A DNA stretch of 64,000 bases from assembly GCA_003508835.1 (NCBI GenBank), contig PUFA01000164.1:3757001-3821000 (forward strand). The letters run 5' to 3'. The translations under genes were made by a program, and so were the position numbers. The first letter of the stretch is position 1, and each line of letters begins with the position of its first letter. The notes beneath the pieces are model-generated. The model was not told the origin of the DNA, did no database searches, and worked only from the letters and a program-made list of their open reading frames with translations. Source of the stretch: Eonycteris spelaea. Taxonomy: Eukaryota; Chordata; Mammalia; Chiroptera; Pteropodidae. Of this stretch, positions 1 to 64,000 are shown piece after piece.

Positions 1-1055
1 TAAGTATCATTTAAAAGCTCTGACCTAAACACAATCTCTAAATAGCCCTGAGATCAGACATTTCAGGTAACTTCTCTAACCACAGTTCTTGTTTGTTTTG
101 TTTGAGTCATTTGTAAAATAGTAATATTTGTAACACAGTCTCTGAAGTTCCTTTTATCATCACTAACAATATAATCAACAAGCCATTGCTCTCTTCTACC
201 AAGTTTGGTCTTGAGTGTGATTTGCTTAATGAACCGATAACTATTTTCTGTCATTAGGGGTTGTTAACTCTCCAGAATACCATCTTGTGTGCATGATGAA
301 ATAATTATCGTCTTCTGTTTAAAAGACTAATTGTTAGCTTACTTCAACACTGTTTTAATGTATTAGTAGTAATAAGTGCAGCTGCTGTCAGTCGAATAAA
401 ACAAGCCATTAGTTGAGTACAGACACATCAAACTACTAATGTAGTGATTGTTGATAAACTATAATGCCAAGATGTCATTGACAGAGGAAATGTTCCTTAA
501 AAGAATTAACTAGAGTACCATACAGTTTTAAGAACGTGAACCAATTTGCATAAGCTAAGTCAAATAGTATTCAAAGTATAATCAAAAAACAGAAAATTAT
601 GTACTTCAAATATATTTTGAAATGGAAACTGCCAGAGTATAAACAATTAAAATATATTTAATAAAATATATGTTGGATTATTTCATTTTTAGTGTTAAAG
701 CAGAAAACTAGGATTCTTATTGACACCTCTATCACTTGCTCTCTGTATACAATTTATAAAGTAAGAATTTTCATTTATTTTAAGCTCTTATTACCTCACA
801 ATATGATTACCATGGATTCGCTACCATCTTTTTACCCTTTCCAATCTATTTCTTCATTTTATCTTTTTTTTTTTTAAATTTTTCCAACTCTACTGTGATA
901 TCTTATTCCTTTTAAACAAAAATCATTATTTAACCCATATTTTAGTTCCGGCATTGCCTCCCCACCCCCCCAAGTCTTATTTTTACTCTTGTTCTCAGAG
1001 TTTCAGTAGTGCCTTTGAGGGATTCATCTCCTCTAATGATGTGTTTTTGTTTTCT
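1..1055. other. Intron 9 sequence, nothing recognised
   Basis: AT-rich sequence without a convincing exon or named repeat. A short minus-strand open frame at 63-254 was compared with remembered EYS exon 10 and does not match. Confidence 0.5.
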
Positions 1056-1059
1056 GTTG

Positions 1060-1420
1060 TTGTTGTTTTTTTTAACCACCCTACTGGGGATGTGATTGAC
1101 ATACGGAAAGTTATAGATGTTGAATATATATATAACTTGATGTATATGGGGATGAGTATACAACCACGAAACAATAGTCCAGTCATTGTTATAAACTTAC
1201 CTCTCACTTCCAAAAATTTCCCACCCTCTTTGTTTGTTTTTATTTTTTCCCTTTGTGGTAAGAACATTTAACATAAGATCTACCCATTTAGCAGATCTTA
1301 AAATATACAATACAGTATTGCTAATCATAGGCCTTGTGTTGTACAACAGATTTCTAAAACTTGTTGATCTTCCATATCTGAAACTTTGTACCTTTTGAAA
1401 TACAGTGTTTTTAAAAGTGT
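1060..1420 (-). mobile_element. L1 3'-UTR fragment (old L1M type), antisense
   Basis: Read on the plus strand this resembles the reverse complement of the 3' untranslated region of old mammalian L1M elements: a stretch about a non-A/T-rich 'gtgattgacatacgg' start, then 'gttgaatatatatataac' and 'caatacagtattgctaatc', in the order known for those UTRs. No ORF2 remains attached. The match is from pattern memory and the subfamily is not assigned. Confidence 0.7.
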
Positions 1421-1916
1421 AATTCCTTCAATCTAATTCCCTCACTTCTTCAACTCCTCTATCCTGGCTTCATTGACATCTTTGTTCAATGGTCATTTTA
1501 TCATGGAAATTTTATCTGACCTCCCAAATTACTCTCCCAATGGCCCATATTTTACTTCTTTTTTTTAAATAGTTTTCTTTGATTATAATCATTCATATAT
1601 GAGCATTTTATTTCAATTAACAATTATATATTTATCACTGTATTTGCCCAATAACTCCCATTCAAAAAAATAATCTATGAGAATAGGGAATAGCTTGAGT
1701 TTTCTTTACAATTATTTATCTTGAGCCAATCAAATTCATGAAATGTAGCAGGTGCTAAGGAGATGTCTATTAAAGGAACAAAGCAAATAATAAGAATAGA
1801 AAATTCATTTTTTTAAATTTCACACTGTTATATAAATTTTATGTAATTAGAAAATACCTAGCAAAAGTTGAAGTGATTCAGGCAAATACAAATTAAAAAT
1901 ACACATCTTTTATTAC
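1421..1916. other. Intron 9 sequence next to exon 9
   Basis: AT-rich. It includes the exon 9 donor, which reads GTAATA on the minus strand from 1916 leftward. No other feature is seen. Confidence 0.5.
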
Positions 1917-2077
1917 CTGCAAATTCCAATTCCCACACACATTTAAATTGGGAAGGACGAGGAAGTTCAGCTTGGCAATATGGCTGATGGATCCACAGTA
2001 GCAACGGTGCAGAAGAATTAAGCAATCGTTCTTAGAAACCAACATAAATTTCTTGTGTACCCACGAGTACATATATA
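1917..2077 (-). pseudogene. EYS: EYS exon 9, frameshifted with premature stop
   Basis: The minus strand shows a pyrimidine-rich acceptor ending TTTTTCTAG, a 161-bp exon and a GTAATA donor. From the first base (phase 0, as expected after exon 8) it reads Y-I-C-T-R-G-Y-T-R-N-L-C-W-F-L-R and then meets TAA at 2018-2020, codon 20. Human EYS at residues 434-449 is very similar (Y-V-C-...-C-W-F-L-K). One base appears lost near 2029. In the shifted frame the C-Y-C-G motif follows, then about four bases are missing near 1978, and a third frame gives I-C-Q-...-Q-F-K-C-V-W-E-L-E-F-A up to the donor, again matching human. A 6-bp gain lies between. The sum (-1, -4, +6) explains 161 against the remembered 160 bp for human c.1300-1459. 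The family role is an EGF-like segment of a secreted retinal protein. This exon cannot encode it as written. Confidence 0.88.
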
Positions 2078-3392
2078 CTAGAAAAATGGAGCAATAAAAC
2101 AATGATAAGTATCTTAATGAAATGTTTCAGTATATATTTTGGCTTATAAAATGCATAGCTAATTTCTAAAAATATCAATTTTTAAGAAAATTCTATAGGA
2201 CACACCTTTTATCCCATGCTTTGTGTACCCCTTCTATTCTTCATCATGTTAATGTTTAAAATGTCTATGTAGTGTATTTTTGTCTTTGATTCATTTCTCA
2301 TACCTGTAGTCTACAATCTTCTGTTTGTTGGGCTATAATTATTTTTTAATTAAAAGTATAGTATAAAGTAATAGCCACACTATTTAAACACATGTGACCC
2401 AATAGGATTAAAACAATGAAATGCTAAGGTATTGTTTGAATGTGTTGAGCTTTAAAATTTAAATAATCTGAAAATATGTTAACATAATCAAACATATTTT
2501 CTAATAAATAATCTGTCTATGGTAACCTCTAGTATCTTCAAAGACAGAATTCATGACTGGTTATATCCACAATGAAATTAATTACACAATTCAGGTCATA
2601 TCAAGCTATCATTAAGTTTTAGCACATGCTGTTTTAATCAGGCCTTATGATAACATAAACCAATAAGATAAATTTAAGGCATGGAGACAGACTGGGGCTT
2701 TATGTTCTGTTTAGAGCAAGCATACTGTACAATTATTTCTACTTCTCTGAGTTTCCATGAATTTGGCAGAAGGAAGCAAAGCTGAGTCGTGGGGAGCAAG
2801 GAATCACTAAAATCTGACAATTCCTTTAATGCAATTACTACATTAAGTAAACTTTGTTCTAATTGTTTCAAGTCATAATGACCTTTACCTGGACTTGCTA
2901 TACAATTTCTTAATGGCTACACAAAGTATGATTCTTAAAGTATAAGTCTCTGTATAAATAAATGACCATAAAACTAATTGGAATCAACACTAAAGATTAA
3001 AATAATCTAAAAAATTATAATTTAATTACATTGAATGGCTATCAAAATAATACAATTTTATATTAAAATTTTAAGTCGATATCACCAAAAATGTTACTCT
3101 ATAACTTTATACCAAGACATAGAATTTTGACTCTTCAAACAGCATTAGCTAACCTTCACTGTCAGTGAATACTGTGTCTTACTGACCTATGATCTTCATT
3201 GAGATTTTCATTGCATTTGAATTTATGGATGTACACAATAAATTTAACAAAAAAAGCATATTATTTTATATTGAAAGAACCTGTAGTCATCTCTTTACTT
3301 CAAATAAAATAAAACAAAAGACTGAAAAATCTCAGCTTAAATTAAGCCGTCTCTCAGGGATTTTTGTTTGTTTGTTTTGTTTTGTTGTTTGC
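2078..3392. other. Intron 8, left end, nothing recognised
   Basis: AT-rich intron sequence with short open frames only. No repeat family is assigned. Confidence 0.45.
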
Positions 3393-3437
3393 TGTGTATG
3401 TGTGTGTGCGCGTGTGTGCGCGCGCACGCATGCGTGT
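3393..3437. repeat. Alternating pyrimidine-purine tract (TG/CG), Z-DNA type
   Basis: 45 bases of unbroken pyrimidine-purine alternation, mixing TG, CG, CA and TA steps, with a CG-rich core at 3408-3434. It follows a T/G-rich stretch (TTTG and TTTTG units, 3361-3390). Such tracts favour left-handed DNA. Confidence 0.9.
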
Positions 3438-5324
3438 TTTAAAATGAGAAAATCAGAAGGCAGCTGAACAAAAGTTATACAATGTTTGGCCTAGTCAGGA
3501 GTGAGGAATCCACTAAAAAAAATAAGATTTCACATCTTCCTGTAATTTGGGGAAGATGGACCAGTAAGGAGTAGGTGCAAACTAATGATAATAAATGCCA
3601 AACAAAATGACAGGAATAACATGGATCCCTGCTTACAGTGGTGCTATGGTGCACATCTTGTAGCTTGAATATTACTTGGAGACAAAATAGGGCTCTGACT
3701 TTTTCTGAATAAAAGAAACCAAAGTCTCTCACAGTAGATTTCAAGGGAAGTCAGAGGAATTTATTATTAGTACCCTTTATCTTGAATGAGAACACTGTGA
3801 AGGTAACCAGACTTTAGACAAAGTTTGGATTTAAATGGGGTTATTTGGAATAAGAAATTGGAGCTCTTATAACCATTTATAATTATTACAATACCAATAA
3901 AATGCCATCTAACTTAACCTGAGCATTAAGAGCAATGTATTTTATTAGACCATATGCAGAGGTTAGACCATGATATAGATTTATATCTGAATCCAACCTC
4001 TCATTCATGACTTGTGTGTTCATGTGAGAATTCATTTCTATACACACACAACATCACAACAAAAATACAAAATTGATGTACTATATAACCTTTAAAGCAG
4101 GTTAACAGAATATGTGTAAAGAAAGTAAGATGGATGAGTAAAGGCTTTTGAACAAGTAAATTAAACTTCATCTCTAAATATCTCTGAGCTTTCTAGCAGC
4201 CAAGAAAAAAGAGAAATCATGAAAATAAAGCCTAATTCTTCTTAGTGATTAGTTTTATTTTGGTGGATTCATTCTAGTTTATTGGGAGAACCACATTTCC
4301 AAATAATCTTTCTAAAAGATAATTTTCATATGGTGGAAGATATTAAACCATTGATAATCATGTAATGATCTCTTTGTTGAGAATTATTTATTAAATTGAC
4401 CACAAATTCATAAAGTTTTCTCTGAATAGTGCTACTTTATATTCAAGTGAGGTGATTTTCAATAAATTAAATTCTCTTGGAGTATATATTTCAAAAACAC
4501 TGCTAGTGAAGGAAAAGCAGTCATCATGAATTCAGGGGGATATGGTGACTAATATACTACTCACTGCCTGTTAAAACACAATTTTCTTCGTTCTGATAAA
4601 CTTAAGCAGAAAGACAGTTAATTGACTCAGAATCAATTGTATGGTCAGATTGGTGTTTTTGTGGAATTCAATTATTCTAAAGTGACTTTTATTTTCCAGA
4701 GAAGTAAATTTCTAGTAAATTTCATGAATGGCCCTCTATGTCATTGTTATCCAAAGTTCCACGATAAACACAAGTGACATGGTAATATTAACTTTTATCC
4801 ATCAATTTTATTTGGACCCACAGGGATTAAAAAAAATCTATATGGAAATGCTCACTTAGCTTTTTGATTTTTTAATCTCAAGTTAATAGTTGGAATTATG
4901 TTTTAAAAGAACACTTATTTTTTGATACTATTTCTAATTGAGTTCATGGATTAGATAACAAATTTTAGTTCAAAAATATGTGGAGGCCTGGAAATTGATT
5001 TCCACATTCATAAGTTTCAACCTTTATCCATAAAATAGAAATTTAACTCTCTTTATATAAAATGGGGTTGTTTGTTCTGGTACAGTAGATTTAGGGTGAC
5101 CAGCTCAACTGTTTGTTTGGGACTTTATTTTTTTAGCATTGAAATTCATGTGTCCAGTGAAGGCACTCAGTCCTAGGCAAACTGGTCATGTTGGTTTCCC
5201 TAAGGAAATTATGTATTCAAAGAAATTATTTCTGAAAGAAAGGAAAGGAGTATGAGGATCAGAGCCGCAGATAGTATGTGATGGAAGAGAGAAATTAATC
5301 TTCTGTTCTTCTAGGTCTCTAAAG

Positions 5325-5325
<1 letters not shown>
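3438..5325. other. Intron 8, unassigned
   Basis: AT-rich, no recognised gene or repeat. Several short blocks (for example 4560-4690) look non-repetitive. Confidence 0.4.
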
Positions 5326-5357
<32 letters not shown>

Positions 5358-5385
5358 TGCGCGCGCGCGCGCGCGACGTGCATGT
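5326..5385. repeat. (GT)n(GC)n microsatellite, Z-DNA type
   Basis: A GT run passes into a GC run, giving 50 bases of perfect alternation (5326-5375), including 17 consecutive G/C bases at 5359-5375. After one phase flip at 5376 the alternation continues to 5385. A pure GC repeat is rare in AT-rich mammalian intron DNA, where CpG decays quickly. Confidence 0.92.
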
Positions 5386-6529
5386 TTATAGAGAGTTAAT
5401 TACCCAGCATAAGCTATCTAATACACTTATCAAAAGTTTCCTTCATCTAGATATGAAACTAGAGTCAGTACTGAAGATTGTTTCAACTTTGCAATATTTA
5501 TCGACTGTATTAAATTGGTTTTTATCTCATAAAATATATTTCTGTAAGAAAATGAATTTACATTGATTACAGTAAATAGTTGTTTATAAATTGCTGAGAA
5601 CATATATTGATAATAAGTTATAATCTATCTTATCCTTGACTGTCCTGTTTATACATAAAAATTGAAAACAGCAAACAATCAGCATTTACACTAGTGTTTT
5701 TTTTGTTTTTTTTTTTTAAGTGAGTAGGGTATCAGGGGGCAGGGATATACAGATATGCATTTAGTAGTGAACATCTATCTTATTGTTGACAGTGAAGTAA
5801 TTAACTTGCATATATTAGGAAACTAAACTTGAACTGATTTAAACTTCAATAAGCTCGTGAGAGCATATTTTTGTAAAAAAACAGTGAAATTAAGACAATG
5901 ATGAACCAGTTTCGCAATGACAGTAAAAAGAAACAAGAAAATTTGAAACCTGTTTTTAAAAAGAAAAGCAATCTATTTCTTATATCACATGTCACTGTAT
6001 GTTACATCAGAAAGAATTAAAGTTAGCAGTACCAAAATTTTGTAATTTAATTGACATACAAAAAAATTATAAAAAATTGATTTTCCTAACTGATTTAATA
6101 GATTATACGCCAAGTGTATTTAATGATGCTTTACTTAAGGCTTTTCTTCTTTTTAAAGGGAAACCAAATTTGATTGATAGTATAAAGATTTAAAAACAAT
6201 TCTAGATGTTGATTTCTTATTTTAATGGCCTAATTTCTTAGGCAAGATAATGATTTATTATAGATATTCTTCTTCTCATGCTATATTAAGCATCTTAAAC
6301 TACTTCTCAAAGAAACTGTATCCCAAAATCATGGCTTTTACCCATCATTGCCACATCTATTTCCTAATGATTTTATTTATGTTCATTTTAAGCACTCACC
6401 AGTTTTTAGAAACTATAGGAATATGTAGAAATATTTTTCTTTATATGATGAAGATACTAAAAATAGTAGTGAGATATATCACCTCTATCTCTACCCCCAC
6501 CATATGTGTGTGAGATAACATTTTACCAT
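5386..6529. other. Intron 8, unassigned
   Basis: AT-rich sequence with a T-rich run at 5697-5719. No gene or repeat family is recognised. Confidence 0.4.
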
Positions 6530-6760
6530 ATGTGTAAACTTTACCATTGTTCAAATAGTTCAAAAACATTATCTTATTAAATTCATTTCATTTGAATTTC
6601 CAACAGCTTGACCGAACAAATCATATTATACTCTATTTTATACTTCAGATAAGAAAATTATGAGTTTTTTTCCTTTGTGTAAGTTCATATGCCTAATTTT
6701 TATAGGGCTAGGACTGAAATCTATATACTTGGGTTTCAAATCCCATCATCTTTTACTTTA
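6530..6760 (-). mobile_element. MIR SINE fragment, antisense
   Basis: The order of elements matches the reverse complement of the mammalian-wide MIR SINE: an 'attatcttattaaattcatttc' type block, then 'cttcagataagaaaattatgag' and 'gactgaaatctatatacttggg' near the end. It is heavily diverged, as expected for this ancient tRNA-derived family. Confidence 0.6.
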
Positions 6761-7054
6761 TTTATGTTTTTTCATTTACTCTTGAACAGAAGTAGTACTG
6801 GTACAAGTGTTAATTGACAGAAAAATAATATTTTCACTAAAATTTAAAGTATAAAATCATAAATCTGAAAAGCTTTATTGTTTTTCTAATACCCCATCTT
6901 TTCATTTTCATTTTTTTACTCAATTCATTGTTCTTGATTTAGTACTAATAAAATATTAACATGTTATTTATTTGTAAAATATCTTATTTTACCTAGTTGA
7001 AAGAAATTCAATAACTTCCAAAAAAGCAGTGATGAATCCACACAGAAAAAACTT

Positions 7055-7563
7055 TAAAATATTCAATAATTTGCTGCCTACAATTAACTCAATTTAGCTT
7101 TAAGTACACACATAAACTGAAAATAAAGGTATGGAAAGATATTTCAAGTAACTGTTAATCCGAATAAAGTGGGGGTAGCTAGACAATATCAAGAAACACA
7201 GTTTTTAAGTAAAAAAAAAATGTTCAAAAGAGACAAAGATAGTTACTATATATTGATGAAGGGGTCAATCTATCAAGAAGACACAATATCTGTGAACATT
7301 CATGCACCCAAATTTGACACACCTAAATATAAAGCAAATTCTAAAAGAACTAAAAGGAGAAATAAATTATAATACAGCAACACTTAGGAACTTCAATACC
7401 TCACTTTCTCAGGAATAAATAGATCAATTCAGAGAATCAATAAAGGAACAGAAGATTTGAACAAAACAGTAATCCAAATGATTGTAACAGACATGTACAG
7501 GGCAACCCATCAAACAGAACACACATTCTTCAATGTGTATATACTTTCCTAGCTCCATATATA

Positions 7564-7638
<75 letters not shown>

Positions 7639-9335
7639 ATTATATATATATATATATATTATTATTATTATTTGGAAAGATTAACAATATTGACAAAATT
7701 TTAGCTAGAGCAACTCAAAAAAAAGAGGACCCAAATAAATTATAAATGAAAAATAAGACTTTTCAACTTATATTGAACAAATAAAAAATTAGACTACTAT
7801 AAATAATTATGCACAAACAAATTGACAACCTAGAAGAAATGGATAATTTCTAGAAACATGCAATTGGCCAACAATAAACCATGAAAAAAATTTTTAAAAA
7901 CTCTGGACAAAAAATTAAAGAGTAAGGGAATTTAGTCAGGAGTCAAAACTTCCCAGTGAAGAAATCTCCCAGGACTAGATGGTTTTACTAAGGATTCTAC
8001 TAAATATTCAAAGAACTAATACCTATCCTTTTCAAACTTTTCTAAAAAGTAAAAGAGAAAAATACACTTCCAAATTTATTTTATTAGGCCAGCATTACCC
8101 TGATACCAAAATCAGACTAGGAACCTACAAGAGAATAACATTATACATCAATATCCCTGATGAATATAAATGCAAAAATTTTCAACAAAAATTAGCAACC
8201 CATTCAACAGTTCATTAAAAGATTATATATTATGATCAAGTGAGATTCATCCTTGGCATATAAGGATTGTTCAATGTATGTAAATCAATAAATGTGGTAC
8301 ATCACATTAATAAAATAAAATATAAAGATTATATGATCATGTCAATAGATTCATAAAAAAACATTTGACAAATTCAATTCATTTCCAATGGTAAAAAGGT
8401 TGACAGCTTTCATTTAAGTTCAGGGACAAAGAAGGGTGCACACTCTCACCACTCTCAACATATTACCGGAAGTTCTAGCCAAAGCAATTAAGCAAGAAAA
8501 AAATAAGAGGTATCTCATTTGGAAAGGAAGAAATAAAATTCTCTGTTTGCAGATAACATGATCTTATATATAGAAAACCCTAAAGACTTCACCAAAAAAC
8601 TATTAGAAATATCATTGAATTCAGTGAGGTTGCAGCATACAAAATCAACATACAAAAAAAAATCAATTGTGTTTCTATATACTAACAATAAATTACTTTA
8701 AGAAATAAAGAAAATCTCTTTTACAATAGCATCAGAAACAATAAAATACTTAGGAATTCATTTAATGAACGAGATGGAAGATCTGTATACTGACAACTAT
8801 AAAATACTAATAAAATAAATTGAAGAAAAAATAATTAGAAAGATACCTTGTGTTCTTGGATTGGACTAAATAATATTATTAAAATGTCCCTACTACCCGT
8901 AGCCATCTATAGACTCAATGCAATCTTAATTAATATTTCAAGAGTATTTTTTTCATAAATAGAAAAATTATTCCAAAAATGTTTGTGAAACAACAAAAGA
9001 CCCAAAATAGCCAATGTAACCCCGAGAAAAAAGAACAAAGAGGCATAACAGTTCCTGATTTCAAACTACTATAAAGCTATAGTACTCAAAACACAGGGGT
9101 GCTAGTATAAAAACAGATGGATAGACCAATGGAACAGAATTGAGAACCCATAATAAGTCTATATGCATAATTTTCAACAAAGGAGCCAAAAAACATATAC
9201 TGGAGAAAAGAAAGCTTCTTTAATAAATGGCCATGGGAAAATTGGAAAGTTATACACAAAAGAATGAAACTAGACTGCTACTTGTCACTATACATAAAAA
9301 TTAACTCACAATAAGTAAAAACTTAAACGTAATTT
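7055..9335 (+). mobile_element. LINE-1 ORF2 remnant (old, internally deleted)
   Basis: Plus-strand sequence follows the order of mammalian L1 ORF2. The endonuclease end lies at 7055-7550 ('ggggtcaatctatcaagaag' block). The reverse transcriptase region follows, with 'tagaagaaatggataatttc' near 7830 and 'cccaggactagatggtttta' near 7968. Later ORF2 blocks are at 8560-9330, including 'tggccatgggaaaattgga'. Many stops and frameshifts are present, and no long open frame survives. A block between the endonuclease and RT parts is missing and a TC/TA microsatellite sits there. There is no 3' UTR, and the element ends near 9335. It is long inactive. The subfamily is not assigned. Confidence 0.88.
7568..7672. 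repeat. (TC)n(TA)n(ATT)n compound microsatellite
   Basis: About 19 TC units (7568-7606) run into a TA tract (7607-7660, broken by a TAATAAT segment) and then ATT units to 7672. The TA parts on both sides of the interruption are self-complementary and could extrude a hairpin or cruciform. It lies inside the L1 remnant. Confidence 0.95.
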
Positions 9336-12189
9336 TTTCTAAATATAATTTATGCAGCTTTGCATGGCATAGTTAGACATATTTGATAAATTTGCAAGCT
9401 CAAAAAGAGTAAATCCTTAACAGACTAAAAGTGATTTAATATCCTTTTTTACTTGCATAAAAGGTTGGAAAATTAGTTCAATAGTTAATAATTCATCTCT
9501 TCTAATACTAAACAAGTTTTTGTAACATTTTGTTATATTACTTGAAACGTATCTGTAGTTAAATGAAATATTATGTTAAATTTCTTTTTTATCTCTAAAA
9601 GTATATATTGAACTAAATCTTTCCCCCAAAAAACATATTTTTTTCAGTATCTTTTATATAATCATTCTTTACCTCAATGATTTCAATTTTTACATCCAAA
9701 ACTTAAATCTTAAATTTGTTACCCCATATAAATTGTGAAAATTTTTTCTTAAATATATTTTATAAGTCAATGTCTTAAATAATTTCTTACCTGTCATATG
9801 AATTCTGATTTTATTTCTATCAATATCTGTAACTGTTGGTCATTCTAATAAATTATTATTGGAGTAACATGATTTTTTAGACTAAATAGTTTTACTTATT
9901 TTGTTAAAGGCCATGGTAGACATATTGAATAAGTCTTTTAAAAGCAAAATTTCTAGATTATATTTCAAATTTTAAAAAAAGCTTAGAGTACTGATTAGAA
10001 AATTTTCTCACATGAGAAATATTTTTAAAAATTAATCTACATATTCTGTCAGTGACCAAGTGAAAATAATTATTGATATGCTAGATTAATAATACTGAAG
10101 TATAAAATGAATAAAACTTTAAAATATAATTTAGCATGAGTCAAAATAGCCTACTTCATTGCTGGATGAGTTTAAGACTTTAACTCATGGCCTGCATAAA
10201 AGCAATTTGGACATATTAAAAATACTAAAATTCACTCTGATATCTTTCTCTGGAGTAATTCTAAGTAATTTTATATTTCCTTCAGGTCTTTCTTATATCT
10301 ACCTTTTATATCATCAGTTTTAATGAGGAAATTAAAGGACAATATGCTTCTCTGGGTCAATTATGGTCATTATAAGTTCACCTTGAATGACACCATTGAG
10401 AACTTAACATCATTACTAAAAACACTGAATACATGTATTATAAGTATATCTTGGCCATTTAGAAGTTTGTATAATAAAAGAGAAACTCCTAATTTTTGAA
10501 AACCAAAATTTAATATATGTTTCTTGATTTCTGTATTCACTGTTTAAAAAGGATGAATACTTATAATTTTCTTTACAAGAAAATTTAACTGTGTGATAAT
10601 GAATATCATGCTGTTTAGGTACAATAATGTAATTAAACTTTGTGCCTCATTGTAAAAAGTTCTAATCATCAATCATCAGCATATTGTCAGTAGAAATTTT
10701 TTGTAAGTTGAGACAGATTGCCTGCAAAAAGACATGCTAACTCTCATAACAGAAACAAGAATAATTAGAGATTGACCCAGATTTGCTAATTAGTAATCCT
10801 ATTCAAAATATAATGGCAACAACCAATGACAACCATAAAAACTAACCTGTCACTCCTGTTCTTTCAGGACCTACAATATTCCTATAGTGGCCATCCATCT
10901 ACCTGTAGTTCTAAATACTTAAAATGTTCTGCTTAATCAAAATTTAGGTAAGAAAGTTATGAAGAGCTAGGGAAGGAGATAGAAAATATATTTAACATAT
11001 TAAATATGCTTAAATATCGTGAAACTCTCTTGCACATGCTCTCTCTCTCCATCATTTTGAGGAAACAATCCCTATAACAGATTAACACTATTAGCAAATC
11101 TGAATTTTGACTATTCTTAAGTATGAAATAAGATAATGTTCCATCTTGTTCAACAGTGTGTGCCTGGGTACAGAATTTACACAAAGTAGTTTTTAATAAA
11201 TATTCTTTCAATGAGGACAACTCGCAATATGGTGCCTATCGGTAAGCAAATAAATCTAAGAGATTAATAAAGAAAGATAGAGACATTTTCCATAAAGAGA
11301 TCTAAGGATTTTACAAAACTTATTGAGGAAAAATGAAAATTAATTATCTCATGAGCCTCTAAAATATGTGATTATATTCTAAGATCAAGATGTTGGCTCT
11401 ACAGTATAGTAAATTATATGTGGCTCTCACTTTGTAGCATGTATTGCCTCATTTTTAATTAATACTTTTACTGATCTCTTAGAGTGCCAGATGAAAGTGT
11501 TACTTCACAAATTGTTAAACGTCAGAATCACGTAGATCACAATTCATAGAATTAAATGTCCATATTGGGAAGTACAGCAGTTAAACAGTGTTCAATGGAT
11601 TAACTAGACCTAGTTCAATGCCTGTTATAACAACCAAGGAACTGATAAGACCCTTTTTCATTCTCCAATGTATCATATCTGGATAATAATTAGTAAGTCA
11701 CCTACACATGCAGAATATGGCATTAGCATTTCTGCCTGAGTGAGTAATGGGAGAGCAAAGTGTTAAAAGGGAAGATCTCACTTTATAAACATGCCTGCCG
11801 TTTCCCTTAGTAGGTGACAAATAGACCCACCAAACACGCCCACCATTTCAAAGTAAATGGAAATTTTAACCAATGAATGATGAATCCATTCCTTCTGAGA
11901 TACAGAACCAACCAATCATTTGCTGCTTTTCTTTTTTCTGACTTTCACTGATTTACCTGTGTCAATTAGTACAGAATGTCATCTGTACTTTAGCTTGGCT
12001 CTAAAACTCAAATTAGAAATGGCCAATAAGGATAAATCTAAAGTAACTTATTTTTATGTTTCCTGAATATTTTTAAAGAAAAGCGAACATCCTTCTTATA
12101 ATTCAAATTTATGTTTTCAGCTAGAGAGTGTCTCTAATCATTTAAACATGCAGTTTTCTTATGTTCAAAATAAATTTTCGGGAAATCTC
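9336..12189. other. Intron 8, long AT-rich stretch
   Basis: No gene. Mostly AT-rich single-copy-looking DNA. The part at 11700-11990 has higher complexity, with a CACGCCCACC motif near 11837 and two CCAAT motifs near 11870 and 11912. This is noted as a possible regulatory block only. Confidence 0.4.
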
Positions 12190-12672
12190 TGTTTTAGTTT
12201 TTGTATTTCTTTTCTGTTGCTGGTATAATAAATTAACCTTAGTAGTTTAAAGCATTTTTATGTATATATCTCAAGTTTAGAAGTCTGAAATCATTTCTAT
12301 CGGGATAGAGCCAAGATTTTAGGAGGGCTGGTTGCTCCTGCAGCTGCCAGTGGAGAATCTGTTCCCATAGCTTTAAGAGCTTCTATATGTATCCTTTGCT
12401 TATTGACTCTTCCTACATCTACAAAGAGTATCACTCCAATCTCTGCATCTGCTATCATGTCACTTCCTCTGACTCTGACTCCTTCAGTAGCTCTTTTATA
12501 AGGATCTTTGTTATCACTTCAGGCCTAGCTGGATAATAGAGAATAATCTCATATCAAGATCTTGTCTTAATTACATCTTTAAAGTCTCTTTTTCCACATA
12601 AAATAACATCAGTGAGTTGGTATATTCTGGGATTAAGATACAGGCATAGATCTGGTGCCATTATTCAATCAA
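12190..12672 (+). repeat. Mammalian interspersed repeat of the 'ttctgttgctg / taattacatct' type
   Basis: The sequence follows a very common mammalian repeat that starts near 'tttctgttgctggtataata', passes 'gaagtctgaaatca' and 'atcactccaatctctgc', and ends near 'ttattcaatc'. I recognise the family by pattern but do not trust my memory of its name. A related end piece occurs at 51785-51986. Confidence 0.65.
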
Positions 12673-14655
12673 GCATACTCCGAATTCCTAGAAACTGTTC
12701 ACGAAAATGTCTTCAGTCTATTTAGCATATACTTTTGATACCCCTTTTAGATATTCAGCCTTAGAATACTATAAATATTATGGCCATGAATCCTGTTAAT
12801 GAGGAACTTGGGAGGAGTGTTGCCATCTAAAAATCCAAACAAAGTATAAATGGGATTCACATAAATAACCATATTTTTAAAAATAGTTTCGCCAGTGATT
12901 TCTCCTTAATTATAAGAGGCAAATTTTTTAACTCATAAAAACTTAAGGCATGCTTTTTTACTATTCATTTTTAATTGCATTATTAGTGAAGAATATTAAC
13001 ACTTTTAGTTTCTCTAAGGTATATACAGTGTATATATTTCCTTTAAATATAAACATTACAACCTTATTCACAGGTTTACATTAATTTAGAGATAATAATT
13101 AAGCTCTCCCTTCTTATACTTAAGCTGTTTTAATTTTTTTATCACTTGACATAAAAATTCTGCTGAAAATAAGAAAAGAAATAATAAAATGCTGTAAACT
13201 TCATTCTTGCTCATACACATGGATAATGGTATCAAATCAAATCAAATTGTAAAAGTATGAGAGTTTTTTAATATATGTATTATTTAAAATGCCTTTAAAT
13301 TTTTCCTATTAAATAACTAGTACTAATTATTATAATCAATCAATAGAAAACATGTGAAATTACAAAGGACTACTTACTGTAAGTTAGTTAAGATGCATCC
13401 CTTGCATGTAGAAGTGACACTGACATGAACACTGTCTTGAATATTTCTATTTTTGTCCTAGAACTACTACTAAGATGCCTATTATTTTCTGTATACAAAG
13501 TCCTTAATATTAATAGAAGCTGTGTGCAGCTTTAATTTCTATCAATCCTCCAACTTATTAACATCTCTTGCTTTATTATTGCTTGTTTCCTGGAAAGGCA
13601 AAGTCCAGAGGACTCAGATAATACTATGTGAGGTTACCATAGAAGAAGTTTCTACTACTTTTGTGACTAACAATCATAAGGCAATAAAATCATTTGAAAA
13701 GTGCTTAAATATAAAACCTAGGGAAAATTTTGTATTGCATTGTCTAAAAAAGTTCTTTTAAGTCAAATATATTGTTTTTGCTTTCTAGTTTACCATATTA
13801 CAATGATTCAAATGATTAAAATATATTGAAGAACTAAGAAATAAAAAGTAACATGATGCACATGAAAAAGCCTTAAAAGCTAGTGTAGGGATGCTATGCT
13901 GTTTCAAACACTATTTTAGGCAAGAGTCAACTTCTCTACCAAGAACCTGAACAAGAACAGGATAAATAATTCAATTAACAGAGTCAGAAAACTATTAAGA
14001 AATATGCCTATGGAATAGAGAGAAGAGCAGAGGAATAAGTATCTCTGAGTACAAGACATGAATGTGTAGACTATCGAAGTGGATCCTGATCACATGGCAT
14101 TGTTGAAGCTACCCTAAACAGTTCAACTCTTCGACTACTGTATGTTTAATAAATCTGGAATCATGCCTTTGCCTCCTTCTCTCCTTAGAAACAAATAGAA
14201 AGAACTCTCAATGTCACACTGGTTTATGCTACTTACTACAAACAATTCTTCCAAACCTTTTGTCTAAATGTCCAATTATATCAATAAGTAGAAAAAAATC
14301 AAACAAATTTAATATAAGTATTTCAGAGGGAAGGATTGAAAAGCAGTTTGTGACTAGCAGCACATATTCCTCTTTCTGAACTGGAAGTACATAGTCTATG
14401 CCCAACAAAGAAAGGAAGATAATAGAAAAGCAATTTGACTTAACCAACTGTATGCACCTAACAGATATAGGATCCGTATAAACCAGAGGAAAGCTTCTCA
14501 ATCTGGGATCTAGCTTGTGTTATGGTCTGCTAATTTGAGACAGAACCTTCTCTTTTTTAGGTTTGAGATATTTAAACTTTCATAATGTCTATTTTTTCTT
14601 TCTGTGCACAAGTTTAACTATTTTCCAACTTCCACAGCTTATGCTTACTCAAAGG
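12673..14655. other. Intron 8, unassigned
   Basis: AT-rich. Short open frames at 13522-13761 (+) and 14229-14501 (-) show no recognised domain and look like chance. Confidence 0.4.
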
Positions 14656-14871
14656 CAGGTTTGCTCAGCCACAGCATGGATATTTTGGACCTGATATTTC
14701 TCTGGTATGTAGGCTATCATATGCATTGTAGGATGCTTAGCAGCAAACCTGGTCTCTACTCACCACATGCCAGTAGCAGCCCCAACCTTGATTTGTGAAA
14801 ACCAAAAATATCTGTAGACATTGCCACTTATCCCCTAGGGGGTGATCACACTCCATTGCTCAAGGAATCTT
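14656..14871 (-). mobile_element. MER5A-like non-autonomous hAT transposon, antisense
   Basis: The sequence matches the reverse complement of MER5A along nearly its whole length. Blocks include 'gcattgtaggatgcttagca', 'ctcaccacatgccagtagca', 'aaccaaaaatatctgtagac' and 'cttatcccctagggggtgat', flanked by degenerate terminal repeats near 14660 and 14862. The element is ancient and non-coding. Two open frames overlapping it (14604-14798 and 14842-15102) are by-products. Confidence 0.85.
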
Positions 14872-15657
14872 CTTGCACCTGACCTTGACTATTCTTTTCC
14901 AAAGATGGGTATGTCTGTCAGCACAAACTATGGCGATATCCACTCAGTCCCTAAATCTGAAGAAAGTGTCCTGAGGACTGATAAAAATGGAAAATACTGG
15001 TGTGTTTATCTGGTTGAGAGTACAACTGGAAGGTATCTTGGGAGCTTAGAATGTAGCTCTTGGGCTAATAAAAAACGGTCTCAGTTTTTCTGTTTAATTT
15101 AGTCCTTCGTAGAACATAGTGTGAATGTTAGATTTTTCATTTTGTGTATCTGTGTAAACGAATATTTTGTGTTCATAACATACTAAGCTTATTCAATCTC
15201 TCTTTATTTGATTTGTTGATTTTTACAATTTTTACATTAAAAAAATTTACTAAGAGGTATTTTGTATATCACGTGAGTCTTTGCATCTTTCCCTAAATTC
15301 CATGTCAAGCTAGCACTGATTACCTCGTTAACTAAGAGACAGGTCTCCAGTTGGTCAGTTTCTAGAGACTGTGCTTGCCCTACCTAGAAATATCCTTCTA
15401 AATAGGTTCCCATCAACTACACTTAGAATAACTTGCCTGGCTAGAACCTTCCAGTCTTCTCTGGAAGAAAGTTAGTCCTGTATAAAGAAACAAAGATGTC
15501 TACCTTCTACCTTTGGATAGCTTCATATTTAGCTTCAAAGATGCCGCTGTTGCTATTTTAGTATGAGCTAGAAGGAATACCATCACAATAAGCCTCTGAT
15601 TAAGTGTTTACCTCATTCAGCCCTGAAAGGTCTAAATCAGTGTCCTCAAATTCATGT

Positions 15658-15660
<3 letters not shown>
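14872..15660. other. Intron 8, unassigned
   Basis: No gene or clear repeat. The composition is slightly richer in GC than its surroundings at 15290-15600. Confidence 0.4.
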
Positions 15661-15708
<48 letters not shown>

Positions 15709-15741
15709 TGTGAGAGAGAGAGAGAGAAAGAGAGAGAGAGA
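15661..15741. repeat. (TG)n(GA)n compound microsatellite
   Basis: About 23 TG units (15661-15707), a short break, and then GA units (15712-15740) with one interruption. Open frames on both strands here are repeat translations. Confidence 0.96.
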
Positions 15742-17592
15742 ATGATTCTGCTTAGATTTTCTGTTGTTTCAACTAAAATTCTCAAACTCTAAATCCTACC
15801 CAAATTGCAAATTTTACTCATATGGAATTCTAATTTGAGCTTTACTTCTTTCAGCGTGTTTGCATAAGTCACGCTTGTTGAAAATTTATATAAAAAAAAT
15901 TAACTAGAGGATGGAAATAGAAGAGAGAAATAAAACAGATGGTAAAGTTAAACTAAATGAGTTTCTAAAGTTTGTTTTTTTGTTGTTGTTGGTTCCCCAA
16001 TGAAGACTTAAAAAGATGAGATAAAACATAGATTGCATAGATATCTGCATCTATGAACGAGTTGTAAAAGAAGAGAACCAAAAGAGCTGTGTATAAAGCA
16101 TTCATGGCATTTTCTTTAATGGTATAAAAAACAGCAATCAACAATTCTAGGTTATAATATCAGGAAGTTATAAAATATTTGAATAGACACAAATCAGAAA
16201 TTGTGACTCAAACAATGTATATTATCTACTAAAAATTAAATTCAATTTATTAGTAAATCCTTAAAACTTTAAGGAAAAGAAATCTTAAATCATTGCTCTG
16301 AGAAAATATAAATAGTTCTTATACACACAGTGACTGTATTTTTACTTTAAAATGTGCATAATATCAATTATATTCTTTATTTTAGTGGCTGTCATTTATT
16401 CATTTTTATAAGCACAAAAATGACAATAAGAACCTTTTATCTTTTACTTTTTTTTGCCACGAGCTCTTAATTTCTTCAATGATTTAATCTTGTGTGGCGG
16501 TTATTAGAAATCTGACTTTCATTTGGGAAGTGACCATTGTTTTAACATGGGGGCCATTTATATAATTAATGTTGGGAATGCAATTGCCATTGTAAAAGTG
16601 CTTGATTGGAAATTGCTCATCACAATTTCAATGAGAAAGTTCAGCATCTTTCTGCCACTTTAATGATAGAGAAAATGAATTGAAAATAGAAAAATTTGAC
16701 TCATAATGAAGAGCGTGGTTTAGAATTAATAAGGTTCTAACCTTCAAGGCTTTTTTTCTTTTAACACTTAATATTGTCAGCCTATTGATTTTAATATAAA
16801 TTTCTTAATATTAATGTCATTATGGAATATAGTTTATTCTTCATATTACTTCAATGAAATGTATATTCAACAGAAATGTTTTTTTCGATTATAATTATAT
16901 TTTAATCTCATTAACAAAAGTAAACAACTGTCAAATTATTAGTTTATTTCATTTTAGTCTGTTATACACAACTGCAAAATACAAATACTATTCAGGCCTC
17001 AATGACTGTCAAACTCTGATTAACCTTGGGGTTAAGTTAGATTTGGATTTTAACTCAAAGCCTCTCTGTGATTTCCAAAGCCATTTTTCCCCATTATTCT
17101 CTCTGGCACTCTGCTTCTCAGACTCTGTGTATACTAATTTGTCCCTGGACTGCATAGGTTAAAGGCTTCATATACTTTACTTTTTCCATAAAGTCATTTA
17201 GAATATACGAGGGAAATTTGCATTTATTAAAAAAAGTTATAAAGTCCTGAATCATTATGGAGATGAATGTCAGTCCATGCTACATATATTTTGAAGCTTT
17301 GTAATTAAATGTATTATTTCAATTGATAAGCTGACCCACTTATGTTTATGAAATGAAGTTCTTCATCTTTGATACTTTTGTATATTGAAATCTACCTTAT
17401 TAATAAAGCTACACCACTATTTATTTTACTTGTTATGTGATATAACCTTCCATTATTTCACTTTCATATATATGTCTACATTTTTTTATAAAAAATGAGT
17501 CGCTTTTAAATGCATTTGATTGAATCTTGCTTTATGTGCTGTTGACAATCCCTGCCTTTAATTGAAGTGTGTAGAAAATTTATATTTGCTGG
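15742..17592. other. Intron 8, includes a conserved-looking block
   Basis: Mostly AT-rich. The part at 16440-16700 is complex, non-repetitive and homeodomain-motif rich (TAATTA-type sites, 'gggaatgcaattgccattg'), and it reads like a conserved non-coding element. This is an impression only, since no comparison was possible. Confidence 0.35.
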
Positions 17593-17726
17593 ATTTAGTG
17601 TATATCACTCTTTGCTTGTTTTATGCTGTCTTCTCTTTCCCTCTGAATACAAAATATATTTGTTTTCTCTAAATAGGAGAAGAAATAGTTTATACTTATC
17701 CCTAAAATAGCTCATCAAATAGTCTC
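17593..17726. repeat. 134-bp tandem duplication, copy 1
   Basis: The first of two adjacent 134-bp copies, starting 'atttagtgtatatcactc' and ending 'aaatagtctc'. It differs from copy 2 at three positions by my reading (two adjacent changes after 'gtttat' and the last base). The near identity indicates a recent duplication compared with the old repeats around it. Confidence 0.97.
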
Positions 17727-17860
17727 ATTTAGTGTATATCACTCTTTGCTTGTTTTATGCTGTCTTCTCTTTCCCTCTGAATACAAAATATATTTGTTTT
17801 CTCTAAATAGGAGAAGAAATAGTTTATCTTTATCCCTAAAATAGCTCATCAAATAGTCTT
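17727..17860. repeat. 134-bp tandem duplication, copy 2
   Basis: The second copy, directly abutting copy 1 in the same orientation and about 98% identical. No known repeat family is recognised in the unit. Confidence 0.97.
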
Positions 17861-18330
17861 ATAGAAATTATTTGACATATTCAAGAGTTGATAATGCAAA
17901 CTTTAAAATAGAAAAGTAAATATTAGTTATAGAATTCCAAAAATATTTTAACTTACAAAAATGCATTTTACATTTGCATCATAAAAATAAGTTGAATGTG
18001 ATATTTTATTTTCTTTATTGTATTTAACTTAAGTATCATGAAGGATAATGCTAATTCTTATTGTTCATAGCTGTTATGTAATCTGAACAATATATTTGTA
18101 AATATACATTAATTTAAATACAAACTATTTCATAACTCAATACAGCCAAAACTAGGATTATTAATTGATAGGAAAAATTACAAATTTAAAAAATTATCAT
18201 AATGTTAAAACATTTAGTAATGCATGTTTTCCTTATTATCACCTAAATTTTAAAACAATGATAAGACTAATAGTATTCTTTTATTGCTAATACTTTATCT
18301 AATGGAAGTCAGTAAACTTAAACTAACATT

Positions 18331-18347
18331 ACACACACACACACACA
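18331..18347. repeat. (AC)n short microsatellite
   Basis: Eight and a half AC units, followed by an A run. Confidence 0.9.
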
Positions 18348-18539
18348 AAACAGAGTCTGCAAGGTGATGAAAAGTCCAATCAAATTTCTTTAAAAAATTT
18401 AAATTGAATTTAGAGTCAATATCATACATATAATTGTTGGGCCCTAGAATAGGTGATATCTCCAGGAAATTGCTGGTGGAAGAAGAAAAGTTTTCAAATA
18501 AAGTCAGAGGTAAATACACAGAGACCATCCTGAAAAAAA

Positions 18540-18735
18540 CTGGAACTGGGAGTCACACAGAGTAGGTTTAAATCTGGCTTCATTTATCCCCATTAATATG
18601 TATGACTTTAGAGAATATTTTAAAAGCTCAGTAGACTTTGTTTTTATAAAATAGAATGGGATTTATGTGGCGATCAAATAAGGTAATAATCATAAATGAT
18701 ATGCTATAATGTCAATTTTTTATAGTTGCTAAATA
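18540..18735 (+). mobile_element. MIR SINE fragment
   Basis: Plus-strand order matches MIR: 'ggagtcacacagagtaggtt' and 'aatctggcttcattta' (the B-box side), 'atgactttagagaatat', then 'ttataaaatagaatgggat' and 'atcaaataaggtaataat'. Diverged, as expected. Confidence 0.7.
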
Positions 18736-19059
18736 ATTGCTATCTTTTTGTCATATGTATTCTTATATAGAATATAATATTAGATTCTTGTATACTATAC
18801 AAATAATGTTTTATTTTAACATATGTTTGCACAGTACACATATAAATTTGACCACAGTCCATTTTATAAGTTGGCTTTCTATTATTTTTAAAAATATTTT
18901 GTTCAAATATTTTATACTACAAAAAAATAATAAAGTGAACATGATCCTGGCATTTTTATTTTCCAAAGTCCCATTAAAAAAATAAAGCATTACAGGTATA
19001 TTGGACGTCTGGTTTGTGTTCCTCCAATGTCATTTCCCCTCTTATCTCCCTGTAGGCAG

Positions 19060-19530
19060 TCCTAGTAAATTCAGTACATATAAATAATTCTTACACATGT
19101 GTTTATACTTTGCTATAGATTTATGCAATCATAAAAATATGCTTCCAAAATTTCAACTCTTCATTATCACACTTTATATTTATCATTTTCAGTAACGTTT
19201 TAAAATTCAACATCATGTTTGTTAATTATAAGTATTAATACATATAACTTTGTTTACTATACCATGATAAATGTATCCATTCTCCTACACATATGCTTTA
19301 GTTTGTTTCAGATTTAGAGTGAAAATTGTTGTCTATGTCACATTCAGTTACAAATCTGATAGGTTCTCCAATAGACAGACCTGAAAATAGAATTGCTGCG
19401 TTGTAGGATATGCCTTACTGTGTGTAATACCCACACTCTGTATTCGTAAAGTCATTTAAAAAAATATCTACCAAAAAAAGCAAACTTTAAAAAAAAATTT
19501 TTGACTAACAATTACCAGACTAATTTTATT
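19060..19530 (-). mobile_element. Possible old L1 3'-UTR piece, antisense
   Basis: The block 'agaattgctgcgttgtaggatatg' near 19390 resembles the reverse complement of old L1M 3' regions ('gaattgctgggtcatagg...'). The flanks are weakly similar. Low certainty. Confidence 0.35.
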
Positions 19531-19851
19531 TCCCATTTTAGTTTAAGAGCTTAAGGCATTAGTTACTGTGGTTTTATGTAGTACTTGATTAGCTATAATA
19601 AAATAAAAACACTGCCTAGAACACTTATTTTATAATAAAAACATTGTTTAAAACACTTATTAATACTCTGTCAACATAATTCTTACTAAGTTAAAAAATC
19701 TCTATTACTAAACTTTATATAACATGTTTAACTATACCTATAAGGTTATATTTATCTGGCTTAGATTAACAAAAGTATTTGAAATACAGACTGCCTGAAG
19801 CTGTTATGTTTTGAAGTACTAAATTACTTTGCCATGTATTAAATTACTTAC

Positions 19852-19966
19852 TCTGAATCTTCCAATTATATTGAAACACCATCCTTCATTCAGACAGTTG
19901 ATGCTGAGCAGTCTACAGTGGTCAATTACTTTCTCACTGTTATTTCCAGTAAATCTTGGCATACAA
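19852..19966 (-). pseudogene. EYS: EYS exon 8, reading frame open
   Basis: The minus strand has acceptor GATGTATTTACAG, then 115 bp, then donor GTAAGT. With the AG left over from exon 7 it reads S-C-M-P-R-F-T-G-N-N-S-E-K and then V-I-D-H-C-R-L-L-S-I-N-C-L-N-E-G-W-C-F-N, ending I-I-G-R-F-R. Remembered human EYS 395-433 has the same frame, length (c.1185-1299, 115 bp) and most residues, including D-H-C, S-I-N-C-L-N-E and W-C-F-N-I-I-G-R-F. One expected EGF cysteine (human C405) is serine here. The splice sites and frame are intact, so this exon alone would be functional. It is called pseudogene because exons 6 and 9 of the same gene are broken. Confidence 0.92.
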
Positions 19967-20635
19967 CTGTAAATACATCAGTGTAAATAAGAGAAGTTGC
20001 AAATTAAATATTTTCATAAAAATCTATTAACATTCTGCCAAAATAATAATGCTTTGTTTAAATTACATATAAAATATATTATTACATTATATTTTCAATC
20101 ATTAATTTTGTCCATGGGTACTTGTGTTCTCAGCAAAGGAGAAAATATTTATCTATTTAGAGGGAATTAGAGTAAACTGCATTTTCATCGAATGGTCAAT
20201 ATTATCTTTTGAGAATTTAAGGGCAAATCAACTTTGGTCTAAATGAATAGCTATCAATAAAATGCAGGTTTGGGAAAACTATTGGAATAAATGAGACCAT
20301 TATTGAAATATGAAAAGGAAAAATGATGATGAAAGAGATTTTTACTCTTTAGTAATGCTATTAGATACTGATGATGTGATATCAGGAGTTGATGGCACAA
20401 ATGAATTTTAGTGTAAAGAGTTACAGTGGACAAAAATAGTATGGCCATATTTAGGTTATTATAGAGTTTTATTTGTTGTCATTTTTACATTTTTATAAAG
20501 CAATCTTATAGTGTAAATATATTAACAGTTGCCAAAAATAATAATGCTTTGTTTAAATTACATACTACATATATGTATTTTACATCATACTTTCAATCAT
20601 TAATTTTCAATAAGCTTTTCTGATTGAAATTTAAG
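19967..20635. other. Intron 7, unassigned
   Basis: AT-rich. Two similar short segments (20030-20110 and 20522-20605, sharing 'aataatgctttgtttaaattacat') suggest an old local duplication about 490 bp apart. Confidence 0.5.
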
Positions 20636-21115
20636 TGCCTGACATTAAGGTTTTGATTAGTGAGATATTCATTTCAAGGACATTCATCTCAAATAAACAT
20701 ATTGGCAGCTATATGATAACTACTAACTATACAACTAGATAAGTAGATAGGCTTCCTCTACCCATGAAGTTTTTATATTAGAAACCCCTGGGTAACCTAG
20801 AAACAGATTTCTTGAGTAACCCTGCTTTATCCTTCCACTCCTTAAATCCTCCTCTTCTGTTTTATATTCACTAATAAAGGTGAACCTTTAAAACCCTAGG
20901 CACTCCACCCTCAATCCTAATACAGGCAGAACTCCATGACTGTGCTCTCTCTTTCTTTTTCTACCTACTACCTCACTGACTGGCCCTCTGGGATCCTATT
21001 CATTCTCCAGAACCTGTGAGTAATAAGCCTTGGTTTCTCAAGTTCCCTGTTGGTTGTTTTTGAAGTGCAAGTTGCAATCATAATAAAAACCACAAGAGTC
21101 AGTCCAGCCATAACA
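20636..21115 (+). mobile_element. Solo LTR of an endogenous retrovirus family (copy A)
   Basis: About 480 bp starting TGCCTGACA and ending in CA before TCGG. It aligns by eye along its whole length with 49973-50459. Shared blocks include the start, 'tcatttcaa', 'caaataaacatat' versus 'tgaataaacacata', 'gtgagtaataagc', and 'cagtccagccataaca' near the end. A pyrimidine-rich stretch precedes the 3' part. No internal retroviral genes and no clear target-site duplication were found. The family name is not assigned. What follows (TCGG / TTGG) could be the start of internal sequence. Confidence 0.7.
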
Positions 21116-21689
21116 TCGGCTCCAGTTGGAGACATGTCTATGGAGACTCACCACAAGCAGCAGGGCCCACCCAGATGAATGCCCCAAGCATTCCTAGCCT
21201 GTGACAGACAGGAAACAAATCTGGTTTCCACTGTACTGCAGTTCATTAGCTGCAATCAATAAGGTGCTAAAGAACACATACTGGTGTTCTGGCTTCCATT
21301 GCCCTCACTCTCATTAATTTGTAGGAAATATTTCTGTACTTTAAATCAAATTTAGTAAACCAAATGGGGTACTAAATTAAATGACAGTGTGTCTCTCTAA
21401 AATAAACACTAGAGGATTAAGACCAAAGATCATATTTCTTAAGATTAAGTTGTTATAAGCTGATTTAATACTAAAATGAACTGTATTTCATTATTGTACC
21501 ATATATTCACTATTTCAAATTTCTTCTACAAACACGGGATACTTTCATAAAAGAAGAAATCAAAGATCATATGGACAGAGTTAAACTGAAATAGCATCAA
21601 TAAAACATTTTTGTAATTTATCTTTCTTGCTGTTCAAGGCACAGCTTTGCACTTTCATCTTGTTGAATTGAATCATTCCTTCATTTATA
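21116..21689. other. Intron 7, unassigned
   Basis: The first 140 bases are GC-richer and could be a short piece of retroviral internal sequence following the LTR. The rest is AT-rich with nothing recognised. Confidence 0.35.
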
Positions 21690-21905
21690 TCAGTAATAAC
21701 CATCCATCTTTTTAGCACCTACTATATGCCAGCTACTAAGTATAGTATTACTTTTACATAATTTTATTATTTTGTCATTCAATCCTTACAAACCTTGTGT
21801 GAAATGTATTTATTACCACTATGTTATAAATGAAGAAATATACTCTGAGAAGTTAAGTTAGTTGCCTTGGTCATATCATTAGTTTCTGAACTGTTATTAA
21901 AATTA
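21690..21905 (-). mobile_element. MIR SINE, antisense
   Basis: Blocks in the order of reverse-complement MIR: 'gcacctactatatgccagct', 'attcaatccttacaaacct', 'tataaatgaagaaatatact' and 'gaagttaagttagttgcctt', followed by 'ggtcatatcattagt'. One of the clearer MIR copies in the window. Confidence 0.85.
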
Positions 21906-23284
21906 AAAATAGTCTAATTTTTAAATGTATTTTACTCTACTATTGCATTAATGAAACCTGTTAAGATACGTTTACCTAATTCCTATCATTCTGAGGACCT
22001 AACCAAAGATCTAGTAATTGTTCTGATACCACTTTATTATGAAAGGTTATCATTTCTATCCTGTCCTATTTGGGGTAGGGAATGGCAGAAAGAAGGAAGC
22101 ACTAGACTATACTAAAACTTTAGTGAGCTGTGGTCACCATGTCTCAATTTTCCTTTTGAGTGGGAATGAATTAAATTGGCCAAGAATAGCTAAGGACATG
22201 TGTGAAACTTGGATTTAATTATTCTGAAGTTTATTTCCAAAGATGAGGGATAAGGTTATGAACTAAATAACTAATATAGAGTCATTAGTGAGATCAGATC
22301 AACAAGTTGTTGTATGTAATTAGACAGCAGCCACTCTGAGAAAGATGTTTCCACAAAGGAAGCAGGACCTCTTGACAATAAAAAAAAAAAAAAAAAAAAA
22401 ATTGGGCAAAGGTGTTAACACTCTCACTACATACTAAAGAAAAGGCCTCCCAAACATCATCTGTGACACTTAACCCAAGGAAGTTTAACCCCAAGGCTGA
22501 AGAAACCCGTAATTAGAAAATCTTCCTATTAAGTTACAGGCTATCAACCGCCCATGTCTTTACCACTTACGGCTTTAAATCTAAAAAGATGCTCCTGAAT
22601 CTCATTCACAAAGACAATGACATCCTATCAACTTAGACTGCAGTTAGAGAAAGTGAAGACTTATATAGTTATTCTTGCCACCGAAGAATTTAAGCCAGAG
22701 AAAACAAAACCAAGGGGAAAAAAAAGCAAACTCTAGAACAACTATTCTATCGAGAAACTCTATTGCAAAAGAAAAACTACAATTTTTACTTAGTAGAGAT
22801 GAAACACAAAAAAAAATACCTAGAGGAAGAGAGAAAATTTGAACAGAATCAACATTTTGACCAAATAAGTTAAACAGATATAATTTTTGTGAAATAGAAA
22901 TAAAAGATTATATGGAGAAATAATATATTAAAAGGAGGTTATTTAGTTGCTAACAAAAAATTTAAGTGGAGCCAAGTTAAGAAAGAAAATTAAGAAAGAA
23001 AAAGTTCGAACTAAAAGTAGATTAAAAAGATATTTAATGAAAATAATAAAGTCAAATTATCTCCTCATCACTCTCCATAATATTAAAAAAAAGTGTATAA
23101 TTTATGTTTGAGAAAATGTAACAAAAAATTGAGGGAAAGGAAAATATAAAAATAAACATTTAAAATAGAGTGAATCAGAACATTTTAAAAGATTAATAAG
23201 GGCAAAGATATATCTTAAAGAACTCATCTGTATAAATATCAAAACCCAAAAACTTGTATTCATTTTGTTTTAATTCATTTTCCT
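21906..23284. other. Intron 7, unassigned, with an A22 run
   Basis: A 22-base A run at 22380-22401 could be the tail of a retroposed sequence, but the upstream part was not recognised. 22680-23260 is strongly A-rich on the plus strand. Confidence 0.4.
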
Positions 23285-23596
23285 TGCTTCATTCTCTGGC
23301 CTCTCTTGCGCAGGATATTTTTCTTTGCTAACTCATCAGGTCTCAGGTTTGTCGCCACACTGTCGTAAGTGGGGCAGCCTTCAGTGAATAGAAGGCTAGT
23401 CGGGCCAAGAAAGTAAAAGCAGCCAGGCTACCAGTCCTCTGCTGAGAGCCAAAGACCTGAACTTTCTCCCGCATATCACTGAGGATACTCCCACCCCCTG
23501 CAGCTGAGAAACTTCAGTCCTTAAATTCAGAACTTGTTTGATTCTTTCTGGCAAAGGGAACAAAAAAAAACAAAACACACAACAAACAAAACAAGG
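23285..23596 (+). repeat. GC-richer segment ending in an A-rich tail, family unknown
   Basis: About 280 bp clearly richer in GC than its surroundings, followed by an A/C-rich tail at 23561-23596 (AAAAC-type units). The layout resembles a retroposed element. No tRNA, 7SL or known SINE promoter boxes were found and no protein is recognised. Confidence 0.35.
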
Positions 23597-24720
23597 CTGA
23601 TTTTGATCTGCCTTATATATTCAAAGCACTTATACCGATTAGTATTCACTATTTTCTAGTTACTTTCCTGGTGTTCCCTATGCTAATTTACAAATGTTTG
23701 CTTAGTTCACAAAGCAAGATAAATTTGCATAAATTGTTTCTGTTGAGATACTCAGAGAGGCTAAAACTTAACTCATTTAAGCTGCTCAAGTATCCAGCAG
23801 CCATTTTTCAGTCAAAGAAGGCAGTAATTTTAAATACGAGAATAGGAGAAAAATGCCTTTTAGATCACTCTGCTCCTTTGACATTCAAAGTATCATTATA
23901 CTTTTGTATAAAACTATTATTCTATAATAAATATGAAAGTAGCAGAAATATTTTTATCAGGCTGGAGGGTAAGAGAAACCCAATAATGGTGATTAAAATG
24001 CTTAAGTTGTCGTTTTTAATGGTAAGAGGAGGTTTATATAGAGAAAAGCAGATAGGATTTGAAAAGATAAATGTAGGAAACAAAAATAAAGGTAAGGAAA
24101 ATAAAATAAGTGGAAATTCTAGGACAAAATAAGGCACACTTTAATTTATCTTTATTTTTTCTAAATTATTTTCTATAATTGCCTTAAATGTCTCTCAATT
24201 ATGGAGTTGAATGTTGCCAATTAGGCTAATATTTATTGAACCATTTGCTTATTCTATTTCTTAGAAATGGTATCATAAACTTTGTTCAATGACTTATAGA
24301 ATACATGTTACTGATTATAGTATATTTTAAATATAATTTTAAAAATATTTTTCAAAATATCAAGGAAATAAAAATCTAATAAAATTAAAAATTAAATGTG
24401 CTATATTATAACACATGATTGCTAGAAAATTGTTAAAGTAATGTATCAAAATAATGAAATAACAATGTCATAAAACAAAAAAAGTGGGAATTAAAAATTA
24501 AATACATTTAATTTTATAAAAGATCTAGCTTCAAAGACAGTACATCAACAGTGTCACTTTCGATAAAGTATATTCTTGCTCAGGGTTTTCCAACTGCTGA
24601 AATAGCTCTTTCAAAGTCTGTACTATTCTAGGAAATAAAAAGGAAATAGTTATAAGTAACCCTAAATAGTTTTCTCGAAATACTTTCATCACTTGTTTAA
24701 AGACTTGGAGGAGGTTTGGG

Positions 24721-24723
<3 letters not shown>
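23597..24723. other. Intron 7, unassigned
   Basis: Contains a 153-codon open frame (23671-24132, +) without recognisable domain or codon bias. It is judged a chance frame in A-rich DNA. Confidence 0.4.

Positions 24724-24760
<37 letters not shown>
24724..24760. repeat. Homopolymer T37
   Basis: 37 uninterrupted T. It could be the reverse complement of a retroposon tail, but the sequence to its right (24761-24900) was not recognised as one. Confidence 0.95.
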
Positions 24761-24762
<2 letters not shown>

Positions 24763-25034
24763 GGCTCAAACCATACTAAGTGAGTTATAATTTTTATCTT
24801 AAAGAAAGCATTGTGGTTCACTTTCATCTACTTTCATTTTATTGTGTATAGATGGGGATCGTGAAGCAAAGTTACTTGTATCAGTTTCAACACTGTCACC
24901 TCTGCCTACAAATGTACCTCATTTTTTCTTACTACCAGGGTTGTCCAAGCCCTGGTCCCCCAGATATTTGCAATAGTTGCATGGTTAGTTAGACCGTCTA
25001 TTTCTATTTGTGTCATGTACCTATTCCAGTTCCT

Positions 25035-25047
25035 GGGGGGGGGGGGG
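25035..25047. repeat. Homopolymer G13
   Basis: 13 consecutive G, followed by A-rich sequence. Such runs can form G-quadruplexes and are prone to sequencing-length error. Confidence 0.9.
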
Positions 25048-25394
25048 AAAAACAAACTTAAAGTAAGTAAGAACTAATCCTTACAATGGAAGTTTTGCAG
25101 TAACACTATATGCTTACTTACTGTGACTTGTATGGTTATAGACAAATGTCTAGACTTAAAGACTACTCATTTCATTAATTTATCTTTTTTACATAAACTG
25201 GACAACTGAGTCACTGTTTGGACTTAAGACATAAATGTTTCCTATTTCATAGTTATTTCATCATTAAAATAAAATTAATAGACAAAATGATCTTCATTTT
25301 TGTAGTTAATATTAGCACGATACACTTCAATTCTAGAACATAGAAAGCCAACATCGAAAATATTAAAATAACTAATAATCTACCTTAATGTATG

Positions 25395-25905
25395 TTAGGC
25401 TACGGGACAGGGAAAAAATCGTAAACACATAAAAATATAATGACAGATAACAAACTGTAAGTGCTATAAAGTAATAAAATAAAATCAGGTTAAAAAGAAG
25501 AGAGTAACTGAGAAGATATATTTTAAGAACGTTTGTTGAGATTGACAGGAAAGATATCTTTGAGGAAATGCTTATCTACATAAAAACCTGAATTAAATGA
25601 ACATCAAATTATTTTAGTTTCTGGGGAAAGTGTTCTTAAGATAAGTGACCAACAAAGACAGAAACTTGAAGCAGAACATGCTTAAGGTGTTCAAGAAATA
25701 TCTCAGAGACAAAAGGGGCAAAAGTTGGAAAATTAAAGGGGGCATAGTAGGAAATTACAGCAGAGAGACAGACAGGAGCAAAACACGACTAGACTTATAA
25801 GCATTGTTAATATTTTAATTTAAATGTTTGGGGAAGAAACCATTGAATGGTAGTGGAGGATAGTAACATGATTTAAAACATATACACTCTCTTGTGTAGA
25901 AAATA
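25395..25905 (+). repeat. Ancient interspersed repeat, copy 1 of 3 in window
   Basis: Shares block order with 47060-47420 and 62890-63640: a cluster of ATAA-rich words, a 'gtgctataaagtaataaa' segment, a 'gaggaaatgcttatctacat' segment and a 'gagacagacaggagc' region, ending 'gtggaggatagtaacatga'. I recognise the family as a common mammalian repeat but do not name it. Confidence 0.55.
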
Positions 25906-26149
25906 GATAATAAGAAACAAACCATATCAAATTTGCTTTATCTGTGGCTTTCACTATATAAAATGATGGCAACTCTGTCTAGTTGCTTTGGCCAAAAACT
26001 ATAGTCATTGTAAGTAAATTTTTTCTCTTTAACCAAATCCAGTTTATTCTTATAAAATATTCCCTTATACTAGATTATCTTATTTACTCTATCTTAAAAA
26101 AATATAACCACAATGCAACCACTTTTTACCATATCATATTTTTCATCTT

Positions 26150-26295
26150 GTTCCATATCACTATCTTCTCCTGTCTAGATTACTACATTAACTCTTAACA
26201 GATCTTTTTGCATCTACCTAAACATCTCTACAGTTTCTTTTCAACACAGCAGCTGAAGTATTATTTTAAAATATAGAATAACATCACTCATTTGC
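26150..26295 (+). mobile_element. LINE-2 fragment
   Basis: The blocks 'cctgtctagattactacatt', 'tttcaacacagcagctgaag' and 'taacatcactcatttgcc' follow the L2 coding end (consensus 'gactactgcaatagcc', 'cacagcagccagagtg', 'catgtcactcctctgc'). Short and diverged. Confidence 0.7.
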
Positions 26296-27137
26296 CAGCA
26301 ACACCTATACCTATAAAAGGTATAGAAAGCAAAAATCTGCATATCATAAAATTTCTGGTTTTTACACATAATATATATATTATTTGAATATTTAGTTTAT
26401 GGCGTTTTTTACAAAGGTGACTCTCAGTAAATATGTGTTAAACAATTGGTTTTTGACTGGAAAAAATGTAAAAGAAAGATACAAGCTGGTTTTATTAACA
26501 GTTCCTGATTCATATTTCTTCATTTACTTCAGAATATTCAGAATGTGATTATCTTTACATATGGGAAATATTACTCTTTGTATTTGTATATTAGAATAGT
26601 TAAGTGTGTATTTATGTGCAGATGTGCGTGTGTGTGTGATGAAAATATTAGGAGTGTGGTCAACAATAGTCATTAAAGTCTTTATGTGGTTTTGTGGTAC
26701 AAACACTGCCTACTCTAGCGTATAGTGAAGAACTCAAAATCCTGTATGTCACGTCATAATGTTTTTCCTTCCATTACCCTTGGTCTCGCATTAGAGAGGT
26801 CTTCAGGGACCGAGACCCTAGAAAGCCTTCCTGGAGCTGATTCTGCAGTGCTCTGAACATTACAACTGAATGAAGTGGGGCCCATAGAGAACTGCAGCCT
26901 CAGCATTACCTCTGAAGGAGTTTCAGAGGGTTGTCCATTGAGCTGTGTGAGCTCCTAATAATCCCTCTCACCCCTACATTAATTCCAAACACTAGCAGTT
27001 GCCCCACTATGATCTATCTACCTTCAAGGCAATCACAATGAACCCCTTATCACTATTTACATCAGATACCCCAAAGCCAGAGGCTCCCAGGTCATTTAAC
27101 ACTATGTGAATCTTTATCCTCATTCAGTTCTGTACAT
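26296..27137. other. Intron 7, unassigned; GC-richer patch at 26780-27110
   Basis: The patch is noticeably richer in GC and complex, but no coding or repeat match was recognised. Confidence 0.35.
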
Positions 27138-27162
27138 GTTTGTTTGTTTGTTTGTTTGTTTT
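27138..27162. repeat. (TTTG)n microsatellite
   Basis: About six TTTG units. Confidence 0.9.
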
Positions 27163-29189
27163 AATTTTCACTGTAATTTCTTAAATGGTGACTACTCTCA
27201 TTCTCGTACGCACCTATCACATTTCAGGATCTAAATGTTATGTAGGTATCCTCCTGTTTTCTCACTGTGGCTTCCAGAACAGTGTCCTTTATTCCTTCTT
27301 TAAAAAAATCTGTTATTTGAACACAGTGACATTAAAACGTGCCACACATATCTCCTCCTATTATATTCACAGCTAACTCTCCTGGGCGTTTTCTCTAAAT
27401 CTAATTCTTTAATGTTTAACACTTGGTTATTATATCTTTCTCTAATATAATCCCAGTCTGTTTTACTTAGTTATTGCAATATCTTCGTTGATTTACTTAA
27501 AACTTTGGCTTCTCTAAGGAGAAGAGCATATCAACTCAAAGATCTCAATTTTCATCCTAATTTTCCAAACTACTCCCACTATAGTATTCTGTATATTAGC
27601 ATACCATTACCTATACTTATATTCCTTCCATAATCCTAAATCCCTTAATCTTAGTTTCAAGATCTCATATTCCACTCACAGCCTCTATCCTCTAGTCCTT
27701 TTTTCTTCCCACAGAAATTCTTAACCCCACAATCCATTGATCCTACCAACTCTTCAATATCTCTCATCCCCAGCATATTCTCACTTCTTGATGTACCTGA
27801 ATTAGATTACAATGTTCATTTCTATACTCACTTCTTGCATACACCCTCAAATCACTTGTCCCTTTCCTTTCATTACTGCAGCTCAGTTAAGACCCATCCC
27901 CAGTTTAATTCAACACCCAATCTATTTCATATGAGCATATGAGTAAATACACATGGTTTGAATATGCCACACTTTACCATAGACTGAATTCATTTTAAAT
28001 TCATGTTCACTAACTTCAAAGAGACCTTTGCTGATGCGTTTTGGTAATACTTTATTTCCCTCCCACTCACCTGCCTAGCTATTTCATGTCTTTTCATCTC
28101 ACCTTAATTCTTCTTTCACTTGAAGAATAGAACAACTAGATGATCCTTTCCAAAAGATTCAAAAGCATATGTTTGAAATACTTATATTAGTTAATGTAAT
28201 GTCTGCCATCCTATCTAAGCTAACTCTTTTGCTTGTGTACTATATTTCATTCCATTTTTCCTAATATTTAATAATGACCTGTTTTGAAATTCCTTCAGCT
28301 GCCACTCCATTACCAAATATTGTCACTGCTCTTCATAGGAAGAGCCTGTGTCTTTCCTTCTTTTACTCATGAACTGAGTCTAACCAATACTTTTTTCCCC
28401 CATTACTCTGTCAAACTATTATTTTCAAGAAAACCTTATTTCCAGTTGCAAAGATCAATTCTCATTTTCTTCAAACTAGATTGAGCTATATATTTTGAGA
28501 CAGTGTAGCATTGTTTTAATATTCTTAATATATTTTATAGTTTCTCTGATGGTCCTATGTATTTTCTATTTCAACTCATTGACTCCTACTTTTTAATTTT
28601 ATATCTATATCCATTAATTCCCTTAGATATAAGAGTGTCCAAGATAATAGTTGCAAACATTTCACTTCCCTATCTAGGCTCACTCCAAGGTAATCTCATT
28701 CCATTTCCCAGTTTTAAATGTCATGTCTATGTTGCTCTCTTTCAAATGTAATTATGTAGCCCAGGCTTCTCCTCAAAAATGAAAACTAACATACTTAAAT
28801 CCCTACCTCATTATTTCAACTTGTCTGTATTAGGTATTGTAACTAACATATAAAACTGAATTCTTGATTTCCTCTCCTCTTAATTATGCTTCTCTTCCTA
28901 TGTTTCCCTAGTTTAAAAAATAATCCAATATTTCAATGTAGCAGACAATTTAGAATTAAGCTTGGCTTCTTGTTATCTTTTGACTCACATCCAGTTCTTC
29001 AGTAAAATATTAAATCTTCTTTAGAAATATATTCCAAATCAGATCCTTAATTACTAACATCATATGTCTTTCAGTGGCAATGCCAGTCACCAGCCTCTAT
29101 ACACTATATTATATTGTAACTTTATAGCTGACCTCTCTGTTTCTTCCTTTGGGATCAAACACCAGTAGTCTAGTCTAGTGAAAAGACTC
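27163..29189. other. Pyrimidine-rich intron 7 region
   Basis: Two kilobases with a marked C+T bias on the plus strand and many short 'ctcc', 'ttcc' words. Parts may be diverged L2, since an L2 3' end follows directly, but no block is clear enough to annotate. No gene. Confidence 0.4.
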
Positions 29190-29260
29190 AAAATAATTAT
29201 TTAAAAGAGTATCTACCTACTAAAATGCAAGTTTCTTGAAGGAAGAGTGTTTTGTATGTT

Positions 29261-29293
<33 letters not shown>

Positions 29294-29395
29294 GCCTGCT
29301 GCTGTAAGAGTTTCTATGATAGTAAAAACTGTTCCTGGAAAAGTAGACACTTAATAATTTCTCATTAAATTGATAAATGAATGAGCTATTTCATG
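29190..29395 (+). mobile_element. LINE-2 3' end with internal (TTG)n expansion
   Basis: 'aaatgcaagtttcttgaagg' and 'aagagtgttttgtatgtttt' match the L2 3' region ('agctccacgagggcaggg...tttgtt'). A TTG/GTT expansion of 32 bases follows (29261-29292). The typical end comes last, 'gtagacacttaataatttct' then 'gataaatgaatgag', corresponding to the L2 terminal TGAATGAA repeats. Confidence 0.75.
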
Positions 29396-29714
29396 TCACA
29401 TCCAGAGTCAAGACCTTTCCTCTAACTCAGTTAAATCCAAAATTTTTATTATCGATAAATTAAATAATGAATTAAACTATTTGGAAAATATTCTTTGCAT
29501 TATACAATAAAATTCTAGAGATACAGAAATGATTAAAACGTTGTCACTCTCTTGAACATCTTATAGTAAAATAGACTTTCACACTAATTCAAAATTACTG
29601 TATATAAAGCAATCAATTAAATTGTAGGGATATTTTGGTCTTTAATAGATAGCCAATAACTGGGTAAACAACAGAAATACAAATATGGCAATAAGTTTTT
29701 GAACATTAAAATAT

Positions 29715-30636
29715 GTGATAAATCCATCGTGTTCTATATACCAACAATAAAATTTCAGAAAAATAAATTATAAAAAATTTATCTGCAATTACAACAAAAG
29801 GAATGAAATATCGAGGAATAAACTTAACAAAGGATATGAAGGACCCATACAGTGAAAATTAAAAGACATTATTAAAAGAAATTGAAGAAGACACAAAGAA
29901 ATAGAAAGATATTCCTTGTTCCTGGATTGGAAGAATCAAAATAATTAAAATGGCCATATTACCCAAGGCAATATACAAATTTAATGCAATCCCCATCAAA
30001 ATCCCAAAGGCATTTTTCAAAGAAATATAGAACAGGAAAAAAAAAATCATTAAATTTGCATAAAACCTGAAAAGCCAAAGCAATCATGAGAAAAAGAAAA
30101 GGATAAAACTGGAAGTATCACACTCCCTGACTTCAAATTATACTACAAAGCTATAACAATCAAAACACTTTGGTATTGGCAGCAAAATAGACACACGGCC
30201 AATGGAATAGAATTGAAAGCCCAGGAATAAGCTCACAGATTAAATAGTTAATTAAATAAACTATTTGGAAAATATTCTATGTTATATTTCTATTCTATTT
30301 TACTGAGCAATTAATTTTTGACAAAAGAGACAACAACATACAATGGAGAAAACAAGCCTTTTCAGTAAATGATGCTGAGAACACCTGAAAGCCACATGCA
30401 AAAGAATAAAACTAGACTGCTATTTGTCATCATGCATAAAAATTAACTCAAAATGGATCAAAGACCTAAATTAAAGATGCAGCACAATAAATACATAAAA
30501 GAAAATATAAATATTAAATTTATGGACCTTAGTCTCAGAGAGGAATTTGACCCCAAAGGCAAGGTAAATAAAAGCAAAAATAAATGAAAGAGACTATGTC
30601 AAACTAAAAAACTTCTGCATAGCAAAAGAACACTAT

Positions 30637-30674
<38 letters not shown>

Positions 30675-31683
30675 ACCAACCAAGTGAGAGAAAATATTGA
30701 AAACAACACCTCAAATAAGTGACTAATATCTAAAATATATAAAGAACTTGCACAACTGAACCACAGCAACAAAAATACCAAACAATCCACTTAAAAAAAG
30801 AAATGTGTAGAGGGCCTGAATAGGCACTTCTCTCAAGAAGAAATATAAATGGCCAACAGATATATAAAAAAGATGCTCAACTTTACTAGCTATAAGGAAA
30901 ATGCAGATCAAAACCACTAGAGGGTACCACCTCATACCTGTCAGAATGGCTATTATTAATAAGATAAGAAATAACAAGCATTGAAGAGGTTGTGGGGAAA
31001 TAGAAACCCTCAAACACGGCTAGTGGAAATGTAAATTGTTATAACTACTATGAAAAACAGTATGAAGATTCCTCAAAAAAATAAGAATTGAGCTACTTAT
31101 ACAACTTAGCAATCGCTCTTCTAGGTATCTACCCCCCAAATCTGAAAACATTTATTTGTAAACATATATGTACAGTTATGTTCATTACAGCATTGTTTAT
31201 AGGAGCCAAGAAATGAAATCAACCAAAATGTTTTTCAGTGGATGACTGGATAAAGAAAACATGGTACATATATCCATTGGAATACTACTCGACTATAAGG
31301 AAAGATGAAATGATGCCATTTGCGACAACAGGATGGATCTTGAGAATATCCCACTGGGAGAAATGTCAGATGGAAAAGAACAAGAATCATATGATTTCAC
31401 TCATATGTGGGATATAAAACAAACAAAAAGAAATGAATTAACAAAATAACAAACAAAAACAAATTTGTTGTAATCAACACAACAACATTAGGGTGGTTAC
31501 CTGCGAGGATGAGACATGGGAGGAGGTTGAAGAGGGTAAGAGGGTCACATATATAATCACAGACTGAGACTAAATTTTGGGTAATGAGCACACAACATAC
31601 AGAGGATGTATTATAATATTGTATACTTGAAGTTTATATAATCTTATTAACCAATACCACCTCAATAAATTTAATTACAGAAA
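29715..31683 (+). mobile_element. 5'-truncated LINE-1: ORF2 C-terminal half plus 3' UTR
   Basis: The order is typical of L1: RT thumb region ('gaaatatcgaggaataaact' at 29806), 'gaagatattccttgttcctg'-like block near 29905, 'cttcaaattatactacaaag' at 30130, and the ORF2 C-terminus through 31380. The 3' UTR follows ('cactcatatgtgggatataa' near 31397) and ends 'cacctcaataaatttaatta' before a GGAA tail. Frameshifts and stops are frequent. Two insertions interrupt it: about 60 bp at 30241-30300 and an A30 run at 30641-30670. It is younger-looking than the L1M remnants. The 3' terminus is of a kind I associate with bat L1s. Confidence 0.93.
30641..30670. repeat. Homopolymer A30 inside L1 ORF2
   Basis: 30 uninterrupted A inside the ORF2 C-terminal region, where intact elements have only a short A-rich codon stretch. 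Probably a slippage expansion. Confidence 0.95.
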
Positions 31684-31756
31684 GGAAGGAAGGAAGGAAG
31701 GAAGGAAGGAAGGAAGGAAGGAAGGAAGGAAGGAAGGAAGGAAGGAAGGAAGGAAA
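31684..31756. repeat. (GGAA)n microsatellite at L1 3' end
   Basis: About 18 GGAA units on the plus strand, likely grown from the A-rich tail of the L1 that ends here. GGAA arrays are known binding platforms for ETS-family factors. Confidence 0.96.
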
Positions 31757-33819
31757 GATAAAATGAAATTAATGCCTTATAAATATTTTTAGTGTATTAA
31801 TTTGAAAGTTTTTAGTTGTAAATAACATAATCCTAATTCAAACACTAAATTGGTGCAAGATTTATTGATCAATATGATCAAATTGTTTAGAGGAAGTCCT
31901 AGCTTTATGCAGAGTTGGATCATGTTCTATTCATTTTTAATCCTTTCGGCCCTACATATATTCGTATTTGGCTTTATCCTTTGCAGGATATCTTCATGTT
32001 ATTCGATGGCTGCCGACAGCACAGTCACCTGCTTGCTGAATTTTTTAATACCATGGTAGATTTGACTATTTCATTTTCCTTTAAAACCTCTGGCAAGATT
32101 CAGTGTTGCTCAGTGCAGACTTTCCGCCAAAGGGCATTAAAGTGCCGAACAACCTTAAACTATTTATTTCCTGGGCCAACCAAAAAGTGAAAGAAAATAA
32201 AAATACCTCATCTTTCACTTAAGTAGACAGAGAGGACTAATGGTGGAGAACAATGGAAAGAACTTCCTGGTTGCCTTTGTCCCAATTCTGTGTTAAGTCC
32301 GGGTGCTGGAAATGGACAATGATAATACTGTGTGGCCAATAATGACTCTTAAAGGTTGGACCACCACTGTGATCACACAGTTTGTGGCTGCTAGGTCTGA
32401 TGCATTTGGGAGTCATGAAACTCAGAGCACAGCCTTCCCTCGTCATTACATTGTAATTACATTTAGAGTCAGTGTGCTGCCTCCTAGCAGAAATCAAGGA
32501 TTCTTTTTCTAAGGAGCCCATAGACAGGTAGATATTCAACCCATTTCAGTCTCTGAGACTATCTTCTTTTATCACATGCTCTAAAGACACTGATCTCTCC
32601 TTTTCAGCTAATGCTCTCCAATTTTTTATAACTTGTAATTTATTATCTTAATCTTACACACATTGCATTGGATACTAAATTGTCTCCTCTAGATGCTTTT
32701 CTTTCTCCATCTGTACTTCAGGATGCTGACCAGTGGTTCTGCCTTGTCCTACTAATGTGCTGCACTAGCAGAAGGTCAGAAGCTGAGAGGAGAATAGGTC
32801 ATAAATGGGAGGAATCAGGGCAGAAATTCTGTTTGTATATTTTAACCCACAAACTCACTTCCAGGTTGTACATTGGCAGTAACTACATTCATGTACATAT
32901 GTTAATACTTCATGTCAGAATGTTCATTATTAGCTACAGTTCTAGTTTCTTAGCTTGCTTTTTCAGCATAGGTAAGGGAAACATTCCCCACTGTTTCTAA
33001 ACCCAGAATGATTAATTATATATTTTTGGTTTCTTTTAATCTTCCTATATCCTTTAGTTTTACACTCAACTTTTCTAAATTTTTCTGAGTGAGCCATCCT
33101 TTTCCTGGCAGAAACTTAGCTAATTTCCTTTGAATGTTAAGAAAAATCCTTCATGTGTATTTTAAATATATATTTTTAAAATGTCTGCAATTATTGTATC
33201 TCACAAACTTCATTTATTTTCAAATTAGCAAAGTATTGAAACCTCCAACAAAACATCCTTCAGTAATTTTGGGAAATCATCAGAGTTGCGTTCTTTCTCT
33301 CTGATAAATACAAGATATCTCTTTTCCTTTTCCATCAGATTCTACTTGATCACAACCTACTTTCAGCAATAGTGCTCTTGATACTTCACTACTTACTACT
33401 TCTTAAAAATAAAAATTTTGTGCCAAATGTCCATAGACACCTAACTTTCAGTTCTCCAGGTGTTAAGGAAAATGTTAGTTTGTAAAAATTAACTCATTTC
33501 TAACACTGTTGTCTATGGTCACTAAGTATCAAATAAGTTATAGTAAATATCATTTACTGTCTTTCTCTCAGAGGTAATTTTGTTTAAGTTAGTCTCTCAT
33601 TTAACCATAGGAGTTTAGATCTAGACTATATATTTAAACAGAGAAACTGATATCACAATCACCTTTCTACTCTTCTCTCTTTCACTCTTTCCCCAATGCC
33701 AAAATTTTGCTCCCAGATTCAGACTAGAAGACTAAATACTTGAGGTGTGGATATAGTTGGGGGAAAAAGTATAGGAGGATTTTCTGCATTGATGCGGTTT
33801 GAGATCAAGCCATCTTAAT
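31757..33819. other. Intron 7; possible old repeat at 31810-32200, rest unassigned
   Basis: 31810-32200 ('agttgtaaataacataatcc', 'gttattcgatggctgccgac') resembles a common old mammalian repeat in which 'agttgtaagtgacag' opens and 'gatggctgcc' follows. I do not name it. Several overlapping open frames on both strands (31850-32539) reflect its higher GC and have no recognised product. 32600-33800 shows nothing clear. Confidence 0.4.
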
Positions 33820-33995
33820 CAGTAGTTCTCAAAGTATGGTCTTCAGATCAGCAGCATGCACATCATTTGAGAATTTGTTAGAAGTGAATGTTTGCAAGTC
33901 TCCCAAAACAGATAAATTCCAGGGTCAGGAAACAACTATTTTTATTTTAAACAGCCCTTTATGAGATACTAATGCACCTCAAGTCTGGTACAGTT
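33820..33995 (+). mobile_element. MER-type hAT non-autonomous transposon (copy 1)
   Basis: Starts 'cagtagttctcaaagtatgg', continues 'cagcagcatgcacatcattt' and 'gaatttgttagaagtgaatg', and ends 'tgcacctcaagtctgg'. It matches the common hAT-Charlie derived MER family whose consensus begins CAGTGGTTCTCAAAGTGTGG. A second copy is at 48260-48426. Confidence 0.75.
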
Positions 33996-35690
33996 TATAA
34001 GATTTACTGTCCTAGAAAAATGCACCTTCTGAGATAGTAATGCACAGAAATATCTTTGACTTAAAGTCATTTATGTCAAAAGGCTTTTATTTTCTTATTA
34101 CATTCAGTGATTCTCTTAATCTCTTTTGAAAACAAATAGACTTCAAGACTAACTTTTTTGTCATTTTTCCAACTTCATGCTTTACTAATTTACATTGACA
34201 ATATCCCATTACATCATCTGAGTTAGCAATTTTTTTGACCGCCAGTGATTAATTTGGGGAATGGGATGGGAATCAGGGCTGAAAATTCTGTTGATATATT
34301 TCGATTTTTTCCACATCTTATTAATTTCTGAGACTTTTGTTTTCACTCATCATACATTTTAGACTGTGTTATTTCTGCCTTGTCGAAGCAGTTTTGTTTT
34401 TACTTTCCTGTCTCTTTCCTTATATTTTACCCTCTACTTATCAAGAGTCTAATTTACCCAAAGGAGGAGACAATGTTTTTAATTATGTAGATTTGAGATG
34501 AGCACATATATACCAAATTCTTAAAAAATGTGGGCAATCTCAAAAATTAGAACACATATAGCAGCTCATATTAATTTCATGAGTAAGTTATTTCCAAGTT
34601 GTTATAAGTAGCTTACCTAATTGACATATTTCAACCATCATAGGGAAACCAAATTTAAATTGCTATAATATCCATTCTATCTAACAACATGCTAAATGAA
34701 GCATCCCATATAAACTCTATTATTTTAAAATGAAATCTATTAATTAATAAATACAATCAACTGAGGGATGGCAACAATGCCTTTGGTTACCTAGTCTTCC
34801 CTTTGATGATAAAATTTAAAACAAAACTTTCTAGACAACCAGAATATTGCTATTAATAAAGACCAATGTTGTTTAAAACTTCTATTGAATCCTTTGAGAT
34901 GCAAATACTGTTCATTGTACATTTGTGATGCATATGCATGTCCTCTTTTTAATGTGTTTTAAGGTTTCCCTGTACCACAGCTTTTAATTTTCTGCTTTTA
35001 TGACTATTTTAAAATTTGAGGCTGCTTACTGCCCTTCAATAATGCCCAACAGAACTTACTTTAAGCCATTATATAAAAGCCAAGCAAGTTTGAAGAGTAC
35101 AAATTGTACTTCTTAATGATGTATCTATAAAGCTGTTTAAGTTGGGCCAAAATTATAGGGCCAGATAACTATGTCACTTTTGTCATTTATAAATGGGTAA
35201 TTTTTAGTAAATTCTTATTTAAATAAAGCTCTGCTTCCTAAAAGTTTGCCTAAAGACCCTAAATAAGAACTATTTAAAGTTTGTGAGTTGAAGGAAGAGG
35301 TAGTTACTCTATACTTTCAAAATATAATATTAACATTGTGTGTTTGTAATAGAAATAGTTTGTGGGTGCTTATATTTATCTCTTTTTTCTAGACCCTCAA
35401 ATACTATTTAGTTATTGTTAAAAAAAATCTTCATTATAAAACAAAATATATGTTTTACAACAGTATGCCCAAATCATGTCTCAGAATTTCCTAAATATGT
35501 ATTTCAAACAAATACCACAACAGTTAAACAACCCATAAAATGTACACCAAATATATATTTTTAACTTAAAATGGAATATTATATATTATTAAATAAAACA
35601 AGCTCAAAACAGAACATCATTTTTTTGTCCACATGCCTTTAAAAATGAATGTATATTTATTTAATAAAATAGGAAATTAATCAATTATAC
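33996..35690. other. Intron 7, right end; conserved-looking block 34900-35200
   Basis: No gene. 34900-35200 is complex non-repetitive sequence with an octamer-like 'atgcatatgcatg' motif and might be a conserved non-coding element. The exon 7 donor GTATAA lies at 35690 reading leftward. Confidence 0.35.
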
Positions 35691-35818
35691 CTGCAATGAT
35701 AATTGTGTTCATATTTCACATATGTGGTATTATTCTTGCAAGAAAATGACTCATGCGGTATTTGAAGTCCCTTAGAAAGTTTGCTTATAAATATTGGTGA
35801 ACAGATGCATATGGTACC
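35691..35818 (-). pseudogene. EYS: EYS exon 7, frame open but cysteines lost
   Basis: The minus strand has acceptor TTTTTAATCTTTAG, exactly 128 bp, and donor GTATAA. Read in phase 0 it gives G-T-I-C-I-C-S-P-I-F, then I-S-K-L-S-K-G-L-Q-I-P-H-E-S-F, then S-C-K-N-N-T-T-Y-V-K-Y-E-H-N-Y-H-C, ending with AG of a split serine codon. Remembered human EYS 353-394 (c.1057-1184, 128 bp) has the same length and the same C-I-C-S-P-I-F and E-S-F signatures. Of seven human cysteines, four are replaced here (C367 to Ser, C374 to His, C385 and C388 to Tyr). The exon is without stop but looks relaxed. Intron 6 upstream is only 878 bp. Confidence 0.9.
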
Positions 35819-35925
35819 CTAAAGATTAAAAAGTATTTTTTGTAAACGTTTTAACATTTCAAAGATAATAAAACGATTCTTACCTGAAAATTATTTTCAT
35901 AAGCATGCAGTGAAAGGTTTCTGTG

Positions 35926-36265
35926 AAACGATGTGGAAGATTATATTTTCCAAAATGTCACAACAATGTCTCCCATTTCAAACTCTTTCTATTATGTGAA
36001 TTCAACACTGATGGAGAGTTGGGGACCATATTTCCCCCCCCCCCACACTTGAATGTAAACAAGCTCTGACTATAGATGAAGTGATGCTCTGCGGCTTTTA
36101 AGGTTTGCTTTAAAATGCCATACAGGGTCAGAATACAGCTGCCACTCTTTCAGGAAGCCCAAACCATACAGAGTAATTATATCTAGGGTTTGGCTAACAG
36201 CTACAGCTGAAGGCCTAATTGACAGTAAATATAACCATCAGACAGGTGAATAAGAAAGCCTTTAA
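35926..36265 (+). mobile_element. MLT1-type LTR (ERVL-MaLR) fragment
   Basis: The C11 run at 36034-36044 followed by 'cacttgaatgtaaacaagct' corresponds to the MLT1 'cccccccttgaatctgggct' block. Further MLT1 blocks follow in order: 'gaagtgatgctctgcggctt', 'aggaagcccaaaccatacag', 'aacagctacagctgaaggcc' and 'tcagacaggtgaataagaaa'. It fills much of EYS intron 6 and lies antisense to EYS. The left edge is uncertain. Confidence 0.8.
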
Positions 36266-36696
36266 CATATAATATGCGTTCATATTATGAATTAAAATAT
36301 GTATATTCCTACGATGAAAAGGTAGTAATTTGTGGAAACTATTAAATTATTTTGTAGTATTTTTATGTACATGTTTAGAGGCATATCAAACAATCAAATA
36401 ATTTTCAAACATTTAAAAAGCAATAAGGAAAACTACAAATTTATAAAGTTACAATGTTCACAAGGGAGAATTTTTCTTTAAGAACCAAAAATAAAACTGG
36501 AGTGTTTTTGAAATTGTGGTTTCTATTTAAATTGAGGAAAATTAAAATAAACAAGTAAAGTAGCTTTTCTGATTTTCCTGAGTTTGAAAATTATACGAGG
36601 TTAATAAAAACTGTAATTACTTGTGCTTTTTAAAATAGTTCGGTAATGGCAAAAAATATTTTAAAATCATTTCTTGTATGCTGGATTCAGACTTAC

Positions 36697-36878
36697 TTAT
36701 ATTGCATTACTATTCTGACATGGTATTGATGAACACTTATTGACATCAATTTCACAGCCTTGATCAAGAAATCCTTCTTGGCACTCACAGATGTAAGCAG
36801 AACTTTTATTTTGGCAAATTCCCCTTTTCCAACCAGATGGAAAAACACAGCGTTCTGTTGACTCTTCACAGAATGGAC
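36697..36878 (-). pseudogene. EYS: EYS exon 6 (EGF-like), ends in in-frame stop
   Basis: The minus strand has acceptor GTGTGATCTTTTAAG, 182 bp and the strong donor GTAAGT (36696-36691). Read in phase 1 it gives (G)-P-F-C-E-E-S-T-E-R-C, then W-K-R-G-I-C-Q-N-K-S-S-A-Y-I-C-E-C, then Q-E-G-F-L-D-Q-G-C-E-I-D-V-N-K-C and S-S-I-P-C-Q-N-S-N-A-I, and then TAA (36699-36697) as the last codon before the donor. Human EYS from G288 has the same phase and matches at G-P-F-C-E, W-K-R-G-I-C, S-S-A-Y and P-C-Q-N. The remembered human exon (c.863-1056) is 194 bp, so about 12 bp are missing near the 3' end, where the next EGF cysteine should be. The stop sits in every reading that uses either nearby GT donor. 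Confidence 0.9.
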
Positions 36879-36959
36879 CTTAAAAGATCACACACATGCA
36901 CATACAAAAAGAAAATATTAACATAGATATGGAGCAAAATTCATTATTAAAAAACTCGA

Positions 36960-39900
36960 GTTCATGGAACCTTTAACAGATTTTCATGATATAATTCATG
37001 TATCATAGAATTCATCCATTGCAAACATATAACTTAATTAACTTGTAAATGTATAGAGCTATTCAACCATCAGCACTATCCAATTGTAGCACATTTCCAT
37101 ACCCAAAGAAGAGATTTTTTATTGTCATCTTTGTCCCCAACTCCAGACCAGGCACCTTAATCATTCTGTCTCTATATATTTATTTGCCTTTATTAGACAT
37201 TTTTTTAATAAATGGAATGGTACATTTTTTACTTTTTTTGAGATATAATTGACATTTAACATTATATTAGTTTCAAGTGTACAACATAATCATTTGATAT
37301 ATGTATATATTGAGAAATGATCATTACAACTCCTGTTAACATTCATTATCATACATAGTAACATTTTTTTCTTGGGGTGAGAACTTTGTCTACTTTCTAA
37401 TCAACTAACATTTATGAATGATGAATTCACACTAAGTATTTGGGTAGATATATATTTTCATAACTCTTGGACAGATTCCTAATGGTGAAATTGCTGAGGT
37501 ATAAAGTAAATTCAAGTGTAACTTTTTAAGAAACTACCAAACTGTTTATTCAAAGTGGCTGTGCCATTTCACATTTACACCAGCAAGCATGAGATATTCT
37601 GTTTCTCTACATTTTTTCTAACATTTGATATTGTCTATCATTCTAGTGGGTGTGAAATAGTATCTCTTTGTGGTTTCAATTTGCATTTCCATAAGAATTT
37701 TTATGGAATACAATCACTAGCGATTTACATATATTCTCTAATAAAATTTCTATTCAAATGTGTAGACTATTTTAAACTTGATTTACTTATTTTTTTATTA
37801 TTGAGTAGTGAGTATTCTTTGTCTATTCTGAATAAATTCTGAATATATCACAATTTCATTATGATTTATGTGACTTGCAAATATTTTCTTCTTGTCCTTC
37901 CCTGTCTTTTCTATTCACTTTCTCAGTTGGTGACTTTTGAATAGAAAAAGTTTTCATTTGGTAAGTCCAAACTGCCAACTTTCTATTTATTTCATTAAGT
38001 CCAATTTGTAAACTTTCTTTTATAGATTCAACTTTATCATGTTTTCGATATAATAATTAAGAACATTTTGCCTAAGCAATGGTCATAAAGACTTTTTTCT
38101 TATGTTTTATTAGAAGTTTTATCATTTTAGCTCTTACATTTAGATCTCTGATACATCTAATTTATTTTTTGTATGGTGTGAGGTAAGAATGTTATTTCAT
38201 ATACACACATATATGTATATGTTATATATTTATATATACTTTCTTACATGTTGATATACCATTGTCCCAGCAAAATTGTTTAAAAAGACTTTTTTTATCC
38301 ATTTAATTTCCTCTTCCACTATACTTGATTTTAGAAAATCAATTAACCATAAATATAAGAGTTGATTTTTGCACTCCCAATTTTGTCCAACTGGCCTATA
38401 TACCTATCCATATGCAATAACACACTGTCTGCATAAATGAAGCTTCACATTAAGTTTTGAAACTGGGCAGTCATCAAACTTTTTTCCCTTTTCTCTTTGC
38501 AGTTCTGTATGAAGTTTTGTATGAGCTTATCAATTTCTACACAAAAGCCAGCTGGAACATTGATAAAGCTTTCAATGAATTAATAGATAAAATTGGAAAG
38601 AATTATCATTTTAACAATAAGGAGTTTCAATCAATGAATGTTCAATATCTCGCAATTTATTTAGATATCCTTTCATCTCTCTTAGCAATGTTTTGTAATT
38701 TTAGTTAAAGTTTTGCATTTAATGAATTAAATTGATACCTAAGCATTTTATCCTTTTGATATTATTATAAAGAAAAAAAACCATTTTCTTAAATTTATTT
38801 TTGGAATTGTGTTGCTAGTATATAGAAGCACAATTACTTTTTGTATATTATCTCATATCTGAAAACTTTATAAACTTAATGACTAGTCCAATAGTTTGGT
38901 TTTTTTGTTTGTTTGTTTGTTTGTTTGTTTGTTTTGATTCCTTAGTTTTTCACATGAGATTATGGCACTTGCTAATAAAGAGTTTTACTTCTTCCTTTTC
39001 AATCAGTATGTCCTTATATCACCCTCCATCAAGCAGTCTGGAACATCCAGTACAATGTTGACTAGAAATAATGAAACTGGATATCATTGTCTTGTTCTCA
39101 TTCTTAGGGGAAAATCTGCCAGCCTGACATCATTTGTGTGATGTTAACAGGTCAATTGTCACAGATGCTTTTTATCAGGTTGAGAGAGTTTTGTTTTGTT
39201 TCTAATTTATTTAGAATTTTTATATTAAATGACTGCTGGATTTTGTCAAATAGATTTTCTGCATTAATTGTGAAGCTCATGCAGTTCTGTCCTTCATTCT
39301 AGTAATATGCCATATTACATTAATTTATTTTCAGATGTTAAACATATCTTGCATTTTAAGGGGCAGGGAGAAATCTCACTTTGTCAGAATAGTAAAATAT
39401 TTTTATATGTTACTGAATTTGGTGTGCTAATATTTTGAGGATTATCAATGTATGTTCATAAGTGTTATTGGTTTTTAATTTTCTTATTTGTGTGTTTACC
39501 TGGTTTTGGTATGAGGCTTATACCAAACATAAATACATAAATATTTTAAATGTATTCAAAAGTGTCTTCTTTTCAAAATTTTTTTTTTAAGTTCATAAAG
39601 GTTAGTTCTAACCTTTTAAATATTTGGTAGGTCTATACAGATTTTCTATTTTTTTTTTTGAGATAATTTTAGTAATTTGTGTCTTTCTAAGAGTTCGTCC
39701 ATTTCATTTTAGTGGTAATTTGTTAGTATATGATGTTTGTAGTTTTTCTTTATAATCTTAATTTGAATGGTCATTAATGATATCTTTATTTAAATTCTGG
39801 TTTTGTTGATTTGTATCTCCCCTTGCTTTTTCTTAACAGTCCAATTAAAAATATGTCAATTTTGTTTTTCTCAAAAAAATAATACTTTGTTTTATCAAGT

Positions 39901-40290
39901 TTTGCATCAGTTTTAGACTTTTCTTCTAATCACACAATTTCCTTTCTTTGCAACTCAGTTTGCTCTTTTATTTTTCTAGTTACTTAAGATAGAAGCTTAG
40001 GATATGTATTTGAGAATTTTTCTTTTTTAATGTAGGAATTTAGAACTATAAACTTCCCTATAAGCATTGTTTTAGCTACACTTCATAAAATTTGATATGA
40101 GATGTGTGTGTATTCCATTGTAATTTCTTCTTTGACTCAGGTTATTTTAGAAATTTGTTTAATTTCCAAATATTTGGAGATTTCTCAATTTTTTTTAGCT
40201 GTCTATTGTTAATTTAATTTTGTTAGGATCAAAGATCACATAATGTACGATTTTGATTCCTTTGGGTTTATTTAGACTTGTTTTATGGTC
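36960..40290 (-). mobile_element. Long old LINE-1 (L1ME type): 3' UTR and ORF2 part
   Basis: Reverse-complement L1 in full order: 3' UTR blocks at 36960-37400 ('agctattcaaccatcagcac', 'ctgtctctatatatttattt', 'tttttgagatataattgaca'). The ORF2 C-terminus follows at 37420-38000 ('tggctgtgccatttcacatt', 'gtggtttcaatttgcatttc'), and RT-domain sequence runs to about 40290 ('ttctttgactcaggttattt'). It is highly diverged with many stops. It has the same orientation as EYS. Its 3' end is about 80 bp upstream of the exon 6 acceptor. Confidence 0.88.
38905..38935. repeat. (TTTG)n microsatellite
   Basis: About seven TTTG units inside the antisense L1. Confidence 0.9.
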
Positions 40291-41889
40291 CTGGTCATTT
40301 GTTTATTTGTTATTTATCAACAGCAGGGGAAAGTGCCTGTTTGGTACTTGATGCAATGCGAGAGCAAGTGCCCCCTTAAAGTTTATGTACTCGTAGTCAA
40401 TTGCCTCCCTCATGTGAATAGAATAAATAAAGTAGTTCTATTAAGGCCCAAGCCTGGGAGTTCCACTACAGCATTCATAAGACTTGAATCAACATGTATT
40501 TCATTGCATAGTTGAGAGGCATTTGTCAGACTGTTTGACATGTTGTCATTAGGCACATTGTAGTGGCCATAAAAGGTACCTACAATAGTGACCTGACAAC
40601 CCTTGCCATATCTGTAAACTCCTAGATTTCAAAAGCAAAATTTACTCCTTTTACTTATTGTTGGCCTAAATAGGGCTTTGGACGATTCGTATGTACACGT
40701 TGAAGAGATTTGAATGGAAAAATATCTGACTTCCAGCTAAATATGACATATGTATTCACCAAAAATTATCTACAAGTTTTATAAAGGAATTGTACTTCAA
40801 ATTCATAAACCTGTCAACCAATTTACTATAAATTCTAAAGCTCACAAGTATACATGTTTATGGGAAAAAAAGTTTTATATAAAACTCATTCGTTATTATG
40901 TAAATAGGAACAACAAGAAAATTTTGCTGTGAAGAATTGAGTTACTTTGCAGTATGCAAGTGTAAAAAGCCCTACTTAAAAAAAAAACATGCTGTTAATG
41001 GATTTTAAGTATGAAATATGTCCTAAATTCTAAAATACGAAGACATAAAGATAGCATAAAGTTGAGGACCACACTATTGGCATTATTCTGTTCAAATAAC
41101 TCAACCTCTAATTTTAAGATATTAGGACAGGAAAAAAATTATTTCAATGAGACAAAGAGAAATGAATGTGTATTTCTCAACTTTGTGATACATTAGCATG
41201 CTGTCCTATTAAATAATTAAATATAGGCAATAACATTCAATTATATTTAAGACATAATTGTTCGTTAGCTTAAGTTAAATTATTTGAATGATACTACTTT
41301 ATATGTATGAAATGCTTGACATTTCCATAATACTTACATGCACACTTTTTTGATTAAATCCTTAAGATAAAACCTAGATTTATAAAAGGACCTTATTATA
41401 CAGTGTTATATTTGAATTTTCTTTTAAATTAAAAAAAACAAACAAACTAATTTTGGTAGAAGTTAAGCAACTTGCAACATGTCACACAATTGGTTAACAA
41501 TGTCACATTAGTAAAAAAATTTGTGCATTCTATATAATCCTATTATGACTGCATGATATTTTCACCACACATAGCCCATTCGATTAGTTCTGAAAGGAAG
41601 GTAGAAGACTCAAATAACATTTGATTGTTAGCATTAATACAATATTCCTACTCTAGGGATTCAACACTATGTTGTCTGGCATTGTATGTAGAATATATAA
41701 AAGACAGATAAGTAAAATATTCATTTGGCTTCTTCTATAAACAAACAAACCAATAAAAATTCTTCCACCATATAAATATAGCTTTGTGGATATTTGTGGT
41801 GGAAGTTTCCAAAATAATCCAAAATAAAGTAGTGAGCAGAGAAATATGCATTTTTTAGCACTTATTTTTAAATAATTCACATAAAGTTG
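40291..41889. other. Intron 5, unassigned
   Basis: 40300-40560 is GC-richer and may be an LTR or DNA-transposon relic but was not recognised. 41330-41500 is weakly MIR-like ('gaagttaagcaacttgcaac', 'gtcacacaattggtta'). No gene. Confidence 0.4.
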
Positions 41890-42290
41890 AAAGGACAGTA
41901 CTAAGAGGTTCTATGTATGGTTACATCTTATGCAACTATCATATAATATCTAACCTAGAAAATCAACATTAGTACATGTGTGAATACAGTTCTGCATCTT
42001 TTAATCACGTTTCATGTAACCACCTCCTCTATCAAGATACAGAACCATTTCATCAGCATAAATATTTCCTTCGTGGATCCCGTTATAGTTTTACTTTATA
42101 CCTTTTTCCCCTACCATTTTTAGCTACTTGCAACCATTCATTTCTTCTCCATTGCTATAGTTTTCTCATTTCAATATTGTTATATAAGTAGAACCATACT
42201 ATATGTGGCTTTTTGAAACTGACTTTTTGATTTTAATTTATAATGCCCTTGAAAATTTTAAGTTCTTATGGACTTAGTTTTGCTATGGGA
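41890..42290 (-). mobile_element. L1 3'-UTR fragment, antisense
   Basis: 'tcatgtaaccacctcctcta', 'tcaagatacagaaccatttc', 'agctacttgcaaccattcat' and 'agtagaaccatactatatgt' follow the reverse complement of old L1M 3' UTRs in order. A separate piece from the 36960-40290 element. Confidence 0.75.
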
Positions 42291-44677
42291 CATAAAGAGA
42301 AACTTTGTATAAACGGTGCAAAATAGTGTGGGATGGCGGCAGAACAGAAACCATCAGAAATGATCCACCAAATAGTGAGGAAAAAGTCAGCCACCAGAGA
42401 GTTAGCTGTTATCGCACTAGTGACAACCAGATTGGTTTTTGGAACACTGCAGCAGAGACAGTAAAGTTCGCACATTATTCCAAAGGCTACCTGCACTTCC
42501 TTTATGTGTTCTCGCTAATGGGATCTTAGTAGACATAATGGGTGGCCAGTCCAAATTAAAGCCTTCGAGTGATAATTCCCATTCTTCCATCTCTCACTCT
42601 TGCAGTGGCCACCTGGAAGCCACATGTTCCAGTTGGTGTATGTTAAATATTCCAGTAATCTGGATGGATTCTGGAGTCACAAATTGGGGAAAATCCATAC
42701 TGTAGAGGTACCAGACTTTCAATGACCTTTGTGTAAGAAAATCATTGAGTTAAGGCACATTTATTCAATGAACATAATCTGGCATAGCATTACAACTATG
42801 AAACATTTTACCAAAATTGAGGTTCTGCCATAACAAAAACTTAAAACTTGTGGCATTGGGTTAATGAGTGGTGAGCAATGAGAAAATGTAAAAGCCTTTA
42901 AAATGTGATGATTCATGTTATAAATCACTTAATGTAACTCTGAAAGAATTTGAATCCATGATTTTTTGATAGCTATAGAAGAAGAGGTGGAAAACACAAA
43001 TTTAGTAGAATGTTTCAGTTGCTATTTACTGTTTTAGGCAAGATAATATATCAAATAGATATACTAGGGACTATCTTCAAACACAGAAAAAAATGTGTAT
43101 GTTGAATATATTATATAGGGAACTAATATTAGAAATAAAAGTGAAATGTGACTGTGGGCATAGGCTGGTGTGGACTAGAGTATATGGGTACTTCTTCTAT
43201 TTCTTCATTTTATTAAAGTGTTTGCCTGAATCACCATGTGAAAATAAATCTCTTTATGTCAAAATATAGGCCAAATTAAAAGCTTGTTCAATATGAAAAA
43301 AATTACTAGAGTGTAAATGGAAAAGTAGGTGATACATCTTTCCATTTTAGGCTTATTAAAATACTAAGGCCCATGTTCACTTATAGCTGATGATGAATCT
43401 GAATAAAATGTCACATTTGATTTTGTATGTTTTATATGAGCAACTACACAAAGTAAAAATAAATCATGGAAAAACTTCAAGAAACATAATATATAAAGTC
43501 TAAAAGCCATGGCTATTTAGTAAAAACAATTAGTCAACCTAAATTTAAAAATAGTAAATAGCTCAAGAAATGTTGTCATACAGAAAGAAATAGTTTAAAG
43601 TTAACATCGATAGTTCAGATTCTATAGTCATTTAAATTAACATAGACTTGTTAGCTTTATTTCAATATAAAATAAAATATAAAAACATTAGTCATTACTA
43701 GTGTAAAATAAGTAAACATAAATGAAAATGCAAACTTTGAAAACACAGTAGCAATTTTACACAATTAACCTCAGATACTTTCTCTGGAAATTGTGGAGTT
43801 GAAACAAATGATTTCATTGTGACTAAAATGCATATGGGCATCTACTACATCAATGTGTTCTTCAGTTCTTTTGTGCTTTTTAATTTACAGTTTTTAAAAT
43901 ACAAATGAAATGTTCACATATTTTATATTAACCCTGATGTAAAGGAAATTATATATCTACTATGTTATATCCCACATTTTTCTCAATTTACTATGCATGT
44001 TGCAAAGGAATATCAGAGTCACTGAGGTAGAAAGATAAAAATCACCTGATCATTTATCAGTTGTTCCTTCTTAACAGTCAACTGATATATAAATTTATAT
44101 ATTATATGTATGTATAATGTATTATATTACATGTATCTATGATTTCCACATATGTATTCAAAAATACAACCAATTCTTGTAGCCATTAAGAAAATTAGTG
44201 TACAGAAAGCAGTAGTCCATTTGCTTAGAACTAAAATTAGAATTTTCTGACAGGTAGAAAAATTTTCTCTTTATATTATTAATTTAAAAAGGTTATGAAC
44301 CTGTAATAAGTTGAGATGATTGCTCATGACTAATCAAGAGGTGCTAGGAAAAGAGTACTAGAATGAAATATTTCTGTGATGGAAAATCAGGGAAACAGAG
44401 AGACTGAATTATATTTGGATCACTAGGTCAACTTGCCCTAAATCTTTACAACATTTGAAATTAATCCCTGATATCTGTGATGTAATTGAATATCTTAAAG
44501 CTAAGTATAGTGAGATACATATTTTAAAAAATTAAATCATTTACTTTATGTATATTGATTATACAGGTGGAAATTAAAATTCTCATTTAGGGTTTGAATA
44601 ATATGGATTCATACAATCAGAAATTTACTGTTTTACCTATTGGTAATTTTGTCCATTTCTTTCTCTTAAAACTTATA

Positions 44678-44680
<3 letters not shown>
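42291..44680. other. Intron 5; GC-richer patch 42300-42720, rest AT-rich
   Basis: 42300-42720 stands out by composition and keeps overlapping open frames (42305-42529, 42439-42705). I could not assign it to a gene or transposon; a decayed DNA-transposon or LTR piece is possible. 42730-44680 shows nothing recognised. Confidence 0.4.
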
Positions 44681-44722
<42 letters not shown>

Positions 44723-44727
44723 TGTGT
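44681..44727. repeat. (TG)n microsatellite
   Basis: 20 perfect TG units to 44720, then an AGTGTGT extension. Confidence 0.97.
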
Positions 44728-45519
44728 TTTGCTAATTTCTGTCCTCAATAATTCATATTATTTTGCTAGATCTCAATCTTTCTGATTTTTAGCATGCTTA
44801 AAATGTTATTTATTTGCCACTCATTCTTGAACAAGTTTAGCTACGTATAAAATTAAATGATCAACATAATTCAGGTTTAGAGCTCAGTAGATGGTGTGTG
44901 AAAAATACAGCATTATTTTTATTCTGCCACCTTGTGCAGTTGATAAAGAAGTCCGATGCTACTCTGATTCTTTTTTTTGTAAATTGTTTGTTGTTTTGTT
45001 ATTTCTTGAGGTTGGTTGATTGGTTGAACCCTTCTCAATTTCTAAGGGATTTTAACATTTTCACCAACATGTGTTTAGAGCACCTTCTCTTGGTCCTCAA
45101 TCCTGCCTTATAACTCTCTTGACCCTTTCAATCTTTTCAAGTCTTTCCTCAGATCTGATGTTTTCTTACTACGCTATATTTTACTAATGTCTCCCCTCTT
45201 TGCTCTTATTGATTCCTTCTAGAATTTCTATTATATAAAGACTGGTACTTCTGCAACTATCTTGTGTGATGCAAGTTTCCTCTTGTTTTTTGTTTGTTTT
45301 TTTGTTTTGTTTTTTTGTTTTTGTTTTTTCCCATGCTTATATTTTTTTCCATGTTTATATTATCTTTTGGGAGAAACTCACCACTTTATCTTTGAACACA
45401 CTAATACATGCAATTTTTCTGGTCGTATATTTAATTCTTAATGTTGCAGTGGTTTGTTACATGTGAATTGTGAGTTTATTAGCCCTCGTGTGAACTAGAT
45501 TTGAATTATATTACATGTG
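44728..45519. other. Intron 5, unassigned
   Basis: Pyrimidine-rich, with a T/G-rich stretch at 45280-45340 (TTTTTG units). No gene recognised. Confidence 0.4.
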
Positions 45520-46045
45520 TGTAAAATGGCTCCACTAATGTTAAACCTTAGAAATGTAACCAACTTGTTTTGTCAAACTGAAGTTGTTTACCCCAAGAGT
45601 GAAGTTGTTTTGATCAAGAGTGATAACCAGACACCCGTGCACCTGGCTGATAAACACTGAAGACAGCACTGCTACGCATAAAATCTCCAGGATTCTCTGC
45701 CTGAATCAGAGCACTCTCTCTGTCTCACAAGAGTGTGGTTCTCCATCCCTTGATTTACTTCTTGGCTAAGACTCTGCCCATCCAAACGAGAGGCCTCTTC
45801 GTTGATCGATGGTTGATCAACTGGCAACTAGCCCAGCGCAGAATCGGTGTGCCGTTCCTGCTCATCGTGTGTCTGTGTCAGCCAGCATCACCGGGTGGTC
45901 TGCTAGGACTGAAAGCCATCAGAATCTGGTATGAATAAACCCTAGCATGCTTGCAATCGTATTTGTTTGTGTGTCTGCATCCTTACTTAGTTGTTGTCTT
46001 GCTGGGCTCTTCATATTTAAGTATATTAAGCAAAGTGCTGTCGCA
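45520..46045 (+). mobile_element. Probable solo retroviral LTR with polyadenylation signal
   Basis: A CpG-containing, GC-richer island in AT-rich DNA starting TGTAAAATGG. The body has a U3/R-like layout and an AATAAA signal at 45934-45939, followed by a T/G-rich U5-like stretch ('gtatttgtttgtgtgtctgc'). The end is unclear: CA at 46013 or at 46045. No target-site duplication and no internal genes are seen. CpG retention suggests it is younger than most repeats here. Open frames on both strands (45735-46157) are side effects of its composition. The perfect 7-bp inverted repeat GTTGATC / GATCAAC near 45800-45820 could form a small hairpin. Confidence 0.6.
45934..45939 (+). promoter_or_regulatory. 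Polyadenylation signal AATAAA in the LTR
   Basis: Canonical hexamer in 'tatgaataaaccctag', followed within 40 bases by a T/G-rich region, as expected for an LTR R/U5 boundary. Confidence 0.6.
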
Positions 46046-47059
46046 GGTTCGAACTGGCTCAAGGGCCTTAAGGAACAAGCGAAGCCACCTGTGCATAAGT
46101 CCAAAAAAGAGCTTAACTTGGACACTTAAGTTAGTGATCATAGATTTAATATCTTAAAAAAACATAACACTTTAATAATTGCCACAGTATTCTTTTGGAT
46201 GCTTTTAAAATTTTTGAACTTTTCTTCATTTTTTTTTTTAATTAATTCAGCTTTCACCAGATTCAGTCCTTTGTTGAGTTTAGAATTCCCTCTTTAAGTG
46301 TCAGTTAATGTAGATTCCTGCATAGAATTTTACTTTTCTGATCATAGGAGAGGTATGCAGTATATAGGTAGGTGGATATATTGACAATGGATCTCAGAGT
46401 GAGATCGCATACCTCCAGCATCCTTAAGTTCCACGAAATTCTAATCAGATCACCATTGTCTGAGCTTGCTTGAAGGTTTTCCTTTGCCAGAAAGCTCACT
46501 TCTGAGCTATTTCTCAGTTTAATTTTGTCTTTACTTTTCTCCTCTAAATTCTCCTTACATAGGATTAGCATATCCCTGTATTTTCTCAATTTTCTCTCTA
46601 GATTTCTTGCCCTCACAAAGACCCTTTCTAAAATAGTTAAGCCTATTGTTTGTTCCTACTGGAGTTTTAAAATTAATTTTCCTAAAAATGACCCATTCTC
46701 CCAAGTTTGACTCTGACTTGGAATCTCACCAAGATTTCAAAGTGGAAAGAACTGCTCTTTCTGCTGCCAAAGCATTTTGTAGTGCATGTTATAAGATTGG
46801 TTTTCTCTGCCTGGGCTTTTTAATCTACCTAATCTCAGGTCCTCTCAATTTTCCCAGAATTCCTTAAAAAAATCAGATGATATTCCTTATTTTATATTAC
46901 AGCAACACCATGGTTATTCATTTAAATAAAAATTTTATGGACAAGAACATAAACATGTGTTAGACCTCAAAATTAATCAAGGTATTAGACTTCTTACTTA
47001 GAAAATATTTTTCTACATATATGAAGTTAGTAAAATAATAGTTTGATTCATTAATTTAG
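46046..47059. other. Intron 5, unassigned
   Basis: Overlapping open frames (46305-46867) without recognised domains. Moderate GC at 46330-46870. No repeat family assigned. Confidence 0.4.
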
Positions 47060-47420
47060 ATTAATACTGTGTTTACCAGTGCTTACTAGGTGACAGAAAT
47101 TATTCTAGGTGCTTGAGTTATAGCAACATACAAAACAGACTTTGACCTCATGGAAACATGAGTTTATGGGAAAAAAACAGATATAAAAGACAAATAGTGA
47201 AATAAATATGTCATACGCTTAATGATAATAAATGTCATAAAAAAATGATAAGGCATGAACAGAGTTCTAAAGGGTGTGATTATTTTGTATAGGGTAATCA
47301 GGGAAAACCTCAGTAATGAGGGGAATACCTGAGACCTGTAGAGAGTAAAGGAATGAGTGCTGTGGCTAATTTATGGGAGTGAAATTTGAACACCCAACTT
47401 CCCTAACACTACTGAATTTT
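47060..47420 (+). repeat. Ancient interspersed repeat, copy 2 of 3
   Basis: 'gacagaaattattctaggtg' then 'caaaacagactttgacctca', 'agtgaaataaatatgtcata', and 'agggtaatcagggaaaacct' follow the same block order as 62890-63640 (variable amount-of-exchange words, ATAA-rich middle, 'ggtcaggaaatgcct'). Confidence 0.6.
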
Positions 47421-47539
47421 TCATTTTTTAAGTACATAAAACCTCATTAAATAATATATAACATAGGATTGGTTATGTTTATGATTTCTTAATCCATTCA
47501 AATGCAAGCTCTACTCAGGTTGCTAATTTTGTCAGTTTG

Positions 47540-47620
47540 GGTAATTTTTCACAAGCAAATAAAACACTTCTGCTCCATAACAGCTCTTCAGAAGTACGTG
47601 TTGAATGAATGAACAGGTTG
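47540..47620 (+). mobile_element. LINE-2 / MIR-type 3' tail
   Basis: 'agaagtacgtgttgaatgaatgaac' style ending (47590-47615) is the hallmark tail of L2 3' ends. Only the terminal part is recognisable. Confidence 0.5.
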
Positions 47621-48259
47621 ACAAAGAGCATTTCTGCAGAGAACATAGCAAGTGGGAAGACTCTGAGTTGAGAGCGTGCTTAGGATTTGTAAAGACAGGA
47701 AGAACGCCAGAAGACTGAGTCCACAAGGGGACAGACACAAAAAGAGATGAGTTCAGAGAAGGAAACTCAGATGGAAGGTGGAATGAAATATTTCAGAAAC
47801 TTGGGCTTTTGCTTCTTTTATTTCAAATTCTGTGGAAAGACATGGATAATTTGGGCTGAGGTTTGGCATGATCTTCACATTTTTAAAATATTACATTTAA
47901 GGTATATAGTAGAGGACCAAAATCTCAGGGGCATGCCAATGTACAGGAAGAATCATAGAAATGAAACAGTACTGGAAAAATGATTGAGAAGGAATGACCA
48001 AGGAGCAAGGAAATAGGAGAAATAAGAGTGTGGCATGTAAGAAATCGAGTGAAGAAAAATTTCAAAAACATAAAGTGTTTCAAATGCTGTCATTAGCTAA
48101 AATAAGATGATGAATTAGATTAAGTTAATTAGCAATTAGGTTTAGCAAGGGAGATTTAAATAGCCATTGGTAGTGATGTTTCTATGGTGTGGTGGGAATA
48201 AACGTTTATTTGCACAGTTTCAAGAGGAGATGAGAAACATGTATATAACCCTTGTATAT
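47621..48259. other. Intron 5, unassigned
   Basis: Purine-rich sequence that may continue the old repeat family of 47060-47420. Nothing is certain. Confidence 0.35.
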
Positions 48260-48426
48260 AAACATGTTCAAAGGGTGGTCCCTGGACCAGGAGCATCAGG
48301 ATTTCACCTGACATCTCATTAGATATGCAGAATTTCAGACCTCACTCCAGGCCTATTGCAGGAGAACCGATTTTACTGAGATTTCCAAAGATTCCTATCT
48401 AAATTATAATTTGTGAAGCACTGATC
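48260..48426 (+). mobile_element. MER-type hAT non-autonomous transposon (copy 2)
   Basis: 'caaagggtggtccctggacc', 'aggagcatcaggatttcacc' and 'gatatgcagaatttcagacc' follow in order, and it ends 'ttgtgaagcactgatc'. Same family and orientation as 33820-33995, with a better preserved left half. Confidence 0.8.
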
Positions 48427-49972
48427 TAAATATCTCTTTTAAGTTTTATTTTATGAAAAAGAATGACATCGTTACCACTGGGGGGACGTGAAATCCTGCA
48501 TCACCCTAGCAGCACAGGAGTGGAGAGGGATAATGGCACAGAAGTGTAGTTAGCATTTCCCATTGGTTCTTCCTCAGTGATACAGTGAAGAATCACAGGT
48601 CAGTGAGATTTAGAAAGTATTTATTAAAAGTATACTTTAAAAAGTCAAAGCACACCCCAAGGAAGCACATGGTTTCAGTGAAGAGCTGTTACGGAGTGCT
48701 GTAACAACAATAACCACAATAACCAATACAAAAGGGCCCAGAAATGAGAATGTCTGCATTGTATTTGGGCCTTGATGCACAGTTCCAAAGGCATTCCCTG
48801 GTGATTGGCAAGGGAGGTCATTTTGATTGACACTTGGCTGCTATATGACTCTTTGTCTAGTGCATATACACTTACCCAGAGTCCTACTACCAGTGGGGTA
48901 ATCTTTGGGCGTTGTCCAGGCTGGGCCTCTATTCCTTTGTTCCCCCTGTTGCTCATGTTCCACTGGTTACCTAACATTATGAAGAAACAACTAAGGATGT
49001 TTTTAGAGTTTGTCAGAGAATGTTTGTGAATAGGTGGGATGGATAAATTAGGGAGGGAAGAAATCAACGCAAGAAAGAAAACAATTTCTAGAGAAACATC
49101 TTTGAGTAGGTGAGAAAGAACATTGGATCCTGTCCTGCAGGTAGGAGGAATCAATTAAACCGGAGAGAAGACTGAGTTATATGGGTGAACAATGAAGTTG
49201 ATCAGTGCTGTACAGACAGAGTCTGAGGATCTCCTGTTACTTTTAATTTTTATTAAAATGTGAAAAAAAAGGCATCAATGGAGTGTGATGAAAAGGGTGG
49301 AAATTTGAGAAAAGACAGGTATGCAATGGTTGAAAGGGATATTGAGAGAAAGAATATACATATTAAAGGAAGTCACTAACATTTCTGGTACATGTATAAT
49401 CAATTTCTTGAAATTAGTAATTGCACTTAAAATGAGATCAGGAAGCATGGGCACATGCACATTTTACTGCAAAAAAAAAAGTCAGGTGTTTATGTACAGG
49501 TATGGAATATGTACAGATAAATATACAGGTTTAGAGTTTTGCAGAGGGGATACAATGGAGAAAGGCAATAATAAGAAATTGGAGGGTGTGAGATAGTCCA
49601 ATGACAGGTCATAAAATTTAATTGAATAAGAATAAAAATATGTAATAAGGAATGAAGAAAAAGTTCAAGCATGATAAAGGCTCAATGTATTTTGGTTCTT
49701 TAAAAAATGAAAAAATTAATATAATTTGTAATGCTAGAAGGAATAAGATAGAAACATGGGTAAGGGTTTAGTTCTGGAGTAGAATGCTTTAAAATTATAA
49801 TGAGGTGGCTCTTATTAGTATAGTAACTTTTTTATAATGAGAGAATATATGGCATTAATAAATAAGCAGACATTTTAAAGAAAGTTTCAATATGAAGTAA
49901 CAATTTTCCAAGAACCGGTAATGCAGCATAAGCCCTGACAGTTTTTTTTTTTTTCCTTTTGTGTATTGCAAG
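48427..49972. other. Intron 5, unassigned, carries the longest open frame
   Basis: A 159-codon minus-strand frame (48675-49154) is the longest in the window but has no recognised domain. The stretch has near-average GC and an AATAAA on the minus strand near 48622, so it may be a decayed antisense LTR. A T-rich run at 49941-49954 precedes the next LTR. Confidence 0.35.
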
Positions 49973-50459
49973 TGCCTGACAAGCTTCTATTGCTGAGGCA
50001 CCCATTTCAAAGAGACATCCACTTCAAAGACAGCTATCTTGAATAAACACATAGCCAGCCACACAGTAGATAAAAAGACAAGCCACATCCCCCTCTTATT
50101 GACGCTTTTTTGTTTTTGAGATCTTTGTTGATTTGATAACAGACTATTTAAACCACTTGTTTTTCATCTCCTCAGGCTTTAAATTCCCACTCTTATGTTT
50201 TAAATTCAACAATAGTGAGCCAAAGAAATTTAAATGCTCAACCTCAATAAAAACCAAATTCCAAGACTTTGAACTTGCCCTCCCTTCCTCTCTCTCTCCT
50301 CCTCTGAGTGCCCTCCCCTTCCCTTCTCTCCCCTTGCTCCTCTGGAGGCCTCCCTGTGTAAGTAATATGCTTTTATTTTTTCATAGTTTACTGATGGATA
50401 CTGTTGGAGGGCATCTTCCAATTGTTATAAGAACACCAAGGGACAGTCCAGCTACAACA
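49973..50459 (+). mobile_element. Solo LTR of an endogenous retrovirus family (copy B)
   Basis: About 487 bp starting TGCCTGACA and ending ACAACA before TTGG; homologous to 20636-21115 along its length. A strong pyrimidine tract lies at 50275-50345, followed by 'gtgtaagtaatatgctttt'. No retroviral coding sequence is attached and no clear target-site duplication is seen. Overlapping open frames (50133-50528 +, 50230-50421 -) are not genes. Confidence 0.7.
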
Positions 50460-51427
50460 TTGGTTACTGATATGCTGAGGCCCACACAAAACAAGCAATT
50501 ATTATTTTTTATATCAAAAGATAAATAAAAGCAACACACATACAATCATACACATAAAACATGTGTAACCCAAATAATTTAAACTAAGATATTTAAGCAG
50601 AAATCTCATTAAATTATCCAAGTAAATTTTACTTTAATGGAAATCATATGGGGTGTCTGTAAAACAAAGTACTTTGTTATCCTAACAAGGTGCATCTATG
50701 CATAAAAAATCATAAGCGAACGATTCTATTTTAGATTTCTATTTTATTATAATTTCAGTAAGTTCTTTTGGTCAATCCTCTAATGAACCATCAAAAATTT
50801 CTAAAGCACTGCAGTGAGTCAAAATTTTTATTCACGTAAATTCATTTTAGTTTACTTTCATGTAAGAATGAAGCTATTATACTCAAAGGATAGGCAACAC
50901 AAAGACATCACCAAATAGGAGAGTAATTTGCCTTTCATTCCTATGGGAAGATAAATAAATGGTTGCTAGGAGCTCTGCCTATGACTATAAAAGTGAAATA
51001 AACAGCAAACACAGGAAAATTAAAGACAGACAGCTAACTTGTGACTCATGTTTGATTACAGTTTTAAGACTGTCAAGATAAAGAGTTGTTTCAAAATGAG
51101 AAAGGATATTTGATACAAATACTCAGTACTCATCTATGTTAAAAGTAATATTGTAAAAGGTTGACATTTTAGTATTTCTGAAAAAATGAAATGGATTTTA
51201 TTTTATAGATACCTTGAAAAATACCATTTTAGTACTTATCCTCATGTGATTAATTCAGTTTCAACCATGCATGGTATAAAATTTTAACAGTTAAAAATAT
51301 AGATTGTGTTCAGGTCCTAATATGTGGTGCTCATGACTCTGCTCTTCCACTCAGATCAGAGGACTGAACCCAAGCCTATCATAAGAAGATGGAATACCTA
51401 GTATTTTCCTTTACAGCAGGAATTAGC

Positions 51428-51430
<3 letters not shown>
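50460..51430. other. Intron 5, unassigned
   Basis: AT-rich. 50860-51070 is complex and non-repetitive. No gene. Confidence 0.4.
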
Positions 51431-51494
<64 letters not shown>

Positions 51495-51511
51495 CTTCCC
51501 TCCCTCCCTCT
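51431..51511. repeat. (TC)30 polypyrimidine microsatellite
   Basis: Thirty perfect TC units (51431-51490) continued by CCTCC/TTCCC units to about 51511, giving an unbroken pyrimidine tract of about 80 bases. Mirror-symmetric pyrimidine tracts can form triplex (H-) DNA. Confidence 0.97.
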
Positions 51512-51784
51512 AAAGAGTTAAATAGTAATTATTTTAGACTCTGTGGGCCACAGGATCTCTTGAACAACTCAGCTCTGCTATTCCTTATGAAAACAGCTGT
51601 AGACTATATGTAAATGCATACAGTCTAAGTTATGTTACTTTGCTTTATTTCTTTGGTAAAAAGAGAACTATCTATTTTTATCAAAGAAATAAAGCAAAAT
51701 AACATTACCAGGTTCTGGTGAAGATGTTCTTCCAGTTTGTAGAATGCTGATTTCTTGTGTTCACCTATGGCATGCTCTTTGTAT

Positions 51785-51986
51785 CTTTTGATTAGAGAAT
51801 ACAGAAGGAGCTAGCTCTCTCATGACTTTTATAAGGACGCTAATCCATCTGTGAGCTCTCCACCTTCATACCTCCTCTAATTCTAATTACCTCCCATAGG
51901 CTCCATCTACCTCCTAATACCATCACACTGGAAGTAGGGGTCCAACATATAAATTTTGGGGAGACACAACATTCAGTCTATATCAA
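51785..51986 (+). repeat. End piece of a common mammalian interspersed repeat
   Basis: 'cttttataaggacgctaatc', 'taattacctcccataggctc', 'aataccatcacactggaagt' and 'caacatataaattttgggga' match a very common mammalian repeat end that closes 'acattcagtc'. It is related to 12190-12672 in layout. The name is not assigned. Confidence 0.65.
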
Positions 51987-52429
51987 TGGGCATAATGTTC
52001 CTGCTGTAAAGGAAAATATTAGGTATTCATCTCCGGACACATATAAAAATAGTATTTTAAAAGAAATATTGGAAAATAGGGCAATCATCAGTGGCTGTAG
52101 TAGAGATGATGCTAGCAGAATAAGGTAAAAATGTATAATTCATGGATTAATAAATTAAAACATGAGATGTTTCTTTTAAAAAATAAAACCTTCAACACTT
52201 TGGCAATTATTATCAAAAAGTGAAAGAATATATCTACTCAAAATTAAGAAAATTAAAATGGTGCTTTATATTTAATGATGTGTATAAAAGGTGATTAAAT
52301 ACATAAGAAAATATTCAATTTTATGGTAGTAAGAGTTTAAAACTGAAAAACATGGACCAAAATTAATACAAATAAATGTAGAATGGATAAATATGCCAAT
52401 AATATGAAATATAATTTGTTAAGATAATA
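51987..52429. other. Intron 5, unassigned
   Basis: AT-rich, nothing recognised. Confidence 0.4.
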
Positions 52430-52600
52430 GAACTATCCTTCAAAGAGATACAGATGATGACAGAAGGAAACTTAACTTTGCATGGTAAACACACAATGCA
52501 ATATACGTATGATGTATTAGTGAATTGTACACTTGAAACTATTTGATTTTATAAACCCATGTCACCCGATAATTTTAATTTTTTTAAAAAGCACACTGAG
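52430..52600 (+). mobile_element. L1 3' end fragment
   Basis: 'ggtaaacacacaatgcaata', 'tgtacacttgaaactatttg' and 'aacccatgtcacccgataat' run into a T/A-rich tail. This is a diverged version of the 3' end seen at 31620-31680. Confidence 0.7.
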
Positions 52601-52663
52601 CCTGAATACTTTTAATCTTTAAAATCTGTGAAACTGTAAAATTGTATTCATTATGTTCTAGAA

Positions 52664-52970
52664 CAACCCTGTTCAATAGAAATATATATCACATCCAATT
52701 TAAAATTTTCTAGTAGCCACATTTAAAAACATAAAAGAAGTGAAATCCATTATAAAGACATGTTCAATTTACCATAATAAATTCAAAATAAAATTATTTC
52801 AACACATCATTAATATAGAACATTGTGAACATCATATTTTACATTTTTAATACTGAGAAATGTATATTTTGAACTTATAGCATAACTCAGTTTGAGATAG
52901 CCAAATTCCAAGTGCTGAATAGCTATAAGTGTCTAGTGGTTCTATACTGGACTATATTGGACACTTCTAG
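52664..52970. mobile_element. DNA-transposon-like element with inverted ends
   Basis: The left end 'ctgttcaatagaaatatat' and the right end 'ctatattggacacttctag' are imperfect inverted repeats (both read CTGTCCAATA-like inward). 'tagtagccacatttaaaa' and 'agtgctgaatagctataag' fit a well-known mammalian MER-type element with this terminus. Name not assigned. Confidence 0.65.
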
Positions 52971-53283
52971 AGCATAGGGAAAAAGTCAATCTTCCAATTT
53001 CAACTCAGAAAGCTATTTTAAAGTTGATAGCAAATATCTTACTGGGCATAGCATTAAATTCCAGTCTCATGACTAAGGATAAAGAAACAAATGAAATGTG
53101 AGCAATTAAGTTTTATTAATATTAAAATTAATAATAAAAACAACCAAGTGAATTCCATTTTAAGACGGAAAATATTTAGAAAATCTATGAATATAGTAAG
53201 TCATATCAATAGAAATAGGAGGCTACAAATCTGAAAAAAATGGTTTTAAGAATGGTCATTTTAGTAAATTTTGTTGAATTAAC

Positions 53284-53311
53284 TATATATATTATATATA
53301 TATATATATAT
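53284..53311. repeat. (TA)n microsatellite
   Basis: About 13 TA units with one interruption, next to the L1 remnant that starts right after. Confidence 0.9.
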
Positions 53312-53314
53312 TTT

Positions 53315-54465
53315 TAAGACACCTATGCCCTATCTCGTATCTCACAAAAAGTCAATTCAGTCACATAGAATGTTTAAATGTGGAGGGTAAAACAGTAAAA
53401 ATTCTAAAAATAAAGTTTCTTAGACATAATGAAAAATCATTAAAATTTCATTAAAAATAAGAACATCTACTATTCAAAGACACAATTTAGAGAGTGAAAA
53501 ACCAAGTCAGAGGATAGGACAAAATATTTTTTAACACCCAGAACTAACAAATATAGGGTGTATTAGGATATAGGAGCTCCCACAAATCAAAAAAATATGT
53601 AAATATATATTTTATACATACGATATATAAGTATATATACTGTACACATATTTTATAATATGCATAAATAAACTTAATAGAAGGAAATGGACAAAAAATA
53701 GGCCTTTCAAAAAGAAGATATCAAATGTCCAATAAACATTCAATATTATTAGTAATATAGAAATAAAAATTAAACCAAATGAAATGCTGCTACTTACTTA
53801 CCAAAGTGACTGAAGTAAAAGTGGGTGACAGAATGCTGTCTATATATAAAGGGACCAATTCTACATTGGTAAGAGGAGCATAAGTTACAATCCCTTTGAA
53901 AACAATGTGTTATTATTTACTAATATTTAACAGACACATAACTATGACTAGAAAATGCATTTATATCCATATGTATACATATATACACATGTATATGTAT
54001 GTATGTATGTATCCTTACAAAGGAACAATAGAGAAAAGTACAAGAAAGCTTGTAGTAGCCTCACTCATAACAGGCACAGACTAGAAACTGCCTAAATGAC
54101 GGCCATCATCATTAGAATAGATATATAATTTTTATATGTTCATAAAATCAAAAATCACCCAGCCATGTATTTAGCTAAAGTTAAACTGAACAAAACAAAG
54201 ATGACTTTCACAAATGTAATGTGAATAAAAAAGTCTAGACAGAACAGAGAATATACTGCAAAATTCCATACGTATAAAGAGCAACCAAAGGAAAACAAAA
54301 CAATTGTAAAAATTCTGTATAGTCTTTATCTTTGGAAGGAAGGAGTAGGAGATATTTATAGGGAAGGAGTAGGAAGAGAACTCCTGAGATGCTAGCAATA
54401 TTTTATTTCTTGACCTATGTTGTATTTACATGGGATTTATTTTGTGAAAACTTTGTATTCAAAAC
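53315..54465 (+). mobile_element. Old LINE-1 (L1ME type): ORF2 C-terminus and 3' UTR
   Basis: Order of old L1 ORF2 ends: 'gacacctatgccctatctcg', 'aacattcaatattattagta', 'aataaaaattaaaccaaatg', 'gtagtagcctcactcataac' and 'actagaaactgcctaaatga'. A 3' UTR-like 'ttatttcttgacctatgttg' closes it. TATG units at 53990-54012 interrupt it. Highly diverged. Confidence 0.75.
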
Positions 54466-57329
54466 CTTAGAGGAAATTTAAACATATATGTGATTAAATC
54501 TATGCACAAAATTATAAGGCAAATAACTGGTTAAAAATTCTTACTTGTTTCTATGTGTTTGCTTGTATCACTGGCAAACGTTAACTAACCTCAGACGCAC
54601 TGGAGGCCTTGTTCGAACAGATTGCTGGACCTTATTTCCAAAGCCCTGTGATTCTGTGGGTGTGCTTTTGATATCAATAATTGAGAAATTTTATTTTCAA
54701 GAAGTCCCAGGTGATGCTTATGCTGTTGATGTGGGACCACATGCTATAAACCACTAACTTTTGTTATTCTCTTAGAAATATACTTTCCTCCACCCTTCTA
54801 GTCACTTGACTAACTCACTGTTACATTCATCCCAGTTTTAGCAAAGTCACACCATGGAAGCTTTCCCTGTCCCCCAACTACAATTATGACATTAGAGGAC
54901 TCTCTTCGGTACTTCCATAATATCTTCCCTAAAAATGTACCTATATATTTTACCTCTCTGTCTAGGTTTCTAATTTTTCCACTATGTGTGGTGTTCTTTA
55001 GGATTTATTTTATCCCCAGTTTGTCTTTTATTGTGTATGTTGAACGTATAAACAAATCCCATTAAGTTCTCAATTTCCTGCATGGATTTACTTTTTTCTT
55101 TCAGGGTCTCATGCTTCTTTTTTTAGTTCTCCCTATTTCAAAGCCAGATTTAACCACAGCTTTCCTAGGGCTCTCTTCCTTCTATACCCTTAATGTGTAA
55201 TAGACTCAAGATAAGAATTGTGTCTTGACAGTCTCTTGCTTCGCTAACTCAGCCAAAGGCTGCAAATGTGTTTCTCTCTACATAATATTTTTGCTTGCCT
55301 CTTTCCTGGTGGGGTGCACTATTCCTTTAACTAAGTTGCCAGGAGATTAACAACTCATTGCTCTCCGTTCTCTATGCTTCCTAGCAATTTTATTTCTATT
55401 TTCCTTCTGCCTTTTTCTCATCTAAACTTGCTCTTAAGACTTTTCAGATGCTCTGTGAATTATCTCATTATTTTCTCTATCCTAGTTTTGCTTTCCACAA
55501 AAACACTTCCAAAGAAAATAAATATTCCTCCTATGATCTTCACCCTCTGCTTTCAGAACCATTATTTCTTTACCATATCCTTTCCCTCCTGCTTTCTGGG
55601 CCTCTCAAATCTGTTTTTAATACATAATGCTAAATAAATGTAATCATCTTGTGCTTGCTTAAACATATTGTTTTCCATATTTAAGGAAAAATTGTTTTAT
55701 ATTTCATCAAACCCATATCTTTTTATGAGTCAGTACGTAATTACATGTTTTAGAGAAGTTCCGGGGATACATGGCTTAAATTTATAAATGTTTCAGAATT
55801 TTGTTTCTATCACAGACATATTCAAATATCCTAGTATTCAGAAAATGTTTTACATATTAGTTTAAGCATGCATAGGAAATGGATCCCTCACCTCTGTCTA
55901 AAGATGGCAGAAATATTATGTCTTCAACTACCCTTACACCTAGAAGCTATTATTAATAGTCAGGGAAGCTTTCTCTGCTTTTCAAAGTCCAAATGCATAT
56001 AAACTATTATCTTCATTTAGAGGTTGTTTTTGTTCTTTGGTATCTTTGTGTCTAGAAATGTTATTCCAGGCATTTATAGCCAATGAAAATTGAATGGGTA
56101 ATGTAATTAAGTGTGCAATTGAGTTGCAAAGCTCTCCTGTGACTAACTGTCTTGGTCAGTTGCAAAGCCTTTAGTCATATAAATGTAATGCTGAATACTG
56201 TGGTTAGGTTTTCTTCCAATAGGGCAGGAAAACATTAATTTTGTGTATAAATAACAACTTAAAAAGATACATTAAAACATTTTGAATGACAAACTATCTG
56301 TCCTATATATGTTCTCTGAAATCAGTAAGGGAAATTTATACAATTAATTTTAAATAAATTTAATAAATAAACAAGAAACTAGTAAAATTTGGAAATACGG
56401 TTTCTGGTTCAACACTGTGGCCTCTATTGATATTTGCTTTTGTTGTGCTTTGGGAGCACATTAAAATGATAACAGTGTTTTAATCATATATTAAGGAATG
56501 CCAAAATCAAAGAAACTAAGAGAACAAAGAGACTGAGTTGGTAATTTCTTTTCGTTTTTTCTCTAATTGTTGGGGAAATTTTTTCTCTACTAAGAGAAAC
56601 AATGTTTAAAATGTTTAAACCAAATTTGGTTTGCTTTTATTTCTTTTCATGCAACTTTCCTTCTGGACTATGATCAGATGCCAGGAGCCTTTTTTACCTT
56701 TCATAAAATTCTGACTTTGTTGGTCAAGTGCTTATAGTTCATGGCTCGGGACCATACTTTTAAATCTTTTTTAATTTTCACCGAAGTTCATTGATATGGC
56801 TGGTCATCTCAGCAGGTATTAGAGCATGTGGTGGCTTTATAGCAACACATTTTTCTTTCTGGAATATTGATGGCAAAGATATTAGATGTTTTGTGGCTAT
56901 ATTCACCCACCAAACTCAAGTGCATGTAAACAAACCGGAGATTATAATACTGAGATTTCTTAATAAAGTGCACAGAAGAAATTCTATTTTATTTTTATAA
57001 TTATTATTATCTTAATTTTTCTTCCTTATATTAAAACAAATTGCTATTTCTTCAGCTGGTTACTAGATAAAGTAGTAACCTTGCATTTAGTGGTTATGTG
57101 TATGGAAGTAAATAAATAGTTAAATAAATTACATTCTTAACTTTAAGTGTTAAAATAACATGGAAAATGAGATTGCCCTAATCTGAATCACAGACAATGT
57201 GGTAAAACACCAGGTAGAACTGAGCAAATTAATTCTTCTATTCTGCATTCATAGGAGCACATTTTCCTGAGTGGAGTGGCCTGCTAAATCACTTGTACTT
57301 TTTACCTCTATTAGTTTATTTATTTTTAG
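54466..57329. other. Intron 5, unassigned
   Basis: No gene. 54900-55650 is pyrimidine-rich with an 87-codon chance frame. The rest is AT-rich with no repeat I can name. Confidence 0.4.
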
Positions 57330-57695
57330 TAATAAGCATCTTAACAGTGTTGAGGTGATATCTCATTGTGGTTTTGATTTGCATTTCCTACATTAGTGAT
57401 GTTGAACACTTTTTCATATGTGTGTGTTGGTCATTTCTATGTTTTCTTTGGAGAAATATCTGTTCAGGACTTTTGCTCATTTTTTAATCAGTTTTTGTTT
57501 TGTTTTGTTATGTTTTGTTTTGTTTTCCTATTGAGTTGTAGGAGCCCCTTATATTTGTTTTTAAATATTAACCTCGTATCAGATATTGATTGGCAAATAT
57601 TTTCTTTTATTACATAGGTTGCCTTTTCATTTTGTTCAATGTTTCCTTTGCTGTGTAGAACTTTTTAGTTGTCTCCATTTTTTAAATTGTTTGTC
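57330..57695 (-). mobile_element. LINE-1 ORF2 C-terminal fragment, antisense
   Basis: 'tgttgaggtgatatctcatt', 'gtggttttgatttgcatttc', 'gaacactttttcatatgtgt' and 'attgagttgtaggagcccct' are the reverse complement of the L1 ORF2 C-terminal region. A TTTTG-unit stretch lies inside (57494-57526). Confidence 0.88.
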
Positions 57696-58914
57696 TATCA
57701 AAACTGATTTTATGAAAGTTAATTGTAGGGAACAAAGATAATGTGAATAAATCAAATTGTGACTTTTTCTTTCAATGTATATACTTCTATTATATTCTCT
57801 TTATTAATCATATACAATATTTAAAATATTATAATGTAAAAATTTTTTTTGGGTTATTAAACAGAAGTTAGTAAGTTGCAAGTCTTTCCTTACTGATTTT
57901 CATGATTTAATGTATAATCTAAATACTAATCTTCTATTGTTTACATATATTGAAAATATGTTTTATTTTGTAACTGTTTAAAATTTCATGGTGTTTTAAA
58001 TATTAAAAGTTCTTATTATTAAGGTATTCAAATATATCAATTACTTTTAGATTTAATACTTTCTATGTTATTTGTGTGTGCTCATGTGTGTTGTGTGCGT
58101 TGTTAAGAAAATATTTTGCTGTTAAGATATCAAAACCTGTCAAATGCATCAAAGAGACACCTTACTGCATTGCTAATAAATCCCCCTCCTGAGGCAGCAA
58201 GATGGAATTGTAGGCTATAAATAAAAGATGTGCTGGCACAAGACTTCTGGCAACAATTAATTGGAAGAGAAATTACTTGGGTCCAGAGCCTGGTGAGCAA
58301 CCAGAAGACATTACTTGGAATCCGCTTTTAATAACCACTAGAGCTCAAAAGCATTGGAAAGCAGCTTATCCTGCCAGCCTCTGGGATTCTTCCATTGGAT
58401 ACACAAAGTTAAAAAAAAAAAAAATCAAACAAACAAGATAACAGTGAGTCAAGGTTAGCTGATGCCTTTTTCAACATTCACAAAAACAAAAGCTGTGTAT
58501 AGTCCAAGAGAAAGCTAAATACTGAAATCTGATCTCTATCATCCTGGCTCCGCTGTCCATAACAAGAAGTATCAAGTAATAAAATACCCTTTCTAGGATA
58601 TTCACTTCTCTGGTCTCAGACTGACTCCTCAATCTTCTAATTTGCTTCTGTATCAACAACACTTCAGTTTACAACCTAAGAAGATGATACAGACACTTGA
58701 ATAGACAATCAGGTAAACTGAAAAGAATAATCTGTGTTGTCTATAGAGAAATGTCAGGGATAAAAAGTTATTTTTTACTTAGGATGAATTCTCAAAAAAG
58801 TAAGTAAAAATAATTTGAAGCTGATGAAATATTCTGAAAAATAAATGAAGAAAAAATACTTGATAGGCAGAGAAACATTTTTTAATAATTGCAATGGAAA
58901 TATTAGTTCTTATA
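57696..58914. other. Intron 5, unassigned
   Basis: 58180-58400 is GC-richer and followed by an A run (58410-58424). This might be a retroposed piece, not recognised. No gene. Confidence 0.4.
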
Positions 58915-59110
58915 GTAACATTTTATGTGCACTATGCCAGGCTAAGCTCTACTAGCTTTACATGGGTAGCTGCTTTAATCCCCGACTCTGTCAGGTAGTA
59001 CTACTATAGATGAGGAAAATGAAGTATATGGAAGCTGGGTAATTTGCTTTAATGGACAAAATTCCTTGTGTAAGACCCAGGAGTCCATCTCTATGCCCTG
59101 CATTTAACCA
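58915..59110 (-). mobile_element. MIR SINE, antisense
   Basis: 'gtgcactatgccaggctaag', 'tagctgctttaatccccgac', 'caggtagtactactatagat' and 'gaggaaaatgaagtatatgg' match reverse-complement MIR in order, ending 'acccaggagtccatctc'. Confidence 0.85.
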
Positions 59111-59399
59111 GAGGTCATATTAATTTTTCTTGCACCTTCTTCAAGTTGCTGCCTTAAGTTATACTGTTCATAGTCTAATTTCTTGAAAGACTTTTCTATA
59201 GACAGCATCTCAAATCTTGCTTCTCCACCACACACACCATTCCAGATTGTGGGCAGGATCACTAACATACTATAGAATCCAGTGAACACTCTCAATGTTT
59301 CTGTTAGTTGACTGCCAGCAGAGCAGAAATTAAAATGTGGATTGTTCTTACTCTTTAAAATTGTGAACACTTGACATGTAATTGAGAACACTTAACATG
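59111..59399. other. Intron 5, unassigned
   Basis: Holds a 95-codon minus-strand frame (59104-59391) starting just inside the MIR. No domain is recognised and it is not an EYS EGF exon. Confidence 0.4.
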
Positions 59400-61385
59400 A
59401 GATGTACTATCTGAACAAATTGTAAATATACAGTCTATTATTAGCTATGGCACTGTGTTCTATCGCAGACTACTAGAAATTATTTTTCTTCCAAAATTAA
59501 AATTTTATAGCCTTTGGGGAAAAAACTCTCTATTTTCCATTCCCTCCAGCCTTTGGAGGCCACTATTCTACACTCTGCTTCTATAAGTTTGACTATTTTA
59601 GGTATTTCATTTAAGTGGAATAACAGTATTTGTCTTTCTGTGACTGGCTTATTTTACTTAGTATGATGTCCTTGAGGTTCGTCCATGTTATATATGACAG
59701 GATTCACTTTATTTAAAAGGCTGAATAATATCCCATTGTATGGTACTATCATATTTTCTTTTTTCCATTCACCCATCAATGGGCATTTATGTTGTTTCCA
59801 TATATTTGCTATTGTGAAGAATTATGCATTAAATATGGGAGTGCAAATATACTCTTTGGGACTCTGATCTCAATTCTTTTGGCTATATTGAAAAATAGTA
59901 TTGTTGTTGGATTATACAGTAGTTCTATTTTTAACTTTTTGAGGCCCCTCCATACTATTATCCATAATGGCTGTATCATTTTACATTTTCATCAAAAGTG
60001 TACAGGGTTCCGATTTTTCTATATCCTTTCCAACATTTGTTACTTTCTATCCTTTCAGTAATAGCCATCCTAGCAAGTGTGGCTTTGATTTGCATTCCTG
60101 TGATAGTGATGTGAAGCTCCTTTTCATATCCCCATCACCCATTTGTATATCTTCTTGAAAAAATGTCTATTCAAGACTTTTGCTCATTTTTAATTGGGTA
60201 TTTATTTTATTTTTTTGCTATTGAGTTGTAGAAGTTTCTTATATATTTTGAATATAAACACCTTGTCAGATGCAGAGTTAGCAAATACATTCTCTTGTTC
60301 CGTGGGTTGTCTTTCCACTTTATTGATTGTGTGTGTGTATGTGTAGCACCTTTTAATTTGATATATTCACTTATCTAGTTTTCATTTTGTTGCCTGTGTT
60401 TTTTGGTGTTATATCAGGAAATATCTGCCAAGATCAATGTCAAGGTTTTCCTCTGTTCTCTTCTGAGTTTTAGGCCCTATGTTTAAGTCTTTATTCCATT
60501 ATAGGTTGATTTTTGTATATGGTGTTAGATAAGAGTCCAGTTTCATTCTATTAAATGTGGATATCTAGTTTTTCTGACATCTTTTGTTGAAAAGATTAAA
60601 CTTTCTCCATTGCATATTCTTGCTTCTCTGTTGAAGATCAATTGACTGTACATGTGTGGATTTAATTCCAGGCTTTCTACTCTGTATGTCCACCTTTAAG
60701 CCAGTTATCATACTTCTGATTACTGTAGTTTTGTAATATATTTTGAAATCAGAAAGTGTGATGACTCCAGCTTTGTTCTTTCTTAATATTTCTTCAGCTA
60801 TTTTGGATTTCTTTGTGGTAACATATGCATTTTAGGTTGCTTTTCTCCATCCGTAAAAATATCATTATGATTTTGGTGGGGATAGCCATAACGATATTCA
60901 GTACCTCAATACATGAATATGAGATATCTTTCCATGTATTTCTGTCTTCTTCAATTTCTTTCATCAATGTGTTATAGTTTTTAGGGTACAATCCTTTCAC
61001 CTCTTTGGATGTTTATTCTGAAATATTTTATTATGTTTAATGTTTGTTTAAACAGGATTGTTTCTTTAATTTCCTTTTCAGAATGTTCATTGTTAGTGTA
61101 TAGCAATATATTTTGCATATTGATTTCATATCTTGCAACTTTACTGAATTTCTTTATTAGTTCTGACACTTTTTAAAATGAGAACTTAGGTTTTTTATAT
61201 ATAAGACCACATTGTTTGCAAACAGGGTAATATTTACTTCTTTTCCAATACGGATGTCTATTCCTCCCCACCTCTCCCCCCAGGCCAATTGCTCTGTTGA
61301 GAACTTCCAGTACTATATTGTATAGAAATGGTGAGAGGGAGCATCCTTGTCTTGCTTTTAATCATTAAGGAAAAGTTTAAAATTT
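59400..61385 (-). mobile_element. LINE-1: 3' UTR and ORF2 (C-terminus to RT), antisense
   Basis: The 3' UTR is at 59400-59690 ('ggaggccactattctacact', 'tgtctttctgtgactggctt'). ORF2 follows in reverse order ('acccatcaatgggcatttat', 'gcattcctgtgatagtgatg', 'tttaggccctatgtttaagt', 'gtgttatagtttttagggta', 'gtatagcaatatattttgca', 'gagagggagcatccttgtct'). It breaks off inside the RT region near 61385. Diverged, with stops. Confidence 0.92.
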
Positions 61386-61895
61386 TTTCTTCATTGAGAA
61401 AGACTGGCCCAGCTAGAGATTCTGGGAACCTCTCAACCTTTTTCTATGGATCTGCATACTTTATTTCTCTCTCTTCTTCCTGGAGAAGCGTTAAGGGTTG
61501 TACACCTTCTTGCATTTGCACAGAATTGTACTGGTCATAGTATACTGCCACCCCTTTTCCTGGGAGCTGTTCACTGAAAGGCCAAGGATGTTGGATGCAG
61601 ATTGCACCCTCTCTTTCCCCCAGGACAAAGTCATGAGCCAAAGAGATCTCTCTTGGTCCTGAGCAGTGCCAGCTTGGGAGAGGGGCTGATATGAATTAGT
61701 GACATTGCACTTTTTTACCTGTTTTATTTGCTTGGTCTCAGTTTGTACTCATCAGGGTACTACAACTTATTAACTTGAATTTGAAGTTCTCATAAAGGTA
61801 TTTTCATCCATACGTTATTGTTAAATCAGTGTTGCTACTGGGGACAAGGACCAGGACTTCCTATTCTGCCAACTCTCTGAAGTCAGTCCCTCTGC
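61386..61895 (-). mobile_element. LINE-1 5'-UTR-like segment, antisense
   Basis: A GC-richer block directly joined to truncated ORF2. In reverse complement it begins with words like 'agagagttggcagaatagga' and runs through 'ctcagcccctctcccaagct'-like text to 'gaggttcccagaatctctag'. It resembles the 5' UTR of a mammalian L1 family, whose start often reads 'ggcggaatagga'. If so, ORF1 and the first part of ORF2 have been deleted. The family is not verified. Confidence 0.5.
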
Positions 61896-62889
61896 CTAAT
61901 TTTTCAATGCTGCCTTTCCTTGACTTCCTACTATCACTGCCTATGTTGTAGGTTGCTCCTTCTCACTGCCTTTCATATCAGTGTCTCAGTGCCTCATGCT
62001 TCATTTTCATGATAATTGTCAATATCGCTCCATATGTGCTGCTAAAGACAGTTTTCTTCTCTTCAAGTTTTCTTCTTGAGTGATACTACCCAGTCCCAGT
62101 GGGTCAACTAATATGCATATGACCATTTTGACAAAATAAATAATATGTTTTTACACTATTAGCTTCAGTGTTCCTCTTATGAGTGTTCCTTTTTCTTCAA
62201 ATATGTTGAAAATATTATTATATTTACCTCAAATATTTGTTAATTAAATATGAGAGTAATTTATTATTGGTGAAAATTTTCTTAAATGCAGAGAGAAATT
62301 TTTATCAGATTGTGTTTCCGGTCATGTGCTGATCAAAAAATAAATTTTATTGGGCAATATCTGTATCAAAATATCTTCAAATGCACATTCAAATTATAAA
62401 GGAAATGAAATATGAGGTCCAAGTAAGCTTTGAGAGTTGAGCTAGTAATTTCAGCAATAATATCTACTTTAAACTCATTAGGAAATAAATATAAAATTAA
62501 ACGTATGTTATCATTTTATGAACTTGTTTAAATTTTTGGAGTTCAAACATAAACTTTTTGCAAGGCTTACAATTAATAGTATTGAGCCAATACTGCTGGG
62601 GAGTTGTTTTTATTATATTAAAAATAATTTTGAATATAAAGAAGAAAAGCCCCTATCAGATTCCTCCTGGAAAATGAGAAAACATCCAATAATAATGGCA
62701 TACTCCAAATCTAGTTAATTTAAATCTTCAGCTCTATGAAACTAAGCAGATAAGTATTACTCAAATTTGTAAAGGGGACACTAAAGATATATGAAAGTAT
62801 TTTCAGAGTAAGTATTAAGCTTTTCATAAGACACTTTCGAAATAGCAATTTCATCAACAAATTTATTTCCCAAAGTTATTTATTGGCAT
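61896..62889. other. Intron 5, unassigned
   Basis: AT-rich with no named feature. Confidence 0.4.
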
Positions 62890-63640
62890 GTTAAATATAA
62901 GGTTATTATGTATCAGGTGCTACTCTAGACACAAGATAAAATAATGAAGTAGATAGAAATTTATCACTTTCTTGAGCTTACATTCTGATAGTAGAGCACA
63001 GAAAATAAACTAACAAATAAATAAAACAATACCTGTCATTATTATAATTATTTCAATAGATAGTATGTTTGATGGTCACAGTGTTATGAGGAAAAAAGCA
63101 TATGGGAAGTGCGTGTGTGGGGACATGGGATTTATGTTTAATGTGGTCAGGAAATGCCTAACTACACAAAAAACAAAATGTCAGTACGACTGCAGAGAGT
63201 AAGAAAAAAGATGTGGAAGATAGGAGATGCGGTCAGAGATAAAAGGAGGCCAGACCACGTAGGTCCTTGTCAGACATTTTAAGAGCTCCTGTTTTTAGTG
63301 ATATAGGCACCTACTAAGGGGAAGTGTTTAGGAGAGTGACACAATCTAAATCACATTTACACAGAATCTTTTTTGCTGCTGTTGGAAGGAAAGGTAGAAG
63401 TAAAGTGATAAATGAGCAGAACATTTCAGTAAACTAAGCTAAACATGATGGCATTTGGGAGTAGTGAGAAGTGTTCAGATTTAAATTATATTTTGTTGGT
63501 AGGGACAACAGGGTTTTTTGAGGAGTTCAATTTAGATGTGAGAGAAGAAAAACTTTAATCTTTTTGCCATGACCAACTGGAAGAATAGACTGATAATAAC
63601 TAAGGTACAGATGAAGGAAGAAATATAAGGTGTTTGTGGC
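62890..63640 (+). repeat. Ancient interspersed repeat, copy 3 of 3
   Basis: The most complete copy. 'tatcaggtgctactctagac', 'cttgagcttacattctgata' and 'aaataaactaacaaataaat' come first. 'gtggtcaggaaatgccta', 'aggccagaccacgtaggtcc' and 'gtgtttaggagagtgacaca' follow. The order is typical of a widespread old mammalian repeat that I do not name. Confidence 0.65.
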
Positions 63641-64000
63641 ATGTTGAATGTAAGACTTTAATGGACATTCAAGAAAGCAAGTGTCATTTATATGTAAAAG
63701 GTTGTATTATATGGGAAAATATTTCCAGAGATTAATATTTGGTAATTTTTTTTCAGGTTGTGTTTTTTTTAAAAAGGTATTAGCCTAGGCAAGAAGACCA
63801 AGGGAATGGGAATGGAGACTAGATAAGTTTTAAAAGCTATGTTTTGCTTCCTCCCCTTTCTAAATGTCAGGAATTTTAGGAGATAATGAAAAACTAACAA
63901 AGAACACAATATTGAAGGGATTGTCCTGGAGTCCAAGTAAAAATGATGTTTCAAAAAGCAGAGAAGAATCAATGTTCCAGAAGTATCTAACATGTTAGAG
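63641..64000. other. Intron 5, right edge, unassigned
   Basis: May continue the old repeat to its left. No gene seen up to the window end. Confidence 0.4.

Follow-up and report, generated by a model that had tools for sequence, protein, structure and literature searches.

The window, the 64-kb stretch of DNA analyzed here over its whole length, contains four exons of EYS. They lie on the minus strand, are collinear with the order of the gene, and each of the four is bounded by an AG acceptor and a GT donor:

36697..36878, minus strand: EYS exon 6, 182 bp, acceptor ...ATCTTTTAAG, donor GTAAGT
35691..35818, minus strand: EYS exon 7, 128 bp, open, acceptor ...AATCTTTAG, donor GTATAA
19852..19966, minus strand: EYS exon 8, 115 bp, open, acceptor ...GTATTTACAG, donor GTAAGT
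1917..2077, minus strand: EYS exon 9, 161 bp, frame broken, acceptor ...TTTTTCTAG, donor GTAATA

The exons were located first using an approximate human protein sequence and were confirmed using EYS proteins from the database. The best single-exon tblastn E-value among the four was 3e-17, obtained for exon 6 with blue whale (71% identity over 56 aa; 64% with marmoset and 59% with dingo). Exon 7 was 60% identical to dingo over 43 aligned positions, and exon 8 was 92% identical to marmoset over 39 aa (tblastn E 1e-16). The lengths of exons 7 and 8, 128 and 115 bp, fit what we take to be the human exon lengths, and the phases match. Introns of about 0.9, 15.7, and 17.8 kb separate the four exons. 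Because these introns are kept, a processed (retro) pseudogene was ruled out, and the locus appears to be the native EYS locus. The same introns argue against a reading in which these exons belong to a decayed segmental duplicate of an EYS gene that is intact elsewhere, in that they exclude a retrocopy. Moreover, human EYS has 44 exons and spans more than 2 Mb, as given in PMC11141876, and duplication of a whole gene of that size would be unusual. We consider a duplicate to be highly improbable.

A protein search with the window's exon pieces yielded 35 candidates, 18 of which passed, all of them named eyes shut. The top bit scores belonged to birds, a lizard, and gar, at 34-49% identity. The nine mammalian matches were 49-63% identical, and the highest identities were all from mammals; no relative of more than 63% identity was found in this search. 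The intact orthologs of dingo (P0006), beaked whale (P0009), and marmoset (P0001) have their exon order in common with the window and were 58-62% identical over 99-100% of the 191-residue query comprising exons 6-9. Unlike the window, they carry neither a premature stop in exon 6 nor a broken frame in exon 9. In a phylogenetic tree, the window grouped with dogs and whales (SH-aLRT 89, UFBoot 68), which makes a laurasiatherian the probable source; its placement beside the dogs was unsupported (SH-aLRT 30, UFBoot 47).

A search with four orthologs, considering the best 25 rows, found no exon upstream of exon 6 or downstream of exon 9 in the 64-kb window, a result that does not bear on whether those exons exist. 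The best rows fell on exon 6, as cross-matches between EGF repeats. The best of the other rows, 63668-63501 on the minus strand, matched EYS N-terminal residues 9-76 of beaked whale at 31% identity with internal stops (E 0.027) and was set aside as probably a chance match.

The remainder of the window contains few recognizable SINEs for 64 kb of a placental genome, as judged using approximate consensus sequences only. Specifically, SINE consensus pieces from dog, cat, ruminant, whale, pig, horse, vesper bat, rabbit, primate, rodent, armadillo, and mole had no match in the window at E 0.01 except for a low-complexity TC run with the bat piece. Ruminants, vesper bats, rabbit, rodents, and armadillo are accordingly improbable as the source of the window, although, the consensus letters being approximate, this is weak evidence. 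MIR gave two weak matches. Intron 8 contains a 134-bp unit present twice in tandem at 17593-17860 (98% identity). At 29700-31755, what looks by eye like the 3' part of an L1 element, including a 30-base A run at 30641-30670, gives way to a perfect (AAGG)18.5 repeat at 31682-31755. A scan of the window for tRNA-promoter-like sequences returned nothing convincing, and neither Rfam, at gathering thresholds, nor ARAGORN reported a hit in it.

The sequence-only reading had described exon 9 as an EYS exon with a broken frame between intact splice sites. This description was borne out: the acceptor and the GTAATA donor are kept, and the frame inherited from exon 8 reaches a TAA at 2018..2020 on the minus strand. 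The stop had been placed correctly, after 16 residues said to match human; the match in fact extends over 18 residues of the human sequence used and over 14 residues of dingo and beaked whale before the break. Three frames of the exon match the orthologs successively, as had also been proposed. Indeed, the frameshift-tolerant scores were 159 for dingo, 173 for beaked whale, and 104 for manatee, as compared with best single-frame scores of 84, 76, and 63, respectively. In 200 base shuffles per ortholog, the mean scores were 25.4, 23.9, and 23.5 in the same order, with a maximum of 44. Against the approximate human protein, the frameshift-tolerant score was 133, and 300 protein shuffles reached at most 46. 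The two breaks map as follows:

2023..2035, minus strand: first frame break, one base fewer than in dingo, beaked whale, and manatee; exact base ambiguous
1977..1979, minus strand: second frame break, one base fewer than in dingo and four fewer than in beaked whale and manatee

The first break, claimed at 2029, was mapped to about 2035-2030 using dingo and beaked whale and to 2023 using manatee or the approximate human sequence. The second, claimed at 1978, was mapped to 1979. The net deficits at the two sites were thus one and one base versus dingo, and one and four versus beaked whale. Since the second deficit is four bases relative to whale and manatee and a single base relative to dingo, part of the 4-base loss may be inherited. 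The alignments to manatee and human additionally need two codons more, and the proposed sum of -1, -4, and +6 bases holds relative to human. The 6-base gain was nevertheless rejected as a lesion: the two codons are also present in dingo, fox, and three whales and therefore represent no lesion of the window's lineage. They are absent from marmoset, owl monkey, the human sequence used, and manatee. Overall, exon 9 measures 161 bp versus 163 in dingo, by residue count, and therefore leaves the exon that follows out of phase.

A second exon is also disabled. The reading frame of exon 6 is open to ...CSSIPCQNSNAI and then meets a stop that was absent from the earlier description of the locus:

36697..36699, minus strand: in-frame TAA, final codon of exon 6, adjoining the consensus GTAAGT donor

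Exon 6 is 182 bp long, 12 bp shorter than the 194 bp expected from the codon counts of the orthologs. In dingo, fox, whales, and primates, nine residues lead from CQN (CEN in beaked whale) to exon 7; in the window, the equivalent interval comprises four codons and the stop. The exon may have been shortened through a loss of bases or through a new donor; the TAA is in frame in both cases. This stop is independent of the exon 9 lesions and lies upstream of them. On its own it would be expected to end the EYS protein, and it strengthens the case for loss of function that the sequence of exon 9 had suggested.

The single-base losses in exon 9 are of a type typical of long-read errors, which raises the question whether EYS is intact and the lesions are errors of assembly or base calling. 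We regard this as highly improbable. The lesions affect two exons separated by 34 kb, one of them is a stop codon that goes with a 12-bp change in length, and the breaks in exon 9 are not in any run of more than three bases.

Disabling lesions in an intron-bearing gene at its own locus are what characterize a unitary pseudogene, and this locus, apparently the native one, carries the stop in exon 6 and, in exon 9, a stop together with two frame breaks. Skipping of parts of the block is not expected to restore the frame. Of seven partial skips of exons 6-9 that were tested, six met a stop; the seventh, in which exon 9 alone follows exon 5, was open but ended in the wrong phase for exon 10. The phases of exons 5 and 10 used here are those of presumed human exon boundaries. 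The remaining partial skips, starting with exon 6, 7, or 8, would meet the same stops. A normally spliced transcript would accordingly be predicted to terminate within the N-terminal EGF region, ahead of the laminin-G domains, and would probably be destroyed by nonsense-mediated decay, leaving no full-length EYS. The photoreceptors of this lineage would then live without EYS, as do those of rodents and the other lineages with published losses. We conclude that the window probably represents the native placental EYS locus with an inactivated gene, that is, a unitary pseudogene, and we regard the data as best explained by loss of the main EYS product.

We further evaluated the exons for signs of decay. 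In the window, 4 of the 35 columns that are invariant in nine placental orthologs were changed, and none of the five invariant cysteines was lost. Each ortholog, compared with six to eight others, had changed more, from 9 of 62 columns in human up to 17 of 53 in manatee; because the sets differ in size (6-9 sequences), this amino-acid-level comparison is a rough guide only. An excess of amino-acid change in exons 6-9 of the window was looked for against the nine orthologs and was not found. The window has 23 cysteines, within the range of 21-27 of dogs, whales, and primates, and its branch length in the tree was 0.28 as compared with 0.25 for the stem of the dogs. Exons 7 and 8 together are open for 81 codons; stretches of equal length drawn at random from the window were open in 74 of 20000 draws. 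Based on the invariant columns, of which fewer have changed than in any ortholog, and on the kept cysteines, the exons bear, as far as this rough guide goes, no sign of long decay. Either the loss may be recent, or exons 6-9 may be under little constraint even where the gene functions.

Among dingo, marmoset, beaked whale, and manatee, conservation of EYS is lowest over exons 6-11. Pairwise identities are 44-65% in this part versus 78-83% in the laminin-G half, and of 59 protein segments compared, the five of lowest conservation begin at residues 301-501. In the orthologs P0001, P0006, P0009, and P0012, the EGF cysteines are eroded at residues of about 300-700.

Given the low conservation of exons 6-11, splicing from exon 5 to exon 10 deserves attention: the exon 6-9 block may now be non-coding while EYS survives by this route. 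Skipping all four exons would bypass every lesion seen, which is a point against gene loss. The arrangement would also be neutral to the frame, in that the acceptor phase of exon 6 equals the donor phase of exon 9 and exons 6-9 of orthologs together make up a whole number of codons (199 in human, using presumed exon boundaries, and 201 in dingo, counted in residues between those boundaries). Some gene models are missing parts of the block, specifically the first part of exon 6 in manatee and exon 9 plus the next 46 residues in Lycaon. The block contains 13-27 cysteines in the aligned mammals versus 30 in sauropsids, with the qualification that manatee is missing part of exon 6 and the quail row lies on other repeats. 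On the other side, canonical splice sites are kept in all four exons and no sign of a skip was seen, and the block stays open in dogs, whales, and primates. In addition, the phases of exons 5 and 10 derive from presumed boundaries, and the search of the window revealed neither of the two. On balance, we consider survival of EYS by this splice unlikely.

In a broader form of this proposal, exons 6-9 constitute a frame-neutral, weakly constrained EGF cassette that is being dismantled independently in several placental lineages. Here, the cassette alone would be dead, and a shorter EYS, joining exon 5 to exon 10 and keeping laminin-G, would be working as a natural 'mini-EYS'. We consider this combined proposal quite unlikely. 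If it is true that only the exon 6-9 block is dead, the locus would show which portion of this very large protein is dispensable, a point relevant to shortened EYS genes for therapy; PMC8127272 states that research on a functional mini-EYS is needed.

Inactivation of EYS remains the preferred reading. The loss of function proposed from exon 9 gained an independent stop in exon 6, and it is tempered by several points: only four exons are seen, exons 7 and 8 are open, the exons belong to the least conserved region, the block is frame-neutral, and erosion does not exceed that of the orthologs.

In humans, EYS is needed for lasting vision, and its absence leads to retinal degeneration. Each independent loss of EYS is therefore a natural test of photoreceptor survival without the protein. 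The sequence-only reading had named mouse and rat as lacking EYS. This is correct, but the published list is longer: according to PMC11141876, EYS is missing or interrupted in mouse, rat, guinea pig, rabbit, armadillo, Myotis lucifugus (little brown bat), cattle, and sheep. PMC9738688 and PMC8127272 also report loss of EYS in mammals, and PMC7671337 and PMC9355568 place it among the eye genes lost mainly in subterranean mammals. PMC8127272 further states that, across vertebrates, photoreceptors have calyceal processes where eys is present. Because losses in these further mammals are already published, loss in one more lineage is less surprising than had been supposed. In a literature search that was not specific to the species, no published description of the exon 9 lesions was found. 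The main text of the Myotis davidii paper PMC4199690 does not mention EYS in a term search, and PMC3526296 contains the term in its reference list only.

The window thus fits as a further case of the recurrent, already published loss of EYS in mammals, with which it shares the loss or interruption of the same gene in a placental mammal. A second comparison is with the human null alleles of recessive retinitis pigmentosa, a disease for which EYS loss of function is thought to be the mechanism (PMC11141876). Truncating lesions are common to both. In contrast to the human alleles, several truncating lesions occur here together in one sequence, the pattern that one would expect for a lineage and not for a patient.
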